Source of the DNA: Ferruginibacter sp.
GTDB lineage: Bacteria; Bacteroidota; Bacteroidia; Chitinophagales; Chitinophagaceae
Direction of reading: 5' to 3'
Assembly: GCF_028288465.1 (NCBI RefSeq)
Contig: NZ_JAQBNR010000011.1
Span: 124,001-188,000, forward strand
Length of the DNA: 64,000 nucleotides
Shown piece by piece: positions 1 through 64,000 of this stretch. The position numbers and the translations under genes were made by a program. The notes beneath the pieces are model-generated. The model was given only the letters and a program-made list of their open reading frames with translations, was not told the origin of the DNA and did no database searches. Positions within the stretch are counted from its first letter, which is position 1, and every line of letters starts with the position of its first letter.

Positions 1-2
1 AA

Positions 3-404
3 CGGTTATCTGAAAGAGGCGGCGTACTGGGCGCCATGGAACGCATGTACCAGCGCAATAAAATCCAGGAAGAAAGTTTGTATTACGAGACGCTGAAGCA
101 TACCGGTGAATACCCCATCATTGGCGTGAATACTTTTTTAAATAAGAAGGGCAGCCCGACCATTTTGCCATCAGAAGTTATACGGAGTACTACAGCGGAA
201 AAAGATAACCAGATTGAAGCGGTTACTTTATTTCAGCAACGGCATAAAGATAGAGCGGCAGACATGTTACAACGTTTACAGCAGGTAGCAGTATCAAACG
301 GCAACCTTTTTGAAGAACTGATGGAAACGGTACAACACTGCACGCTGGGGCAAATTACCAATGCGCTTTACAATGTAGGTGGGAAGTATCGGAGGAATAT
401 GTAG
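3..404 (+). CDS. icmF: IcmF-type acyl-CoA mutase, C-terminal end (5' truncated)
   Basis: The reading frame is open from base 3 and begins [16 protein letters not shown], so this is the last ~130 residues of a longer protein that starts before the window. The stretches [19 protein letters not shown] and [12 protein letters not shown], and the ending [13 protein letters not shown], match the C-terminal part of the fused isobutyryl-CoA mutase IcmF (B12-dependent carbon-skeleton rearrangement of acyl-CoA with its own G-protein chaperone). A stand-alone methylmalonyl-CoA mutase large subunit is the alternative. The first in-frame ATG, at 36, is internal and not the start. The B12 and GTPase domains lie outside the window. 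Confidence 0.88.
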
Positions 405-447
405 TAGTTTAAAATTAAAAATTCAAAAGTAAAAAGTAAAAAACATT

Positions 448-478
448 TGTTGCATACCGGCATAAGTTATGTGCAACA
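448..478 (+). terminator. weak hairpin after icmF
   Basis: TGTTGCA (448-454) pairs with TGCAACA (472-478). There is no T-run, so termination is only a possibility; the hairpin sits alone in the AT-rich gap between icmF and the next gene. Confidence 0.25.
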
Positions 479-533
479 TTCCTTCTCATAACTTACAGCT
501 TATAACCTATAACTTAAACTCATAATTAACTCC

Positions 534-1400
534 ATGGTTACCATCGAAAACAGCAAATTGAAAGCGGTTATATCTCCAAAAGGTGCAGAGCTGCAGAGTC
601 TTGTTAATAAAGAAGCCGGTATTGAATATATGTGGGGTGGTGATGCCGCTTACTGGAGCAAACACAGTCCTGTGCTGTTTCCTATTGTAGGCACGTTAAA
701 AAACGATACCTATTTTTATAAAGACGAAGTATACCATCTTCCCCGCCATGGGTTTGCAAGGGAAAGGGTTTTTTTAAAAGACCAGGTAAGCATGGAAGAA
801 GCCGTGTTTACGTTAACGCAGGATGCTGATACGCTGGCTGTATATCCGTTTGCCTTTATCCTGAAGCTCCGCTATCAATTGGCAGATGATAAATTAACCG
901 TAACGTATGAAGTGAGCAACAGCGGCTATGATGAGTTGCTGTTTTCTGTCGGGGCCCATCCTGCATTTGCGGTGCCGATGGTGGAAGGCACTGATTACGC
1001 CGATTATTTTCTTCAATTTAATGCAATCGAATCATTGAACAGGTGGAAATTAGAGGATGGTTTGATTGCCAACTATGCAGAACCATTGCCGGCAGAAAAT
1101 GGCAGGCTTCCTTTACAACATGATTTGTTTTACGAAGACGCTATTGTGTTAAAAAATATGCGGAGTAACCACATTACAATTGGTTGCACAAAGCATGCAC
1201 ATGGTATTCATTTTCATTTTAAAGATTTTCCTTTCTTCGGAATATGGGCTGCTAAGGATGCTGATTTTGTTTGTCTTGAACCCTGGTGCGGTATTGCAGA
1301 TGGCGTTGACCACAACCAGCAACTGAAAGATAAGGAAGGGATAATTAACCTGCCGGCAAATACTAACTGGCAGCGAAGCTGGACGGTGGAATGTTTTTAA
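534..1400 (+). CDS. aldose 1-epimerase family protein (LacX-like)
   Basis: This 288-residue cytoplasmic protein has no signal peptide. It shows the galactose-mutarotase-like fold of the LacX/YeaD group: an N-terminal segment VISPKGAELQSL, the loop HGFAR at residues 72-76, AHPAF at 141-145 with the likely catalytic His, and an LEPWCG segment near residue 250 that carries the likely general base Glu. Members interconvert sugar anomers, and LacX-like proteins often act on phosphorylated or uncommon sugars, so the substrate cannot be named. The ATG at 534 follows an AT-rich leader. The next gene begins only 13 nt after the stop, so the two are probably co-transcribed. Confidence 0.85.
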   Translation: MVTIENSKLKAVISPKGAELQSLVNKEAGIEYMWGGDAAYWSKHSPVLFPIVGTLKNDTYFYKDEVYHLPRHGFARERVFLKDQVSMEEAVFTLTQDADTLAVYPFAFILKLRYQLADDKLTVTYEVSNSGYDELLFSVGAHPAFAVPMVEGTDYADYFLQFNAIESLNRWKLEDGLIANYAEPLPAENGRLPLQHDLFYEDAIVLKNMRSNHITIGCTKHAHGIHFHFKDFPFFGIWAAKDADFVCLEPWCGIADGVDHNQQLKDKEGIINLPANTNWQRSWTVECF

Positions 1401-1413
1401 TCCAAATGAAAAA

Positions 1414-1966
1414 ATGACTAACACCGAAATTGAAGCCAGCTTATATAGGTTTATCAGGCCGAAGTACCCTGATGTTGAAATTAAGGTGCTGAATAGTGAT
1501 GAAAACATTCGCCAGGTATTTTTTACTGCAAGCCCCCTTTAAAGACTTATATCCACAACAACGGTATCACTATTTGATTCATTCAATTCCTGGTGATTTC
1601 TTCGAAAAAAATTTGACTAATACAGAATGGCTTGAATTGGCGCCGGGAGAAGATCCTGATGAACTTGACTATCATGACGATGAAACGCTTAAAGAAATAA
1701 CTGAGTCTGTGTTGAGTGTTTTACAGTACAAAGTTGATTTTGTTTCCATACTGGACAGACTATTTATGAAAGAGGATGCAGCATGTTGCGGAGACTTCTC
1801 GCATTCAAAAAAAATATTGAAACAGCTGGATTTTCCGGCAGCGGCACAATTTGATATTTTTCATGTTTTGATGAAGAAGGGAGGATATTGTGATTGCGAG
1901 ATTTTATTCAATGTATTTCGCGAAAGTGAGTATGCTCAAAAGTATTGGAGCAGCAGGTCCTGGTAG
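1414..1966 (+). pseudogene. DUF2695-type protein split by a +1 frameshift
   Basis: An ORF opens at ATG 1414 and runs in frame 1 to a TAA at 1540-1542 (43 codons including the stop). The continuation in the next frame, from about 1532, begins KDLYPQQRYHYLIHSIP and runs to 1966. Joined, they give one protein of about 183 residues whose last ~60 residues (CCGDFSHSKKILKQLDF, then GGYCDCEILFNV) look like DUF2695. The shift falls in AGC CCC CTT TAA A, a run of five C then three T. One extra base explains it: the length is 553 nt, one more than a multiple of three. An ATG at 1496 exists in the second frame but would discard the N-terminus. Possible causes are a true indel, an assembly error in the C-run, or programmed +1 shifting. 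Confidence 0.7.
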
Positions 1967-1982
1967 TTTTAGCCCCCGATTT

Positions 1983-2204
1983 TTATTCCAGCTCTTCACA
2001 AAAATAGCCTGCTTCAGTCAACAGGTTTTCTACTTCTTTGCCGGGAATATCGTTGGCTACCACCCGTAAAATTTTGTCGCAATCATGCAGGTCTACATTC
2101 CATTTATAAATATCGGGGTGTATGTTTAAACTGCTTTCTACGGCGTTGATATGATTAACATCTGTGAGGTTGGTTTTAAATACGAGTATCTGCATACAAC
2201 ACAT
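1983..2204 (-). CDS. small HMA-like protein lacking the metal motif
   Basis: This 73-residue protein (70 if Met4 at 2195 is the start) begins MQILVFKTNL and has the alternating strand-helix pattern of the ferredoxin-like heavy-metal-associated fold. Where copper chaperones carry CxxC after the first strand it has TDVNHINAVESSL, so no metal site is visible. Such proteins are common in Bacteroidota and have no defined role. The gene converges on the DUF2695 gene with a 16-nt gap. The fold assignment is inference from pattern only. Confidence 0.6.
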   Translation of the reverse strand: MCCMQILVFKTNLTDVNHINAVESSLNIHPDIYKWNVDLHDCDKILRVVANDIPGKEVENLLTEAGYFCEELE

Positions 2205-2287
2205 TTTAGTTACACAATATCTTTACGAATTTTATTTTAAAATGTACAGGCATACACCTTTTGATGTATGCCTGCAGCGGCTTTTGC

Positions 2288-2644
2288 TTATTGTTTTGTA
2301 TCCACCTGTTCATGTTCCTGCATTCCCCACCGGCCGCCACAGCGATTTCTCCATTCTGCTTTAAATTTTTCCTTTTCTTCCGGCGTCATGTGCCCCATCT
2401 TTTCCTGTAGCCTTGCTTTCCATTGCTGTCTGCCCGAACCACAGGGCCCGCCTTTAAAGCCACCAAACAATATTTTACTCAATAATAGAATACCGAGGGC
2501 TTGCACAAACGTAATTGTTTTTACCCCTAAAACTGCCGGCAGTATGGCATTCCACAAGCCCATTACTATAAAGCCTGCCAGCAGTAACACGGCGACGAAG
2601 AAGGTGAAAAACATTAATCCTTTTTTTATCCAGTGCTTTTTCAT
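2288..2644 (-). CDS. small membrane protein downstream of an ECF sigma factor
   Basis: The 118-residue product has two hydrophobic helices (about residues 8-30 and 38-60), then a Gly/Cys-rich turn (GGFKGGPCGSGRQQW) and a charged tail with MTPEEKEKFKAEWRNRCGG. The tail resembles helical heavy-metal-sensor or Spy/CpxP-like segments, but I do not recognise the family securely. It starts 62 nt after the sigma-factor gene on the same strand, so the two are probably one operon. An anti-sigma or sigma-target role is inference only; no classical anti-sigma domain is visible. Confidence 0.65.
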   Translation of the reverse strand: MKKHWIKKGLMFFTFFVAVLLLAGFIVMGLWNAILPAVLGVKTITFVQALGILLLSKILFGGFKGGPCGSGRQQWKARLQEKMGHMTPEEKEKFKAEWRNRCGGRWGMQEHEQVDTKQ

Positions 2645-2706
2645 TTTTATATTTTTTGTAAATCGGCAGTCATTGCTATGGCAATTGTTTTAGCTGCTTC
2701 TCTGAT

Positions 2707-3288
2707 TTAATAATTTAGTAACTCATCTTTTAAAATCTGCAATCTTTCTCTTAAATGCAATACCGCATAGCGTTTCCGGCTGATGAGTGTGGCCACACTT
2801 ACACCTGTTGCTGCTTCAATGTCTTTAAAGGAAACGCCATTCATTTCATGTTCTATAAATACGTCCCGCTGTTCGGCAGGCAGTTCGTTGAGTGCCAGTT
2901 GCAATTCGTCCCAGAAGATGTTGCGCAGGTATTCTGTTTCGGGATTGGTATCGGTTTGCAGTAAGATTTCTTTCCAGTCAAAACTGTCTTCTTCTGTTGA
3001 AGATGAAGTGAAAATATCATCTGCCAGTGGCAATTTCTTTTTGCGGTAGCTGTCGGTTATTTTATTGGTAGCCACCTTAAACAGCCAGCTGCTGGCCTGG
3101 TTAATCGGTTCGGTACTTCCGGCAAACTGGTAAAAAACATCCTGCAGGATGTCTTCCGCATCTTCCGGACTTGCCACCCTTTTTTTAATAAAGCCAAGCA
3201 AGCGCTTGCTCATACTTTTTATAATATGGGTGATATTTGTATCTCGGTCGGCACTCATTGCAGGTGATATAGTCAGCACATCTTCCAT
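2707..3288 (-). CDS. ECF-type RNA polymerase sigma factor
   Basis: This 193-residue sigma-70 family protein has region 2 with EDAEDILQDVFYQFAG and WLFKVATNKITDSYRKKK (about residues 40-85). Region 4 (about 130-185) contains LPAEQRDVFIEHEMNGVSFK and the helix-turn-helix ATGVSVATLISRKRYAV. It should direct core RNA polymerase to a small set of promoters. The downstream small membrane gene is the only visible candidate for a linked regulator. The N-terminal ~20 residues are poorly conserved, so Met9 or Met27 could be the start. Confidence 0.9.
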   Translation of the reverse strand: MEDVLTISPAMSADRDTNITHIIKSMSKRLLGFIKKRVASPEDAEDILQDVFYQFAGSTEPINQASSWLFKVATNKITDSYRKKKLPLADDIFTSSSTEEDSFDWKEILLQTDTNPETEYLRNIFWDELQLALNELPAEQRDVFIEHEMNGVSFKDIEAATGVSVATLISRKRYAVLHLRERLQILKDELLNY

Positions 3289-3435
3289 GTATACCTGTCA
3301 GACGGATAATGTTGCGCGATATTTTAAAGTTGTTAAATTATTTTTGCAAGTTCCTTGTTTTACGCAAAAAACCGGTTGGTTTTATTGATGGGTGGTTAAA
3401 ACGCCACTTATTTGGAAGATGCCATAACAGGGAAT

Positions 3436-3491
3436 GTACAAGCGTGCGACGCCAATGCAGTACCAAATAGCTTCTTAGCCCGGCCAAAAAA
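3436..3491 (-). repeat. dispersed repeat, copy 1, next to a stop codon
   Basis: On the minus strand this segment begins directly after the stop of the glycosylase gene. It contains GGCCGGGCTAAGAAGCTATT, a short variable part, then GGCGTCGCACGCTTGTACA. A close relative lies at 38903-38955, also directly after a minus-strand stop codon. The repeated position right behind genes suggests a small 3'-end element. Confidence 0.6.
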
Positions 3492-4229
3492 TTATTTGTA
3501 TAAAACCTGGCAATTGCCACAATAGAAACTGCTGCGGTGTTTTTTGCCGGTGTCTTCTTTTATGATGGGCAGGTTGCAACGGGTGCAGATTTTTTTATGG
3601 TAGGCCAGCCAGTGCTTTTTTAATTGATTGGCTTTTTTCCATTCTAAAAAATCGAAGCTGTAATTGCGGGCTTCTTTTACCAGCTGTTTTAAAACCGGTG
3701 CCGGTAATTTCCCGGTGATACTTTTTGGATGCAGCTTTATGCGGTACAGTACTTCGTTTTTGATGATATTGCCAACGCCGGAAAATATCTCCTGGTCCAG
3801 CAATACATCGCAAACCATTTCATCCGGTAAAGCTTTTAATTTTTTCAGCGCATTGGCAGGTTTCCATTTGTCGTTCAACACATCGCTGCTCCAGTCATAA
3901 ATGTCATCAGGCTTTTCATCCAGTTGTTTGATGGCGCATGTATAAAAATAAACTGTACCGTTTTTAAAACGAAGACAAAGGCGCAGGCTTTTGTCTGCCT
4001 TTGTTTGTTCGTTAAAACTGTAACTGCCAAAAAGCAGGAAATGTATTCTAAGGGTGGTGTGCGGAAAGCAAATTAAAAAGTGTTTACCCCAGCTTTTAAA
4101 ATCAATTACTTTTTTATTGATGAGGCCGGGTGCATCAATGGAAGCATTGCCAAAAGCATCCAGCACTTTTTTGTTGTTGAATTGCCGGACAAGTTCTTTC
4201 AGTAGTACGATGGATGGTCCTTCGGGCAT
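3492..4229 (-). CDS. Fpg/Nei family DNA glycosylase
   Basis: The protein (245 residues) begins MPEGP, which after Met removal leaves the catalytic N-terminal Pro and adjacent Glu of Fpg/endonuclease VIII enzymes (excision of oxidised bases plus AP lyase). The helix-two-turn-helix region includes LLDQEIFSGVGNIIKNEVLY. The C-terminus has a four-Cys zinc finger, CTRC then CGNC, that inserts into DNA. The short N-terminal domain looks closer to Nei-like enzymes than to MutM. The gene stands alone, with its stop abutting a dispersed repeat. Confidence 0.88.
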   Translation of the reverse strand: MPEGPSIVLLKELVRQFNNKKVLDAFGNASIDAPGLINKKVIDFKSWGKHFLICFPHTTLRIHFLLFGSYSFNEQTKADKSLRLCLRFKNGTVYFYTCAIKQLDEKPDDIYDWSSDVLNDKWKPANALKKLKALPDEMVCDVLLDQEIFSGVGNIIKNEVLYRIKLHPKSITGKLPAPVLKQLVKEARNYSFDFLEWKKANQLKKHWLAYHKKICTRCNLPIIKEDTGKKHRSSFYCGNCQVLYK

Positions 4230-4773
4230 ATTATTTTAATTATTGTCCTGCAAAAGCAAATCCATTTATACTGTAGTATTTATTTATTGCAGGCTGAGGT
4301 TAATCAGATGAAATATTGTGTTGCTTAGATAAAGCAAGACAGGATTTGTAGTTGGGCAAATAAGTAAATTAATGAGGTAGAATTTCGTCAAAGCCCTCAA
4401 ATACATGAGTAAGTTTATACACAACAGAATAGTGAAAAAATAAAAGCACTTGCATTTTTTACTTATTATAAAGCAAAGGAAATATTCGCCCAGGGTTTTA
4501 TCACTTCTTATGCTCTGCAGCAATTCACGTATTAATAGTGATATTGATGCTGAATCAACCTTCCTAAAATTCCCCGTTGATCATTGTAGATGATTTATCT
4601 ACGCAATTTTCTATGGCGATGAATAAAATGAAATGGTGCCAATACAACAAGATTCCACACACAACTTCAGCCTTCACTAAAGAATGGCTTGCAGGATAAA
4701 AGTCAGTGTCAACGGCACGATTTTTTTATAAGCTCATTCAATATATTTTCTTTCATTTTTTAAAATAGCAATT
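4230..4773. other. 544-nt intergenic region with a palindrome
   Basis: I see no convincing gene here; a 79-codon minus-strand ORF (4284-4523) is a low-complexity hydrophobic reading and was rejected. The region is AT-rich. The one clear structure is GTAGAT-GATTT-ATCTAC at 4586-4602, with perfect 6-bp arms, about 170 nt before the PfpI-family gene. It could be an operator or a small hairpin. Confidence 0.4.
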
Positions 4774-5361
4774 ATGACAACTCCAAATTTAAGCGGTAAG
4801 AAAGTGGCCATCATTACAGAGCATGGTTTTGAAGAAGTTGAACTTACCAGCCCAAAGAAAGCTTTGGAAGAAGCGGGAGCAACCGTGCATATTATTTCGA
4901 CACATGACTCGGTGAAGGCCTGGGATACTGATCATTGGTCGATAGAGCTTCCGGTGGATGCGCAAATTGACCAGGTAAGCAGTGATGATTATGATGCTTT
5001 GCTGATACCGGGTGGTGTATTGAACCCGGATAAGATGAGGACACAACGGCCATTTATTTCTTTTGCAGAAGAATTTTTAGAAGCAGGTAAACCTGTAGCC
5101 GCCATTTGTCACGGGCCGCAACTACTGATTGAAACAGGCCTGATAAAGGGAAAAGAAATGACTTCTTATCCGTCTTTAAAAACAGACCTTACCAATGCTG
5201 GTGTGTATTGGGTAGATAAGGAAGTGGTTACCGATAATGGTTTGATAACTAGTAGAAGCCCTGAAGATCTACCTGCATTTAATAAAAAGATAATTGAAGA
5301 GTTTGCGGAAGGGGTTCACAAAACCAGGAATGCATTTTCATCGACTGATGTGGCAAATTAA
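4774..5361 (+). CDS. PfpI/DJ-1 family glutamine amidotransferase-like protein
   Basis: This 195-residue cytoplasmic protein of the DJ-1/PfpI superfamily has the nucleophile elbow AAICHGPQLL, with Cys112 followed by His113, and Glu residues in EHGFEEVEL (about 16-23) that should polarise the Cys. The pattern matches the YhbO/PfpI subgroup, reported as stress-related deglycases or peptidases; the actual substrate is unknown. The DUF6496 gene follows after 23 nt and probably shares the transcript, which ends at the hairpin at 5623. Confidence 0.88.
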   Translation: MTTPNLSGKKVAIITEHGFEEVELTSPKKALEEAGATVHIISTHDSVKAWDTDHWSIELPVDAQIDQVSSDDYDALLIPGGVLNPDKMRTQRPFISFAEEFLEAGKPVAAICHGPQLLIETGLIKGKEMTSYPSLKTDLTNAGVYWVDKEVVTDNGLITSRSPEDLPAFNKKIIEEFAEGVHKTRNAFSSTDVAN

Positions 5362-5384
5362 TTACTAACAATAAATATTAACCC

Positions 5385-5600
5385 ATGGCAAAATATTCTA
5401 AAGCAGCTTCCAAAGAAGTTGAATCCTCCATGAAAAAAATGGAGAACGGTACACTTAAAAGTGGCAAGTCCGGAAAAAAAGTAACCAATCCCAAACAGGC
5501 TGTTGCAATAGGGTTGTCTGAAGCAAGAGAGAAGGGGGAAAAGGTTCCATCAAAAAGTGCTTCCTCTTCGGGTAAAAAAACTACTTCATCCAAAAAGTAA
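5385..5600 (+). CDS. DUF6496 small basic protein
   Basis: The 71-residue, Lys/Ser-rich protein has the core KKMENGTLKSGKSGKKVTN followed by PKQAVAIGLSEAREKG. This matches DUF6496, in which a GTLKSG segment precedes KQAIAIGLSEAR. Function is unknown; the tail of Ser and Lys is probably disordered. It lies directly behind the PfpI-family gene and just before a strong terminator. Confidence 0.85.
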   Translation: MAKYSKAASKEVESSMKKMENGTLKSGKSGKKVTNPKQAVAIGLSEAREKGEKVPSKSASSSGKKTTSSKK

Positions 5601-5622
5601 TTGCACAGATTTTTAACACGTT

Positions 5623-5659
5623 ACTACCCGGTTGATCTTCAACCGGGTAGTTTAATTTT
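5623..5659 (+). terminator. Rho-independent terminator
   Basis: ACTACCCGGTTG (5623-5634), loop ATCTT, CAACCGGGTAGT (5640-5651), a perfect 12-bp stem followed by TTAATTTT. It ends the PfpI-DUF6496 transcript. Confidence 0.88.
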
Positions 5660-5743
5660 AGCACCTGAAAGATTGCCCTGATTTTTCAGGTGTTTTTTGA
5701 AGGAGTTTTCGGGTTGCATATCATAGCAATTCGACTGTTTTAT

Positions 5744-6088
5744 TTACACATTACCGGTTTCGTCTTCATCGTCATTGGCTTCACTGTAAGAATTGTTTTC
5801 TTCATCTTCCTCGCCAATCATTTCATCATCGTCATCTAAATCAGCACCGGGTACGTCCAGGTCTTCGCCCGTTAAATCTGTGCCTTCGTTCAATGCTTCA
5901 CCATCTTCATCCGTATCGTCCAGCTGCGCACGCTGTTCGTTCAAATCTTCCTTATTGTTTTCATCTCCCGCAGCATCCAGTAAATCCAATTCCTGCTTTG
6001 TGATGCTGGCATCCTGGTCTTCCTTGTCAATCTGATTGATGGTCTCGTTTTTGCTTCCTGCAGCTGTATTAGTTTGTTCGTTTGTCAT
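5744..6088 (-). CDS. very acidic, probably disordered protein
   Basis: The 114-residue product is dominated by Asp, Glu and Asn with almost no hydrophobic core. It contains SITKQELDLLDAAGD near residue 30 and runs such as ADLDDDDEMIGEEDEENN. No domain is recognised. A second acidic protein at 6453-6761 shares the ITxxELDxL core and the same orientation, so the two may be diverged paralogues. The complementary Ser-rich plus-strand ORF is a shadow of this gene. Confidence 0.75.
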   Translation of the reverse strand: MTNEQTNTAAGSKNETINQIDKEDQDASITKQELDLLDAAGDENNKEDLNEQRAQLDDTDEDGEALNEGTDLTGEDLDVPGADLDDDDEMIGEEDEENNSYSEANDDEDETGNV

Positions 6089-6452
6089 AATTAGTTTTTA
6101 TAAATAAGCAGGCAAAAGCATGCCAATAAAAGTTATCTGTCTACTCTTGCTTCTGATTCAATGTCAATTTCTTAATTGATAAAGGCAGGCAAGACGCACC
6201 AACTTTTTAAGCGAACAAATATTAAGCTGCATACAGGTTTTAAAAAGTTGATAATTTAATTTTTCTTTTTTGTTGAATGGTACACATTTTGGTTATCAAC
6301 AATTATCCCGGTTGAAACTTTTACCTGCGTTGGCATTCAATAACTCCATATATATACAAGCCGGCTTTATTCAAAGAGCCGGCTTTTTATTTTAATCACG
6401 CTCGTGTTCAGCATTCATACATAATTGAATGCTGAAAAAAAAGATTCACCTG
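6089..6452. other. 364-nt intergenic region between two acidic-protein genes
   Basis: No ORF of quality is visible. The only clear element is a plus-oriented terminator at 6358-6390, which has no plus-strand gene in front of it. Confidence 0.45.
6358..6390 (+). terminator. orphan plus-strand terminator
   Basis: AAGCCGGCT (6358-6366) pairs with AGCCGGCTT (6377-6385), followed by TTTATTTT. The T-rich side is on the plus strand, but the neighbouring genes are both on the minus strand, so it may end a small non-coding transcript starting between about 6090 and 6330. Confidence 0.6.
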
Positions 6453-6761
6453 TTATCTTCTGAACTCTTTCTCTTCATCCTGTTCGTCTTCATCTTCTTC
6501 TGCCAGTTCATCAAAATCATCCGGCGAGGTTAAAAAATTATCTTCGTCTGATTCACTGTCCGTTTCGGCCGCAATCAAAGCATAAGCTTCACCATCAATA
6601 TCTTTTTCTTCCAGGGCATCCAGTTCATCCGCTGTAATTTCTTCCTCTTCATTAACCATATCCAGCTGGTCGTCGCCGTCAGTTGAAGCTGCAAATTCCA
6701 TGGTATCGTGTTTCAATTCGGGAGCAATTGGTTCCGGTGTAGCATCCTTGTTCTTTTTCAT
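6453..6761 (-). CDS. very acidic, probably disordered protein (second copy)
   Basis: This 102-residue protein has a basic start (MKKNKD) and then an acidic body with EEEITADELDALEEKD (about residues 38-53) and a C-terminus rich in Asp/Glu. It resembles the protein at 5744-6088 in composition and in the ITxxELDxL core. It has no signal peptide, membrane segment or known domain. A chaperone-like, nucleic-acid-mimic or cation-binding role is conceivable, but nothing in the sequence decides. Confidence 0.75.
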   Translation of the reverse strand: MKKNKDATPEPIAPELKHDTMEFAASTDGDDQLDMVNEEEEITADELDALEEKDIDGEAYALIAAETDSESDEDNFLTSPDDFDELAEEDEDEQDEEKEFRR

Positions 6762-6919
6762 AATTGATTGTTTTAATTACCTGATGTAAAATTATGCCAA
6801 TAAGGTAATTTTTGCAATGACTATCTTTAATTACCTGCCGGCAAAATACCTTAGCTTGTAATTTTGAAACTTAAATTTTCTGCACCGTTTTCCTTGTTAT
6901 TTTTATAAAAATTTTACCA

Positions 6920-7720
6920 ATGCACCAGCCTGATTACACTGCAAAAAAAATAGCCACCTCCATTACCATCGATGGCAATGTCGATAAACCGATATGGCAG
7001 CAGGCCGGCTGGAGTAAACGCTTTGTGGATATGGTTACCGGGGATGCGGGAATGTACAATACGCAAACAGCCATCCTTTGGAATGAGGAACATTTATACA
7101 TTGCTTTTAAGGCAGAGGAACCTTTTGTATGCGCACAGCTTACAGAACGGGACAGTATTGTTTTTTTAGAAAATGACCTGGAACTTTTTATTGAGGGGAA
7201 AGATTGTTATTACGAACTTGAAATAAATGCGGCCAATACGGTGTACGAGGTATTTTTTATCTGGAAAGATGCTTATGTAAAAGGAGGCAGATTTGATACA
7301 CCGCAGTTTGACGTGCATCAGCAACAGGCCTATACTTTTGGCGGCGATTACGACCGGAGTGGCCCCAGTTTCTGGAAGGGAACCAACCCCCGTGGCATTC
7401 GCTGGGCCTTTACCAATTTTGATATGCCGGGTCTGCAAACTGCAGTGCAGGTGCAGGGAACATTAAATGATAATACAGATGTTGATACAGGATGGACCTT
7501 AGAACTGGCCATACCGTGGAGCAGCCTAGCTTTGCTGGATCCTGAAAAGACAGTACCACCTGTTAGCGGCGATGTATGGACCATGTTTTTAGGGAGATTT
7601 CAAAAATTGATGAACGGCGGAAAAGAAGTTATACCTCATCCTGCAATGGTGTTAACCAGCCACGGCATTTATGATACGCATATGCCTGAAAAGTGGAGCA
7701 GGATAGCTTTTGAAATGTAG
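6920..7720 (+). CDS. CBM9-like carbohydrate-binding protein
   Basis: The 266-residue protein has the CBM9-like pattern: an N-terminal strand ITIDGNVDKPIWQQAGW, then TAILWNEEHLYIAFKAEEP, ENDLELFIE, ELEINAANTVYEV, and near the C-terminus GWTLELAIPWSSL. This fold binds glycans and is found alone or attached to secreted enzymes. No signal peptide is visible at the chosen ATG, so the protein may be cytoplasmic. The gene stands alone. Ligand unknown. Confidence 0.82.
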   Translation: MHQPDYTAKKIATSITIDGNVDKPIWQQAGWSKRFVDMVTGDAGMYNTQTAILWNEEHLYIAFKAEEPFVCAQLTERDSIVFLENDLELFIEGKDCYYELEINAANTVYEVFFIWKDAYVKGGRFDTPQFDVHQQQAYTFGGDYDRSGPSFWKGTNPRGIRWAFTNFDMPGLQTAVQVQGTLNDNTDVDTGWTLELAIPWSSLALLDPEKTVPPVSGDVWTMFLGRFQKLMNGGKEVIPHPAMVLTSHGIYDTHMPEKWSRIAFEM

Positions 7721-7769
7721 TTGATTTTCGGAGACAATGTTCATTTGCAAACGGGCAGAATAATGATCT

Positions 7770-7964
7770 CTAGTAGCAAAAATCACCCTGGCCCTTGTTG
7801 TTCTGCATTAATTTAGAAGAAGCAGCAATGGCTTTTATTTTTTTATTTACTTCTTTTCCTATCCAGTACAGGTGACTTACACCGGCATGCAGCAGACCTT
7901 CTCCAAGATCGGCTTCGGTATACACATAAGCATTGCTTTTTTTAGTTGAATTTTTTACAGGCAT
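7770..7964 (-). CDS. small hypothetical protein
   Basis: The 64-residue product starts MPVKNSTKKS and contains YVYTEADLGEGLLHAGVSHL, with composition typical of a real protein, but I recognise no family. It has no signal peptide or membrane helix. It converges on the CBM9-like gene and has no close co-directional neighbour. Confidence 0.5.
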   Translation of the reverse strand: MPVKNSTKKSNAYVYTEADLGEGLLHAGVSHLYWIGKEVNKKIKAIAASSKLMQNNKGQGDFCY

Positions 7965-8255
7965 TGTATTTTATTTTAAGATTGAGGATGATGTTTACTT
8001 GCTTTGTCACTTACGTGTTTAAAGCAAGTACTACAAAACCCCAGTGCTTTTTTAATTTCGCTTACACATACAGGGGTATTTATAACGGGCAATTGAGAAA
8101 TAAATTGCGGCAATTAATTCCACACAATATCAACATTTGTGGAAATGAGTTGGGGTAAAGTCAGTCAGTTTAGGCCCGCGGTGCTTTGGGGATATTTTTT
8201 TCTGGTACAGCAAAGTACAATTTGCGTTCAATTTTTAACTTGGGGATAACTGCTG

Positions 8256-9542
8256 TTATTTTACTGACTTGTATATCACCCCATCCCTCATTACCCAGCG
8301 TACATCACTCAATGCCTGGATATCTTTTGTGGGATCATTTTTTACTGCAATGATATCCGCCAGGTTACCGGCTTTCAGTTCACCCAGCAATGGTTGATCC
8401 AGCAGGGCGGCAGCGTTGATGGTAGCGGTTTGTATGGCCTGCAGGGGCGTGTAGCCGTATTGCACCAGGAATGAAAAATCTTTTGATTCAGGCATGTTCC
8501 AGTCGTAGCCGCCGATGTCCGTGCCATAGGCAATTTTTACACCCGCCTTCATGGCTTTTTTAAACAAGGCAGGTTCAGATTCAGCAAATAGTTGATTGAT
8601 GGGACTGCCTGCTTTGGCCCTTCCCTCCGCTACAAAATCATTCACATAAATGGTAGGGCACCAGTATACATTTTTTTGCACCATCAGGGCAATGCATTCA
8701 TCATCCATTCCAAAACCATGTTCAATAGAAGATGCGCCGGCATTGATAGCGGCAAGAATACCATCTCTTGTTACGGCATGTGCAGCCAGTTTTCTGCGGC
8801 TGCGAATTGTTTCATCTCCGATGGCCATGATTTCTTCTGATGTAAAATTCGGGCTACTGCGATAACTGCCATCCGCCAATTTATAATAGCCCCTGTCCGC
8901 ATAAATCTTTATCCAGTCTGCACCATGCGCAATCTGCTGCCGCACAGCTCTGCGTGCTTCATCCGCACCGGTAATTTCCTGCAGGCCTTTGGGCATGGTC
9001 AATTCCCAGGCATATTCTTTTTCACTGACCGGGTAATGGCCGGTAGTGTTAATGGCGAGTGTGGAGACAAACATTCTTGGCCCGGGTATTACATTGTTTT
9101 TGATTGATTTTTTAAGATCTACATCGGCATAACCTGCACCTTCTGTCCCCAGGTCACGGATGGTGGTAAAGCCCTGCTGTAAAGCAATATTGCAGCTGCG
9201 TACAGCCCGGATGGTGCGGTAGGGAATGGATTCTTTTAATATCTGCACATCATAATCTTCAGCCGTAATATCGCCCTGCAGCAATACATGGGTATGGCAG
9301 TCTATCAGGCCGGGAAGCACTGTATAAGCTGTTAAGTCAATCACCGTATCAGCTTTTATTTTTGCAAGGGCACCTGGCGGAAGTATACTGCCAATGCTGT
9401 TACCGTTTATAACAATCATTACATTTTTACTCATCTCGCCCGTGCGTACATCCAGCACCTGGCCACACTTAAGCACTGTTACTTTTTGCGACTGCGCGGT
9501 AAAAAATGAAATACAACAAAGAATAGAAAGTAACGATCTCAT
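8256..9542 (-). CDS. secreted amidohydrolase family protein
   Basis: The first ~18 residues form a signal peptide (MRSLLSILCCISFFTAQS), so the enzyme should be periplasmic. The metal-dependent amidohydrolase fold is shown by GLIDCHTHV (His83 and His85), a metal-bridging Lys region ADWIKIYADRG, AHAVTRDGI, IEHGFGM and the catalytic Asp in IAYGTDIGG. At 428 residues it fits the imidazolonepropionase-like/Xaa-Pro dipeptidase group (COG1228 type). Substrates of this group include dipeptides and cyclic amides; none can be chosen here. Confidence 0.88.
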   Translation of the reverse strand: MRSLLSILCCISFFTAQSQKVTVLKCGQVLDVRTGEMSKNVMIVINGNSIGSILPPGALAKIKADTVIDLTAYTVLPGLIDCHTHVLLQGDITAEDYDVQILKESIPYRTIRAVRSCNIALQQGFTTIRDLGTEGAGYADVDLKKSIKNNVIPGPRMFVSTLAINTTGHYPVSEKEYAWELTMPKGLQEITGADEARRAVRQQIAHGADWIKIYADRGYYKLADGSYRSSPNFTSEEIMAIGDETIRSRRKLAAHAVTRDGILAAINAGASSIEHGFGMDDECIALMVQKNVYWCPTIYVNDFVAEGRAKAGSPINQLFAESEPALFKKAMKAGVKIAYGTDIGGYDWNMPESKDFSFLVQYGYTPLQAIQTATINAAALLDQPLLGELKAGNLADIIAVKNDPTKDIQALSDVRWVMRDGVIYKSVK

Positions 9543-9762
9543 AAATTAGTTTTAAGCCTTTAAAGTACAACATTCCTTTTACCGGTGGTAATTGAGGAAA
9601 GATAAAATCGGTTAGAAGGCGAGTTTGCTTCCACAGAATCAATTGTAATACGCCAGGCCTGGCATGTGTTAGCCACTGCAAAATTGTTATTTATAACTTA
9701 ATAAAGCAGGCCATTCAACAGGATGGTATTTTGTATCTTTAATGCTTATTCAACAAGTTTGT

Positions 9763-12171
9763 ATGAAAAAATATTGCATTTCCTTTTTGGCCTTGCTGAT
9801 GGCCATCAACAGCCACGCACAAAAAACAGTAACACTTCCCAACGGCTGGCAATTATCTCCTGCAGGTAAAAGTTTTTCGCTGGGCGATTTGCCGCTGAAC
9901 ATGGCCGTTAGTAAAAGCAAAAAATGGATGGCCGTTACCAACAACGGGCAAAGCACGCAAAGCCTGCAGCTGATTGATATTGCCGCCGAAAAAGTAGTTG
10001 ACAATATTGAGATTGCTAAAAGCTGGCTGGGGCTGCAGTTTACAGCCGATGAAAAATATTTATATGCCGCCGGTGGTAATGATAACTGGATATTAAAATA
10101 TGCAGTAGTAAAAAATAAGCTGGTATTAAAAGACAGCATTTCGCTGGGTGCAAAGTGGCCCAATAAAATTTCCCCGGCGGGTATGGCTATTGATGATGCC
10201 AAACATGTATTGTACGTTGTTACAAAAGACGACAATGCCTTGTACCTCATTAACCTGCTTACTAATAAAGTGATACAGCAGGTAAAACTGGAGGCAGAAG
10301 CTTATACCTGTTTACTATCGCCCGATAAAAAGCAACTCTATATCAGTTGCTGGGGATGTGATAAAGTAGTGGTGTTTGATACAGATAAAAAAACAATCAG
10401 CGGTCAGGTTGCAGTGGGCGATAACCCCAATGATCTTTGCATTACGGCCAATGGCAAATATTTATTTGTTGCCAATGCCAACGATAATTCAGTAAGCTTG
10501 ATAGATGTTAAAAAGGCAGCTGTTCTGGAAACACTGTCAGCCTCTTTATTTGCCGATGCTCCTCCCGGAAGCACTACCAACGCACTGGCTTTGAGCCCTG
10601 ATGAAAAGACCTTGTATATCGCTAATGCAGATAATAATTGCCTGGCTGTTTTTGATATCAGCACGCCGGGCTCCAGCCACTCAAAAGGATTTATTCCCGT
10701 GGGTTGGTACCCCACTTGTGTAAAGGCAATTGGTAATAAAATATGGGTCACCAACGGAAAGGGATTTTCTTCTTTTGCCAACCCCGCTGGTCCCAACCCA
10801 ATTAAAAAACACAAAGTGGTTTTCCAGGGCGATGATAAATCGAATCCGATCAAAGAACAATATATTGGCGGATTATTTATCGGTACCATGAGTGTTATTG
10901 ATATTCCGACACCGGAACAACTGGGAGAGTATGCAAAGCAGGTGTATAAAAATTCGCCGTACACAAAAGAGCGGGAAACAATCAGCCAGGGCGAATCAGG
11001 TAATCCCATTCCGCAAAAAATTGGCGATCCTTCCCCGATAAAACATGTCTTCTATATCGTTAAAGAAAACCGTACTTACGACCAGGTGTTGGGAGATATA
11101 AAGGAAGGCAACGGCGATACCAGCCTGGTATTGTTTGGCGAAAAAGTTACGCCCAACCAGCACAAACTGGTAAAGGATTTTGTTTTGCTGGATAATTTTT
11201 ATGTGGATGGAGAGGTAAGTGCCGACGGGCATAACTGGAGCCTGGGTGCGTACGCAACGGACTACCTGGAAAAAAACTGGGTAACAAGTTATGGCGGTCG
11301 CGGTGGCGAATATGATGCAGAAGGGACACGGAAAGTTGCCAACAATAAAGGCGATTTTATCTGGGGCGCCTGTAAAAAAGCCGGCATCAGTTACCGTACT
11401 TACGGCGAGTTTGCAGATGATTATAAAGCCAATATTCCTGTATTGGAAAACCATTTTTGTCCTTACTACACCAGCTGGGACCAGCATGTGAGAGATACAA
11501 CAAGAGTAGGCCAGTGGAAACGTGATTTTGATTCACTCGTTGCTATTAACGCATTGCCGCAATTAAATACTTTCCGTTTAATCAACGATCACACAGAAGG
11601 TATGAGCAAAGGCAGGCCTACACCGTTTGCGCATGTGGCAGACAATGACCTGGCAGTGGGCATGTTTATAGATTACCTGAGCAAAAGCCCGGTATGGAAA
11701 GAGAGTGTGGTTTTTGTGTTGGAAGATGATGCACAGAATGGTCCTGATCACGTAGATGCACACCGTAGCCCGGTGTATGTTGCAGGCCCTTATGTAAAAA
11801 GAAACTTTGCAGATCACACACCCTATACAACAAGTGGCGTACTGCGTACCATTGAATTAATTTTAGGCATTCCGCCCATGAGCCAGTATGATGCAGCTGC
11901 AACCCCGCTCTGGCGAAGCTTTACAGCCGTTCCGGATTTTACACCTTATAATACACTTCCTGCGCAGGTAGACATCACAGAAAAAAATCTGGTGTGGAAT
12001 CAGCTCTCTAAAAAGTCAGCTACTTTTGATTTTAGCAAAGAAGACAGGATACCCGATATGGAATTCAGTGAAGTAATTTGGAAAGGCGTTAAAGGAATAC
12101 ATTCAAAAATGCCGGCTCCAAAACGGGCCGCCTTTTTAACAGTAAACCCGAAAGAAAAGGAAGACGACTGA
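9763..12171 (+). CDS. YncE-like beta-propeller fused to phosphoesterase domain
   Basis: I take the ATG at 9763 because it gives a clean signal peptide, MKKYCISFLALLMAINSHAQ. Residues ~30-380 carry YVTN-type beta-propeller repeats (for example GDNPNDLCITANGKYLFVAN and NALALSPDEKTLYIAN). Residues ~425-700 are an alkaline-phosphatase-superfamily phosphoesterase domain with KHVFYIVKENRTYDQVLGD, VDGEVSADGHNW and VFVLEDDAQNGPDHVDAHRS. The protein should be periplasmic or surface-exposed. The family is common in soil Bacteroidota and has no established substrate. It is divergent from the amidohydrolase gene. Confidence 0.88.
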   Translation: MKKYCISFLALLMAINSHAQKTVTLPNGWQLSPAGKSFSLGDLPLNMAVSKSKKWMAVTNNGQSTQSLQLIDIAAEKVVDNIEIAKSWLGLQFTADEKYLYAAGGNDNWILKYAVVKNKLVLKDSISLGAKWPNKISPAGMAIDDAKHVLYVVTKDDNALYLINLLTNKVIQQVKLEAEAYTCLLSPDKKQLYISCWGCDKVVVFDTDKKTISGQVAVGDNPNDLCITANGKYLFVANANDNSVSLIDVKKAAVLETLSASLFADAPPGSTTNALALSPDEKTLYIANADNNCLAVFDISTPGSSHSKGFIPVGWYPTCVKAIGNKIWVTNGKGFSSFANPAGPNPIKKHKVVFQGDDKSNPIKEQYIGGLFIGTMSVIDIPTPEQLGEYAKQVYKNSPYTKERETISQGESGNPIPQKIGDPSPIKHVFYIVKENRTYDQVLGDIKEGNGDTSLVLFGEKVTPNQHKLVKDFVLLDNFYVDGEVSADGHNWSLGAYATDYLEKNWVTSYGGRGGEYDAEGTRKVANNKGDFIWGACKKAGISYRTYGEFADDYKANIPVLENHFCPYYTSWDQHVRDTTRVGQWKRDFDSLVAINALPQLNTFRLINDHTEGMSKGRPTPFAHVADNDLAVGMFIDYLSKSPVWKESVVFVLEDDAQNGPDHVDAHRSPVYVAGPYVKRNFADHTPYTTSGVLRTIELILGIPPMSQYDAAATPLWRSFTAVPDFTPYNTLPAQVDITEKNLVWNQLSKKSATFDFSKEDRIPDMEFSEVIWKGVKGIHSKMPAPKRAAFLTVNPKEKEDD

Positions 12172-12336
12172 CCTGGTAAGTAATACATAATTGTCGCCTT
12201 AATTACCATATTTCTTCCTGCACGTTTTCCAATATCCCTCAATTTAGGAGGATACAATTTAACAGGATGCACAATTAATCATTTTGTTTTTGACACAAGC
12301 TGCAAACGCTTGCTGTTTCAATTTTTTCATATCAAA

Positions 12337-12366
12337 TTTCCAGCTTCTGCAAATGACGTAATTTTG
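12337..12366 (+). promoter_or_regulatory. Bacteroidota-type promoter of the GH63-like gene
   Basis: TTTC (12337-12340), 18 nt, then TAATTTTG (12359-12366), a perfect TAnnTTTG -7 element. The predicted start of transcription is about 60 nt before the ATG at 12436. Confidence 0.5.
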
Positions 12367-12435
12367 CCGCATGTTTTACGCAGCAGCTGCCCTGCCGGTT
12401 CAATAACGGGCGGGGAGTCTGCATAACTTAACCAC

Positions 12436-15114
12436 ATGTCAGCAGAACATCAACGTTTAGCAATTAATTATAAAAAACCTATTCCCCTTGAACAGTGGGG
12501 TCCATACCTCAGCGAACGGCAATGGGGTACGGTACGGGAAGATTATGGCTACCATGGTGATGCATGGGGCTACCTGCCTTTTGATCAGTCGCATTACAGA
12601 ACCTATCGCTGGGGCGAAGATGGTATCGCCGGTATTTCTGATTATTTTCAGAATTTATGTTTTTCCGTAGCACTATGGAATGGTAAAGATAAGATACTCA
12701 AGGAGCGGTTATTTGGTCTCGGTAATTACGAAGGCAATCACGGGGAAGATGTAAAGGAATTGTATTATTACCAGGACAATATTCCGACGCATTATTACAT
12801 GGAATATCTGTACAAATACCCGCAGAAAGAGTTTCCGTACGAAGACCTGAAAGCCACCAACCGCAGCCGTTCCATGCTCGACCCTGAGTATGAAATATTG
12901 GATACCGGCGTGTTTGACAACGATGAATATTTTGATGTAAATATTACTTACGCAAAACAAAATTCGCAGGACATTTTTATCAAGATTGATGTTACTAATC
13001 GCTACGATAAACCGGCAGCCATCACTGTATTGCCCACACTGTGGTTTTACAACCGCTGGGTCTATACACCTGATGAGCAAAAGCCAACACTGACCCTGCT
13101 TAATAAGACAACAGTAAAAGCCTATCACCGCCGTATGGGCCATTATTATTTTTATTTTCAGCAGCCTGAGGATGCGTTGTTTACAGAAAATGAAACCAAT
13201 CTTGCCAAAGCAACAGGGGCTGCCAATGCAACTCCTTTTGTGAAGGATGCTTTTCATGATGCCATTATTGATGGCGCCATTCGTAAAAAGTTGCGCAATA
13301 AAAAAGAAGGCACCAAGTTTTCACCGGTGTATGAACTAAAATTAAAGGGAGGCGAAACCAAAACCATTTATTGTCGCCTTACCAACAAGGTAGAGGATAA
13401 ACCTTTTAACAACGGGTTTGAAAATATATTCGCTGTGCGCAAAAAGGAGGCGGACGATTTTTACACAACCATCCTGCCTGGTAATATACCTGATGACCTG
13501 AAAAATATACAACGTAAGGCATTGGCGGGCATGTTATGGAGCAAGCAATATTATCACTATGATGTGGAGCGATGGCTTACTACAAGTGATGGCATTACGC
13601 CGGTAAATGATGGCAAAAAAACGGGCCGCAACAATGACTGGACGCATTTAAAAAACCAGGACATTATCGCCATGCCCGACAAATGGGAGTACCCATGGTA
13701 TGCCGCCTGGGACCTGGCTTTCCATTGTATTTCGCTGGTGATGGTGGACCCTGTATTTGCCAAGAACCAGTTGCTGCTGATGATGCGGGAATGGTACATG
13801 AAACCCGATGGGCAACTACCTGCCTATGAATGGAATTTTAGTGACGTAAATCCGCCGGTACAGGCATGGGCTGCGCTGGAAGTGTACCGCATCGAAAAAG
13901 AAACCAGCGGCACAGGCGACGTTGTTTTTCTGAAAAAAATATTTCAAAAGTTGCTTATCAATTTTACCTGGTGGATTAACCGGAAAGACCGTAAAGGCAA
14001 TAATATTTTTGAAGGCGGATTTTTAGGCCTGGATAATATTGGTGTATTTAACCGCAGCCATAACCTGAGCGATGCAATGCAACTCGAACAGGCCGATGGC
14101 ACCAGCTGGATGGGCATGTACGCATTGAACATGATGGACATGGCGCTGGAGATTGCCAAACATGATGGCGCTTTCGAAGATATGGCAACCAAGTTTTTTG
14201 AACATTTTGTATTGATCTCTGAGGCCCTCAATAGTCACAGCCTGTGGAATGAAGAAGATAAGTTTTATTATGACTCATTGCGCATTGGTGATGATGCGCC
14301 GATGCCGTTGCGGATACAAAGTATTGTTGGCTTAACAAGTTTATTTGCTGTAAGCATTATGGACAGGGAAGTATTCGAACGCCTGCCTGATTTTAAAAAG
14401 CGGGTGGACTGGTTTGAAAATTATCGTGAGAAAAACAACCTGTTCTGGCCCAACGAAGAACATGGTGATGGTGAAGAAATATTGATTTCACTGGTAAAGA
14501 AAGACCGGTTGATTCACCTGCTGCACCGTATGCTGAATGAAGATGAATTTTTATCTCCCGGCGGTATACGTGCCTTGTCGAAGTATCATGCGGCCAATCC
14601 ATACTCTGTAACGATCGATGGCATTAAATATGAAATTCAATACGATCCGGGTGATTCGACCAGTAATCTTTTTGGCGGCAACAGTAATTGGCGTGGCCCG
14701 GTTTGGGTGCCTATCAATTATCTTATCATCCGGTCTGTAAAAAAGTATGGTGAATTTTATGGAGATCATTTAAAAGTAGAATGCCCCGTAGGATCGGGAA
14801 AATTTTTGAACCTGGTAGAGGTATCCAAAGTATTAACTGATAGAATTGTAAGTCTGCTGGCCCTGAATGAAGCAGGTGAGCGCAGGTTGTATGGCGATGA
14901 TAACTGGTTTTATAAAAAGCCGGGCAACGAAAAGCTGGTTTTGTTTTATGAATACTTTCACGGCGATAGCGGCAGGGGGTTAGGGGCCAGTCACCAAACA
15001 GGCTGGACCTCGCTGGTAGCAGATTTAATTGGTGGATGTGAGGTGAAGAAAGAGGAATGGAAAGAGGGCACCGGGCATGAAATTTTTATTGATGATGATG
15101 AAGATGACGGATAG
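12436..15114 (+). CDS. GH63-type glucosidase (MGH1-like)
   Basis: The 892-residue cytoplasmic protein opens with KPIPLEQWGPYLSERQWGTV, then WGYLPFDQSHYRTYRWGEDG and LKERLFGLGNYEGNHGEDVK, the signature start of bacterial GH63/MGH1-like glycosidases. An (alpha/alpha)6 barrel follows, with WEYPWYAAWDLAFHC, QADGTSWMGMYALNMM and WRGPVWVPINYLI. Members remove glucose or related residues from alpha-glucans or mannosylglycerate-type compounds. There is no signal peptide, so its substrate is intracellular. map follows after 39 nt. Confidence 0.9.
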   Translation: MSAEHQRLAINYKKPIPLEQWGPYLSERQWGTVREDYGYHGDAWGYLPFDQSHYRTYRWGEDGIAGISDYFQNLCFSVALWNGKDKILKERLFGLGNYEGNHGEDVKELYYYQDNIPTHYYMEYLYKYPQKEFPYEDLKATNRSRSMLDPEYEILDTGVFDNDEYFDVNITYAKQNSQDIFIKIDVTNRYDKPAAITVLPTLWFYNRWVYTPDEQKPTLTLLNKTTVKAYHRRMGHYYFYFQQPEDALFTENETNLAKATGAANATPFVKDAFHDAIIDGAIRKKLRNKKEGTKFSPVYELKLKGGETKTIYCRLTNKVEDKPFNNGFENIFAVRKKEADDFYTTILPGNIPDDLKNIQRKALAGMLWSKQYYHYDVERWLTTSDGITPVNDGKKTGRNNDWTHLKNQDIIAMPDKWEYPWYAAWDLAFHCISLVMVDPVFAKNQLLLMMREWYMKPDGQLPAYEWNFSDVNPPVQAWAALEVYRIEKETSGTGDVVFLKKIFQKLLINFTWWINRKDRKGNNIFEGGFLGLDNIGVFNRSHNLSDAMQLEQADGTSWMGMYALNMMDMALEIAKHDGAFEDMATKFFEHFVLISEALNSHSLWNEEDKFYYDSLRIGDDAPMPLRIQSIVGLTSLFAVSIMDREVFERLPDFKKRVDWFENYREKNNLFWPNEEHGDGEEILISLVKKDRLIHLLHRMLNEDEFLSPGGIRALSKYHAANPYSVTIDGIKYEIQYDPGDSTSNLFGGNSNWRGPVWVPINYLIIRSVKKYGEFYGDHLKVECPVGSGKFLNLVEVSKVLTDRIVSLLALNEAGERRLYGDDNWFYKKPGNEKLVLFYEYFHGDSGRGLGASHQTGWTSLVADLIGGCEVKKEEWKEGTGHEIFIDDDEDDG

Positions 15115-15153
15115 TAAAAGAAATTGCAGGTATTATTTTAAACAATCAATAGT

Positions 15154-15918
15154 ATGTCTATAACAAAAGAATCCGAATTGGCAGGGATGCAAAAAGTAAG
15201 TGAAGCAGTGGCGATCACGCTTAGAGAAATGCGCAGGCATTGTATACCCGGCATGACCGCTAAGCAACTGGATGAGTTTGGTGGACAAATTCTAAATGAG
15301 CTGGGAGCGAAGTCCGCACCGTGTTTAACGTATGGCTTTCCCGGATGGACCTGTATCAGCGTTAACAACGAAGTAGCACACGGCATTCCGTCAGAAGCAA
15401 AAATATTAAACGAAGGCGACCTGATCAACATTGATGTATCTGCAGAGTTGGATGGCTTCTGGAGCGATAATGGGGGATCATTTATTCTTGGTAAAGATTT
15501 AAATCAGCACCAGCATTTGGTGGATACATCCAAACGTATTTTGCAAAAAGCTATCAGTAATATAAAAGGTGGTGTGCGGATTGCGGACATCGGTCAATTG
15601 ATAGAAACAGAAGCAAAAAAATCCGGTTATAAAGTAATTAAAAATTTAACGGGCCATGGTGTGGGAAGAAGCCTGCACGAAGAGCCACATGAAATTGCCA
15701 ACTACCGCGACCGGCTTAATTTTACACGGTTTAAAAAGAATTCGGTTGTTGCCGTAGAAACTTTTATCTCCACCAGCTCAACCATTGCCAATACACAGGC
15801 TGATGGCTGGACGCTGATGGGAGATAAGGGCGGATATGTAGCACAACATGAACATACGATTATTGTAACCGATAGAATGCCGGTTATTTTAACTGCGTTG
15901 AATGAAATATGGAACTAG
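15154..15918 (+). CDS. map: type I methionine aminopeptidase
   Basis: This 254-residue enzyme removes the initiator Met from nascent proteins. The five metal ligands of the family are present: Asp in INIDVSAEL, Asp in FWSDNGGSF, His in GHGVGRSLHEEPHEI, Glu in VVAVETFIS and Glu in AQHEHTIIV. The substrate His is in EVAHGIPSE. Bacteroidota often carry a second map in the ribosomal operon, so this may be an accessory copy. It is probably co-transcribed with the upstream glycosidase and ends at a convergent hairpin. Confidence 0.93.
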   Translation: MSITKESELAGMQKVSEAVAITLREMRRHCIPGMTAKQLDEFGGQILNELGAKSAPCLTYGFPGWTCISVNNEVAHGIPSEAKILNEGDLINIDVSAELDGFWSDNGGSFILGKDLNQHQHLVDTSKRILQKAISNIKGGVRIADIGQLIETEAKKSGYKVIKNLTGHGVGRSLHEEPHEIANYRDRLNFTRFKKNSVVAVETFISTSSTIANTQADGWTLMGDKGGYVAQHEHTIIVTDRMPVILTALNEIWN

Positions 15919-15932
15919 CCAGTTTTTTATAA

Positions 15933-15964
15933 GAGTTTACGCCTTTTTCAAAAGGTATAAACTC
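15933..15964. terminator. convergent hairpin between map and the OYE gene
   Basis: GAGTTTA (15933-15939) and CCTTTT pair with AAAAGG and TAAACTC (15958-15964). It lies between converging genes and could serve both, although no clear T-run follows. Confidence 0.4.
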
Positions 15965-15971
15965 CATTGTA

Positions 15972-17039
15972 TCAATAACGTTTAGCCCTGTCATACTGTA
16001 CCGGCCATGCAATGTCTTCGCCCAGTTCTTTTGCCGCATGTAAAGGAAAATACGGATCCCGTAAAAACTGGCGGGCAAGGATAATCAAATCAGCCTGGCC
16101 GTTTGCCAATATATTTTCTGCTTCGGTTGCGGTAGTAATTAAACCAACGGCACCGGTTAATAAGGGAGTTTCTTTTTTTATTTTTTCTGCAAACGGTACC
16201 TGGTACATAGGTACCAAAGGAATTTTTTGTTCCGGTGAATTTCCTCCGGATGAACAATCAATCAGATCAACGCCCACCTCTTTTAATTTATTTGATAGTA
16301 GTACCGAATCTTCTTCCGTCCATCCACCGGTTACCCAGTCCGTTGCGGAGATGCGAACAAACAGTGGCAATTTTTCTCCCATTATTTTACGGGTGTCTGA
16401 GGCAATTTCGAGCAACAGCCTTGTCCTGTTTTCAAAACTGCCGCCATATTCATCTATGCGTTTATTGCTGAGTGGTGATAAAAATTCATTGAACAAATAC
16501 CCATGGGCGGCGTGCAATTCAATTACTTTGAAACCTGCTTTCAGCGCACGTTGGGTGGCAGCAGCAAAATCATTTTTTAGTTTGGCGATGTCTTCACCCG
16601 TCATTGCTTTTGGCAGCGGTTCACCGTTGGTATGTGCAATAGCGCTGGGAGCTATGGTCTGCCAGGCTCCTTCTTCAGCAGTTAACGGTTTGTTGCCTTT
16701 CCACGGTACATGGTGACTTGCTTTCCGGCCTGCGTGCGCCAGTTGTATACCAGGTACAGAACCCTGAGACTCAATAAAACTGGTGATACGTTTTAAGAAA
16801 TCAACCTGTTCATCTTTCCAGATACCCAAATCACCAGGCGAAATTCTTCCTTCAGGAGAAACGGCTGTTGCTTCCATAATTATAAGCCCGGCACCGCCTA
16901 CTGCACGACTGCCCAGGTGTACGAGATGCCAGTCGTTGGCAAAACCATCGGTGGCTGAATATTCGCACATTGGTGAAACGGCGATCCTGTTTTTAAACTG
17001 AATATCCCTTATTGTAAGCGGTTGAAAAAGTAATGACAT
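15972..17039 (-). CDS. namA: old yellow enzyme family NADPH dehydrogenase (YqjM-like)
   Basis: The 355-residue FMN TIM-barrel protein has the YqjM/NamA subgroup features: FKNRIAVSPMCEYSA with the flavin-tuning Cys and Tyr, GIQLAHAGRKAS, the substrate-binding pair in IELHAAHGYL, and RIDEYGGSFENR. These enzymes reduce activated C=C bonds of enones and nitro-compounds with NADPH. There is no signal peptide. The gene is monocistronic and diverges from the sulfatase operon across about 690 nt. Confidence 0.9.
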   Translation of the reverse strand: MSLLFQPLTIRDIQFKNRIAVSPMCEYSATDGFANDWHLVHLGSRAVGGAGLIIMEATAVSPEGRISPGDLGIWKDEQVDFLKRITSFIESQGSVPGIQLAHAGRKASHHVPWKGNKPLTAEEGAWQTIAPSAIAHTNGEPLPKAMTGEDIAKLKNDFAAATQRALKAGFKVIELHAAHGYLFNEFLSPLSNKRIDEYGGSFENRTRLLLEIASDTRKIMGEKLPLFVRISATDWVTGGWTEEDSVLLSNKLKEVGVDLIDCSSGGNSPEQKIPLVPMYQVPFAEKIKKETPLLTGAVGLITTATEAENILANGQADLIILARQFLRDPYFPLHAAKELGEDIAWPVQYDRAKRY

Positions 17040-17187
17040 GTTTTTATTTTTTGCAAATGTCTGATGATTTGTTGATTAAAAATTGGTTTGTTTTAGCTTT
17101 GGCTAACAACGTGCCAGTTAATTTATTTTGGTTATTGTATTCGCTTCAATTATCTGTAAAACTTTTTTCAGGGTTTTTTAATTTTTT

Positions 17188-17219
17188 TTTGGTCATAATT
17201 AAAAATCGTCGTTTATTTG
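17188..17219 (+). promoter_or_regulatory. promoter of the sulfatase operon leader
   Basis: TTTG (17188-17191), 20 nt, then TTTATTTG (17212-17219), one mismatch from TAnnTTTG. The last G is also the first base of the inverted repeat at 17219-17237, the same register as in the two other sulfur promoters of the window. Confidence 0.6.
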
Positions 17220-17237
17220 TCTATCAAAATAGTAGAC
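17219..17237 (+). promoter_or_regulatory. 19-bp operator-like inverted repeat (sulfatase operon)
   Basis: GTCTATCAAAATAGTAGAC, with five perfect outer pairs and one inner pair. It matches the repeats at 34780-34798 and 37515-37533 in length, outer bases and position against the promoter -7 element. A bound dimer would cover the predicted transcription start. Confidence 0.7.
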
Positions 17238-17318
17238 TAATAGTTTACCGAGAAAAACATTTCAAATTTAAGGCAGCTTTTAACCACCATCAGCTGCCGC
17301 AGTTTTAAAAAAACTAAC

Positions 17319-17411
17319 ATGAATCTTTCCAACAAAAGTATGCGCTCAGCCGCATCGGTGGTAGTACGTTATTTTCAATCCTGCAGCAAAGTCTGTTGTT
17401 GCTGCTGTTGA
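17319..17411 (+). CDS. polycysteine leader peptide of the sulfatase operon
   Basis: An ATG at 17319 opens a 30-codon ORF whose last ten residues are SCSKVCCCCC, with five consecutive Cys codons (TGT TGT TGC TGC TGT) directly before TGA. It begins 82 nt after the operator and 320 nt before the SusC start. The Cys codons lie in the 3' arm of a 7-bp hairpin (GCAGCAA 17383-17389 with TTGCTGC 17399-17405). Short polycysteine ORFs act as cysteine-responsive attenuators in mycobacteria. Here a ribosome stalled by scarce Cys-tRNA could switch on sulfatase genes; that role is inference. Another hairpin, GGCAGCT/AGCTGCC (17272-17298), precedes the ATG. Confidence 0.65.
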   Translation: MNLSNKSMRSAASVVVRYFQSCSKVCCCCC

Positions 17412-17441
17412 TCTTTCAGCCTTGCAATCTTTCATTTTTAA

Positions 17442-17627
17442 TTACGTGAGCTTGTTATTGCGGTATTTTATTTCGTAATACCTATGCCTGTCGTAACCCT
17501 GTACCAGTGGCGTGTTAGCCGGTGGTTGGCTACTGTTATTTGTACAGGTTACGCCAGGTATCAATATCATAGCAATTAATATAAACCCCGCACGTGAGGC
17601 GGGTTTCACCAAGGCATTTTTGCTCAT
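17442..17627 (-). CDS. possible small exported protein, antisense to the leader region
   Basis: A 61-codon ORF reads MSKNALVKPASRAGF, then a hydrophobic stretch ILIAMILIPGVTC, then a polar linker (TNNSSQPPANTPL) and an aromatic/basic tail (YDRHRYYEIKYRNN). It looks like a short lipoprotein, but the bases before the Cys (GVT) are a poor lipobox. It overlaps the structured leader of the sulfatase operon on the other strand, so either the ORF or the RNA fold may be accidental. No family was recognised. Confidence 0.4.
   Translation of the reverse strand: MSKNALVKPASRAGFILIAMILIPGVTCTNNSSQPPANTPLVQGYDRHRYYEIKYRNNKLT
17462..17622 (+). promoter_or_regulatory. structured leader RNA with mutually exclusive stems
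   Basis: Stem A: GGTATT (17462-17467) with AATACC (17477-17482). Stem B: ATACCT (17478-17483) with AGGTAT (17556-17561), continued by GTAACCCTGTAC (17493-17504) with GTACAGGTTAC (17542-17552, one bulged C) and inner pairs CAGT/ACTG and AGCC/GGCT. A and B share bases and exclude each other. A final hairpin AAACCC(C)GC / GCGGGTTT (17583-17606) is followed, 10 nt later, by TTTTT. This is the layout expected of an attenuator between the Cys leader and SusC, but an alternative is a coding sequence on the minus strand. Confidence 0.45.
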
Positions 17628-17730
17628 CAGAATAGGTAAGCGGGCATTTTATTGCCTCAATTAAATGCACAGATAATAAAACAACCGGTAAATTTTATTG
17701 CACCGGAAATTAAACCATATACCAATCAAC

Positions 17731-20700
17731 ATGAGTACAATTAAATTATACAATAAGGCAAAGCTGTTTATCATAACGGCATTGCTGGCGCTGAAAATTT
17801 TTCCATCCATTGCACAGGATGGAGTGCTGACAAATATTACGGGCCGTATTATAGAGCAGAAAACAAAAAATGGATTAACTGGTGCGACGATACACCTGCA
17901 GGGCTCTACCAATACAGTAACCACGGATGAGAAGGGTGCATTCAAACTAACCACTTATAAAAAAGCACCCTTCCTGCTTTCCATCAGTTTTGTTGGCTAC
18001 CAATCGCAGGATATACAAGTTACGGACAGTGAACCTGTAACGGTTACGCTTGCTGAAACTTCTAACCAGTTATCGGAAGTGGCAGTTGTTGGGTATGGAA
18101 CACAAAGAAGAAAAGACGTCACGGGTTCAATTGCCACCATACCCAGGGAAAATCTGAACCAGATAACACCTTCTTTTGATAATCTTTTACAAGGCGCTGT
18201 TGCCGGACTAAACGTTACACAAAGCTCCGGGCAGCCGGGCGCTACTTCCAGCATCAGGATACGCGGTGGAAACTCGCTGAGTTTTGGTAATGATCCATTG
18301 TATGTAATTGATGGATTTATTTATTATAATGATAACGGGTTGACGAATCTCAATCCTGCTTCCGGATCAGCCGTGACAGGGGTTTCCACCAATGGGTTGG
18401 CTACCATTAATCCAAGCGATATCGAGTCGATCGATGTATTAAAAGATGCCTCCGCTACAGCCATTTATGGTTCAAGGGGAGCGAACGGTGTGGTAATCAT
18501 TACGACAAAAAAAGGTTCTAAAGGCTCCAACAATATTTCTTATACCGGTTCTTATGGAACACAGCGGGTGGATAAAAGAAATGATGTGCTCACCGGTCCC
18601 CAATGGGCAAAACTGTTTGATGATTTATACAAGGCAACGCCTACTATCCAGGTTGGACTGGCTGGCAACAAAAGGGTCATCGATTCATTGGGTGCGGCCG
18701 GAGTAAATGCGGATTGGGCCGGAGAAGCCATCCGCAGAGGCAACTCTCAAAATCACCAGTTAAGTATTTATGGCGGTGATGAAAAATCCCGGTATTCTAT
18801 CCAGGGAAATTATTTTAACCAGGAGGGCACGCTGATAGCAACCGATTTTAAACGATACTCAGCACGCTTTAATTACGAGAAGAATTTTACATCCAAACTA
18901 AAAATTGCTACCAGCATTTTCGGGAGCAATTCAAACGAAAATAAATTAAGAGGCTCCGCATATAATGATATTGGTTTCAGCAGTGCTTATTCGTCTTTGT
19001 ATTTAACCAATCCTTTGCAGACCATTAAAAACGCAGACGGATCATACAATACGACCCTGCAGCCGGCGCTGGGTGGTACAATCAATACTATCAACGGTCA
19101 GCAATATGCAGATAATCCTATCCAGGCAATTAATTCAATTACCAATCAAACAAAGCTTTCCCGGTTGCTAGGCAATTTTTCTGCCGAGTACAAATTACTG
19201 GATGGCTTAACAGCAAAGACAACTTTCGGTACGGATATGTTAAATACCAAGCTGTATTATTTTGCACCTTCCTATACAGCTGCCGGTAACTCTAGCGGTA
19301 CGATTGCAGGCTCGGGTTCAGTTGGTACAATCAATTATATTGGTTGGCTGAATGAAAATACAATCACCTATGATCACTCATTTAAAGCCAAACATTTTAT
19401 TAACCTGCTGGCGGGTTACACAACACAATACCAAAAATCAGAAAATACTTTTCTTGCTGGAACAACTTTTCCTTCCGATGCTTTAGGATACAATAATTTA
19501 TACCTGGCTACCGCCAATAAAGTGACCGGCTCAGGCGAGGCAAAACAAACCTGGAATTCATGGCTGGGCAGGGTTTCTTATTCATTTGAACATCGTTACA
19601 ATTTAACCGTATCAGGCAGGTTCGACGGAGCCTCTACAACAGGCGCCAATAACAAATGGGGCTTCTTTCCATCTGTTGGATTTTCCTGGAATGCATCAGA
19701 TGAGAAGTTCTTAAAACAGTTTGATAAAATCATCAGCAACGCTAAATTAAGGTTGACAGCCGGCCGTGCAGGCAACGCCAATTTCCCTGCCTACAGTTCA
19801 ATAGCCACCATCAACTCCAACGGTTATTATTTCGGTAGTCCGCTCTCGGCGGTAAACGGATTGTCGCCGACACAGCCATCCAATCCTGATTTATCATGGG
19901 AAACAACCACGCAATACAATGCAGGAATTGACCTCGGTTTTTTTCATAACAGGATAACGTTGACAGGTGATGTATACTATAAAAAAACAACCGATTTGTT
20001 TATCAGCGGTGGTGGTTTGATTCCACTGGCAACGGGCTATTCAACTATTTCTGAAAACATCGGCAGCCTTGAAAACAAGGGTCTGGAACTGTCACTTACA
20101 ACAGAGAATATTAAGACCACGGATTTCTCCTGGAAGTCAACACTGATCTATGCAAGAAACGTAAGTAAAATTTTGAGCCTCGGTCCAAGCAAATCTTTTC
20201 AACCTGTGGCACCGACAGGGCAGGTATCTCCTGTGATTGTAAAAGTGGGGCTTCCGGTGGGTACGTTTTGGGGATATAGTACAGACGGTTTGCTTACTAT
20301 GGCGGATGTATACGGGGAAGCACCAGCACCAAAATTATCAGGTGTATCTCAGCAAACAGGCGACAGGAAATACCTGCATGCAGCCGGTGTTACAGGCAAG
20401 TCTATTACTACCACCGACAAGCACAACCTGGGCAGTGCACAGGCAAAATTTACAGCCAGTTTCAGCAATACCCTCAGTTATAAGGATTTTGATCTGAACT
20501 TTCTTTTCCAGGGATCTTTTGGCAATAAAATATTTAACCTGTTGCAACAGCAATTAGAAAAAACAACTACTACAAGTAATGTTTCTGCTGTGTTGCTGGA
20601 CAGGTGGGATTCTGTAGCCAATCCAAAAGGCCGTTTTCCTAAAGTCGTGAATGCGCCTGTGGTACAGGTCCAGGATACCTACATTGAAGATGGCTCTTAT

Positions 20701-20937
20701 GTGCGCTTAAAAAATATTTCCCTGGGTTATAATTTCCCTAAAAAGTTTGCATCAAAAATCGGCGCCAAACAAGTTAAGCTGAATGTATCTGCTCAAAATG
20801 TATTAACCATTACATCTTATACAGGTGCTAATCCCGAAGCCAATTTCTACGACCAGAATAACCTGCAGCCGGGTATTGACTTCGGTGTATATCCCAATTA
20901 TAAAACCTACCAGGTTGGTGTAACGGTTATCTTCTAA
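17731..20937 (+). CDS. SusC/RagA family TonB-linked outer membrane protein
   Basis: I take the ATG at 17731 (MSTIKLYNKAK), which gives a signal peptide ending near SIAQ; an upstream TTG at 17698 is less likely. The ~1068-residue protein has the N-terminal carboxypeptidase-like domain (ITGRIIEQKTKNGLTGATIH), the TonB-contact and plug region (VVGYGTQRRKDVTGSIATI, YGSRGANGVVIITTKKG) and a C-terminal beta barrel ending in VGVTVIF. It is the channel of a SusCD importer, powered by TonB. Because two sulfatases and their activating enzyme follow, the cargo is probably a sulfated compound. Confidence 0.95.
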   Translation: MSTIKLYNKAKLFIITALLALKIFPSIAQDGVLTNITGRIIEQKTKNGLTGATIHLQGSTNTVTTDEKGAFKLTTYKKAPFLLSISFVGYQSQDIQVTDSEPVTVTLAETSNQLSEVAVVGYGTQRRKDVTGSIATIPRENLNQITPSFDNLLQGAVAGLNVTQSSGQPGATSSIRIRGGNSLSFGNDPLYVIDGFIYYNDNGLTNLNPASGSAVTGVSTNGLATINPSDIESIDVLKDASATAIYGSRGANGVVIITTKKGSKGSNNISYTGSYGTQRVDKRNDVLTGPQWAKLFDDLYKATPTIQVGLAGNKRVIDSLGAAGVNADWAGEAIRRGNSQNHQLSIYGGDEKSRYSIQGNYFNQEGTLIATDFKRYSARFNYEKNFTSKLKIATSIFGSNSNENKLRGSAYNDIGFSSAYSSLYLTNPLQTIKNADGSYNTTLQPALGGTINTINGQQYADNPIQAINSITNQTKLSRLLGNFSAEYKLLDGLTAKTTFGTDMLNTKLYYFAPSYTAAGNSSGTIAGSGSVGTINYIGWLNENTITYDHSFKAKHFINLLAGYTTQYQKSENTFLAGTTFPSDALGYNNLYLATANKVTGSGEAKQTWNSWLGRVSYSFEHRYNLTVSGRFDGASTTGANNKWGFFPSVGFSWNASDEKFLKQFDKIISNAKLRLTAGRAGNANFPAYSSIATINSNGYYFGSPLSAVNGLSPTQPSNPDLSWETTTQYNAGIDLGFFHNRITLTGDVYYKKTTDLFISGGGLIPLATGYSTISENIGSLENKGLELSLTTENIKTTDFSWKSTLIYARNVSKILSLGPSKSFQPVAPTGQVSPVIVKVGLPVGTFWGYSTDGLLTMADVYGEAPAPKLSGVSQQTGDRKYLHAAGVTGKSITTTDKHNLGSAQAKFTASFSNTLSYKDFDLNFLFQGSFGNKIFNLLQQQLEKTTTTSNVSAVLLDRWDSVANPKGRFPKVVNAPVVQVQDTYIEDGSYVRLKNISLGYNFPKKFASKIGAKQVKLNVSAQNVLTITSYTGANPEANFYDQNNLQPGIDFGVYPNYKTYQVGVTVIF

Positions 20938-20956
20938 ATTTTAAAAACAGCAAACA

Positions 20957-22543
20957 ATGAAACAAACAATAATAGCATCTTCTTTAGCAGTTTTATTAGC
21001 AAGCTTGTTAACCTCCTGCAATAAGCTGAAAGAAAATCCACTCGGTAATTTAACACCGGGAAGCTTTTACCAAACACAGTCGGATGCGGTGGCAGCAGTT
21101 ACCGCAGTCTACAGTACGCTAAGTACCGACATCAATAATGATTTCGCAATCTATGGCCGTAACCTGAATTTGGTGGTAGACAACCCGAGCGATAACCAGG
21201 TGTACAGTCCGTCCAATACCAACCCTGATGTGAGGGCTTTGGGCACGGCAACTTATGTAAGCACCAACGACAGGGTGCGTAAAATATACGGGCAGTTATA
21301 CTGGAGTATCAACAAAGCAAATATTGCCATTGATAACATTCCGGCGATACCTGCGGCGCAGTTTTTAGATCCTTCGCATAGTGCACTAAACCTGGTAAGA
21401 GAAGCCAGATTTATCAGGGCCCTGGGTTATTTTAACCTGGTGCGTTTGTTTGGTGACGTGCCCGTAGTGTTACACGATTTAACCTCACTTAACGTGAATG
21501 ATTTGAAAATAAACAGAACACCAAAAGATTCGGTTTACCTGCAGATAAAGGCTGACCTGGATTCTGCAACGCTGTTACCCGATACGTATTTTGGCGCAAA
21601 CGTGGGGCGTGTTACAAGCGGTGCTGCACATGCTTTGCTGGCAAAAGTGTATACAACGCATTACGAATGGGACAAGGCAAAAACTGAGTTGGAAAAAGTT
21701 ATTTCCTCAGGAACCGGTTTTACAAATACAACTGGCAATTATGGCTATGATCTTTTTTCAAAATTTGCAGATGTGTTTCAGCCCGCAACAAAAAATGGTA
21801 AAGAGCATATTTTCTCAGCACAGTTTAATGGAACCGCCGGCGGTTTTGTAAGCAACCAAAGCCTTAGTTCTTTTACCTGGAGTACGTCTGCATATACAGC
21901 AGATATACCTGCCGATGCATCCGTGATAGAAAATTTATTTAATGCAGAAGACCAGCGCCGCTCCACAACTTTTTATGATTCATTGTATAATCAGTCAACA
22001 CAAAAATGGGCCAGATGGCCGTTCTATAATTTCTTAAAATTTGTTGATCAGAGCCCTGGTTTTACAGCAGCGCTTCCCGGCAGCCAGGGCGGCAGCAGCA
22101 AAGTCAATTTTCCTGTGCTGCGCTATGCGGATGTGTTGTTGTTGTATGCAGAAGTGCTGAATGAAATCAACGGCGCACCCACGCCGGATGCGTACCATGC
22201 CATTAATATTGTTCGTGGCAGGGCTTTTAACTCCTACAGTGGTAATGGTAATTATTCAAAAGATGCGTATGATTTACCATCGGGCTTAAGCCAGGCAGAT
22301 TTCAGGGATTCTGTTTTTACAGAAAGAAGAAGAGAGTTTATACAGGAAAGCCAGCGCTGGTTTGATTTGGTAAGAAGAACAGACAAAGGCCCCGGTCAAT
22401 ATTATTTAGATGCTGTAAAAAGCATGCCCGGAAATCCAAAAGCGGCCGCCACATTAAAGGACACCTTGTTCCCCATTCCACAGACAGAAATTGATTTGTA
22501 TGGGGGCACCAATCCAAATTTTAAACAAAACCCGGGCTGGTAA
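20957..22543 (+). CDS. RagB/SusD family outer membrane lipoprotein
   Basis: This 528-residue lipoprotein has a signal ending in LLTSC (lipid-anchored Cys near residue 21). It shows the SusD fold pattern: EARFIRALGYFNLVRLFGDVP, VNFPVLRYADVLLLYAEVLNE and the C-terminal RRREFIQESQRWFDLVR. It forms the lid of the SusC channel and binds cargo at the cell surface. It starts 19 nt after susC. A GC-rich hairpin element separates it from the first sulfatase and may lower expression of the downstream genes. Confidence 0.95.
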   Translation: MKQTIIASSLAVLLASLLTSCNKLKENPLGNLTPGSFYQTQSDAVAAVTAVYSTLSTDINNDFAIYGRNLNLVVDNPSDNQVYSPSNTNPDVRALGTATYVSTNDRVRKIYGQLYWSINKANIAIDNIPAIPAAQFLDPSHSALNLVREARFIRALGYFNLVRLFGDVPVVLHDLTSLNVNDLKINRTPKDSVYLQIKADLDSATLLPDTYFGANVGRVTSGAAHALLAKVYTTHYEWDKAKTELEKVISSGTGFTNTTGNYGYDLFSKFADVFQPATKNGKEHIFSAQFNGTAGGFVSNQSLSSFTWSTSAYTADIPADASVIENLFNAEDQRRSTTFYDSLYNQSTQKWARWPFYNFLKFVDQSPGFTAALPGSQGGSSKVNFPVLRYADVLLLYAEVLNEINGAPTPDAYHAINIVRGRAFNSYSGNGNYSKDAYDLPSGLSQADFRDSVFTERRREFIQESQRWFDLVRRTDKGPGQYYLDAVKSMPGNPKAAATLKDTLFPIPQTEIDLYGGTNPNFKQNPGW

Positions 22544-22565
22544 TTTATCTCAATCGACATAAGTA

Positions 22566-22636
22566 ACAATTTTTGGGAGTGGCGGGTGGGGACTGTCCAC
22601 GACTGACCTCCGGGGGTTGGTGTCCTCATCAACCCC
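22566..22636 (+). repeat. GC-rich hairpin element inside the sulfatase operon
   Basis: This 70-nt stretch is much richer in GC than its surroundings. It holds GTGG/CCAC around 22587-22600 and a perfect 7-bp stem GGGGTTG / CAACCCC enclosing GTGTCCTCAT. It looks like a REP-type interspersed element, though no second copy is present in this window. Confidence 0.45.
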
Positions 22637-22677
22637 ATAACTAACTAATATTTTTAAGAGCATAATAAAAACAACAA

Positions 22678-24522
22678 ATGAAAAAGACAATTGCATACGC
22701 AATCATAGTTATTGGCTTGTTGCCATTGCGGGTAAAAGCGCAAAATGATACCGAATTTAAAGGTGTTATCGGCAAAACATTGGGCGAATCAAAAGAGTGG
22801 TGGGCTGCACCTGTAAAAGCACCGGCAGGGGCACCCAATGTTGTATGGATTATTTTAGATGATGTAGGCTTTGGTGCTTCCAGTGCATTTGGGGGGTTAA
22901 TCCGTACCCCTACATTGGACAGTCTTGCCAACAATGGTTTAAGGTACACCAACTTTCATACCTGTGCCATTTGCGCTCCAACAAGATCGGCATTGTTGAC
23001 CGGGCGCAACAGTCATTTCGTGCACGTGGGCGGCTTCTCTCATATTGCTTTGTCTGCTGGTTTTCCCGGTTATGATGGAAGGCTGCCGGCGAAAGATGGT
23101 ACCATCGCAGAGATTTTACGGGACAATGGTTACAACACATTTGCTGTAGGCAAATATGGGGTTACGCCAGATGAAGAATCAACCGACGCAGGACCTTTTG
23201 ATCACTGGCCATCCGGAAAAGGCTTTGAACATTTCTTTGGATTTTTGGGGTCTCAAACCGATCAGTATAAACCAGACCTGGTTGAAGACAATGCGCATGT
23301 TACGCCTGATGGACGACACTTAAGTGAGCAAATGACCGATAAGGCAATCAGCTATATTGCCCGCCAGCAGAAGAATGCACCGGGTAAGCCTTTCTTTTTA
23401 TATTACTCACCGGGTGCAACGCATGCACCGCACCAGGTAGATAAATACTGGAGCGATCAGTACAAAGGAAAATTTGATGAAGGATGGGATGTATTCCGCG
23501 AAAAGGTTTTTGCCAATCAAAAAAAGCAGGGTATCATACCAGCCAATGCGCAGCTGCCGCCACGCAACGCAAGGGTACAGGAGTGGAACTCGCTATCCGC
23601 AGATCAGAAAAAATTGTTTGCCCGCTTTTTTGAAGTGTATGCAGGCTACCTCACCTACACAGATTTTCAAATAGGCCGTGTGGTGAATTATTTAAGAGAA
23701 AACAATTTGCTTGACAACACAATTGTATATGCTATCATCGGAGATAACGGCGCCAGCAAGGAGGGGACGTTGGAAGGTTCTATAACGCCTGCAACAAACT
23801 CCGCCCGCAAAAAAACGCAGGCTGATTATTTAAAAACCAATCTTGTGAATATTGATTCAATCGGCACAGCAGCAGGGTTTGCCAATTATCCGTTGGGATG
23901 GGCGCAGGCAGCCAATACCCCTTTCAGGGAATGGAAACAGGATGCGGATGCAGAAGGTGGAACACATAACCCGCTCATTATTTTCAATCCAAAAAATATA
24001 AAAGAGAAAGGTGGCATCCGCAACCAGTACGGACATGTAATAGATTTGTTGCCCACTACATTAGAGTTTTTAAAAATCAATACACCGGAATATGTGAGAG
24101 GCATAAAACAGGACAGCATCCAGGGAACATCGTTATTGTATTCTTTTGCTGATGCCAAAGCGCCATCAAGGCATACCATTCAGCATTACTACATTTTTGG
24201 CTCCCGCTCTATTTACTACAACGGCTGGAAGGCTGAAGCAGCGCACCATCCGGACAATGTTGATTTTGATTTTAAGCCGGGCGAAACAGTTGCAGACAAG
24301 GGCTTTGATGATGATGTATGGGAACTCTACAATCTGAATGAAGACTTTAATGAACGCAATAACCTGGCAAAAAAATATCCTGAAAAGTTGGCAGAGTTGA
24401 AAAAAATATTTGATCAGCAGGCTGAAAAAAATCACCTCTATCCGTTGATCGACTGGCATGATGTGAACAATAAAAAAATCCATCATCCAAATGGAAGCGA
24501 TACACAGGCACCAATAAAATAA
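22678..24522 (+). CDS. arylsulfatase, first copy
   Basis: The 614-residue protein has a signal peptide ending near RVKAQ, so it is periplasmic. The sulfatase core shows the metal ligands in VVWIILDDVGFG (Asp61, Asp62) and the maturation motif C-A-P-T-R-S-A-L-L-T-G-R with Cys99, which must be converted to formylglycine. Later come GRHLSEQMTDKAI, GDNGASKEGT and GGTHNPLIIF. Size and layout resemble PAS/AtsA-type alkyl/aryl sulfatases used to scavenge sulfate. The matching maturation enzyme is the last gene of the operon. Confidence 0.93.
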   Translation: MKKTIAYAIIVIGLLPLRVKAQNDTEFKGVIGKTLGESKEWWAAPVKAPAGAPNVVWIILDDVGFGASSAFGGLIRTPTLDSLANNGLRYTNFHTCAICAPTRSALLTGRNSHFVHVGGFSHIALSAGFPGYDGRLPAKDGTIAEILRDNGYNTFAVGKYGVTPDEESTDAGPFDHWPSGKGFEHFFGFLGSQTDQYKPDLVEDNAHVTPDGRHLSEQMTDKAISYIARQQKNAPGKPFFLYYSPGATHAPHQVDKYWSDQYKGKFDEGWDVFREKVFANQKKQGIIPANAQLPPRNARVQEWNSLSADQKKLFARFFEVYAGYLTYTDFQIGRVVNYLRENNLLDNTIVYAIIGDNGASKEGTLEGSITPATNSARKKTQADYLKTNLVNIDSIGTAAGFANYPLGWAQAANTPFREWKQDADAEGGTHNPLIIFNPKNIKEKGGIRNQYGHVIDLLPTTLEFLKINTPEYVRGIKQDSIQGTSLLYSFADAKAPSRHTIQHYYIFGSRSIYYNGWKAEAAHHPDNVDFDFKPGETVADKGFDDDVWELYNLNEDFNERNNLAKKYPEKLAELKKIFDQQAEKNHLYPLIDWHDVNNKKIHHPNGSDTQAPIK

Positions 24523-24546
24523 TTTATAAAAGATAAATCAATTGTT

Positions 24547-24669
24547 ATGACGCTGACAGATGTAAACATTATTTCAAAGAAGATACTTGTTGGATTTTTA
24601 ATTTTCGTTGTGCCGCTGATTATCATCGCCGGCGGATTATTACTCGTAAAAATATTATTAAACAAATAA
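24547..24669 (+). CDS. 40-residue single-pass membrane peptide
   Basis: An ATG at 24547 opens a 40-codon ORF that fills the gap between the sulfatase and the desaturase-family gene, 24 nt after one and 11 nt before the other. After a polar start (MTLTDVNIISKK) it has one hydrophobic helix of about 23 residues containing VVPLIIIAGGLLLVKILL, then Asn-Lys. Tight spacing and coherent composition argue for a real gene; no family was recognised. Confidence 0.6.
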   Translation: MTLTDVNIISKKILVGFLIFVVPLIIIAGGLLLVKILLNK

Positions 24670-24680
24670 AACAAACCATT

Positions 24681-25781
24681 ATGGCGCTGGATAAAGTTTT
24701 AGCAAAAAAAATCGGGAAAGACATTAGCGTAAGCCTTTTCATTTATGCACTTCCCGTGGTTGCCCTCTTTGCCTATTTCGCAATCAAGGGTCAAACCCCA
24801 TGGGTAAACAATACCCATCAACCGGCCAATGTAGATGTGCCGGCCGTATTTAAGTTTTTAGAACCTGCATTGAAAAATATCAGGTCATGGGGCTTTTTGG
24901 TAATTGCATTGGTGCTGGGTGCAATAGAATTTGCACTTGGTTTGTATGATAACAAATGGACAAAGAGTGAGCGCAAGGTGGACATCGTTTGTTTTTTAGC
25001 GCCTAAGTTTTTGCTGCCACCGGTAACTGCTTTTTTTAGTCTGAAACTGTTGCCATTGATATTGCCTGGTCTTGCCAATGAATTTTCATGGGTGCCTTTC
25101 TGGGCGGGCTTTTTTATCATCGCAGTCGCGGATGATTTAACACAATACTGGTATCATCGCCTGCATCACCAGGTGCCTTTTTTATGGCGTTTTCACCGTA
25201 CGCATCACTCAGCTCCTTACATGGGTATGGCCATGGCGAGCAGGCAGAATTTTATTTACACAGTTTTCTTTTCGCAGATCTATTTAACGGCAGCCCTTAT
25301 TTATTTAGGACTTGGTTTTCCGGCATTGGTGGTGACTGTTATCAAATCGTTCATTACGCTTTCGGCACATTCAAGTATCGCCTGGGATAAACCACTTTAT
25401 AAATACAAGGCGTTGCACCCTATAGCATGGGTATTGGAAAGATTGATATCTACACCTGCTACGCACCAGTCGCATCATGCCGACACCGTTGGTGATGGCG
25501 TTGGTAACTACAAGGGTAATTTTGGCAACATGTTTTTTTTGTGGGATGTAATTTTTAAAACGGGCATCATCACCCGCAGGTATCCAACAACCTTTGGTAT
25601 TAAATTTTACAAACAGGAAGAATGGTATGCACAATTCTTATGGCCCATCTTTAAGTCGAAAGTGGCAGGGAGTGAACTTTCTGCTAACGGGCCCGAGGTT
25701 GGCGACGAAGTAGGTCCGGTACTTTTTGATGAATCCGATCTGTATGTTTCGAAGCAATTAAAAAGAGAGGCTGTTGCATAA
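24681..25781 (+). CDS. sterol desaturase / fatty acid hydroxylase family membrane protein
   Basis: The 366-residue integral membrane protein has about five to six hydrophobic segments and the three His clusters of the di-iron hydroxylase superfamily: YWYHRLHHQ, WRFHRTHHS and HQSHHAD. Such enzymes hydroxylate or desaturate lipids at the inner membrane. Its place among sulfatases is unexpected. It may process the lipid-like part of a sulfated substrate (a sulfolipid or steroid sulfate, for example), but this is inference from context only. Confidence 0.88.
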   Translation: MALDKVLAKKIGKDISVSLFIYALPVVALFAYFAIKGQTPWVNNTHQPANVDVPAVFKFLEPALKNIRSWGFLVIALVLGAIEFALGLYDNKWTKSERKVDIVCFLAPKFLLPPVTAFFSLKLLPLILPGLANEFSWVPFWAGFFIIAVADDLTQYWYHRLHHQVPFLWRFHRTHHSAPYMGMAMASRQNFIYTVFFSQIYLTAALIYLGLGFPALVVTVIKSFITLSAHSSIAWDKPLYKYKALHPIAWVLERLISTPATHQSHHADTVGDGVGNYKGNFGNMFFLWDVIFKTGIITRRYPTTFGIKFYKQEEWYAQFLWPIFKSKVAGSELSANGPEVGDEVGPVLFDESDLYVSKQLKREAVA

Positions 25782-25852
25782 ATCATGGTAGTCGGTTTTG
25801 GTTAAATACACACATGCATGATGGTCGTGTTATACGGCCATTGTGCTTTTAA

Positions 25853-26836
25853 ATGAACACAATGAAAAAGACAGTATTTTTTACGTTGCTTGCGCTGATT
25901 GTTACAGCAGGTAAAGCGCAAACCGCTTCAACGTTGCGCATTACCGGAACAAGATTTACCTTTCCCATATTTAAAAAATGGGCGGAAGAGTACAGGAAGG
26001 TTCATCCTGAAGTTACCATCCAGGTTGCATCCGGTATACCTGCAGATAGTGCAGACATTTTGATTGCGTCGCACATACTACAACCGGGGGATGTAAAGGA
26101 GGGACAAACCAGTGTTGCCCTAACCCGGTACGTGCAACTGCCGGTTGTAAATAGTGCAAGGCCTGATTTAAATATACTTACCGGGAAAGGCTTTACAGAA
26201 GCAAATTTCAGGCAGATTTATTTTACAGATGCAAGTGCCGCCAATGGTTTCAATAGTTCGTATACAGTGTACAAGCGCCAGAAAGCCGCCTGTTCTTCCG
26301 TGGCATTTGCCAATCACTTTGGTGGTGATCATAAGGATATAAAAGGAACGGGCGTAGCCGGCGATGACCAGGATTTGCTGGAAGCTGTAAAGGCTGATGT
26401 CAATGCGGTATCTCACAACAGCCTGGGTATTATCTACAATATTCAAACAAGAAAAGTGAATGACAGCATCGCAATCGTTCCGATTGATTTAAACGAAAAT
26501 GGAAAGATAGATGCAGAGGAAAAAATATATGCAACATTGGATGGGGTAGTGTTATTTGTTGAAAAAACAAATCATCCCAAAATCCCAACAGAAAATGTAA
26601 ATGTAATTTTCAGTGAAACAAAAAATCACCAGTTAGTGACTGATTTTTTAACGTGGGTAATTGCAAAAGGCCAGCAATTCAACCATCAATTTGGCCTGCT
26701 GAATTTAAGTGCTTCCACCGTACAACAGGAGCAGGCGTTGCTTGTTAAAACAGATGTGTTAAAATCGTGTACGCCTTCTTTGACTGGGTTAAAGAGCAAT
26801 ACTGTAAAAGGTGAGATAAAAACTAATAGTCAATAA
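25853..26836 (+). CDS. periplasmic substrate-binding protein (PstS-like fold)
   Basis: This 327-residue protein has a signal peptide ending near AGKAQ (Met4 at 25862 is an alternative start). It then reads LRITGTRFTFPIFKKWAEEY, HPEVTIQVASGIPADSADIL and SLGIIYNIQT, the pattern of type 2 periplasmic binding proteins that hold oxyanions such as phosphate or sulfate. No ABC permease is encoded nearby, so it is an orphan. In a sulfatase operon it might hold the released sulfate or an organosulfate. The insertion VPIDLNENGKIDAEEKI resembles an EF-hand-like loop. Confidence 0.75.
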   Translation: MNTMKKTVFFTLLALIVTAGKAQTASTLRITGTRFTFPIFKKWAEEYRKVHPEVTIQVASGIPADSADILIASHILQPGDVKEGQTSVALTRYVQLPVVNSARPDLNILTGKGFTEANFRQIYFTDASAANGFNSSYTVYKRQKAACSSVAFANHFGGDHKDIKGTGVAGDDQDLLEAVKADVNAVSHNSLGIIYNIQTRKVNDSIAIVPIDLNENGKIDAEEKIYATLDGVVLFVEKTNHPKIPTENVNVIFSETKNHQLVTDFLTWVIAKGQQFNHQFGLLNLSASTVQQEQALLVKTDVLKSCTPSLTGLKSNTVKGEIKTNSQ

Positions 26837-26920
26837 ACTTTGCCCGGTCCGGTTGCGACCGGATAAAATTGTTACCTGATATAAACCACGTGATAGGTTT
26901 AATAAGGATATTTGTTTAAC

Positions 26921-28363
26921 ATGAAGAGAAAAATTTACCGGCGTTTATTAATGGTTTGCCTGCTTATGCTATGGTTGTTGCGAGCAAATGCACAGACACA
27001 TAGAGCAAAACCAAACATTGTTTTCATTTTAGCAGATGATCTTGGGTATGGTGACATTGGCATCAACGGACAAAAATTAATCCGCACACCCAACATCAAT
27101 CAACTGGCAAAAAGCGGGATGGTGTTTAAACAATTTTACGCAGGCGCTACCGTGTGTGCACCATCCAGATCAGCGTTGCTGACGGGCCTGCATACCGGGC
27201 ATACGTTTATACGTGGCAACGCAGGGGTATCACCTGAAGGTCAGCAACCCATCCCGGATTCTGTTCTCACATTCACAGAAATATTAAAACAGGCAGGCTA
27301 CAGAACAGGTGCGTTTGGTAAGTGGGGATTGGGTCCTGTAGGTTCTTCCGGCGACCCCAATAAACATGGCTTTGATGTTTTTTACGGCTACAATTGTCAG
27401 AGTTTGGCGCACCGGTATTACCCAACACATTTTTGGAGCAACAACCAAAAAATAGAACTCGAAGGCAACGCCGGTTTTCTACAACAAAAACAATATGCAC
27501 CCGATTTGATTCAACGCCAGGCTATTGATTTTATCAGCGCCGATGATGGCAGTAAACCATTCTTTTTGTTTTTGCCCTATACATTACCGCATGCGGAATT
27601 AGCCGTGCCGGATGACAGCATTTTTCAATACTACAAAGGCCGGTTTAAAGAAACACCTTATAAGGGCAAGGATTATGGTGCCGGAGCAGTATCGGATGGC
27701 TATGCATCACAGCAATACCCGCACGCAACATTCGCTGCGATGGTCAGCAGGCTGGATATGTATGTGGGACAGGTAGTCAGCAAATTAAAAGAGAAAGGCC
27801 TGGAGAAAAATACGCTGATCATTTTTACGAGTGATAATGGTCCGCACATGGAAGGCGGTGCTGATCCCGTTTTTTTTAACAGCGGCGGCGGCTTTCGCGG
27901 TACAAAACGCGACCTTACCGAAGGCGGTATCCACATCCCTTTTATCGCCAGCTGGAATGGTGTAATAAAGGCCGGAACAACCACGCAACATGTGGGCGCC
28001 TTCTGGGATTTGTTTTCCACTTTTGCTGAACTGGCAAATGCCAAACCGGCAAAGCAAACAGACGGTATTTCATTTCTTGCGACACTTACCGCAAAAAATA
28101 AACAACAACATCACGATTACCTTTACTGGGAGTTTCACGAGCAAGGCGGCAAACAGGCCATAAGAAAAGCCAACTGGAAAGCCATTCGCTTACTGGTAGA
28201 TTCCCTGCCGGACGGACCTGTTGAATTGTATGATTTATCAAAAGATCCGGGTGAAAAAAATAACCTGGCGTTCCGTTATCCTGCTAAAGCAAAAGAATTA
28301 AAATTGCTGATGGACAAAGCACATGTCCGGTCAGCATTGTTTCCATTTAAACACGAAGAATAA
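26921..28363 (+). CDS. arylsulfatase, second copy
   Basis: The start is ATG 26921, as the longer frame would begin with TTG. A signal peptide ends near RANAQ. The ~480-residue sulfatase shows PNIVFILADDLGYGDIG (metal ligands), the formylglycine motif VCAPSRSALLTG with Cys at about residue 79, GKWGLG, FTSDNGPHMEG and the C-terminal ELYDLSKDPGEKNNLA. Its compact N-terminal half matches the sulfatase A-like S1 group, different from the first copy, so the two should have different substrates. The next gene starts 2 nt after its stop. Confidence 0.93.
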   Translation: MKRKIYRRLLMVCLLMLWLLRANAQTHRAKPNIVFILADDLGYGDIGINGQKLIRTPNINQLAKSGMVFKQFYAGATVCAPSRSALLTGLHTGHTFIRGNAGVSPEGQQPIPDSVLTFTEILKQAGYRTGAFGKWGLGPVGSSGDPNKHGFDVFYGYNCQSLAHRYYPTHFWSNNQKIELEGNAGFLQQKQYAPDLIQRQAIDFISADDGSKPFFLFLPYTLPHAELAVPDDSIFQYYKGRFKETPYKGKDYGAGAVSDGYASQQYPHATFAAMVSRLDMYVGQVVSKLKEKGLEKNTLIIFTSDNGPHMEGGADPVFFNSGGGFRGTKRDLTEGGIHIPFIASWNGVIKAGTTTQHVGAFWDLFSTFAELANAKPAKQTDGISFLATLTAKNKQQHHDYLYWEFHEQGGKQAIRKANWKAIRLLVDSLPDGPVELYDLSKDPGEKNNLAFRYPAKAKELKLLMDKAHVRSALFPFKHEE

Positions 28364-28365
28364 CC

Positions 28366-29493
28366 ATGAAGCAATTAAATTTTAGTAGGGCAATACTGAT
28401 AATACCAACCATTGCATGCATTACCTTAATCACGGCTTTTACAAAAAAGAAAAGAGGCAACGATGGGGTAGCTGGTTTAGTCGCCCATGAAAAATTAAGC
28501 TGTATAGCATGCGTAAGTACATCCGCAAAAATACCTTCCCGTTCATTTGCCTTTAAAATGGTGTCGTTTGAAAATAGTGTTGTTGCGGATAACAACATCA
28601 GTGAAGAAATGAAATTAATCCCAGGTGGAACATTTAAAATGGGTACGGATGAATATGAAGATTGCAAGCCCGTTCATAGTGTTACTTTAAAGCCATTCCT
28701 GATGGACGAACATGAGGTAACGAATGCACAGTTTGAAAAATTCGTCAAGGCGACAGGTTATAAAACAATTGCTGAACGTCCGCTGAATCCGAAAGATTAT
28801 CCGGGTGTTGCAAAACAAAAATTGGTGCCGGGTTCTGCCGTATTTACACCAACCGAAAAACCTGTTTCACTGGAAGATCCTTACCAATGGTGGGTGTATC
28901 TGCCCGGTGCTAACTGGAGACATCCCCGCGGTCCTTCAAGTTCCATTGCAGGAAAATTAAAAGAACCCGTTGTACAGATATGCTACGCAGATGCATCGGC
29001 TTATGCAAAATGGGCAGGTAAAAGATTACCTACTGAAGCGGAATGGGAATTTGCCGCGAGGGCTGGAAGGCCCGCTACCAAATACTATTGGGGTGGTGAG
29101 TTGAAGCCCGGCGATAAATGGGTGGCCAATATCTACCAGGGTAATTTCCCGGATCACAATACGAAGGAGGATGGATTCAGTGGTGTAGCGCCGGTGAAAT
29201 CTTTTCCCGCCAACCCGTATGGTTTGTATGATATGGACGGAAATGTGTGGGAATGGTGCAGTGATTTGTACCGGCCCGATTATTATAAAAGTAGTCCTGC
29301 CAATAACCCGAAAGGTCCGGCTGATAGTTTAGACCCCGATGAGCCCGGCCTTGAAAAACATGTGCAAAGAGGAGGGTCATTTATTTGCAGCGATCAGTAT
29401 TGCATCCGGTATAAAGCCGGCAGCAGGGGTAAGGGCGAAACCTCCAGTGCAGGTAATAATTTAGGGTTCCGTTGTGTGAAGGATGTGAAATAG
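28366..29493 (+). CDS. formylglycine-generating enzyme family protein
   Basis: The 375-residue protein has an N-terminal hydrophobic segment (FSRAILIIPTIACITLIT), so it is exported or membrane-anchored. The FGE-sulfatase domain starts at MKLIPGGTFKMGTD and includes LPTEAEWEFAARAG and DMDGNVWEWCSD. The C-terminal RGGSFICSDQYC carries two Cys (341 and 346) at the positions of the copper-binding pair of true FGEs, and NNLGFRCV closes the domain. This supports real O2-dependent sulfatase maturation rather than a mere FGE-fold protein. It is the last gene of the operon, 2 nt after the second sulfatase. Confidence 0.9.
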   Translation: MKQLNFSRAILIIPTIACITLITAFTKKKRGNDGVAGLVAHEKLSCIACVSTSAKIPSRSFAFKMVSFENSVVADNNISEEMKLIPGGTFKMGTDEYEDCKPVHSVTLKPFLMDEHEVTNAQFEKFVKATGYKTIAERPLNPKDYPGVAKQKLVPGSAVFTPTEKPVSLEDPYQWWVYLPGANWRHPRGPSSSIAGKLKEPVVQICYADASAYAKWAGKRLPTEAEWEFAARAGRPATKYYWGGELKPGDKWVANIYQGNFPDHNTKEDGFSGVAPVKSFPANPYGLYDMDGNVWEWCSDLYRPDYYKSSPANNPKGPADSLDPDEPGLEKHVQRGGSFICSDQYCIRYKAGSRGKGETSSAGNNLGFRCVKDVK

Positions 29494-29501
29494 ATTAGTA
29501 G

Positions 29502-30431
29502 CTATGAAGCCCATTCCTGCAACTGCCGGATGTCTTCGGGTGTTGTCCGGCAGCAGCCGCCAATAATTGTTGCACCGGCTGCGAACCAACTTTTCGCATC
29601 ATTAATAAAATGATTGTGATGTGCTGTATCAGGCAACCAGCATTTGCTGACAGCATCCCAGGTTTCGCCTTTGTTAGGATATACTACAATAGGTTTATCT
29701 GTTTGTTGGGCGGCAATTGTTATCAGCGATACGATGTATTGTGGAGCCGTGCAATTAACACCGGCTGCAATAATTTGCGGACTTTGACTGACGAGTTTGA
29801 TAGCATCGGCAAAATTTTCTCCACTGCTGATATGTGTTTCATTCTTACAACTAAAACTGATCCATGCATACACACGCGGAAATTCTGCAAGCAATTCAAC
29901 AAGGGCAATCGCTTCCTCAATACAGGGAATTGTTTCGCAAGCCAAAAAATCAGCTCCGGCATCAATCAGTACTTTTAAACGCTCCCGGTGAAATAATTTT
30001 AATGCGTCTACGCTAACGCCATAGTTACCGCGGTATTCAGATCCGTCGGCAAGCGATGCACCGTATGGCCCTACAGAGGCGGCAACCAGTGGTTGTGTTT
30101 TACGGGATACAGTTTTCATCGCTTCGTTGCGGGCATTAATGGCCAGTGTTACACTCAGCTGCATCAATTCAACTGCCTGCTCTTTTGTGTAGCCATTTTT
30201 TTCAAAACCTTCAAAACTTGCCTGGTAACTTGCCGTAGTGATGATGTCTGCGCCAGCTATCAGGTAATCATAATGCACCTGCTGAATTAATTGCGGATCT
30301 TCTTTCAGCAATTTGGCCGACCACAAGGCATGATTCAGATTGGCGCCACGTGCTTCCAGTTCGGTAGCCATTGCGCCATCGGAAATTACAATTCCTTTAT
30401 CGGCTATAAATGGCGCAAACAGATTTTTCAT
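29502..30431 (-). CDS. mmuM: homocysteine S-methyltransferase
   Basis: The 309-residue enzyme transfers a methyl group (from S-methylmethionine or S-adenosylmethionine in known members) to homocysteine, giving methionine. It shows ISDGAMATELEARG at the N-terminus and the three zinc-binding Cys: one in GVNCTAP and the GGCC pair in IIGGCCRTTPEDI. The length equals that of E. coli MmuM (about 310). It is the last gene of a minus-strand run after chrA and the superoxide dismutase remnant, and converges on the sulfatase operon with an 8-nt gap. Confidence 0.9.
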   Translation of the reverse strand: MKNLFAPFIADKGIVISDGAMATELEARGANLNHALWSAKLLKEDPQLIQQVHYDYLIAGADIITTASYQASFEGFEKNGYTKEQAVELMQLSVTLAINARNEAMKTVSRKTQPLVAASVGPYGASLADGSEYRGNYGVSVDALKLFHRERLKVLIDAGADFLACETIPCIEEAIALVELLAEFPRVYAWISFSCKNETHISSGENFADAIKLVSQSPQIIAAGVNCTAPQYIVSLITIAAQQTDKPIVVYPNKGETWDAVSKCWLPDTAHHNHFINDAKSWFAAGATIIGGCCRTTPEDIRQLQEWAS

Positions 30432-30458
30432 ATATGGTGTATTGGTAAAAGGACAGTC

Positions 30459-31182
30459 TTATTTTGTCAGCTTCACAGCGGTATCCAATCGTTGCGCCAC
30501 ATTATCCCAGTTGATAATATTGAACAGTGTATCAACAAAATCAGTGCGTTTGATTTTGTATTTTAAATAATAGGCATGCTCCCAAACATCAATCACCAGT
30601 AATGGAATGGCGCCCCATTGAGTAAGTTTTTCGTGGTTCTCACATTGCAAAACTGTCAGGCTATCGCTGTAAGGTTGATAAGCCACGATGCCATCCATTG
30701 CCATCCACATTTTTGAAGGTTTCTGAAATCAATGATTTTAAGCGTTCTTTGCTGCCAAAATTTTTCTCAATGCGTTTTAATAAATCTCCGCTGGGTTCCG
30801 TTTTTTTATTAATAAGATTTGTCCAGAAGATAGAATGTAAAATATGCGATGAAAAATGATAGGATAACTTTTTGGTCCAGAAATCTACTGTTTCCAGGTT
30901 GTTGTCATCCAGCCCTTTTTTAATCATTTGCAAATCTTTATTGGCTCCTTTAACCGCACCACCATGATGAAAGGTATAATGCAGGTGCATGGTTTCAGCA
31001 TCCATATAAGGCTCTAAAAAACTTTCGCTGTATGACAATGCCGGCTGGATATAATTGCCATTTGCATCCACCAGTTTATCAATAGAATTGTCGGCCAGGT
31101 TTTTTGCAAAGGCAGTGTTGGTTCCCAAAAAAGTGGCGGCTCCGGCTAAACTTCCTGCTTTTAAAAAATGCATTCTGTTCAT
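30459..31182 (-). pseudogene. Fe/Mn superoxide dismutase split by a frameshift
   Basis: Residues 1-173 run from 31182 to a premature stop at 30661, and the rest continues in another frame to 30459. Metal ligands are divided between the parts: His in MHLHYTFHHGG and SSHILHSIFW in the first, Asp and His in VIDVWEHAYY in the second. The break is near 30690, where the family has GNGWxWLxY; two bases appear lost there, and the total of 724 nt fits. An export-like N-terminus (FLKAGSLAGAATFLG) suggests a periplasmic enzyme. There is no long homopolymer at the break, so a real mutation is more likely than a read error. It overlaps the end of chrA by 4 nt. Confidence 0.8.
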
Positions 31183-32351
31183 ACAACTATTTTTATGATG
31201 ATGCCCAATAGTGCAGCGACTAAAATTACGTAGGGTTCCTGAATTTTTTTGTTAACAAGTAAGGCGGTAATTGTTATTGCGGCTATGACGGCCGTTGTAA
31301 TATCGGTGATACTCCTGGAGGCAATGACAACTACTGAACCCACCAAAGCACCAACCACGGCGGCTGTAATGCCATCTACAAACGCTTTGATGGATTGATT
31401 TTTTGCTATCTTTTTAAAATAGGGAGCTGGTATAATGGTAAACAGGTAACAAGGCAAAAAAGTGGCCAGTGCCGCAACTGAGGCACCAGGAAAACCGGCT
31501 ATCAGATAACCGATAAAACCGACCGTAATTACCACCGGGCCGGGCGTGATCATGGCTACGGCTACCGCATCTACAAATTGTTGTTCATTTAACCAATGAT
31601 TTTCTGTTACAACACCTGCATGTAAAAATGGAACAATGGCAAGGCCGCTTCCAAAAACAAAGGCCCCCGCTTTGGCAAAGAAGATGGCTATTTTGCCCAG
31701 TGTGCCGGCCTCATAGTTCCAGAAACCAATTTGTAAAAGAACAAAAGTATTGGCCGTTTTATTGCTGAACCATTTGGGGGGTGCTTTTACAAACATATAA
31801 ATAAGCCCTGCACCAACAAACAGCAACAGCTGCTCATGTTGGGTAATAAAAGTAATGATTGCTGCTGCGATATAAAACAGCCATAACAGCCAATGTTGTT
31901 TAAAAGAAGCCAGGTTAAACTTGCCGATTGATTTTGTGGTGAGTTTGTAAGAACTATTTGTAATGATACCGATGACAGCTGCTCCTACACCATAAAATAC
32001 AGCCTGCATCCAAACGAGTCCGTCGTATAATTTATAGGCCATGCCCAACAATACCACCATTATAAAAGAAGGGATTACAAAAGCAATCCCCGCTATTGTT
32101 GCACCTGCAACTTTATGATGTACGAAGCCCAGGTAAATAGCCAACTGTGCCGCCAGCGGGCCGGGCGCCAGTTGTGCAAGGGCAAGCCCCTGTTTGTATT
32201 CTTCCTCTGTTATCCAGCCCCGTTTTTCTACCAGGTCTTTATGCATGTATCCCACCAATGCGACAGGACCACCAAAACCGGTGGTACCCAATCTTAAAAA
32301 ATAGATTGCCAGTTGGTGGATACTATAGGTTGCTTCTTTTTTGTCCGTCAT
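31179..32351 (-). CDS. chrA: ChrA family chromate transporter
   Basis: The 390-residue inner-membrane protein is built of two homologous halves. The first has LRLGTTGFGGPVALVGYMHKD and LAQLAPGPLAAQLAIYLGF; the second has KAGAFVFGSGLAIVPFLHAG and VAVAMITPGPVVITVGFIGY. The paired FGxG and PGP motifs are the CHR-family signature of a full-length (two-domain) transporter that exports chromate, a sulfate analogue. Its position next to sulfur genes could reflect protection during high sulfate uptake or sulfate-related transport; this is inference. Confidence 0.92.
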   Translation of the reverse strand: MTDKKEATYSIHQLAIYFLRLGTTGFGGPVALVGYMHKDLVEKRGWITEEEYKQGLALAQLAPGPLAAQLAIYLGFVHHKVAGATIAGIAFVIPSFIMVVLLGMAYKLYDGLVWMQAVFYGVGAAVIGIITNSSYKLTTKSIGKFNLASFKQHWLLWLFYIAAAIITFITQHEQLLLFVGAGLIYMFVKAPPKWFSNKTANTFVLLQIGFWNYEAGTLGKIAIFFAKAGAFVFGSGLAIVPFLHAGVVTENHWLNEQQFVDAVAVAMITPGPVVITVGFIGYLIAGFPGASVAALATFLPCYLFTIIPAPYFKKIAKNQSIKAFVDGITAAVVGALVGSVVVIASRSITDITTAVIAAITITALLVNKKIQEPYVILVAALLGIIIKIVV

Positions 32352-32494
32352 ATTGTTTTTCTTCTCAGGTTAAAGCCAATTAACGCAGCAGTCGTTTAAC
32401 CATGGGAGACGGATAATATGTTATCAAAGGACAGAATAAGATGAAGTAGTTGACAGGTTTAAATCCGGAGACATCTGCATCTAATACAAACATA

Positions 32495-32956
32495 CTATGG
32501 CAGCAACGTTGTTTTCTTTTTTAAAAACCGGGTGTAAAAACTGTATACATGACAGCCTGCGCAAAAGCCGACAGCAGCTTCCAGCAGGGCAAAAGTAGCC
32601 AGTACTATTGCCAATACCAATGCGCTGTTTTTTAAATCAGCAGCAATGCAAACCAGGATGGCCGCTGAAAAAAGAAACCCAATTTTTGCAGCAAACCTTT
32701 TGGGTGCCCGGTCGGTGGGTTTATTTTTTATTGAAAATGCAGCCACTAGTTTATCGCACACTACGCCCAGTAAACTGTAATTGGCAAAATTAAATCCGCG
32801 TACAAAAAAGTCTATCAGCAAAAATGCAGGGATAACCCAAAGGCTGGTAAAAAGGTAGACAAGCGTAAGAATGAATACCAGTCCTGCGGTTAATCTTGCT
32901 TTGTTTTCATTGATGGTGACAAAATCTACCGGGCATTCAATGTTGTTATTGGCCAT
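32495..32956 (-). CDS. DUF4395 membrane protein
   Basis: The 153-residue protein has four hydrophobic helices, begins NIECPVDFVTINENKARLTAG and ends with LEAAVGFCAGCHVYSFYTR. The N-terminal CPV and C-terminal CxxC with GC are DUF4395 hallmarks. DUF4395 proteins often sit beside thioredoxin-like or rhodanese genes, which fits the TlpA gene 28 nt upstream. A role in thiol or sulfane-sulfur handling at the inner membrane is an inference supported by the sulfur-type operator ahead of this operon. Confidence 0.85.
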   Translation of the reverse strand: MANNNIECPVDFVTINENKARLTAGLVFILTLVYLFTSLWVIPAFLLIDFFVRGFNFANYSLLGVVCDKLVAAFSIKNKPTDRAPKRFAAKIGFLFSAAILVCIAADLKNSALVLAIVLATFALLEAAVGFCAGCHVYSFYTRFLKKKTTLLP

Positions 32957-32984
32957 GATGTTTTTTAATTTGATGGTAATAAGT

Positions 32985-34196
32985 TTAGTTTTCTTTCAGC
33001 AATCCGTTGATCGTTTGCTCAAATTCTTTTTTATATTCAGTATAATGAATACCGGTTGCAGGCCCGTTAAACTCTGTATCCAGCTTGCGTATTTTTCCCT
33101 TTTTATCAAGAATGATAGAGGAAGGAAAAGATTGAATAGCGGTTACCTGCGGCAATGTTTTTTCTGTTTTCAAACTATCTCCTACAGTAACTTCGGTGTT
33201 TAAAATAGGGTATTGTACGTTAAAGCGGTGCTGAAATTTTTTAAGACTGTTAAGCGATCTTTGCCAGTCCGTTGTGTACTCGTAAGCCAACGCGATAACT
33301 TCCACACCACGTTGTTTATTCCTGTTATAGTAGTCACTTAAAAAAGCGGTTTCGTCCATGCAATTAGGACACCAGCTACCCATTATCTGGATGATCACCA
33401 CTTTGTTTTTAAAACGGTCATCATTAATTGATACCGGCTTTCCCTCCAGGTTTTTAAAAGTAAAATCCAGTTTTTCCTGGCCAGCTTTTACAAACATGGC
33501 AACTGATTCTGTAGCCAGTTTGGCTGCGCTGTTTTTTACAGCCACCCAATTTTGTTTGCCTCCGCTACCTGAGAAAAATTGCCCGTTGGTGATAGTATGA
33601 GCATTTGATATCAGCGCCCTAAACAGATATGCATGACCGCCATCGAAACCTGAAAGTAACAGACTGTCTTTTGTTACAATGCCTTCCAGGTAACGGTAAT
33701 CACCGGAGGCATTTAGAAATGTACCCGTTAGCAGGTTACCTTTTTGTACAAATTCACCCACCGATGATTCTGCTCCGGCGCCTTCTCCAAATGTTACAGC
33801 CCACCTGCCCGAAATGTTTTGTGTTGGCTTACCACCGGGGGTAAACCTGTTATTACCAGGCGTTGCAGTAAAGGGCAATACCTGTGTTTTTACAGCTCCT
33901 CTTTTTATCCATACACCACTGATGATATTGTTATTAGCCATTATCCTGAACTGTGATTCAAAAACCGGCATTTGTACAATCAACGAGTCACCAGATACGG
34001 TAATATTTTGAACTTTTATTTTTTCAGCTGCATTTTTTATATACCAAACCGGTTTACCATTCTCTGTTTTCCACTCGAATGTAAACACGATTTTGTTGCC
34101 ATCGGGGCGCTGTATTTGTGCCGTCCAGTTGCCCTGTTGTGCAGTAGCAGTAACCGTCAAAAGAACACATGTCAATAAAAGAAAAAGCCGCATCAT
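32985..34196 (-). CDS. TlpA-like periplasmic thiol-disulfide oxidoreductase
   Basis: The 403-residue protein has a signal peptide ending near TATAQ. The first ~260 residues are beta-rich and not recognised (repeats such as ISGVWIKRGA and LTGTFLNASGDYRY). The last ~140 residues are a thioredoxin fold with GSWCPNCMDETAFL (the CPNC redox pair) and a cis-Pro region FPSSIILDKKGKI. It should reduce or exchange disulfides in the periplasm. It lies between the carboxypeptidase-like gene and DUF4395 in an operon with a sulfur-type promoter. Confidence 0.88.
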   Translation of the reverse strand: MMRLFLLLTCVLLTVTATAQQGNWTAQIQRPDGNKIVFTFEWKTENGKPVWYIKNAAEKIKVQNITVSGDSLIVQMPVFESQFRIMANNNIISGVWIKRGAVKTQVLPFTATPGNNRFTPGGKPTQNISGRWAVTFGEGAGAESSVGEFVQKGNLLTGTFLNASGDYRYLEGIVTKDSLLLSGFDGGHAYLFRALISNAHTITNGQFFSGSGGKQNWVAVKNSAAKLATESVAMFVKAGQEKLDFTFKNLEGKPVSINDDRFKNKVVIIQIMGSWCPNCMDETAFLSDYYNRNKQRGVEVIALAYEYTTDWQRSLNSLKKFQHRFNVQYPILNTEVTVGDSLKTEKTLPQVTAIQSFPSSIILDKKGKIRKLDTEFNGPATGIHYTEYKKEFEQTINGLLKEN

Positions 34197-34217
34197 TGTA
34201 TTATTTATTTACCGGTA

Positions 34218-34610
34218 TTACCTGCCATCAACCCGGGCAGTTTTGTTTAATTTGATTGAAGATAGCAAACTATTTTTTACGCCTGCCGGCGAATTGACTT
34301 TGCGTTGCAGCACAATCTCATAGCTAATTTTATTGGGAACAATGGCTATCTCAATTGTTTGATATTCGTTACTACTTATCACCAGCGTTTTGTCTGCCTG
34401 TGTAATGGCAAGGCTAAACTTTCCATCTGCTTGCGTGACCGTACGGTTGCTGGTTCCTTTAATCGCAATGGTGATGCCTTCCAGCGGAAAAGATTCTTCA
34501 AAAGAAATCACTTTTCCGTTAATGGTGGTTCTTTTATCTTGTGCAAACGTGTAAGAAAAAGTGGTGAATAGCAATGTTGTAACTGCTATAAAAATGGATA
34601 ATGATTTCAT
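34218..34610 (-). CDS. secreted carboxypeptidase-like regulatory domain protein
   Basis: The 130-residue protein has a signal peptide (ending near YTFAQ) followed by a single beta-sandwich domain: TTINGKVISFEESFPLEGIT, VTQADGKFSL and YQTIEIAIV. This resembles the N-terminal extension of SusC proteins but stands alone without plug or barrel, so it cannot be a transporter. It is the first gene of the TlpA-DUF4395 operon, and its ATG lies 52 nt after the stop of a short ORF ending in Cys-Cys. Confidence 0.8.
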   Translation of the reverse strand: MKSLSIFIAVTTLLFTTFSYTFAQDKRTTINGKVISFEESFPLEGITIAIKGTSNRTVTQADGKFSLAITQADKTLVISSNEYQTIEIAIVPNKISYEIVLQRKVNSPAGVKNSLLSSIKLNKTARVDGR

Positions 34611-34662
34611 GATGCTGATATTTTCGTTGCGAATAGAAATTGCTTAAAACGTATTGTTCATA

Positions 34663-34770
34663 TCAACAACAACCATAAGGTTTGGCGGGTGCTGAAATTT
34701 TGCAATCAATGCCAGAAAATAAATTGCTGTACAGGTGCAGTGAAGTGGAAGAATGTAGTAAATGTGCCAT
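34663..34770 (-). CDS. Cys-ending leader peptide of the TlpA/DUF4395 operon
   Basis: An ATG at 34770 opens a 35-codon ORF that ends KPYGCC, with TGT TGT TGA as the last codons, the same ending as the sulfatase-operon leader. A further Cys is at residue 23. The ATG is 10 nt downstream of the operator at 34780-34798 and the stop is 52 nt before the first operon gene. The stop region TGATAT can pair with ATATCA just before that gene's start, which would suit translational control. The regulatory role is inference. Confidence 0.5.
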   Translation of the reverse strand: MAHLLHSSTSLHLYSNLFSGIDCKISAPAKPYGCC

Positions 34771-34779
34771 ATAAATAAA

Positions 34780-34798
34780 GTCTACTAAAATAGTGGAC
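34780..34798 (-). promoter_or_regulatory. 19-bp operator-like inverted repeat (TlpA operon)
   Basis: The plus strand reads GTCTACTAAAATAGTGGAC. Seven of the outer eight pairs are Watson-Crick and one is G-T. Its outermost base is shared with the promoter -7 element TACATTTG, exactly as at the two other sites. Confidence 0.7.
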
Positions 34799-34827
34799 AA
34801 ATGTAACACAAATTTTTGTAGCAGAAA
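34798..34827 (-). promoter_or_regulatory. promoter of the TlpA/DUF4395 operon
   Basis: On the minus strand: TTTC (34827-34824), 18 nt, TACATTTG (34805-34798), a perfect TAnnTTTG -7 element with a weaker -33 element. Confidence 0.55.
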
Positions 34828-34879
34828 GTTAATAGTTTTAAAATTATGGAATTGCTAAGCGAAGAAATGCTATAAGTAG

Positions 34880-35947
34880 TTAAAAAGTGTTCAACACATT
34901 TTTTTCGGCTGCAAGATTTTCTTCTATATTATTTTTATCACCAAAAAATTCGTTGATCACGTATTGAATTTGGTCAAACTCCAATAAAAAACCATCATGT
35001 CCAAAGGTGGAATCAATTGCCTTGTAGACAGCACCTTCAATGTGTGTTGCAATTAATTCCTGTTCAACAGGCGGAAATAAAATGTCTGAACTAATACTGA
35101 TGACAAGTGTTTTTGCCTGCACTTTTTTTAATGCTTCCTGTACGGAGCCTCTTTGTCTTCCAACGTTGTGCGCATCCATGCTGCGGCTTAAAAAATAGTA
35201 GCTAAAGGCATTGAAGCGCCGGGCTAGCTTTACGCCCTGGTATTGTTGATAAGATTCGCTTTTAAAATGCGCTGTTTTTTCATTGGAGTCTTCTGTTTGC
35301 CCCAGGTTGTACGTATTGTAATTGCGGTAACTGATCAATGCAATTTCCCTTGCCACCATCATGCCTTTAAGGCCGGCCGTTTCATTACTTTCCATCCAGC
35401 TTGGGTCTGTTTCAATGGCATGTCGTTGCGTGGCATTAAAGGCAATGCCCCAGGGGGAATGAAAAGCATTGGTGGCTAATAAAATCACGTGCTTAAACAG
35501 AAGCGGTTCTTCGATGGCCCACTCCAATAATTGTTGGCCACCCATTGAACCGCCAATACCAGCATGAATAGTTTGTATACCTAGAAAATCTTTTAATGGC
35601 TGGTAAGCCCGGATCATATCCCTTGTAGTAAAAAAGGGAAAATCATGATACCAGGGTTGCCGGGTGGCAACATTTATTTCAAGCGGACCAATACTGCCGT
35701 AGCAACTACCCGGGATGTTTACACAAACAATAAAATGGTTGGCCGGGTCAAATAATTTACCTTCTCCTGTTAAGCCCGGCCACCATTCTGTTACTTCGCT
35801 GTTGGCAGTAAGAGCATGAAATATCCAAACTACATTGTCTTTGTTTTTATTCAGCCTGCCATAGGTTGTATAGGCAAGATGATATTGCATTAAAGTAATG
35901 CCCGACTCTAAAGTAAAAGGTGTTGTGTGTTTGAATATTTCTGCCAT
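34880..35947 (-). CDS. metX: homoserine O-acetyltransferase
   Basis: The 355-residue alpha/beta-hydrolase-fold enzyme activates homoserine for methionine synthesis by acetylation. It shows NVVWIFHALTANSEVTEWWPG, the region GSCYGSIGPL, the nucleophile elbow GIGGSMGGQQLLEWA with the catalytic Ser, and GHDGFLLE with the catalytic His. It follows metY by 58 nt on the same strand, and the pair makes homocysteine from homoserine and sulfide. Transcription probably starts at the promoter ahead of metY. Confidence 0.95.
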   Translation of the reverse strand: MAEIFKHTTPFTLESGITLMQYHLAYTTYGRLNKNKDNVVWIFHALTANSEVTEWWPGLTGEGKLFDPANHFIVCVNIPGSCYGSIGPLEINVATRQPWYHDFPFFTTRDMIRAYQPLKDFLGIQTIHAGIGGSMGGQQLLEWAIEEPLLFKHVILLATNAFHSPWGIAFNATQRHAIETDPSWMESNETAGLKGMMVAREIALISYRNYNTYNLGQTEDSNEKTAHFKSESYQQYQGVKLARRFNAFSYYFLSRSMDAHNVGRQRGSVQEALKKVQAKTLVISISSDILFPPVEQELIATHIEGAVYKAIDSTFGHDGFLLEFDQIQYVINEFFGDKNNIEENLAAEKNVLNTF

Positions 35948-36005
35948 GCTATTGCGTTAAATGCCTTAGTGTTTTATTAGTTGTTGTTAAGCTGATTCTG
36001 AAAAT

Positions 36006-37370
<1,365 letters not shown>

Positions 37371-37428
37371 TTAACAAAATGCTTTGCTGGTAACAGGGGA
37401 TATTGGCGCATTAAAAGAGGGATTATTT

Positions 37429-37512
37429 TTAACATCGCGGCAGCCACTGGCAACAATGGACCGGCAGGTGTTTAACGCACATTCGAAGATTGTATGACAA
37501 TGATAAATTCAT
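37429..37512 (-). CDS. Cys-rich short ORF ahead of metY, possible leader peptide
   Basis: An ATG at 37512, about 14 nt after the predicted transcription start, opens a 27-codon ORF that begins MNLS, like the sulfatase leader, and ends HCCQWLPRC before TAA. Four of its codons are Cys. An internal ATG at 37482 would give 17 codons. The stop is 97 nt before metY. Cys codons are less clustered than in the two other leaders, so this is the weakest of the three. Confidence 0.35.
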   Translation of the reverse strand: MNLSLSYNLRMCVKHLPVHCCQWLPRC

Positions 37513-37514
37513 TA

Positions 37515-37533
37515 GTCTATCAGGTTGATAGAC
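37515..37533 (-). promoter_or_regulatory. 19-bp operator-like inverted repeat (metY)
   Basis: The plus strand reads GTCTATCAGGTTGATAGAC, with perfect 8-bp arms around a 3-nt centre; it is the most symmetric of the three copies. It overlaps the last base of the -7 element and spans the predicted transcription start. Confidence 0.78.
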
Positions 37534-37563
37534 AAAGATAGAAGGTTAGTTGATTTTTCCAAA
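37533..37563 (-). promoter_or_regulatory. promoter of metY-metX
   Basis: On the minus strand: TTTG (37563-37560), exactly 19 nt, TATCTTTG (37540-37533). This equals the Bacteroidota consensus TTTG-N19-TAnnTTTG. Confidence 0.78.
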
Positions 37564-37705
37564 TTTTATTATTTCTATTTTCACAAAATTAACGCGGCCT
37601 GTTAAATGCGACTTATGTACGGGAAGTGAAATGCCGGATAGGAGGCGCTCTAAATTTTCGTTGAAGGGGCCTGGCTTTCGGCATGCTATGGTAGGCTGGT
37701 GGCAG

Positions 37706-38722
37706 TTATAGTTCCCGCTCAATTTCATCCAGCTTTTTTTCTTCCAACACCGTTCTTGCCGGAATATTATTGTCGCTGTGCCACTTGATTAACCTGATAA
37801 AACCATTGGCTATTTCTATGCCCGTGATATCGCCATCGTTGAAGCAGCAGCAACCAGTGTTAAAGTAGCTGGGCCTTAAAGTTGCTTTGGTTTCCGGAAC
37901 ATTTATCTGGTGTTCTTCGGCAACGGAATATTTTCCGGAAGCGAATACAGGCTTGTGTGTATGGCCGGTTATCAAAACGAGGTTTCTTTTATGGCTGCTC
38001 CATTCGTACATTAACTTATTGTGTTTGTCACGCAGGTAAATGTCGTTGGCGGGCGTATTGATATTGATTTCCAAAAAACGCTGAATGGGCGACCAAACAT
38101 GTGCCACCAGCCAGGTGCTGAAACTATTGTTGTCACTCATTTTATCGCCCTGGTGGCCATGAGTTAAAAAGAGGCTGAGCTTTTTCTGACTTTCAGTAAC
38201 TGTTCTTAACACAATGCCTTCGTAAACAGGCAAGGGCATTTGGAAAATATTTTTCAGGTGCAGCTGCACATCCAGGTTGCTTTTCCATAACAGGTCGTGG
38301 TTACCAAAAGTGCGATAATATTTATTGTCTGATTGAAAACTGGCTTCTGCTTTTAATGCCTCTCCGTTTTCCGGAATCACCTGGTCTGGCGTGTACTTCC
38401 ATAACTCTTCCGCATCGCCTAAATTGATAAAATTAAAACATTGCTGGTGATAGTATTGCAGTGCCGTAATGTAATTGTGTTCGTTGGTTTTAAAATCATC
38501 CGCCCAGTCTTTGTTGCCTTTGTGCTGATCGCTGAAAATGATAAAATTATCTGTGGCCAGGTTGATATCCAGCACAATGCCACAGCGCTTTTTTTGTGTA
38601 GTGATGTTATTGTATAATTTGCCGAGAGATTTGAAAACATCTTCCTTTTTAGGATCGGAAGCAAACTTACCGGCAAGCCAGATAAAGAAAGGCCTGAATA
38701 TTTTTTGAAGTATTTTTTGCAT
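37706..38722 (-). CDS. calcineurin-like metallophosphoesterase
   Basis: I choose ATG 38722 (MQKILQKIFRPFFIW); a longer frame would start with a GTG inside a small repeat. The ~338-residue enzyme shows the dinuclear-metal motifs in order: IIFSDQHKGNKDW (DxH variant), FINLGDAEELW (GD), RTFGNHDLLWK (GNHD), FLTHGHQGD and ITGHTHKPVF (GHTH). The reaction is phosphoester hydrolysis; the substrate is unknown. The N-terminal helix might touch the membrane. Confidence 0.85.
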   Translation of the reverse strand: MQKILQKIFRPFFIWLAGKFASDPKKEDVFKSLGKLYNNITTQKKRCGIVLDINLATDNFIIFSDQHKGNKDWADDFKTNEHNYITALQYYHQQCFNFINLGDAEELWKYTPDQVIPENGEALKAEASFQSDNKYYRTFGNHDLLWKSNLDVQLHLKNIFQMPLPVYEGIVLRTVTESQKKLSLFLTHGHQGDKMSDNNSFSTWLVAHVWSPIQRFLEININTPANDIYLRDKHNKLMYEWSSHKRNLVLITGHTHKPVFASGKYSVAEEHQINVPETKATLRPSYFNTGCCCFNDGDITGIEIANGFIRLIKWHSDNNIPARTVLEEKKLDEIEREL

Positions 38723-38761
38723 TAACCGCCGGGTGTTGATTTTATTACTCTGATTTTTGAA

Positions 38762-38794
38762 CACGAATTTTTAAGGCACGAATTACACGAATTT
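38762..38794. repeat. three CACGAATT direct repeats
   Basis: CACGAATTT (38762-38770), CACGAATTA (38777-38785) and CACGAATTT (38786-38794). Short phrases of this kind recur in intergenic DNA of Bacteroidota. Confidence 0.45.
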
Positions 38795-38902
38795 AATGCA
38801 GTTGTATGAAATATTGTTTATAAACGGTTGGCAGGTATTTTGAAACGGACGTGGGGATATCCGCTGCCGGAACCGCTTTGATAAAAGTTCAATAAAGATA
38901 AA

Positions 38903-38955
38903 ATGAACAAGCGTGCGACGCCCATGCGGCTGCACATAGCTTCTTTGCCGGACAA
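38903..38955 (-). repeat. dispersed repeat, copy 2, next to a stop codon
   Basis: On the minus strand it starts right at the stop of the flippase gene and contains GTCCGGCAAAGAAGCTATGT and GGGCGTCGCACGCTTGTTCA. It matches copy 1 at 3436-3491 in order, spacing and position behind a stop codon. Confidence 0.6.
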
Positions 38956-40464
38956 TTATTTTTTAAAATATTTTCCTACAACGGGTAGCTGCGGCAACTC
39001 CTTTTTTTCTACCGTGCCGATAAACCACATGTAGCACCCGGTTAAAATGGTGGCAATGGTTAAGCTAAAAAATTTATTGTTCCATACTGCCGTGATGCCT
39101 TTGTGGGCGAAGAAAAGCAGCACTACAATTACGATATAGGCAACCAGTTTTTTCCAGGCATAAGGTATGCGGTATTCTTTCTGGCCCCAGATAAACGAGG
39201 CCACCATCATACTGCCATAACAAAAAAAGGTGGCCCAGGCGCAGGCCATGTAGCCATACTTCGGTATAAATAAATAGTTGATGATGGTGGTAAGTACAGC
39301 CCCGCCTACTGTGATCCAGGCACCGGCTGAAGTTTTGTTACCCAGTTTATACCATACGCTTAAATTGTAATAGATACCAATGAACATGTTGGCGAGTAAA
39401 AGGATGGGCACTACTGATAATCCGTCCCAGTATTTTGGACCGATAAAATTTTTCCAGATGGGCATAAACAAGCTCACTGCTAAAAACATCAGTGAAATGA
39501 TGATGACAAAAAATTTCATTACCCTTGCAAAAACACGTTGCGGATTTTGTCCTTCCGCCTGTTTAAAAAAGAAAGGCTCGGCTCCCATGCGGAATGCCTG
39601 GATGAACAAGGTGATGAGGATGGATAATTTATAACAGGCGCTATAGATACCCACCTGTGTATCGTTGGCGATCGCATCGCCGGGCAGCCACCATTTAAGC
39701 ATCAGACGGTCAAAGGTTTCATTTACCATGCCACCCATACCCACAATGATCAGGGGCAAAGAATAAACCGTCATTTCTTTCCATAATCTAGTATCGAACT
39801 TGAAACGGATGGCGGCAATTTCGGTTGATAAGAAAAGTAAGGTAACAACGGATTGAATTAAGTTGGCCAATACTACATACACAATGGGGTTAATGCTGGT
39901 ATCGTAAATAATGCTGATCCAGCTATTGGGATCCTGCTTTACGGTGTGCGAACAGTAACTGATAAAAAACCAGGTAAAAAAGATATTGATCAGGATGCCG
40001 GTAATTTTTACAAAGGCAAATTTCATGGGGCGGCCCTGCTGACGCAACCTTGCAAAGGGTATGGTACTCAAGGTATCAAATGCAATAATTAAGATGCCCA
40101 GCTGAACAATTTGCGGATAATTACCCAGCCCGATAATGCTGCCGAAACTTGCCTGGTTGAACCAGAGCAGCGCTGTAAAGACAATGGTTGAACATAACAG
40201 TGATAAGAAAGCAGTGTTATAAATGGTATCCTTATTTTCTTCTTTGGAAGAGAAACGGAAATAGGCTGTTTCAAAACCATAGGTGAACAGTATATTGAGA
40301 ATTGGAAGCGCTGCATAGATCAACGCCATTTTACCAAAATCAGAAGTCTTGATGTTTTCAGAGTACGTGAGATAGGGCGTAAGCAGGTAGTTGATTAACC
40401 GTGCGGCTATTGAACTAAGCCCATACCACATGGTTTGAGATGCTAATTTTTTTATATTGCTCAA
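38956..40464 (-). CDS. polysaccharide flippase family protein
   Basis: The 502-residue protein has about 12-14 membrane helices and begins SNIKKLASQTMWYGLSSIAA, the usual opening of Wzx-like flippases (MOP superfamily), with YFRFSSKEENKD and FAWATFFCYGS-like segments further on. It should move lipid-linked sugars across the inner membrane. The natural start appears to be TTG at 40464, because the conserved opening precedes the first ATG by 11 codons. No glycosyltransferase genes lie nearby. It may be isolated from its pathway. Confidence 0.85.
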   Translation of the reverse strand: MSNIKKLASQTMWYGLSSIAARLINYLLTPYLTYSENIKTSDFGKMALIYAALPILNILFTYGFETAYFRFSSKEENKDTIYNTAFLSLLCSTIVFTALLWFNQASFGSIIGLGNYPQIVQLGILIIAFDTLSTIPFARLRQQGRPMKFAFVKITGILINIFFTWFFISYCSHTVKQDPNSWISIIYDTSINPIVYVVLANLIQSVVTLLFLSTEIAAIRFKFDTRLWKEMTVYSLPLIIVGMGGMVNETFDRLMLKWWLPGDAIANDTQVGIYSACYKLSILITLFIQAFRMGAEPFFFKQAEGQNPQRVFARVMKFFVIIISLMFLAVSLFMPIWKNFIGPKYWDGLSVVPILLLANMFIGIYYNLSVWYKLGNKTSAGAWITVGGAVLTTIINYLFIPKYGYMACAWATFFCYGSMMVASFIWGQKEYRIPYAWKKLVAYIVIVVLLFFAHKGITAVWNNKFFSLTIATILTGCYMWFIGTVEKKELPQLPVVGKYFKK

Positions 40465-40652
40465 TTAAAAAACGTTTAGGGACAAATTTACTTGTATATA
40501 TTTTATTTTTTGCGCTTATAAAGTATCAACGGTGTTTTTGGCATTTAATTTCATTTTCCAGTCGGGTTGCTGACCTTAACTAACAACATATTTTAATTTT
40601 ATTGTTGTGTTATTTTGTTCAAGTGTTACCTTTACGAAAATTAAAACTGTTT

Positions 40653-41291
40653 ATGAAACAACTTTACTTCGCTGTAATGGCTACAGCAATTTGTCTGACT
40701 TCCTTTGCGCAATCACGTGTTGCAACAGCCGATTATCAAAAAACAAAACAACCTGGTATTGAAACGGATGTTCCTTTTTCTGAAAAAACAATCACCAGTT
40801 CTCTTGAAGATTATTTTCAAAAGTTAGGATATAAGGGAAAGGATACCAAGGGGTACATGACCTACCGCGGGGTACATCTGCCACAACTTGGACCAGGTAG
40901 TTACGACCTGTACTTTAAGGCAGACCGGAAGAGCAGGAAAGAAAAAGATGCGTGCACGGTGACCATGCTAATATCCGGCGGCTTTGATAAATTTATTGGA
41001 GATACCACCAATGCTGCATTGATTGACAGCGCAAAAAATTACCTGAACGGTCTTACTGTACGGGTAGCTGCCTATGATCTGGAGCAACAAATCGTCGACC
41101 AGGAAGATGCTGTTAAGAAAGCTGCCAAAAGTTTAAGCAGTCTGACAGAAACGGCGGATGATTTGCAAAAGAAGAAATCAAAACTCGAAAATGATATCGC
41201 TGAAAATATAAAAAAGCAGGCTTCCCAGAAGACTGAAATGGAAAAGCAGCAACAGATATTGCAGACGTTGAAAGAGAAACGCAGGCAATAA
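40653..41291 (+). CDS. exported hypothetical protein with C-terminal coiled coil
   Basis: ATG 40653 gives a signal peptide (MKQLYFAVMATAICLTSFAQ); the frame upstream is not needed. The ~212-residue product has a globular middle part (YMTYRGVHLPQLGPGSYDLY, MLISGGFDKFIGD). Its last ~75 residues are a Lys/Glu/Gln-rich helix with heptad character (KKSKLENDIAENIKKQ). I do not recognise the family. A terminator closes the gene. Confidence 0.75.
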   Translation: MKQLYFAVMATAICLTSFAQSRVATADYQKTKQPGIETDVPFSEKTITSSLEDYFQKLGYKGKDTKGYMTYRGVHLPQLGPGSYDLYFKADRKSRKEKDACTVTMLISGGFDKFIGDTTNAALIDSAKNYLNGLTVRVAAYDLEQQIVDQEDAVKKAAKSLSSLTETADDLQKKKSKLENDIAENIKKQASQKTEMEKQQQILQTLKEKRRQ

Positions 41292-41316
41292 TCTTTTATA
41301 TAAATCGTTTATATAT

Positions 41317-41344
41317 ACGTGCAGCAAAAAGTTGCACGTTTTTT
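41317..41344 (+). terminator. Rho-independent terminator
   Basis: ACGTGCA (41317-41323), loop GCAAAAAGT, TGCACGT (41333-41339), then a T-run to 41344. It ends the coiled-coil gene and shows that the next gene starts later than 41332. Confidence 0.85.
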
Positions 41345-41367
41345 ATGCCCGATATTCTATAAAAACC

Positions 41368-41700
41368 ATGAAACTCTGGAAATTTTCTTTGTTGCTAAGT
41401 CTAATTTCCTGCATCTTACTGGGTGTGGTTTTTCTTATGCCTTCTCAATACAGGGTTTTTATCTGGCGTGAACACGGCGTAGTGGATGCCGGCGTTCTTT
41501 TTCCTCTTTTATTATTAAGCTGGACAACCGCTTTAATAGGATTTGCACTCAATAACATATTTATAGACCGCAACATCAGCAATGCAAAAATTAAGATGAC
41601 AGACTTTGTAAAAGCGATTCCATCGTTGCTGGGTCTGCCTGCATTTATTTCTTTTGTATGGTTTATTTTCCGCTGGTATAAAGGTGATCCGCACCGTTAA
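41368..41700 (+). CDS. small membrane protein
   Basis: I take ATG 41368 (MKLWKFSLLLSL) because an earlier in-frame start falls inside the preceding terminator. The 110-residue product has three hydrophobic segments (about residues 5-24, 41-62 and 84-104) and ends in RWYKGDPHR. No family was recognised. It converges on the diheme peroxidase gene, overlapping its stop codon by a few bases. Confidence 0.7.
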   Translation: MKLWKFSLLLSLISCILLGVVFLMPSQYRVFIWREHGVVDAGVLFPLLLLSWTTALIGFALNNIFIDRNISNAKIKMTDFVKAIPSLLGLPAFISFVWFIFRWYKGDPHR

Positions 41701-42731
41701 TTGGGCTGCTTAAATCTTGGATCATGCGTTAATACATCATCTTTTAAAGTCAATAAAAAAGAAATGAGATCCACCTTTTCCTGGTCGGAAATAGCAATTC
41801 TTTTTTTAAGTAATATATCCAGTGTTGGTTGTGCAGTATCAATACCGTTCCGGTAGTGATCAATCACTTTGCCCACGCGTACCAGTCTTCCATCATGCAT
41901 ATAAGGGAATGTAAGAGAAATATTCCGCAGGCTGGGTACTTTAAATTTTAAGGAATCGGCCAGGTTGCCGGTGATTGTCATCCTGCCTTTATCCATCCAT
42001 TTTCTATTCAGCGGCAGTCCGTTATTGCGGAAAGAATTATCCGTAAACAAAGGTTCCCTGTGACAGCTGTTACAGCTGGCCATAAAAGTTTTATAGCCCA
42101 ATGCTTCACTCACCGTAAAACTATCTTCTCCACGTTTTACTTTATCGTATTTGCTGTTGTATGATTGTATGCTGCCGGTAAATTGCGCCAGGGCTTTCAG
42201 CATGTGCTGACTGTTGATCATACCATCGGCAAACGCATTTTTAAAAAGCCTTGCGTAGGCTGTATCTGCTTTTAGCTTTTTTAATATCTCGGGCAGGGTA
42301 GTGGCCATTTCATTAACCGCCGTAAATGGCGACAATGGCTGAACTTCTATATGATTTACGCCACCATCCCAATGCAATTCTTTTTGCCAGGCGATGTTGA
42401 ACAGGCCCGGTGCATTGCGGGTGGTAAAACTATTATTAAAGCCATGGCTGAAGTCGTGATCGTAAGTAGCAAATGCCGCAAACTGCTGGTGGCAGCCGGC
42501 ACAGGAAAAATTGCTGTCCCTGCTCAGCCTGGCATCATAAAATAATTTACGGCCCAGCTGAAAGCCTTCTTCCGTTAATGGATTGGTGGCAAAAATATTG
42601 GTTGGCGGCTGGGGCCAGCCTTTTGGAATAACCAGTTTTAAGTAAGTTAGTTTATGTGGCGGCTGATGATGTATAAAAGCAGATGCCATCAACACAATCA
42701 ACAAAAGCGATATAGTAATTTTTATCTTCAA
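41697..42731 (-). CDS. MbnH/MauG-like diheme cytochrome c peroxidase
   Basis: Two heme c sites are visible, SCAGCHQQ (near residue 78) and SCNSCHRE (near 225). They lie in a protein that otherwise follows the bacterial cytochrome c peroxidase/MauG family (GRKLFYDARLSRDSNFS, RNAPGLFNIAW, LRNISLTFPYMHDGR). A TTG at 42731 gives a clean signal peptide (MKIKITISLLLIVL) and avoids overlap with the gene upstream, so I prefer it over the TTG at 42761. The adjacent MbnP gene makes an MbnH role likely: oxidation of a Trp in MbnP to kynurenine. Confidence 0.85.
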   Translation of the reverse strand: MKIKITISLLLIVLMASAFIHHQPPHKLTYLKLVIPKGWPQPPTNIFATNPLTEEGFQLGRKLFYDARLSRDSNFSCAGCHQQFAAFATYDHDFSHGFNNSFTTRNAPGLFNIAWQKELHWDGGVNHIEVQPLSPFTAVNEMATTLPEILKKLKADTAYARLFKNAFADGMINSQHMLKALAQFTGSIQSYNSKYDKVKRGEDSFTVSEALGYKTFMASCNSCHREPLFTDNSFRNNGLPLNRKWMDKGRMTITGNLADSLKFKVPSLRNISLTFPYMHDGRLVRVGKVIDHYRNGIDTAQPTLDILLKKRIAISDQEKVDLISFLLTLKDDVLTHDPRFKQPN

Positions 42732-42747
42732 GAGTGAGCAAGTTAAT

Positions 42748-43500
42748 TTATCGCTGAACAATTTTTAGTACATCAAACATGGTTGAAAAATTGGCCGCTA
42801 TGCTACCTGCCAGTGGCCCGGGTATTGTGCAGACAGGGGTTTCAGTTATTTTAAGTACTGTGGCTGCATTCCATAGTTTGTCAATATTAGCACGGATAAT
42901 AATTTCTGTGATGGATTTATTATTAACGGCAACCGGTGTGCCGGCAAGCTGCAACCTTATTTTTTTTACGGCATTATCAACACCTGAAAATCCACCAATA
43001 TGGTATTCTATTTTATTATTCACAGCAGCAGATTGCGGTGAGGTGCCTTCCATTTTAAACATAATATAACCACTGTTCCAGGTCCAGAACATGCTGTTTA
43101 ATGGATCCAGTGCACCTGTTTGTGCGCCGCTTACATTTTTCAGGCTGTCTACTCCAATTAAAAAAGAAAGCGTTGTATAATTACCCGGAGGAAGATAAAA
43201 AGAAAAATTCTTTGAAAGGCTGTCTGGTTCATCGACAAGGTGATAACTGTTTTGTTCAGCGTTCCATTTTTGATTGCTTGTTTGTAAAGCAATATTGCTG
43301 ATATAATATTTTAGCCGGCTTACAGAATAATTTTCCTTCCAGCAATTGGCATAAAGTGAGTCTGGCACCAATGGTTGATTACCGGCATAATTGATAAAAC
43401 TGATTTTAATATTGGGTTGCTGCTGGGCATTTACGGTTGCCGGCGGTAAAAGAAAAATCACGCAGAAAAAAATCAACAAACACAAAGCTGGCTTCATCAT
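42748..43500 (-). CDS. MbnP family copper-binding protein
   Basis: This 250-residue periplasmic protein has a signal peptide ending near TVNAQ. It contains LKYYISNIALQTSN, YHLVDEPDSLSKNFSFYLP and LNSMFWTWNSGYIMFKMEG, the pattern of the MbnP family. In the characterised protein a Trp is converted to kynurenine by the partner MbnH and contributes to Cu(I) binding. The MFWTW segment offers candidate Trp residues, though which one is modified cannot be told. The diheme peroxidase gene lies 16 nt downstream, a typical MbnP-MbnH pair, here without methanobactin genes. Confidence 0.85.
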   Translation of the reverse strand: MMKPALCLLIFFCVIFLLPPATVNAQQQPNIKISFINYAGNQPLVPDSLYANCWKENYSVSRLKYYISNIALQTSNQKWNAEQNSYHLVDEPDSLSKNFSFYLPPGNYTTLSFLIGVDSLKNVSGAQTGALDPLNSMFWTWNSGYIMFKMEGTSPQSAAVNNKIEYHIGGFSGVDNAVKKIRLQLAGTPVAVNNKSITEIIIRANIDKLWNAATVLKITETPVCTIPGPLAGSIAANFSTMFDVLKIVQR

Positions 43501-43893
43501 TTACAATTTAACTTTCATCCGGGTTTGTTTTATTTCGCCCGATTTCTTTTTGGTGTTGATCCTTTTTTCTTTGGCAGCTTTATTTGGTTTGGTAGGTTTT
43601 CTTTTTTTGGGGATGATGAGTGCTTTGGTAACAAGGGCATTCATTTTTTCAATAACCAGTTGTTTATTGCCAAGCTGGCTGCGTTCTTCCTGGCTTTTAA
43701 CCAGCAGGTTGCCGTCTGCATTTATCCTGTTGATTAATTTGGATATCACCAGCTGTTTTTGACCTTCGCTGAGCAGGGCAGAAGCTGCAATGTTCCAGTA
43801 GCCTTCCACCATCGTTTCTACCTTGTTTACATTCTGGCCGCCCTTGCCGCCGCTGCGGGCTGTTTTAAATTTTATTTCTGCGGTAATATCCAT
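43501..43893 (-). CDS. arfB: ArfB-type peptidyl-tRNA hydrolase (ribosome rescue)
   Basis: The ~131-residue protein has the release-factor GGQ motif in ARSGGKGGQNVNKVETMVE, where the Gln backbone catalyses peptidyl-tRNA hydrolysis. It ends in a long basic tail (IPKKRKPTKPNKAAKEKR, then KKKSGEIKQTRMKVKL) that enters the empty mRNA channel of stalled ribosomes. It lacks codon-recognition domains, as expected for ArfB. ATG 43893 is used; a TTG lies two codons earlier. Its stop abuts the MbnP start. Confidence 0.9.
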   Translation of the reverse strand: MDITAEIKFKTARSGGKGGQNVNKVETMVEGYWNIAASALLSEGQKQLVISKLINRINADGNLLVKSQEERSQLGNKQLVIEKMNALVTKALIIPKKRKPTKPNKAAKEKRINTKKKSGEIKQTRMKVKL

Positions 43894-43989
43894 TTTCAAA
43901 TTTACCCTATTTATACAAAAGGTGGTATGTTAAAAGATTCATTTCGCGATCTTTATCTTAATAAGAAATTTAATAAGGCTAAAAATTTT

Positions 43990-43997
43990 TACATTTG
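43990..43997 (+). promoter_or_regulatory. -7 promoter element of the GGGP synthase gene
   Basis: TACATTTG is a perfect TAnnTTTG element 22 nt before the ATG at 44020; no good -33 element was found. Confidence 0.4.
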
Positions 43998-44019
43998 CAG
44001 GGTAACGAATAAAGAGTTG

Positions 44020-44778
44020 ATGCTAAAAGGTATATATCATTCACTGACGGAACGCAAGCGGCTTGGCAAAAAATCATTTGCTGTTTTAATTGACCCTGAT
44101 AAAGTCAATGATCAGAATTTGGAGCATTTAATTGCGTTGGCTGTTAATGCAAAGGTTGATTATTTTTTGGTAGGTGGCAGTTTGGTGATTTCCAATTACC
44201 TGGATGAATGTCTTCAGCTCATTAAAAAAAATTGTTCTATTCCTACCGTATTATTTCCCGGCAGTACGGCACAGGTTAGCCGCTTTGCAGATGCTTTATT
44301 ATACCTTTCTTTAATCAGTGGCCGCAATCCTGAATTGCTGATTGGCCAGCATGTTGTATCAGCGCCCAATGTAAAAAAGAGCGGGCTCGAAATCATGTCT
44401 ACCGGGTATATGGTAGTAGATGGTGGCGCTCCAACAACCGTGTCTTATATTTCCAATGCCAGCCCATTGCCTGCTGATAAAAACGAAATCGCCATGTGTA
44501 CTGCCATGGCCGGAGAAATGCTGGGAATGAAATTAATTTATATGGATGCCGGTAGTGGCGCCATGCGCCCCATAAGCGAAAGCATGATTGAAAAAGTGGC
44601 ACAATCCATTGAAGTGCCTTTGATTATTGGAGGCGGCATTATCGATCCCGAAAAAGTGTATTTAAACTGCAAAGCTGGTGCTGACGTAATTGTTGTCGGC
44701 AACGCCATCGAAAAAGATGCATCCCTTATCAAAGAAATGGCAGCTGCCGTACATAGTGCAGGTGTGGGCGTGCTATAA
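44020..44778 (+). CDS. geranylgeranylglyceryl phosphate synthase family protein
   Basis: ATG 44020 starts a 252-residue TIM-barrel prenyltransferase, the normal family length; longer in-frame starts run into the divergent arfB gene. Motifs are KKSFAVLIDPDKVND, DYFLVGGSLVIS, TVLFPGSTAQVS, YMDAGSGAM and IIGGGIIDPEKV. The enzyme couples a long prenyl diphosphate to glycerol-1-phosphate, a lipid reaction best known in archaea but with bacterial members in Bacteroidota. The bacterial product is likely an ether-type lipid precursor. Confidence 0.88.
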   Translation: MLKGIYHSLTERKRLGKKSFAVLIDPDKVNDQNLEHLIALAVNAKVDYFLVGGSLVISNYLDECLQLIKKNCSIPTVLFPGSTAQVSRFADALLYLSLISGRNPELLIGQHVVSAPNVKKSGLEIMSTGYMVVDGGAPTTVSYISNASPLPADKNEIAMCTAMAGEMLGMKLIYMDAGSGAMRPISESMIEKVAQSIEVPLIIGGGIIDPEKVYLNCKAGADVIVVGNAIEKDASLIKEMAAAVHSAGVGVL

Positions 44779-44794
44779 AATCTCCGCCCGGTTA

Positions 44795-45523
44795 TTATAA
44801 ACTCATCATCTCTTTAAATTTAACGGCCTGTCGTCTGCTTACTTCCACTTTTTCACCACCCCTTAGTTCCAGCAATAAGCCACCGTTAAAATAGGGTTCA
44901 ATTTTTTCTATCATCCGCATGTTTACAATGTGCTTGCGGTTGGCCCTGAAAAATACTTTTTCATCCAGCCGCTCTTCCAGTGCATTCAGCGATTTTAAAA
45001 TCAGCGGTTTGTTCCCTGCAAAAAAAACTTTCGCATAATTGCCCACACTTTCAAACAGCCTTACTTCAGATAGTTTTACGAACCAGCAACGTTCCCCGTC
45101 TTTTACAAAAACCTGGTCATTTTCAGTGAGCATGCCGCGGTTAAAGGCCTGGTTGGCTGCCAGTTCTTTTTCTTCCGCCTGTTGTAATTTCTGGATGGCA
45201 TCGGCCAATCTTTTTGGCTCAATGGGTTTCATTAAATAATCCAGCGCATTTACTTCAAAAGCCTTCAGTGCATATTCGTCATAGGCAGTTGTAAAAATTA
45301 CATGCGGCGCCTTGTCGAGTTCCGTCAGCATATCAAAGCCTGTCTTGCCGGGCATTTGTATGTCCAGAAAAATCAAGTCCGGGCTAAGCGAATCAATTTT
45401 TTCAATGCCTTCGGCTGCGTTGGCAGCTTCATCAATTACTTCCACATCCGGAAATTCAAGCAATAATTTTTTCAGTTCATTTCTTGCTAAACGTTCGTCG
45501 TCTATTATAATAGCTCTGTGCAT
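44795..45523 (-). CDS. LytTR-type response regulator
   Basis: The 242-residue protein has a receiver domain (phospho-acceptor Asp54 in LIFLDIQMPGKTG, Lys in YLMKPIEPKR) and a C-terminal LytTR DNA-binding domain (VFVKDGERCWFVKLSEVRLF, FFRANRKHIVNMRMIEKIEP). LytTR domains bind 9-10 bp repeats. It follows the histidine kinase by 13 nt, so the two form a system. A 10-bp inverted repeat at 46702-46750 next to the divergent OmpA gene is a candidate target. Confidence 0.92.
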   Translation of the reverse strand: MHRAIIIDDERLARNELKKLLLEFPDVEVIDEAANAAEGIEKIDSLSPDLIFLDIQMPGKTGFDMLTELDKAPHVIFTTAYDEYALKAFEVNALDYLMKPIEPKRLADAIQKLQQAEEKELAANQAFNRGMLTENDQVFVKDGERCWFVKLSEVRLFESVGNYAKVFFAGNKPLILKSLNALEERLDEKVFFRANRKHIVNMRMIEKIEPYFNGGLLLELRGGEKVEVSRRQAVKFKEMMSL

Positions 45524-45536
45524 ATTTACAATTTGT

Positions 45537-46598
45537 TTACTGGTTTACATTTACAAATGATACAGGCATGGTGATCCTCGATTCCACCATATCAGACTCA
45601 GTGTTTTTAATTTCAAAAGTTGCCTTGCCCTGGTATAATAAATTCAGCCGGTATTGAGTACTTTTAACACCAAATCCATCATCATTTACATAGCCGTTCA
45701 GCTGTCCTGAGTTTTGCACAACCAGCTCATGATGATCATTTACAAAATCAGAAATGACCCTGATTGTACCCCCGTTAATTCTTTTGCTGATGCCGTGTTT
45801 GATGGCATTTTCCACCAGCGTCTGCAACATCATGGGCGGTACAGGTTGCCCCAAAGTGTCTTCATCAATATCCATTTCCACTATTAATCTTTCTTCAAAA
45901 CGCATTTTTTCCAGCGCCAGGTAATCTTTTACAATGTTTAATTCCCTTTCCAGTGGCACGGTCTCCAGTTTTTCTGCCTGCATACTGCTGCGTAAAATAT
46001 TACTGAGCTCTGTAATGGCGGTTCTTGCACGGGTTGGATTTTCATCTACCAGCGCCCTGATACTATTTAAGGCATTAAAAATAAAATGGGGATTGATATG
46101 CGATTTAATGGTTTTAAGTTCCAGCTCTTTTACAACCGATTGTAATTTTAAAGTATCCACTTCCTGCCGCCTGTTACGCTCAACATAATGATAAGTGTAG
46201 TAGATGAGGTTCCAAATTAAAAGTATAAAAAAGTTATTGATCACTGTGCGGGCTACTTCATTGGCAAGTGATATTTTAGGGCCACCGGTATCTCTTAAAT
46301 TAAAGATATTTTCTATCGCAACATCAGCGCAGGCATAAACAACAGAAAATACAATGGTTAAAGTAATAAAAGCAATAATCTGCGTTTGAATGGGTTTTTC
46401 CAATACTTTATATTCCCGTATCACCATACGCATAAGGTGGGTAATCAAAATGCCCAGCAATACGCTGATTAATATCAACAGTACAAAATTATCTACTTTT
46501 CGTACCGACAAGGTTAAATAAAAGAAAGTAGATATGGCCATGCTTGCGCCCCAGCCTGCAAGTTGACAAACCCAATATTTTGATATCTTTTTTAACAT
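45537..46598 (-). CDS. LytS-type sensor histidine kinase
   Basis: The 353-residue protein has four hydrophobic segments in its first ~135 residues, a linker helix, then the His_kinase motif IKSHINPHFIFNALNSIRAL with the phospho-accepting His, and an ATPase domain with PPMMLQTLVENAIKHGI (N-box). There is no large periplasmic sensor domain, so it probably senses something in or at the membrane. It is co-transcribed with the LytTR regulator. Confidence 0.92.
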   Translation of the reverse strand: MLKKISKYWVCQLAGWGASMAISTFFYLTLSVRKVDNFVLLILISVLLGILITHLMRMVIREYKVLEKPIQTQIIAFITLTIVFSVVYACADVAIENIFNLRDTGGPKISLANEVARTVINNFFILLIWNLIYYTYHYVERNRRQEVDTLKLQSVVKELELKTIKSHINPHFIFNALNSIRALVDENPTRARTAITELSNILRSSMQAEKLETVPLERELNIVKDYLALEKMRFEERLIVEMDIDEDTLGQPVPPMMLQTLVENAIKHGISKRINGGTIRVISDFVNDHHELVVQNSGQLNGYVNDDGFGVKSTQYRLNLLYQGKATFEIKNTESDMVESRITMPVSFVNVNQ

Positions 46599-46701
46599 GA
46601 GAATACAAATTTACAAATTACATTCCTGCGGCCCTCCCGGCGATTTTATTAATGGTAATATGCCGTTGTAAGAGGTTACATCAGCCAATATTAATAAATT
46701 A

Positions 46702-46750
46702 TGTTGATTACTTGCTTTTTGTAAAAAAGTTTATAACCTTGTAATCAACA
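46702..46750. promoter_or_regulatory. 10-bp inverted repeat flanking a promoter
   Basis: TGTTGATTAC (46702-46711) and GTAATCAACA (46741-46750) are perfect inverted copies 29 nt apart. Between them is a plausible promoter, TTG (46712-46714), 18 nt, TAACCTTG (46733-46740). The site lies between the LytS kinase gene and the divergent OmpA gene. Confidence 0.55.
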
Positions 46751-46778
46751 ATTAATCTTTTAAATAACAACATACACT

Positions 46779-48053
46779 ATGTCATTCAATTTAGTTGAAG
46801 CAGCAAACAAGCTCATCTCCACCGAATTGGCAGATAAGGCAGGCTCTTTTTTAGGCGAAAGCGAAACAGGTGTGCGCAAAGCCTTAACGGGCATTGTGCC
46901 GGCGGTATTAGGCGGCTTGGCAGAGCAATCTTCCACTGTTGCAGGGGCAGATGCAGTATTCCGCATGGTGAACGAACAAAGCCAGACTCAACCAGAACCT
47001 GCCGGATTTTTTGGAAACGATAACACCAGCCTCCTAAATAAAGGGGCGGCGTTATTAATCGATATTTTTGGCGATAAAGCAAACGGACTTACCGGATCAT
47101 TGTCTGGCTTTTCTGGCTTACGGCCGGCATCGGCCAGTTCTTTACTTAGTATTGTTGCGCCTATCATAGTGGGGTTTTTAGGAAAACAAGTCAACAGCAA
47201 TCAGCTGAATGCCACCGGTTTAAGTAATTTGCTAAGCAGCCAAAAAGAAAATATAAATAATGCTATCCCGGCAGGTTTAAATTTAAGTGCCATCACCGGT
47301 GCAACGACATCAGCAAGTCATCATATTACCACTGCCGCCAGCCAGTATACAGAAGCAGCAGCAGAGCCTGCGGGTACCGGCATTAAATGGTTACTACCCC
47401 TATTATTACTGGTATTGCTGGCCGCAGCAGCCTGGTATTTATTTGGAGGTAACACCAGCAAATCTGAAACTGAGACAGTCGCAACCACAGTCGATTCAAC
47501 TGTTAAAGAGAAACCTTTAGCAGTTACGGAACTTGCCGTTACAGGCAAGGTTGATACAAGCGGAAATTATGTGTACGACCTTGGAAAAATGATCACCATT
47601 GATTTACCAAATGGAGCAGGTTCTTTAACCGTCGGAGAAAATTCTACCGAAAACAGGTTATACAAATTTTTGTCGGATGCTTCTGCAAAGATTGATACGG
47701 TAAAAGGCAACTGGTTTGAATTTACCAATGTGCGCTTTGTAACCGGTGGTGCTAAAATTGATTCGGCCAGTTCAAATCAATTAAAAAATATAGTGGCTAT
47801 CAGTAAAGCTTTCCCGGCGGCCAGTTTTAAACTGGGCGGTTATACTGATAACGTGGGCGACTCTGCTTTCAATACAGGCCTTTCACAAAAACGTGCAGAC
47901 GCAGTGGTTGCCGAATTGAAAAAATTGGGTGCAGGAGCAAAATCAATCACAGGGGCTAAAGGCTACGGTCCGCAATTTCCAATCGGCGATAATGCTACAA
48001 CCGAAGGTAAAGCCATGAACCGGAGGGTAGCGATCAATGTAAAATCGAAATAG
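46779..48053 (+). CDS. DUF937-OmpA family protein
   Basis: The 424-residue protein has an N-terminal DUF937-like part (about 1-150, with NLVEAANKLISTELADKAG and SLLSIVAPIIVGFLGKQ), one membrane helix (WLLPLLLLVLLAAAAWYLF, about 205-225), and a C-terminal OmpA domain (about 300-424, with KLGGYTDNVGDSAFNTGLSQ and NRRVAINVK) that binds peptidoglycan. It has no classical signal peptide, so it is probably inner-membrane anchored with the OmpA part outside. A strong terminator follows. Confidence 0.85.
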   Translation: MSFNLVEAANKLISTELADKAGSFLGESETGVRKALTGIVPAVLGGLAEQSSTVAGADAVFRMVNEQSQTQPEPAGFFGNDNTSLLNKGAALLIDIFGDKANGLTGSLSGFSGLRPASASSLLSIVAPIIVGFLGKQVNSNQLNATGLSNLLSSQKENINNAIPAGLNLSAITGATTSASHHITTAASQYTEAAAEPAGTGIKWLLPLLLLVLLAAAAWYLFGGNTSKSETETVATTVDSTVKEKPLAVTELAVTGKVDTSGNYVYDLGKMITIDLPNGAGSLTVGENSTENRLYKFLSDASAKIDTVKGNWFEFTNVRFVTGGAKIDSASSNQLKNIVAISKAFPAASFKLGGYTDNVGDSAFNTGLSQKRADAVVAELKKLGAGAKSITGAKGYGPQFPIGDNATTEGKAMNRRVAINVKSK

Positions 48054-48064
48054 TTTTTATATAA

Positions 48065-48103
48065 AAATCCCTCCGCATATTAAGGCGGAGGGATTTTTTT
48101 TCA
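48065..48103 (+). terminator. Rho-independent terminator
   Basis: AAATCCCTCCGC (48065-48076) pairs with GCGGAGGGATTT (48085-48096), followed by a T-run. It ends the OmpA gene. Confidence 0.9.
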
Positions 48104-48108
48104 GGAAG

Positions 48109-48756
48109 TTATTGCTTCAATAATTTAAAAGCGTGTGTCCATTGTTTGTTCAGCATGCCCGGTATGCACCATAACATGGCAAGCGGTTCAATTGCCCTGG
48201 CAGCTTCAATTTTTCCAAGGTCTTCCGTTTCCCAGCCAAATGTTGTCAAGATGGAAGTGACCATTTTTTTTGCTGCTTCGTTGTTTCCGCAAATGAACAT
48301 GGTAGGAACAATTTCTTTATAATCGGGCTTATACATTTTGTTAGCGCCAACACTGTTAAATGCCTTTACTAAATGAGCCTCCGGAAGTAACTCCTGCAAT
48401 GATTCCATCAAGGATTGGTTGGGAGATGTAAAGTACTGCAATACGCCATTCACCGGAGGAGCTTCCGCAATGGGGTTGGTAGTATCAATGACTGTTTTAC
48501 CTGTGAAATTAGCAGGACCAGCCAGCCGTACGGCATCTGCGGCAATGGCTCCCTTGGTCGCTAAAATAATCAGTTCGCCAAAAGCCGCTGCTTCTTCAAA
48601 GGTACCGACGTTACCGCCCGTGTTTTCTGATTTCCATTTTACAACTTCTTCTTTTGCCGGGTTCCTCGTGCCGAGGATTACCTCATTTCCTTCTTTTAAA
48701 AGTGCGGAAGCCAGCACCCTGCCAACAATGCCGCTTCCTATTATACCTGCTTTCAT
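48109..48756 (-). CDS. F420-reductase-like NADP-binding protein
   Basis: This 215-residue Rossmann-fold protein starts MKAGIIGSGIVGRVLASALL with the GxGxxG nucleotide site, followed by GTRNPAKEEV, which suits NADPH. It has TVIDTTNPI and HLVKAFNSVGANKM. It resembles the NADPH-dependent F420 reductase (NpdG) family, but Bacteroidota do not generally make F420, so the true substrate is unknown. It lies downstream of the NmrA-type gene on the same strand and may belong to the MarR-controlled unit. Confidence 0.8.
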   Translation of the reverse strand: MKAGIIGSGIVGRVLASALLKEGNEVILGTRNPAKEEVVKWKSENTGGNVGTFEEAAAFGELIILATKGAIAADAVRLAGPANFTGKTVIDTTNPIAEAPPVNGVLQYFTSPNQSLMESLQELLPEAHLVKAFNSVGANKMYKPDYKEIVPTMFICGNNEAAKKMVTSILTTFGWETEDLGKIEAARAIEPLAMLWCIPGMLNKQWTHAFKLLKQ

Positions 48757-48836
48757 ACAAATTGTTTAATGATAAGATGTTAGCTTCACCGCCAATTTGA
48801 TACCAGTTTAATAGTTCAAAAAATGCATTGTAAAAA

Positions 48837-49727
48837 TTACTGTTGTGCGTAAGCCGCAGCAAACTCTTTTGCAAAATCTTCCAGCTTGGTACTACTCAAT
48901 GCCGGGTGATTCTTCCAATAATCTTCCTGCATTTTTCCTTCTCTTAACGCCTTGCCCATGGCAGTATAGCTTGCTGCAAATTCTTCGGTGAGACCGGCTT
49001 GTTTCATACCTTGTAACGACTGTTCATCCGTAAATTCCACCCATGGGATACCGGGTTTATTGATGGCATTGCTTAATACAGCCGCTATGTCGGCCCCCGT
49101 TCTTTCATCGCCTGCAACATACCGTATCGTATTCCCGGTAAAATGTAACGCCAGTAATTCTTCGGCCGCTGCTGCTGCAATATCATTGGTATGCACCAGT
49201 ACCAGTTTTTCTCCACTGCCACCAAAGTTGGCGCCCATAATCTGCATGTTTTTGATGAGCGGAATCATGTTGAATAAATTATACATAAAGTATGATGGAC
49301 GCAATACTTTAATATTTACATCCGTGAGCCGATTCAATAATCCTTCATATTCTGCCAACCCGTCCACCGGACCTGCACCTATACCCATATGTGCACCAAT
49401 GCTGCTGAGTACCACCACGCGTTGAATGTTGTTGGCTTTAATGGCAGCAATATAATTACTGGCTACGTTTTTTTGATATTGCCTGAAATTGTCGGTTGCA
49501 AAATTAGGCGGTATCATCGTGTAGACTGCATCTGCGCCAGCGAATGTGGCTGTTACAAAGCCCGCATCTTCCAGCGAACCCACAGCTGCTGTGGCTCCCT
49601 GGCTAACCAAACCTTGCAAATTGCCGGCAGTGCGGCCAATGATTGTCACACTGTGACCTGCTTTCAATAATTTTTCTGTGAGTGCTGCAGCTATATGGCC
49701 TGCGCCGCCGGTGATAACGTACTTCAT
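48837..49727 (-). CDS. NmrA-like NAD(P)-binding protein
   Basis: ATG 49727 gives a 296-residue atypical short-chain dehydrogenase beginning KYVITGGAGHIAAALTEKLL (GxxGxxG), with VTIIGRTAGNL and AVYTMIPPNF; the longer frame upstream is not conserved. Similar proteins (YtfG/QorB, NmrA) are quinone reductases or redox sensors. A perfect 14-bp palindrome (49750-49763) sits 23 nt before the start and recurs ahead of the neighbouring marR gene, so regulation by that repressor is likely. Confidence 0.85.
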   Translation of the reverse strand: MKYVITGGAGHIAAALTEKLLKAGHSVTIIGRTAGNLQGLVSQGATAAVGSLEDAGFVTATFAGADAVYTMIPPNFATDNFRQYQKNVASNYIAAIKANNIQRVVVLSSIGAHMGIGAGPVDGLAEYEGLLNRLTDVNIKVLRPSYFMYNLFNMIPLIKNMQIMGANFGGSGEKLVLVHTNDIAAAAAEELLALHFTGNTIRYVAGDERTGADIAAVLSNAINKPGIPWVEFTDEQSLQGMKQAGLTEEFAASYTAMGKALREGKMQEDYWKNHPALSSTKLEDFAKEFAAAYAQQ

Positions 49728-49749
49728 AATAATGGTCTGTTGTTTAATG

Positions 49750-49763
49750 TTTGTATATACAAA
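49750..49763. promoter_or_regulatory. MarR-type operator ahead of the NmrA-like gene
   Basis: TTTGTATATACAAA, a perfect 14-bp palindrome identical to the one at 50236-50249. Confidence 0.75.
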
Positions 49764-49780
49764 TAATAATGAAAAAAATT

Positions 49781-50209
49781 TTAGCTGCTTAGTTTGTCGC
49801 TTAGTTTGTTGATGTTTATTGCCGTCCGCTTCATTTCTTCCGCCCCTAAAATGGAAATACAATTCGTATAAAATTCATCCAGGCAATCTTTCATTTGCGG
49901 ATATAATTGGTTGGCTTTTGGTGTAGGATATACATTGGTTACTTTGCCTTCAGTCGTTCGAACCACCAATTTATTTTCTTCCATTTTTTCTATCAAACGT
50001 GTGATGGTACTGGGTGTAAGCTGCATTTCTTCTGCCAGCTTTCCAGGCTGTACACCCGGCTCTTCAATAACGGTCATCAGCAAATAGGCATGACTGGGAG
50101 TAAGGTTGATTTTCTTCCAGCTGTTAGTAGCCAGCTTCTCCACTTTACGGGCAAAAGCGTTGGCCGAAAAATATAAACACTTGCTGAACCTGCTTCCTGA
50201 TGCTTTCAT
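49781..50209 (-). CDS. MarR family transcriptional regulator
   Basis: ATG 50209 (MKASGSRFSKCLYF) gives a 142-residue winged-helix repressor. The DNA-reading part is visible in EPGVQPGKLAEEMQLTPSTI and the wing in LVVRTTEGKVTNVYPT. MarR dimers bind short palindromes and release them on a chemical signal. The identical palindromes before this gene and before the NmrA-like gene suggest autoregulation plus control of that reductase. Confidence 0.9.
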   Translation of the reverse strand: MKASGSRFSKCLYFSANAFARKVEKLATNSWKKINLTPSHAYLLMTVIEEPGVQPGKLAEEMQLTPSTITRLIEKMEENKLVVRTTEGKVTNVYPTPKANQLYPQMKDCLDEFYTNCISILGAEEMKRTAININKLSDKLSS

Positions 50210-50235
50210 AACAAACACAAAGTAAAAACATTTTG

Positions 50236-50249
50236 TTTGTATATACAAA
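50236..50249. promoter_or_regulatory. MarR-type operator ahead of marR
   Basis: TTTGTATATACAAA, a perfect palindrome 26 nt before the marR start and identical to 49750-49763. Confidence 0.75.
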
Positions 50250-50377
50250 TATTAATCTCTTTATTTTTTTAAAGGTTAATTTTTCCGCAATTTAAAAATG
50301 GCGCTTTTTAAAAAGCTCTGCAAAACAACCCTAAAAATTAGCCATCACCTCATTGCTTAAATGATTATTTTTACAGC

Positions 50378-51409
50378 ATGGCAAACCCGAATTTAAATAA
50401 GGATGGAGAAGCACTGAGCCCTGCGGAAAAGGATTTTGAAAATAATATCCGGCCCAGTGAAATGGCCGATTTTTCAGGCCAGCCGCAAACGATAGAGAAC
50501 TTAAGGATATTTATTAAGGCAGCTAAAATAAGAGGGGAGGCCCTGGATCATATTTTATTTCATGGCCCGCCCGGATTAGGCAAAACCACACTTAGCCGTA
50601 TTGTAGCCAACGAGCTGGGAGTAACCATTAAGGAAACCAGCGGTCCTGTAATTGAAAAGCCCGGTGATTTGGCAGGACTGCTAACCAACCTGGAAACCAA
50701 CGACGTATTATTTATTGATGAGATACACCGCCTCAGTAATGTGGTGGAAGAGTATTTATATGCTGCCATGGAAGATTACCGCATCGATATTATGATTGAC
50801 AGTGGTCCAAATGCAAGAAGCGTACAGATTAATTTAAACCCCTTTACGCTGATTGGCGCAACTACCAGGAGCGGTTTACTTACAGCACCGCTGTTATCCC
50901 GTTTCGGGATCAAATCAAGGTTGGAATATTACAACGCTGCCACATTGCAGAAAATTATTTTGCGGTCTGCATCGATATTAAACACATCCATATCGACAGC
51001 TGCCGCAGATGAAATTGCACGGCGCAGCCGCGGCACACCACGTATTGCCAACGGACTTTTAAGAAGGGTTCGTGATTTTGCCCAGGTACTAAACGATGGC
51101 AACATTGATATTGGCATTACACAGCATTCCTTAAAAGCATTGAATGTAGATGAGCATGGCCTGGATGAAATGGACAACCGTATTCTGAATGCCATCATTG
51201 ATAAATTTAAGGGAGGACCTGTAGGTATTACTACTATTGCCACCGCGGTAGGGGAAGAGCCGGGCACACTGGAAGAAGTATACGAGCCATTTTTAATCCA
51301 GGAAGGATTTTTGCAACGTACTGCAAGGGGCAGGGAAGCCACTGCCAAAGCCTATCAGCATCTCGGTAAAGCAGCACCCGGCGCAGGCTTTGCCGGCGCA
51401 TTGTTCTAG
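50378..51409 (+). CDS. ruvB: Holliday junction branch migration ATPase RuvB
   Basis: The 343-residue AAA+ motor drives branch migration with RuvA. It shows [19 protein letters not shown], Walker A GPPGLGKT (63-70), Walker B with [17 protein letters not shown], sensor [10 protein letters not shown] and arginine-finger region APLLSRFG, and the C-terminal winged helix [13 protein letters not shown]. It has normal length. It is alone here and ends at a bidirectional terminator. Confidence 0.97.
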
Positions 51410-51431
51410 GATTTTACCCTGCTTATAAAAT

Positions 51432-51469
51432 AAAAAATGCCAAAGTTTTTTTGAACTTTGGCATTTTTT
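51432..51469. terminator. bidirectional terminator
   Basis: AAAAAATGCCAAAGTT (51432-51447), loop TTTTTG, AACTTTGGCATTTTTT (51454-51469). A/T runs on both sides serve ruvB and the converging regulator gene. Confidence 0.9.
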
Positions 51470-51503
51470 ATAATCCTGAAATGTATGATTGGTTGTTTAT
51501 ATG

Positions 51504-52199
51504 CTATGCTGCTACTAACCTGAAGCCATTGCCGTGAATATTCACAATTTCAATGGTACTGTCTTCTTTCAAATACTTGCGCAATTTGGCGATGTAGACA
51601 TCCATGCTGCGGCCATTAAAATAAGTATCGCTGCCCCAGATTTTCTTTAAGGCAATCTCCCGCTGCAACAAATCATTTTTATACTCGCACAGCATCTTTA
51701 ATAATTCGTTTTCTTTGGGTGATAAGGTTTGCACCTTTCCTTCATACACCAACTCCCGCAGGCGTGGGTTGAAATGATACTTGCCCATATCAAACTCTGC
51801 GTTCACTTCTTCACGGTGCATTTCTTCGTTGCGTTTTAAAATGGCTTTTATTTTCAATAATAACACTTCACTGTCAAACGGCTTGGTAATGTAGTCATCT
51901 GCCCCCAGTTTGTATCCCTGTATAATGTCATCTTTCATTGTTTTGGCCGATAAGAAAAATAACGGCACATCGGGATTGATATCGCGGATTTCTTCAGCTA
52001 ATGTGAAGCCATCCATATTCGGCATCATTACATCAAGTAAACAGATATCAAATTTTTCCCGTTGAAATGCGGCCAGGCCTAGACGGCCATCTCTTTCCAG
52101 CACTACATCATAATCGTTCAGTTCAAGGTAATTTTTTAAGACCATACCCAGGTTGGTATCATCTTCGCACAATAATATTTTGGGTTTTGCTGCTTCCAT
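51504..52199 (-). CDS. OmpR/PhoB-type response regulator
   Basis: The 231-residue protein has a receiver domain (Asp56 in DICLLDVMMPNMDG, Lys in DDYITKPFDSE) and a C-terminal winged helix (LSPKENELLKMLCEYKNDLL, NGRSMDVYIAKLRKYL, IVNIHGNGFRL). No histidine kinase gene is adjacent, so it is an orphan in this window. The sequence resembles RprY-type regulators of Bacteroidota; that assignment is uncertain. Confidence 0.93.
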   Translation of the reverse strand: MEAAKPKILLCEDDTNLGMVLKNYLELNDYDVVLERDGRLGLAAFQREKFDICLLDVMMPNMDGFTLAEEIRDINPDVPLFFLSAKTMKDDIIQGYKLGADDYITKPFDSEVLLLKIKAILKRNEEMHREEVNAEFDMGKYHFNPRLRELVYEGKVQTLSPKENELLKMLCEYKNDLLQREIALKKIWGSDTYFNGRSMDVYIAKLRKYLKEDSTIEIVNIHGNGFRLVAA

Positions 52200-52340
52200 G
52201 TTTTAAAAGTTTAATGGCAAATAAAATTAAATCAAAATTGATGCAGCGAATATAATGCCTATTTTTTTGTTAAAGGTCTTATTGTACAGGGGCGGCCGTT
52301 TGCTGTGATGGACGCCTGCAAACATTTGGTCTGGTAAAAT

Positions 52341-52374
52341 AAAAAGTCCATTCTTTGCGGGAATGGACTTTTTT
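52341..52374. terminator. bidirectional terminator behind the M16 pair
   Basis: AAAAAGTCCATTC (52341-52353), loop TTTGCGG, GAATGGACTTTTTT (52361-52374). It ends the M16 operon on the minus strand. Confidence 0.85.
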
Positions 52375-52394
52375 AAAAAGTTTAAGAGAAATGC

Positions 52395-54491
52395 TTATTT
52401 AAAATCAGCGTCAGTTACGCCTTCATTTAATTTTATTTCTTTGTATTTAAAAGGAATTTCCTGGCCGCCGGCAATCCTGGTAACTTCTGTTGGCAGCAGC
52501 AGGTTCCCTGTTTTTTGATAGTTTTTATACTCTACAGTCAGCGGCACATCTGCACCTTCCTGGGTTGAAGTAGTTTCTTCCTTCAATAACAAGCCGGTCT
52601 TTACACTGTATTCCTGAACAGTACTTCTTCCGCTTGGCATTATAACCTGCAAACGATAAGTGTCTTCTTCATCTACTTTGCCTGTGCCAAGATAATTGGT
52701 TTTGTAAGCGCCATCAGTTATATAGAACAACTGGGGAATTACACCTTTATCATCCATTGCCTCTTTAATTTCCTTATCAGTGAAATCCTTTTTTTGTGGC
52801 CCCTGCTGCTGAAACCCGGTAGCACCATTGAACATCATTTTCATTACCGTCATGGTGCCCATTTTTAATTCCATCATCTGCCGGTTGGGATTCATTCGCT
52901 TTTCTACCCCGTCAAATGTACGGCCCATCATATCAAGACTTATAACCGCTGATAAGCTGGTAACTTTTTTTACCTCTTCCTTACCACCAATTGCTTTTAA
53001 ATAGGTTTCAATAATTTCGGCGGCTGAAATACTGTTGGTATTTTTCGGAGTTTCAGTTCCTTTTTTATCAGCAGGTTTACCAACTATAAGGTTGGCAAAC
53101 CGATCGTATCTTTTTACCGGGTAACCAAGCCGCATTAATTTGGGTAGTATAACAGCACCATTGCCGGCAATCACAATCCGTGAACTGGTTTCGTTAAAAT
53201 AGGTGCCGGATACCCTTTTTAAATCGCTGAGCTTAACGGCGTTTATTTTCTGCAGATAAGTTCTGTAAAAATCCTTGGGTAGATTATTGATCAAAATATT
53301 GGATGCATAAGTAGCAGTGCGGGCGGGGTCTTCCATGCCCAGGGCAAAAGAGCCGTTGTAGATAGCTTTTGCATTATCCAGTTCTTCCTGTGTAATTTTC
53401 CCGTCCCGCATATTTAAAATTTCGCCAAATATTTCGGCAGTAGCACTATCTACCTTATCACTTCTAACGGCGGCGCTTGCCGTAAATAAACTTTGAAAGC
53501 GGCCGCTGCCAACCCTTGAATAACTGCCGTAGGTAAATCCGTGTTTTTCCCGCAGGTTCATAAATAATTTACTTTCTGCTCCGCCACCTAAAATTTGGTT
53601 GGCTACCAGTAGGGCATGATAATCTTTATTGTTCATCGGGTTGCTGATCAGGTTGCCAACGCTTACCTGCCCTTGTACGGCGGTAGGTACATCAACAAAA
53701 TCTATTTCAGTTCTGGCCGGATTTTTTACCAATGGAATTACGGGAAGGACAAGTTTTTTTCCTGTCCATTCTCCAAAGGCTTTTGTGGCCAGTTCCTTTG
53801 CAGCTTCTGGTGTTATGTCGCCCACAAAAGTGAGGTAAGAACGGGATGGAGTAATGTAATTTTTATACGCCTCTTTTACATCTTCCAGTGTAAGACCTTT
53901 TACCGTTTCTTCGGTTGTAAACTCACCCATGGCTGTTTGTTTGCCATAGCTTAAAGCTGCATTCACTCTTGCTGCAATGGCCGGTGCACTTTTTTCATTC
54001 GCTTTTAACCCGGTAAGCGTAAATGATTTTAATTTATCAAAAGACGCTGCTGGAAAAGCCGGATTTTTTAATCCATCAGCTAGTAAATTAAATGCTTTGT
54101 CAAAATAGCGGGTCAATGCGCTGGCATAACCGCCCGAGGCCGAAAGACTAACTTCTGCACCAATCAGGTCAACAGCTTCATCAAATTTGTCTTTGGGCAT
54201 GCTGGTAGTTCCTTCCGCAAGCATTTGCCCCATCAATTCCACCAGGCCGGCTTTTTTTCCTTCCTGTATTGGTCCTGCATCAATGTTTAAAGAAGCTGTT
54301 ACTTTTGGGAATTTGTGATTTTCCACCACCAGTATAGTCATGCCATTCGGCAGCGTAAATATTACCGGATCCTTTATGGCAATCACAGGCGCTGGCCCGG
54401 CTGCCGGCTTTTTAGATCTGTCAACTTTTATTTGTGCAAAACCCTGCTGTAATAAAACAACACTGATTGCAACGATTAATAATTTTTTCAT
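52395..54491 (-). CDS. M16 peptidase-like subunit with LolA-like C-terminal domain
   Basis: The 698-residue protein has a signal peptide ending near GFAQ. Two M16 (pitrilysin-like) domains span about residues 35-455, but the zinc motif HxxEH is replaced by VELMGQML, so this half is probably non-catalytic and pairs with the next protein. The last ~210 residues (from AAEIIETYLKAIGGKEEV) form a beta-rich domain resembling lipoprotein-carrier (LolA/LolB-like) folds. It starts 49 nt after the catalytic subunit gene and ends at a terminator. Confidence 0.85.
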   Translation of the reverse strand: MKKLLIVAISVVLLQQGFAQIKVDRSKKPAAGPAPVIAIKDPVIFTLPNGMTILVVENHKFPKVTASLNIDAGPIQEGKKAGLVELMGQMLAEGTTSMPKDKFDEAVDLIGAEVSLSASGGYASALTRYFDKAFNLLADGLKNPAFPAASFDKLKSFTLTGLKANEKSAPAIAARVNAALSYGKQTAMGEFTTEETVKGLTLEDVKEAYKNYITPSRSYLTFVGDITPEAAKELATKAFGEWTGKKLVLPVIPLVKNPARTEIDFVDVPTAVQGQVSVGNLISNPMNNKDYHALLVANQILGGGAESKLFMNLREKHGFTYGSYSRVGSGRFQSLFTASAAVRSDKVDSATAEIFGEILNMRDGKITQEELDNAKAIYNGSFALGMEDPARTATYASNILINNLPKDFYRTYLQKINAVKLSDLKRVSGTYFNETSSRIVIAGNGAVILPKLMRLGYPVKRYDRFANLIVGKPADKKGTETPKNTNSISAAEIIETYLKAIGGKEEVKKVTSLSAVISLDMMGRTFDGVEKRMNPNRQMMELKMGTMTVMKMMFNGATGFQQQGPQKKDFTDKEIKEAMDDKGVIPQLFYITDGAYKTNYLGTGKVDEEDTYRLQVIMPSGRSTVQEYSVKTGLLLKEETTSTQEGADVPLTVEYKNYQKTGNLLLPTEVTRIAGGQEIPFKYKEIKLNEGVTDADFK

Positions 54492-54540
54492 TTAAATATT
54501 TTTTTGCTTTATGATATGCTTGATCAAATAAGTTGTGCTA

Positions 54541-55848
54541 TTATTTTTTAGGCAGATAATACAAAACTACCCGCTGGTTTTTGTTCAAATATTTTTTGGC
54601 CACATCCTGTATATCCTGGCGGGTGATTTTCCTGATTTCATCCAGTTCGGTATTGATGTTATTGGTGTTTTTGTAAAAGGTATATCCATCCGCCAGGTTT
54701 TCGGCTACGCCCAGCATTTTGCTGTTTTTACCTATATAATCGTTTTCAAACTGGTTTTGTAATTTGGTAAATTCACTTTCGCTGATTAAACTGGTTTGCA
54801 GTTTAATCACTTCTTCATTCATATCATTCAGCAGTGTATCCAGGGGAGTTTCGTTATTGGGCAACGCGTAAATAATGTAGGCGCCATAATCTTCCAGCGA
54901 ATAGTTAAAAGAGCCAACCTGCACAGAATTCTTTTTATCATCCACCATTTTTTTAGACATCCTGCTGCTGTTGCCCTGGCTTAAAACCGCACTTGCCATT
55001 TCGAGTGCTTTCGATTCTTTGCTTGTTTCACCCGGTACACGATAGGCTGCTAAAATAGCCGGTATCTGGATATTGTTGTCATACGCCGTGTCAATAATCT
55101 CACTCGTGATTGGATCTTCCTTGGCAGTTGTTCTTGTTATTGCAACGCCGGAAGGAATATCTGCAAAATAACTTTCTATCAGCGTTTTTGTTTTAGCGAT
55201 ATCAATGTCTCCTGCGATGGTAAGTACCGCGTTATTCGGGGTATAATATTTTTTATTGAAAGCCTTGAATTCATCCAGTGTTGCCGCATCCAGATCGGCC
55301 ATGCTGCCGATGGTTACCCAATTGTATGGATGTTTTGTAAACAGGTGTTTCATTACTTCACTGAAAAAATTGCCGTAGGGTTGGTTATCCACCCGCAATC
55401 TTTTCTCTTCTTTTACAACTTCATTTTGTGTTTTTACGCCCACTTCATTTATCACCGGGTGCATCATGCGTTCACTCTCCAGCCATATACCGGTAGCCAA
55501 TTGATTGGAAGGAAAAACTTCATAATAAAAAGTGCGGTCCTGGGTAGTATTGGCGTTATTTTGACCGCCATTGCTGCTCACAATCTTCATAAATTCGCCG
55601 CGTTTAATATTGTCACTGCCTTCAAAAAGCAGGTGTTCAAAAAAGTGGGCAAAGCCTGTTCTGTTGGGTTGTTCATCCTTGCTTCCCACATGATACATCA
55701 CAGATACCGCTACTACGGGGGCTGATTTGTCCTGGTGTAAAATAACATGCAAACCATTTTTTAAGTCGTACTCGGTGTAAACTATTTTTTGAGCGCTGGC
55801 CGAAACGGCGCTTGCCATCAGGAAAAAATAAAAAAGTCTCTTCTTCAT
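54541..55848 (-). CDS. M16 family zinc metallopeptidase, catalytic subunit
   Basis: The 435-residue periplasmic protein has a signal peptide ending near SASAQ. The inverted zinc motif HFFEH is in GFAHFFEHLLFEGSDN, with the third ligand Glu in the helix around NEVVKEEKRLR. The C-terminal half is the second M16 domain. With the non-catalytic partner downstream it should form a heterodimeric clam-shell peptidase that cuts small peptides. The first gene of the operon, it has its own promoter at 55867-55895. Confidence 0.92.
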   Translation of the reverse strand: MKKRLFYFFLMASAVSASAQKIVYTEYDLKNGLHVILHQDKSAPVVAVSVMYHVGSKDEQPNRTGFAHFFEHLLFEGSDNIKRGEFMKIVSSNGGQNNANTTQDRTFYYEVFPSNQLATGIWLESERMMHPVINEVGVKTQNEVVKEEKRLRVDNQPYGNFFSEVMKHLFTKHPYNWVTIGSMADLDAATLDEFKAFNKKYYTPNNAVLTIAGDIDIAKTKTLIESYFADIPSGVAITRTTAKEDPITSEIIDTAYDNNIQIPAILAAYRVPGETSKESKALEMASAVLSQGNSSRMSKKMVDDKKNSVQVGSFNYSLEDYGAYIIYALPNNETPLDTLLNDMNEEVIKLQTSLISESEFTKLQNQFENDYIGKNSKMLGVAENLADGYTFYKNTNNINTELDEIRKITRQDIQDVAKKYLNKNQRVVLYYLPKK

Positions 55849-55866
55849 ATTTGTTTAATTGAAAGT

Positions 55867-55895
55867 CAAATGTAAGTCGTTATTGATATGTTCAA
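55867..55895 (-). promoter_or_regulatory. promoter of the M16 operon
   Basis: On the minus strand: TTG (55895-55893), 18 nt, TACATTTG (55874-55867), a perfect TAnnTTTG -7 element 18 nt from the ATG. Confidence 0.55.
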
Positions 55896-56090
55896 TGGTA
55901 GTTTTAAAAAAATTGATAAGCGGTAACATCTCTTTATCTACCGTATTGAATTTCATGCAGCATCAACATTTTTTTTATCAAAAGTTGGGAACTATGCGCC
56001 CGCCCCCTGCACTTTCAGCCTTAAGCCTTCCGCCTGCTGCTTTCTTCAAACAATTTTTTTATTCATTTTTATTGGTGAAATTCGTGCACA

Positions 56091-57017
56091 ATGAAGGCAA
56101 CAGTTTATAAAAGTACCGGCAGTTGGTATGTGGTGCAAAACGAGGAGGGGACAGTTTTAAATGCCCGCATATTGGGTAAGTTTAAAATGGATGGTTTAAC
56201 CAGTACCAATCCCATCGCTGTGGGCGATGTGGTAACGATTGTGGCAGAGAATGAACTGGAGGGCTCCGTTACCATTACGGAAATTGAAGACCGTAAAAAT
56301 TATATTACCAGGACCTCGCCTGCCAACAAGCACAAGCACCACATCATCGCTTCCAATATTGATCAGTCGTTGCTGTTTGCAACTTTAAAAGAACCCAAAA
56401 CTTCCCAGGGTTTTATTGACCGGTTTTTAATTACATCAGAGGCTTACCGCATTCCCTCCATTATAGTATTTAATAAGGCAGATTTGTATAAGGAAAAGGA
56501 AACGGAAAAATTTGCCGAATTAAAATCTATTTACGAGACCATCGGGTACAAGGTAATGGGCATGAGCATTGAAAAAAATATGGGGGTAGATGAAGTAAAA
56601 AGTTTATTGAAAGATAAAACCACTTTGTTAAGTGGCCACAGCGGTGTGGGTAAATCTTCTTTTATTAATACCATTTTTCCGGAACTGCAATTGAAAACAC
56701 AGGATGTAAGTGGCTGGAGTGGAAAGGGTTTGCATACGACTACTTTTGCCGAAATGTTTAACCTGCCTTTCGGCGGCCGTGTAATTGATACACCAGGTAT
56801 AAGAGAGTTGGGTTTGGTAGACATTCCAAAGCAGGAGCTGTCACATTATTTTCCTGAAATGCGGGAACTGATCAACGACTGCCAGTTCAACAATTGCATG
56901 CATACCAATGAACCGGGCTGTGCCGTAAAAGCTGCGGTAGAAGAAGGTCTCATCCACATGGACCGCTATATTAGCTACTGCACCATACTGGACAAAATAG
57001 AAGAGAAATCCTATTAA
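56091..57017 (+). CDS. rsgA: ribosome small-subunit maturation GTPase RsgA
   Basis: The 308-residue circularly permuted GTPase helps late assembly of the 30S subunit. It has an N-terminal OB domain, G4 VFNKADLY, then G1 GHSGVGKSSFIN, G3 DTPGIRELG in the permuted order, and the C-terminal zinc site CQFNNCMHTNEPGC. Length and order are normal. It is monocistronic. Confidence 0.96.
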   Translation: MKATVYKSTGSWYVVQNEEGTVLNARILGKFKMDGLTSTNPIAVGDVVTIVAENELEGSVTITEIEDRKNYITRTSPANKHKHHIIASNIDQSLLFATLKEPKTSQGFIDRFLITSEAYRIPSIIVFNKADLYKEKETEKFAELKSIYETIGYKVMGMSIEKNMGVDEVKSLLKDKTTLLSGHSGVGKSSFINTIFPELQLKTQDVSGWSGKGLHTTTFAEMFNLPFGGRVIDTPGIRELGLVDIPKQELSHYFPEMRELINDCQFNNCMHTNEPGCAVKAAVEEGLIHMDRYISYCTILDKIEEKSY

Positions 57018-57031
57018 GCAAACTGAGTTTA

Positions 57032-57076
57032 CAGATTGCCTGATTCAGGTTATATTAAACCAATCCGTGCAATCTG
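57032..57076. repeat. 8-bp inverted repeat in an intergenic phrase
   Basis: CAGATTGC (57032-57039) and GCAATCTG (57069-57076), 29 nt apart, in AT-rich text containing CCGTGCAATCTGCAAAATCAG. It may be a hairpin behind rsgA or a remnant of a common Bacteroidota intergenic phrase. Confidence 0.35.
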
Positions 57077-57096
57077 CAAAATCAGTATTCTAAATA

Positions 57097-57399
57097 TCAG
57101 TAAGCTCTGTGTTCTAAAAAATGAGCAATTTCCATCACGGCATTATTTTCCTGTTGTACACTTTTTACATGTTGCGGAAAAATGGATACGCCATTGAAAA
57201 CATTATAATGCAGCGTTAGCACATGGCTTTTGTAATGAAAATCCCAGTCAAGGGTTTCGGTGTCATCCACCTGGTTTAAAAAATTAATTTGCAGGTCGGT
57301 GGCCAGGGTTTCTGCGATGGCGTAAAATTTTGATACGCCGCAGTTGTCATCAATAACGGCTTCCGTATTGCCGAATTTAGTTTTCAGGTGGTAACACAT
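57097..57399 (-). CDS. hypothetical protein
   Basis: This 100-residue soluble protein starts CYHLKTKFGNTEAVI and contains DWDFHYKSHVLTLHYNVFNG. It has no signal peptide, membrane segment or recognised domain; the alternation of strands and one helix (AIAETLATDL) suggests a small alpha/beta fold. It has no close partner apart from the small lipoprotein gene upstream on the same strand. Confidence 0.7.
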   Translation of the reverse strand: MCYHLKTKFGNTEAVIDDNCGVSKFYAIAETLATDLQINFLNQVDDTETLDWDFHYKSHVLTLHYNVFNGVSIFPQHVKSVQQENNAVMEIAHFLEHRAY

Positions 57400-57462
57400 A
57401 GTTACAGGGGTTTAGGGTTAGGGTAAATTTTTTATTTTAAAATATAACGAGGGTTCATAAAA

Positions 57463-57657
57463 TCAATAAATTTTACGCCCGCCTTTGTACTTTGTCTGGG
57501 TCACTTTGTCTCCTTTTGCAATTTTTAAATCATTGCTTAACTGGCCAGCCTGCGGACTGCCGGGACAACCTAATTTTTCTTTTTTACTAAACACGGCGCA
57601 GCTTGTTGACGCCATAACATAACACAGGCAGGTAAGGGCAATGATGTTTTTTTTCAT
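57463..57657 (-). CDS. small lipoprotein
   Basis: The 64-residue product begins MKKNIIALTCLCYVMASTSC, a lipoprotein signal with the lipidated Cys at residue 20. A short polar body with GCPGSPQAGQL and a basic tail KYKGGRKIY follow. Similar tiny lipoproteins occur in Chitinophagaceae; function unknown. Confidence 0.75.
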   Translation of the reverse strand: MKKNIIALTCLCYVMASTSCAVFSKKEKLGCPGSPQAGQLSNDLKIAKGDKVTQTKYKGGRKIY

Positions 57658-57718
57658 AGCATTTGGAATGGGTGTATAAATATTACAGCCGGCTACTAAA
57701 AAAAATCATTTGCCAGTT

Positions 57719-58231
57719 TTATTTAAACCAGCCGCTGTACATTAAATAATTATTGGCGATTCTGTTTATTTCTCCACTGATCAGTTCTTCACTGATATTT
57801 TTTACTTTTTTTGCAGGCACACCGGCGTAAATACAGCCTGATTCTATAATCGTATTTTCAAGTACCACCGCACCTGCGGCTATGATACAATTGCTGCCCA
57901 CCTGCACATTGTCCATCACAATAGCACCCATGCCAACCAGCACATTATCAGCTATAACGCATCCATGTACGATTGCATTGTGTCCGATGCTTACATTATT
58001 TCCGATAACCGCCTTCGTTTTCTCATAAGTACAGTGAATTACAGCACCATCCTGAACGTTTACCTTATTACCCATAATGATGCTGTTAACGTCGCCGCGT
58101 ATCACTGCATTAAACCAAACGCTGCAATCATCGCCCATAATAACATCACCAACAATGGTGGCATTAGGGGCAATAAAACAATTGTTGCCCATTATTGGCA
58201 ACACACCTTTAACCGGAAGAATTACTGGCAT
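57719..58231 (-). CDS. gamma-carbonic anhydrase family protein
   Basis: The 170-residue left-handed beta-helix protein has hexapeptide repeats throughout (APNATIVGDVIMGDDCSVWF, NVLVGMGAIVMDNVQVGSN). Likely metal ligands are His in AVIHCTY and in IGHNAIVHGCVI, the pattern of the gamma-carbonic anhydrase/PaaY-YrdA group. Many members hydrate CO2 weakly or act on CoA-related substrates. It forms a trimer in known relatives. Confidence 0.9.
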   Translation of the reverse strand: MPVILPVKGVLPIMGNNCFIAPNATIVGDVIMGDDCSVWFNAVIRGDVNSIIMGNKVNVQDGAVIHCTYEKTKAVIGNNVSIGHNAIVHGCVIADNVLVGMGAIVMDNVQVGSNCIIAAGAVVLENTIIESGCIYAGVPAKKVKNISEELISGEINRIANNYLMYSGWFK

Positions 58232-58270
58232 ATTTTTTATTTATTATGTTACAAACAGTTGTTTTTTATT

Positions 58271-58315
58271 ATCGGCATCGTTGCGTCGCAGCCGATAGCT
58301 ATCGGCTCGTGTACT
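58271..58315 (+). repeat. repeat-like segment carrying an 18-bp perfect palindrome
   Basis: GCATCGTTGCGTCGCA is followed by the palindrome AGCCGATAGCTATCGGCT (58290-58307) and CGTGTAC. The flanks resemble the GCGTCGCACGCTTGTAC end of the repeats at 3436 and 38903, as if a palindrome had been inserted there. Confidence 0.45.
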
Positions 58316-58436
58316 GAATATCTTTTGGCATCTTCAGCCCGCTGTTCTAAGGCATTCAATAGGCCCAACAGCAAGCAGTACGACGGTTGTAAATATTACT
58401 GCGAATATCAAACTTTTGTATCGAAATTTGCGGCTT

Positions 58437-59624
58437 ATGACGCAGCGACAATTATTTCTTGCTCATGTGGGGCAAACATCGCAGGCGCCCCTGGCCCTTG
58501 AAATTGTAAAAGCCAGTGGCAGCAACCTGTGGGATGTGAATGGAAAAAAATACATCGATCTTATTGCAGGCATCAGCGTATGCAACATTGGTCATTGTCA
58601 CCCGCAGGTGGTTGAGGCCATAAAAAAACAGGCAGAGCAATACATGCACATTATGGTGTACGGCGAACTGGTGGAAAGTCCGCAGGTGGCTTATGCAAAA
58701 CTGCTTACGGAACACTTGCCCGCTTCCCTTAACTCGGTATTTTACACAGCCAGCGGAAGTGAAGCGACCGAAGGCGCCATGAAACTAAGCAAACGCTTTA
58801 CCGGCCGTACACAAATCATCTCCTTCAAAAATTCATACCACGGCAGCACACAGGGTGCTTTAAGTATCATGGGCGATGAGTACTGGCGCAATGCCTTCCG
58901 CCCCTTGTTGCCAGATACGGTGCAACTCAATTACAATTCGTTTGAAGACCTGCAGCAAATTACTGAAAAAACAGCATGCGTGATAGCAGAAACCGTACAG
59001 GCAGAAGCGGGCGTAATAGTACCAAAAAATAACTGGCTAACGGCCTTGCGTACACGCTGTACCCAAACGGGTACCTTACTTGTTTTAGATGAAATACAAT
59101 GTGCCTTTGGCCGCAACGGTAGCCTGTTTGCGTTTGAACAATTCAATGTAGTGCCGGATATACTGTTATTGGGAAAAGCATTGGGTGGCGGTATGCCTTT
59201 GGGGGCTTTTGTAGCAAACAAACAAATGATGGATTCACTGAGCTTTAATCCTGTGCTCGGTCATATAAACACGTTCGGTGGCCACCCGGTAAGTTGCGCT
59301 GCAGGACTAGCGGCGTTGAATGTGTTGTTGCAGCAAAATTTAATCAGCACTGTTAAGGAAAAAGAGGCATTGTTTTTATCGCAGTTACAACATCCGTCTA
59401 TAAAAGCAGTACGCAGCTGCGGACTTATGCTGGCAATAGAATTTAGCGATTTTTACTTCAATAAGAAAGTAATTGATGCGCTGATTGAGGAAGGCGTATT
59501 TACGGACTGGTTTTTATTTGCAGCTAATTGTTTGAGGATAGTACCGCCCCTGGTAATAACCAAAGAAGAAATCATAATAGCCTGCCAAAAAATAAATAAT
59601 GTTTTAAATAAAATTACAGTGTAG
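58437..59624 (+). CDS. class III PLP aminotransferase
   Basis: ATG 58437 (MTQRQLFLAHVGQTSQAP) gives a 395-residue acetylornithine/aspartate-type aminotransferase. It shows DVNGKKYIDLIAGISVCNIG, YTASGSEATEGAMKLSKRF, LVLDEIQCAFGRNGSLFA, the PLP lysine in ILLLGKALGGGMPLGAF, and INTFGGHPVSCAAGLAAL. The true amino donor cannot be assigned: no arginine-pathway genes lie nearby. It is monocistronic. Confidence 0.9.
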   Translation: MTQRQLFLAHVGQTSQAPLALEIVKASGSNLWDVNGKKYIDLIAGISVCNIGHCHPQVVEAIKKQAEQYMHIMVYGELVESPQVAYAKLLTEHLPASLNSVFYTASGSEATEGAMKLSKRFTGRTQIISFKNSYHGSTQGALSIMGDEYWRNAFRPLLPDTVQLNYNSFEDLQQITEKTACVIAETVQAEAGVIVPKNNWLTALRTRCTQTGTLLVLDEIQCAFGRNGSLFAFEQFNVVPDILLLGKALGGGMPLGAFVANKQMMDSLSFNPVLGHINTFGGHPVSCAAGLAALNVLLQQNLISTVKEKEALFLSQLQHPSIKAVRSCGLMLAIEFSDFYFNKKVIDALIEEGVFTDWFLFAANCLRIVPPLVITKEEIIIACQKINNVLNKITV

Positions 59625-59705
59625 TAAGAGGCATTGGCCCTTTCCTGCAGCATTGCATCTGGCTTAGCATTCCCAATATATTTGCCTTAACCTCAAAAAG
59701 TAATT

Positions 59706-59737
59706 TTTGCAAATATCAAATCTTTCTATTTACTTTG
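59706..59737 (+). promoter_or_regulatory. promoter of the membrane protein/regulator unit
   Basis: TTTG (59706-59709), 20 nt, TTACTTTG (59730-59737), one mismatch from TAnnTTTG. The ATG at 59755 is about 18 nt further. Confidence 0.45.
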
Positions 59738-59754
59738 TGTTTCAAAGTGCTTTT

Positions 59755-60402
59755 ATGAGTGGACAACAACAATCCCTGGACGACCTGCAGCATATAAAAA
59801 GAATGATGGAACGCAGCAGCCGCTTTATCAGTTTAAGCGGACTGAGTGGCATTGCTGCCGGTACTTGTGCCTTAATTGGTGCCATTGTGGCTTACCCTTA
59901 TGTATATGGCCATAAGGACATTTTTGTTGATGCCGCCGCGGGCAATGAATTGGCCCGTACAGGGCACTTCAGTGTAATATTGTATACCTGGTTGTTTTGG
60001 ATTGCCGCTTTTACTTTTGCAGCCGCCGTAATCAGCGCTTTCATATTTACTTATATCAGGAGTAAAAAGCAGCATATTCCTTTATGGGGTACTACAGCCA
60101 GGCGATTAATGATAAATGTTGCTATCCCATTAATTGTGGGTGGTTTGTTTTTGATAAAGCTCATACAGGCCAACGACATCGGGTTGATTGCACCAGCCTG
60201 CCTGATTTTTTATGGCCTTGCATTGGTAAACGCCAGTAAATATTCACTGAATGAATTGCGCTACCTGGGATACGGGCAGCTGATACTGGCGGTAATTAAT
60301 TTGAAATTTATGGTCTACGGGTTTTATTTTTGGGCTATAGGTTTTGGTGTATTGCACATTGTTTACGGAGCAGTAATGTGGACCAGGTATGAAAAGGAGT
60401 GA
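59755..60402 (+). CDS. multi-pass membrane protein
   Basis: ATG 59755 (MSGQQQSLDDLQHIKRMM) gives 215 residues with a soluble N-terminal helix and about six hydrophobic segments from ISLSGLSGIAAGTCALIGAI to AIGFGVLHIVYGAVM. No family is firmly recognised. A small winged-helix regulator gene follows after 64 nt; this pairing suggests a membrane sensor or target of that regulator, which is inference. Confidence 0.75.
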   Translation: MSGQQQSLDDLQHIKRMMERSSRFISLSGLSGIAAGTCALIGAIVAYPYVYGHKDIFVDAAAGNELARTGHFSVILYTWLFWIAAFTFAAAVISAFIFTYIRSKKQHIPLWGTTARRLMINVAIPLIVGGLFLIKLIQANDIGLIAPACLIFYGLALVNASKYSLNELRYLGYGQLILAVINLKFMVYGFYFWAIGFGVLHIVYGAVMWTRYEKE

Positions 60403-60466
60403 ATGCTGTTGTATAGGGCATAAGCAAAATTAATATTAAAAGTCCTTAACAGGCAAACCCCGGGTA

Positions 60467-60766
60467 ATGATTAATCCGATAGAAAATTTAAATAAATTAT
60501 TTGACAGCCGCATTCGCCTGGGTATCATGAGCGCCCTGATGGTAAATGCAGATGTAAGCTTTAATGATTTAAAGGAGTTGCTGACTATAACAGATGGCAA
60601 CCTGGCAAGTCATTTGAAGGCGCTGGAGGAAAATGGAATCATTAAAGTGCAAAAGGGTTTTATCGGACGAAAAACAAATACAACTTACCTGGCAACAAAA
60701 ACCGGCGAAAAAGCATTTAGGGCACATATTGAAGCATTGGAAAAAATGATCAGATCAACTAAATAA
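60467..60766 (+). CDS. winged-helix transcriptional regulator
   Basis: This 99-residue protein is a single winged-helix domain: LFDSRIRLGIMSALMVNADV, SFNDLKELLTITDGNLASHL (recognition helix) and GFIGRKTNTTYLATKTGEKA (wing), as in HTH_34-type regulators. It probably works as a dimer without a ligand domain. It sits between two membrane-protein genes and may control them. Confidence 0.88.
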   Translation: MINPIENLNKLFDSRIRLGIMSALMVNADVSFNDLKELLTITDGNLASHLKALEENGIIKVQKGFIGRKTNTTYLATKTGEKAFRAHIEALEKMIRSTK

Positions 60767-60816
60767 TTTTTTTTGTACATGCGCTTTGAAAAACAAAGTG
60801 CTTTCAGAAAATTAAG

Positions 60817-61227
60817 ATGCGAATAATACTACACACATTTACAATTTGGGTCCTCACTGCATTAATCAATGCGGTAGTATCCGCATCCTTGCTGGCTTTC
60901 AGCGATAGCGAATTTAACAGGTGGGTATTTGCATTTTCACTTGCCTTCTTTTTTACACTGATATTTTCCGCACCAGCCGTGTTTATTTTTTTTATCTTTT
61001 TTGCCACTACAGAAAAAGACGATGACGGCTATTTATTCAGGGTGTTGGTTATAACAGGTTTTGTTACCGCAACAATTTCAGCCGCGGTTTTTTATGCAGC
61101 TTTTAATTCAATATTTAAGTCGTTCACAATTCGCCTGACACTGTCAATTGTGTGTTCCACATTAAGTGCTATTATGTTGCATCATAAATTTATTGTGGCA
61201 ACCTGTAAAAGCCATCTGCCGCCTTAG
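60817..61227 (+). CDS. small hypothetical membrane protein
   Basis: The 136-residue product has four hydrophobic segments (VLTALINAVVSASLLAF, FALAFF-like, AVFIFFIFFATTEKDDDG and FVTATISAAVFYAAF) and a short Cys/His-containing tail. No family was recognised. It is co-directional with the regulator upstream and the DUF4153-type gene downstream. Confidence 0.65.
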   Translation: MRIILHTFTIWVLTALINAVVSASLLAFSDSEFNRWVFAFSLAFFFTLIFSAPAVFIFFIFFATTEKDDDGYLFRVLVITGFVTATISAAVFYAAFNSIFKSFTIRLTLSIVCSTLSAIMLHHKFIVATCKSHLPP

Positions 61228-61300
61228 TATCGAAGGATTACAGAAAATCAATGATAGCTGAAAAACTACCTGGCTTCTTTATCAATTTAAATTATACAAC

Positions 61301-61531
61301 ATGAAACAGCTATGGTTTAAAAGAACAAATTGGACTTACTCGCCAATTCACCCGATGGGCTTCATTGTAACATTGATGGCGATCCTTTTTATGGTGCCTG
61401 TAACCCTCGCTACAGTACACAACACGCATTCTGTATCTGATAATTTATACGAGCTGTTTGTGTATGGAACCAGCACTGCGTTCTGGTGGAAATGGATAGC
61501 TGATAAAACAAGTGCCGTAAGAAAATATTAA
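61301..61531 (+). CDS. small hypothetical membrane protein
   Basis: This 76-residue protein has an N-terminal polar part (MKQLWFKRTNWTYSPIHPMG), one clear helix (FIVTLMAILFMVPVTLATVH) and a second weaker one near YGTSTAFWWKWI. The next gene starts 3 nt after its stop, so the two are almost certainly one transcription unit. No known family. Confidence 0.7.
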   Translation: MKQLWFKRTNWTYSPIHPMGFIVTLMAILFMVPVTLATVHNTHSVSDNLYELFVYGTSTAFWWKWIADKTSAVRKY

Positions 61532-61534
61532 AAA

Positions 61535-63154
61535 ATGGCTGCTCTAATGCAGACTACTAAAACCTTAAAAATGAAACCTGAATCAACAAAAACACTTTTA
61601 GTAACCGGAGGCACCCTGCTGTTTAGCATTATTTTCTGGCAGCAAAAGCTGGGCATCAATACTATCTTTTTCGACCTCTTTATAATCTTGTCCGTTTTTT
61701 ATCTGTACCCGGTGGCTTTTAAAAAGCCTGCCATAAAGTGGCTGCTGGCGGCGCATATCATCACTGCTTTTGCTTTATTGTATCACAACACCGAATTGAG
61801 TAAGCTGGCCTTTAGTGTTACCTTGCTTTTAGTCGTGGTGTTTACTCAATACCTGCATCGTTCTGTGTGGTATGCCGCCGGTTCTGCTTTTATGAACTAC
61901 CTTCTGCTGATACCGTCTTTTATTGGCGGCGCAAAACAATTGAATCAAAATAAAATGCGATTATACAATGTACGCAAGACGGTACGTTTTTTAATTATTC
62001 CAATATTACTCTCACTTGTATTTTATTGGCTGTACAATTTTGCCAATTCAATCTTTAGCAGTATTATGAGCGACGCTTCAATCGCCTTGCAGCATTTTTT
62101 TTCACAGTTTTTTAGCTGGTTTAGTTTGGAATGGTGTTGGTTTTTATTACTGGGTTTATTGATTACGGGCGGCCTCTTATTAAAAAGCAATGTTGCCTAT
62201 TTTTCTGAAAAGGATATTGTTCAGACTAAAGAGCTCAGCAGAAAAAGGACAAACCTTATTGAATGGAAACGGACCGGCATGTTTCAATTGTTGTTTTTGT
62301 TAATGGGCAGATTTTCGGATGGTATGCTGGCACTGCGAAATGAAAACAAAACCGGTATCATTAGCCTGGCGCTACTCAATTTGCTGCTGCTTTGTATTAA
62401 CTGTATTGACGTAACGTTTGTCTGGTTTGGCTTTCAGTACAAAAATAATATGAATCTTTCTGCCTACGTACATGAAGGAACCGGCATGCTGATTTTTTCA
62501 ATTGTGCTTGCAATGGTATTGTTATTGTTTTTCTTCAGGGGCAATTTAAATTTTTATAAAAAAAACAAGTGGTTGCGTATTGGAGCCTATGCCTGGCTGA
62601 TTCAAAATATGGTGTTGGTGATTTCTGTATTGCTTAGAGACTATTATTACATCGTACATATGGGCCTGGCCTACAAACGCATTGGCGTATTAATTTTTTT
62701 AATGCTGGTATTATTTGGACTGATAACTATTTTTATAAAAATTCAGCAGCTAAAAACAGCTTATTATCTGCTTACTGTAAATGCCTGGTTCGCCATAATA
62801 GTACTGGTGTTTTCCAGTTGTATACATTGGGATGAAATGATAGTAAAGTATAACCTCGCCAGGAAAAATACCATTCCGCTGGACATACATTTTTTGTTGT
62901 CGCTCTCAGATAAAGCACTGCCGGTACTGGAGGCTAATATGGATGTACTGGAGAAATCCAGCGCCCAAACCAATGATCTCAATGACGTATATTTATACCG
63001 GTCGGGGCTTACAGCAAAACAATTTTTCGAAAGGCGAAAGGCGGATTTTTTTAAAGAGCAAAATGGATATAACTGGTTGTCATGGAATTTTGCCGATGCT
63101 TATGTTAAAAGCCACCTGGCAAAAGGCCCGGAAACCGCTATAGTAAACCATTAA
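61535..63154 (+). CDS. DUF4153/DUF4173-type membrane protein
   Basis: The 539-residue protein has about twelve hydrophobic segments and ends in a soluble tail of about 100 residues. The stretch FFFRGNLNFYKKNKWLRIGA, followed by GLAYKRIGVLIFLMLVLFGL and TIFIKIQQLKTAYYL, matches the DUF4153/DUF4173 proteins of Bacteroidota. Function unknown. The tail after SSCIHWDEMI contains LPVLEANMDVLEKSSA. An ATG at 61571 is an alternative start. Confidence 0.8.
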   Translation: MAALMQTTKTLKMKPESTKTLLVTGGTLLFSIIFWQQKLGINTIFFDLFIILSVFYLYPVAFKKPAIKWLLAAHIITAFALLYHNTELSKLAFSVTLLLVVVFTQYLHRSVWYAAGSAFMNYLLLIPSFIGGAKQLNQNKMRLYNVRKTVRFLIIPILLSLVFYWLYNFANSIFSSIMSDASIALQHFFSQFFSWFSLEWCWFLLLGLLITGGLLLKSNVAYFSEKDIVQTKELSRKRTNLIEWKRTGMFQLLFLLMGRFSDGMLALRNENKTGIISLALLNLLLLCINCIDVTFVWFGFQYKNNMNLSAYVHEGTGMLIFSIVLAMVLLLFFFRGNLNFYKKNKWLRIGAYAWLIQNMVLVISVLLRDYYYIVHMGLAYKRIGVLIFLMLVLFGLITIFIKIQQLKTAYYLLTVNAWFAIIVLVFSSCIHWDEMIVKYNLARKNTIPLDIHFLLSLSDKALPVLEANMDVLEKSSAQTNDLNDVYLYRSGLTAKQFFERRKADFFKEQNGYNWLSWNFADAYVKSHLAKGPETAIVNH

Positions 63155-63281
63155 CAAAATATAGTACGTTATGTGCGTACTTGGGAGTCGCAGGTAGCGT
63201 TAACCGGGGTGTCAGTAGTGCAGTGCAAAAGAGATACCCGGAATTTTAAGTGCAATTGAATAAGAGTGAAATAAAGACATT

Positions 63282-63638
63282 ATGAAATTACTACGTTCAT
63301 TTTTTTACGCCGGCAGGGGAATAAAATATTGTTTTCAGCAGGAGCAAAATTTCCGGATTCATGTACTGGCAATAGCGGTGGTATTATCCGCCGGTTTTTA
63401 CTTTTCAATCAGCACAACGGAATGGCTTTTTGTAACGGGATGCTGTACCATTGTAGTGGCAATGGAAATGCTGAATACGGCATTGGAAAAAATGTGCGAC
63501 CTGGTGACAAAAGATTTTCATCCATTGATCAAATGTATTAAAGATGTTAGTGCCGGCGCTGTACTGGTATGCGCTGCCGGAAGCCTGATTACCGGCACAA
63601 TTATATTTGTGCCGAAAATAATTCAACTTTTAAAATGA
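63282..63638 (+). CDS. dgkA: diacylglycerol kinase family protein
   Basis: The 118-residue, three-helix membrane enzyme has an N-terminal amphipathic part (GIKYCFQQEQNFRIHVLAI), the catalytic EMLNTALEKMCDL segment and KCIKDVSAGAVLVCA. It phosphorylates diacylglycerol or undecaprenol; Bacteroidota and Gram-positive members are often undecaprenol kinases. The DUF1361 gene starts 6 nt after its stop. Confidence 0.92.
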   Translation: MKLLRSFFYAGRGIKYCFQQEQNFRIHVLAIAVVLSAGFYFSISTTEWLFVTGCCTIVVAMEMLNTALEKMCDLVTKDFHPLIKCIKDVSAGAVLVCAAGSLITGTIIFVPKIIQLLK

Positions 63639-63644
63639 TTTTTT

Positions 63645-64000
63645 ATGAAACAATTGAGTGCGTCCTATAAGGTACAGCTGGCTTTTTTTGCATTTATTAC
63701 TGTGATGCTGGTAGCCCGTGTTTGTTATTCCGGAACACTGATGTATTTATTTCTTTTATGGAATTTATTTTTAGCCTGGGTACCTTTTCAACTAAGCGTT
63801 TTACTGAGCAGTAAAAAAGTCAGGTCGAAAACCAGTGCTTATTTTATTTTGGCAGGGTGGCTGTTATTTTTTCCAAACGCCTTGTATATCATCACTGACC
63901 TTATTCACCTGGAAGATGTGGATACCGATGTTCCGGTTTGGTTTGACGCCATTTTAATATTCACCAGTTCTGTTGCCGGTTTAATACTGGCATTTGCCTC
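63645..64000 (+). CDS. DUF1361 membrane protein (3' truncated by the window end)
   Basis: An ATG at 63645 opens a frame that is still open at base 64000 (118 codons visible). It has hydrophobic segments at about residues 13-45, then LFLAWVPFQLSVLL, and WLLFFPNALYIITDLIHLED, the signature of DUF1361 membrane proteins. Function unknown. It is probably co-transcribed with dgkA. Confidence 0.85.
   Translation, partial: MKQLSASYKVQLAFFAFITVMLVARVCYSGTLMYLFLLWNLFLAWVPFQLSVLLSSKKVRSKTSAYFILAGWLLFFPNALYIITDLIHLEDVDTDVPVWFDAILIFTSSVAGLILAFA

Follow-up and report, generated by a model that had tools for sequence, protein, structure and literature searches.

The window analyzed here, a stretch of 64,000 nucleotides from Ferruginibacter sp. 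(Chitinophagaceae), contains an operon for a SusC/SusD importer and sulfatases that is preceded by a short open reading frame (ORF) ending in cysteine codons. Is this ORF a leader peptide on which the ribosome reads the supply of cysteine, and if so, how would a stalled ribosome act on the operon? The ORF occupies positions 17319-17411 (+), comprises 30 codons from ATG to TGA and encodes the peptide MNLSNKSMRSAASVVVRYFQSCSKVCCCCC; at loci L208 and L209 unrelated peptides that also end in Cys runs stand in its place. Its last five codons, TGT TGT TGC TGC TGT (17394-17408, +), lie directly 5' of the TGA and form the proposed sensor. An NADH:flavin oxidoreductase gene (15972-17039) lies upstream on the opposite strand, and 319 nt separate the leader stop from the SusC ATG at 17731. 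This gap also holds an antisense ORF of 61 codons (17442-17627, -) with a lipoprotein-signal-peptide-like start, which may be due to chance. A scan of the window against Rfam gave no match at the gathering threshold.

Annotation of the downstream genes with Pfam, all on the forward strand, identified a SusC-type TonB-dependent receptor (17731-20937; its first 403 residues, contained in L031, match NCBIfam TIGR04056), a SusD-type lipoprotein (20957-22543; PF07980, PF14322), a sulfatase (22678-24522; PF00884), a fatty-acid-hydroxylase-family protein (24681-25781; PF04116), a weakly PBP-like protein (25853-26836; PF12849, 23.1 bits, under the cut-off of 27), a second sulfatase whose start codon is uncertain (26912-28363; PF00884) and FGE, the sulfatase-maturating enzyme (28366-29493; PF03781). 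The sequence-only reading of this DNA had claimed a 30-codon ORF ending in five Cys codons ahead of an operon for two sulfatases, their maturation enzyme and SusCD; the ORF is present as described, and Pfam bears out the operon while adding the fatty-acid-hydroxylase and the PBP-like (below cut-off) proteins. The PF04116 family is also that of the first gene after the Cys leaders in L104 and L153.

The same reading had placed a sulfur-type operator upstream of the leader, and this claim is likewise supported. A search of positions 17195-17440 against 244 genomes of the family returned one recurring short match, found in many genera, around 17216-17242, where the palindromic operator TTTGTCTATCAAAATAGTAGACTAATA of the sulfur/cysteine regulon is exact in the window (17216-17242, +). 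With up to three mismatches allowed, this pattern was found in 45 of 147 Chitinophagaceae genomes, versus 2 matches in all for a reversed control pattern. The left half of the operator contains the TTTG of a putative Bacteroidota-type -33 element; 21 nt after it stands a candidate -7 element, TAGTTTAC (17241-17248, +), the Bacteroidota -7 consensus being TAnnTTTG. In sequence, the leader ATG lies 76 nt 3' of the operator end in the window and 0 to 173 nt from it across the set. The transcript 5' region is thus likely to be long at the window and very short at loci with a spacing of 0-3 nt. At four loci (L133, L149, L150 and L151), a second operator-like copy is seen by eye between the Cys leader and the start of a TonB receptor, and could serve as a road-block or a second promoter.

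The window contains a single copy of the bare motif TGYTGYTGYTRR (a stop preceded by three Cys codons), and shuffled sequences lead one to expect 0.52 occurrences. Therefore, the window alone is no proof of function, which has to come from comparison with other genomes. One set of loci was selected by match to the operator (at most three mismatches) and not by Cys codons, and was searched for ORFs of 6-60 codons carrying a run of three or more Cys close to the C-terminus, no more than 220 nt downstream of the operator. Such ORFs were found at 32 of 210 oriented operator sites, the window's own included; the 210 oriented sites represent approximately 131 physical sites, most being palindromic and counted in both directions. 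Dinucleotide shuffles of the same sites averaged 0.35 such ORFs and never exceeded 2 in 100 rounds, and control windows elsewhere in the same loci contained Cys-run ORFs in 22 of 4800 cases. Among runs of other residues at operator sites, leucine came next (15/210), and the remaining residues reached at most 3. A Cys leader is missing from most operator sites, as the approximately 131 physical sites compare with 32 in-frame runs.

A second set was selected through the importer. With the window SusC as query, 59 genomes of the window's genus yielded 30 loci that were read, one per genome out of a longer list of matches. The operator is present at five of these (the window being one), and at each of the five an ORF terminates in a Cys run, while no C-terminal Cys run was found upstream of SusC at the 25 loci without the operator; one of the latter, L215, has an internal CCC in an ORF. 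Two of the five are true orthologs of the window SusC (68% and 63% identical), preceded by copies of the operator with 3 and 2 mismatches, respectively. Their leaders, in L251 and L252, read MQTLHSHAGYGKQKELLILSIFFSSIYCCC, ending in SSIYCCC, and MLSSLRYTYTALNCIKAITFPCCCCCC, ending in FPCCCCCC, and appear unrelated by eye except for the Cys end. Both operons retain SusC, SusD, a sulfatase, the fatty-acid hydroxylase and FGE. Loss of the ORF or of its Cys codons from homologous regions had been named as the observation that would count against the leader, and both orthologous operons keep an operator copy together with a Cys-run leader. Sulfatases were considered as a constant partner of leader-led SusC operons and rejected, as tblastn matches (E 1e-8) to the window's sulfatases occurred only in L251 and L252 out of 23 loci. 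L243 contains an SfnG/SsuD-related monooxygenase that scores under the SfnG cut-off. Elsewhere in the window genome (L288:4707-5000), a TonB receptor lies beside what reads as a siroheme-synthase-like gene, with two operators; the leader there reads by eye MNKLAGTRFSVISKRRCCTELTVK, with two adjacent Cys, and its relatives in L149 and L150 have three.

A third set was built on cysH, using TIGR02055 as query and the best 74 of 94 full-length family matches listed. An ATG-initiated ORF of 4-60 codons whose final eight residues include three or more Cys was found no more than 450 nt upstream of cysH at 27 of these 74 loci, versus 1 of 74 on the antisense strand. The 27 include the window genome's own cysH, whose leader is MLLFPSIMQYQKCCSNKCCCC, with an operator-like site at 4 mismatches; from reading that sequence, cysD follows cysH. 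The other 47 loci lack a Cys-tailed ORF, four of them (L360, L372, L388 and L392) despite a nearby operator-like site. By the same criterion, 3 of 13 cysH loci in another Bacteroidota family (f15) and 2 of 35 in other families have such an ORF, with no antisense case in either; at a longer reach, two f15 loci (L257 and L258) have leaders ending in NNCMCCC and RACACCC. The feature is therefore commonest in Chitinophagaceae and thinly present outside.

A collection of 84,980 species genomes was scanned for the combination of an operator half-site with three subsequent Cys codons and a stop, which returned 36 loci. Of these, 35 belong to Chitinophagaceae, Chitinophagales, Chitinophaga, Niabella, Ferruginibacter or Bacteroidetes and have an in-frame ATG, and the last, L186 of Thermodesulfobacteriota, lacks a leader ORF and was treated as chance. 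The scan is no test of Cys conservation because the Cys codons and the stop belonged to the query. The peptides it recovered diverge widely between lineages, near relatives sharing parts. In Chitinophaga, the loci of PhyH group A (L175-L205) have a conserved small hairpin, GCGG..CCACC..CCGC, between the leader stop and the PhyH start. That the window ORF is a chance ORF, with the operon regulated by the operator and its factor alone, agrees with the 0.52 expected occurrences of the bare motif but is barely credible against the enrichment in three differently selected sets (operator, SusC and cysH) and the retention of the Cys codons in orthologous operons.

The peptide itself could be what acts, either by sensing metals or redox state through its Cys residues or by serving as the precursor of a modified peptide. 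Cys-rich C-termini bind metals and thiols, and Cys runs could sense oxidation. However, the leaders range from 4 residues (MCCC) to more than 40, with N-termini unrelated even between orthologous operons, and they stand alike before importers, cysH, PhyH genes and one tRNA-Cys. No maturase occurs among the families listed for the 33 genes directly behind leaders (25 of 56 families in one scan). An acting peptide is accordingly very improbable.

The Cys codons could also be a by-product of a UGU-repeat RNA element, recognized by pairing or by a protein, in which the reading frame is irrelevant. They are able to pair with gene-start regions in the alignments of PhyH groups A and B, and the window contains a TGTTGAT/ATCAACA complementarity. 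Reading frames speak against such an element: of 35 Cys-codon runs no more than 300 nt from an operator, the Cys frame is open from an ATG in 32, the Val/Ala frame in 5 and the Leu frame in 8, and all 32 meet a stop within 12 codons. Of 75 control runs taken from other parts of the loci, 14 have an open Cys frame. This result therefore indicates selection for Cys codons in the reading frame and not for an RNA repeat, and on it an RNA-only reading of the runs was rejected. In addition, both TGT and TGC are used (257 and 90 times), and interrupted patterns such as CCSNKCCCC and CMCKQCAGCC occur. A UGU-repeat element thus appears quite improbable, and on the sequence evidence selection acts on the Cys codons as codons, within a sulfur regulon.

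The content of this regulon was examined from both the leaders and the operators. Among 33 scanned genes right behind Cys leaders, 15 belong to the SusC family, 6 are PhyH genes, 2 encode PAPS reductases and 2 fatty-acid hydroxylases. The sulfur-pathway genes directly behind leaders are the sulfatase/FGE operon, PAPS reductase and one tRNA-Cys. Two general features of ribosome-mediated amino-acid attenuators, a Cys-codon-rich upstream ORF and pathway genes downstream, are present as judged from annotation. Three proteins of approximately 220 residues directly behind Cys leaders (L069:1683-2354, L090:722-1378 and L130:1173-1835) are candidate unknown sulfur genes; those of L069 and L090, scanned singly, had no Pfam or NCBIfam match.

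The operator-site loci comprise the pattern matches and further sites hand-picked for operator match from the similarity list. Genes starting no more than 330 nt from an operator on either side number 108, of which 103 were scanned (four from near-duplicate genomes and an ORF overrunning the L155 tRNA gene were left out). They include 30 genes with a TonB-receptor plug domain, 4 PAPS-reductase-domain proteins, 6 thioredoxin/AhpC-type proteins, 2 siroheme-synthase matches and 2 Cys/Met PLP enzymes matching cystathionine gamma-synthase, as well as O-acetylhomoserine sulfhydrylase, cysteine desulfurases and a type 2A encapsulin. Some are divergent neighbors and need not be regulated. No repressor family stands out in the 25 families listed of the 70 and 103 matched. 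The encapsulin is SrpI-like, and the desulfurases at operator sites are of the encapsulin-cargo type, which suggests, from the identity of these genes, that sulfur storage belongs to the same regulon.

Transfer RNA genes were predicted with ARAGORN in 120 loci (119 of the 140 loci L031-L170, and L289; L110, a duplicate inside L289, was removed). The 16 genes found are 15 tRNA-Cys, each from a different genome, and one tRNA-Arg. A same-strand operator with at most four mismatches lies upstream of 12 of the 15 tRNA-Cys genes, at 34-531 nt in nine and at approximately 1.6-1.7 kb in three, and an intervening gene may be present at the longer distances; none was found upstream of the other three. 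The nine at 34-531 nt are L289:4783-4856 (-) and those in L057, L093, L107, L131, L148, L154, L155 and L157. In the window genome, the operator is followed by tRNA-Cys, a homoserine-dehydrogenase-like gene and a Cys/Met-metabolism-like gene, the protein names being from reading the sequences. L155 has a leader ending in RCCCTSNI between the operator and tRNA-Cys, and most other tRNA-Cys loci have no Cys leader. A single tRNA species is thus apparently under transcriptional control together with the regulon of its amino acid.

The window ORF is very probably a cysteine-sensing leader peptide, one of a convergent family in a Chitinophagaceae sulfur/cysteine regulon. A presumed transcription factor would act at the operator, and the transcript would first present a short ORF with Cys codons at or just before its stop. 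With sufficient Cys-tRNA, the ribosome would complete the leader and depart, and operon expression would be reduced; with scarce Cys-tRNA, it would stall at these codons, so that the genes downstream would be expressed. In the window, the stall would switch on an importer and sulfatases that free sulfate from sulfate esters. We infer leader translation, stalling, the cysteine response and its direction; confidence is high for the sensing step and low for the output step.

For the output, classical attenuation would have the stalled ribosome favor an antiterminator over an intrinsic terminator. The gap between leader and SusC contains a long imperfect inverted repeat (17484-17561, +; arms 17484-17498 and 17547-17561) that encloses a terminator-like hairpin (17514-17532), and in L155 a terminator-like hairpin overlaps the Cys run. 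L208 and L212 have, by eye, long hairpins of unrelated sequence at the equivalent place. However, the T run of the window hairpin is weak, and intrinsic-terminator-like structures occur in only 4 of 87 leader-to-gene intervals versus a mean of 1.1 in 10 shuffles, on which intrinsic terminators were rejected as the general mechanism. Classical attenuation is therefore unlikely.

In mycobacteria, the start site of the next gene is sequestered and a stalled ribosome uncovers its ribosome-binding site. Canestrari et al. (2020) reportedly described polycysteine leaderless short ORFs ahead of mycobacterial sulfur operons. Translational attenuation of this kind, in which a structure concealing the next gene's start is disrupted by the stalled ribosome, was modeled by masking the Cys codons in RNA folding, a start being scored as opened above 1 kcal/mol. 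In a mixed set of 59 loci (3 longer ones of 62 were left out, the window's among them), the Cys mask opened the start in 10 of 59, an upstream mask in 1 of 54 and a gap mask in 5 of 54, with a median of approximately zero. At cysH a mask for a ribosome stalled at the tail's first Cys opened the start in 14 of 29 loci versus 7 of 29 for the upstream mask (means of 1.8 versus 0.4 kcal/mol), the cysH ATG being taken as the first long open ATG, which is possibly wrong at some loci. Openings of at least 3.5 kcal/mol occurred in L032, L044, L171, L359, L378, L389, L395 and L397, although in L389 the control mask also reached 3.8. The Cys mask opened the SusC start at none of five window-type loci (the window, L208, where the automatic start is doubtful, L209, L212 and L230). 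Start-site sequestration is thus unsupported as a general mechanism by the mixed set and the SusC loci and fits part of the cysH loci only; as an account of the leaders it is possible but doubtful.

A mixed output is put forward tentatively, at somewhat short of an even chance and with weak conviction. At SusC operons including the window's, Rho-type termination would occur in a G-poor leader region unless a stalled ribosome shielded it, as in tnaC; at part of the cysH genes, the stall would release a sequestered start region. A pyrimidine-rich, G-poor stretch directly behind the leader stop (17412-17440, +) is, from its base composition, a weak candidate for a Rho entry region. Leader regions have a higher C over G than leaderless control regions (p = 1.7e-6 and 4.0e-6). 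When the region behind the leader stop is compared with the rest of the locus, the bias has p = 0.0004 in the cysH set and p = 0.155 in the operator-selected set; it is position-unspecific in the latter, and Rho is therefore weakly supported. The likeness to E. coli tnaC lies in a proposed stall at the end of the leader ORF beside a region that Rho would use. In tnaC, free tryptophan is sensed by nascent-peptide arrest, whereas codon starvation is proposed here.

Leaders of this type had been considered as described in mycobacteria, with no description known in Bacteroidota. The first statement can be extended. Cys-run leaders are known in mycobacteria (PMC4633059, PMC9094748), are predicted before cys operons and cbs in Propionibacterium and Bifidobacterium (PMC1262725), and a two-Cys upstream ORF before cysS in Rhodobacterales, uORFC-8-2, is proposed to act by ribosome-mediated attenuation (PMC8632094). 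The second statement stands: no description of Cys-run leaders in Bacteroidota was found in the literature searched, which lay mostly outside subscription journals. The accessible text on Flavobacterium psychrophilum infers leader-peptide attenuation for amino-acid operons without naming cysteine (PMC9723704), and that on the B. thetaiotaomicron map mentions leader-like sORFs, none tied to cysteine (PMC7366714).

Like the mycobacterial leaders, those of Chitinophagaceae are short ORFs with consecutive Cys codons before sulfur operons, at many loci with one sensed residue. Unlike them, they belong to another phylum, are coupled to a shared operator and precede SusC/SusD importers and, once, tRNA-Cys; the window ORF is, judging by its position behind the operator, probably not leaderless, and start-site sequestration was not found there in the folding model. 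We interpret the Chitinophagaceae leaders as attenuators that sense Cys-tRNA and that are convergent with those of mycobacteria. They share with the actinobacterial leaders Cys runs near the stop codon and the absence of a conserved terminator, for which the authors of that study, in the part available, suggested Rho, as in tna (PMC1262725); they differ in that the latter precede cys operons and cbs, with no operator or TonB-receptor link stated in that part. With uORFC-8-2 they share tandem Cys codons and a proposed ribosome-mediated attenuation, while the accessible account of that ORF gives it two Cys codons within a stem, an intrinsic terminator and a single target gene (PMC8632094).

The operator and the leaders may together form a two-layer circuit, for and against which the case is evenly balanced: one operator factor would drive importers, sulfate reduction and tRNA-Cys, and the leaders, placed on many of the same transcripts, would read the pool of charged tRNA-Cys. 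Leaders would spread in this circuit by repeated independent origin, because any ORF that ends in Cys codons would suffice. If true, the cell sets both the signal (charged tRNA-Cys) and the quantity of its carrier molecule.

Few accounts exist of amino-acid attenuation through leader ORFs in Bacteroidota, and the usual view of SusC/SusD importers is that they respond to substrate and not to the need of the cell. Under the proposed sensing, the supply of cysteine would govern importers, sulfatases and genes of sulfate reduction via the ribosome. The Cys leaders also mark uncharacterized TonB receptors, PhyH proteins and other proteins as related to sulfur, and the many leaders, sharing little but their Cys codons, constitute a natural mutational series for the origin of a ribosome-read regulon.
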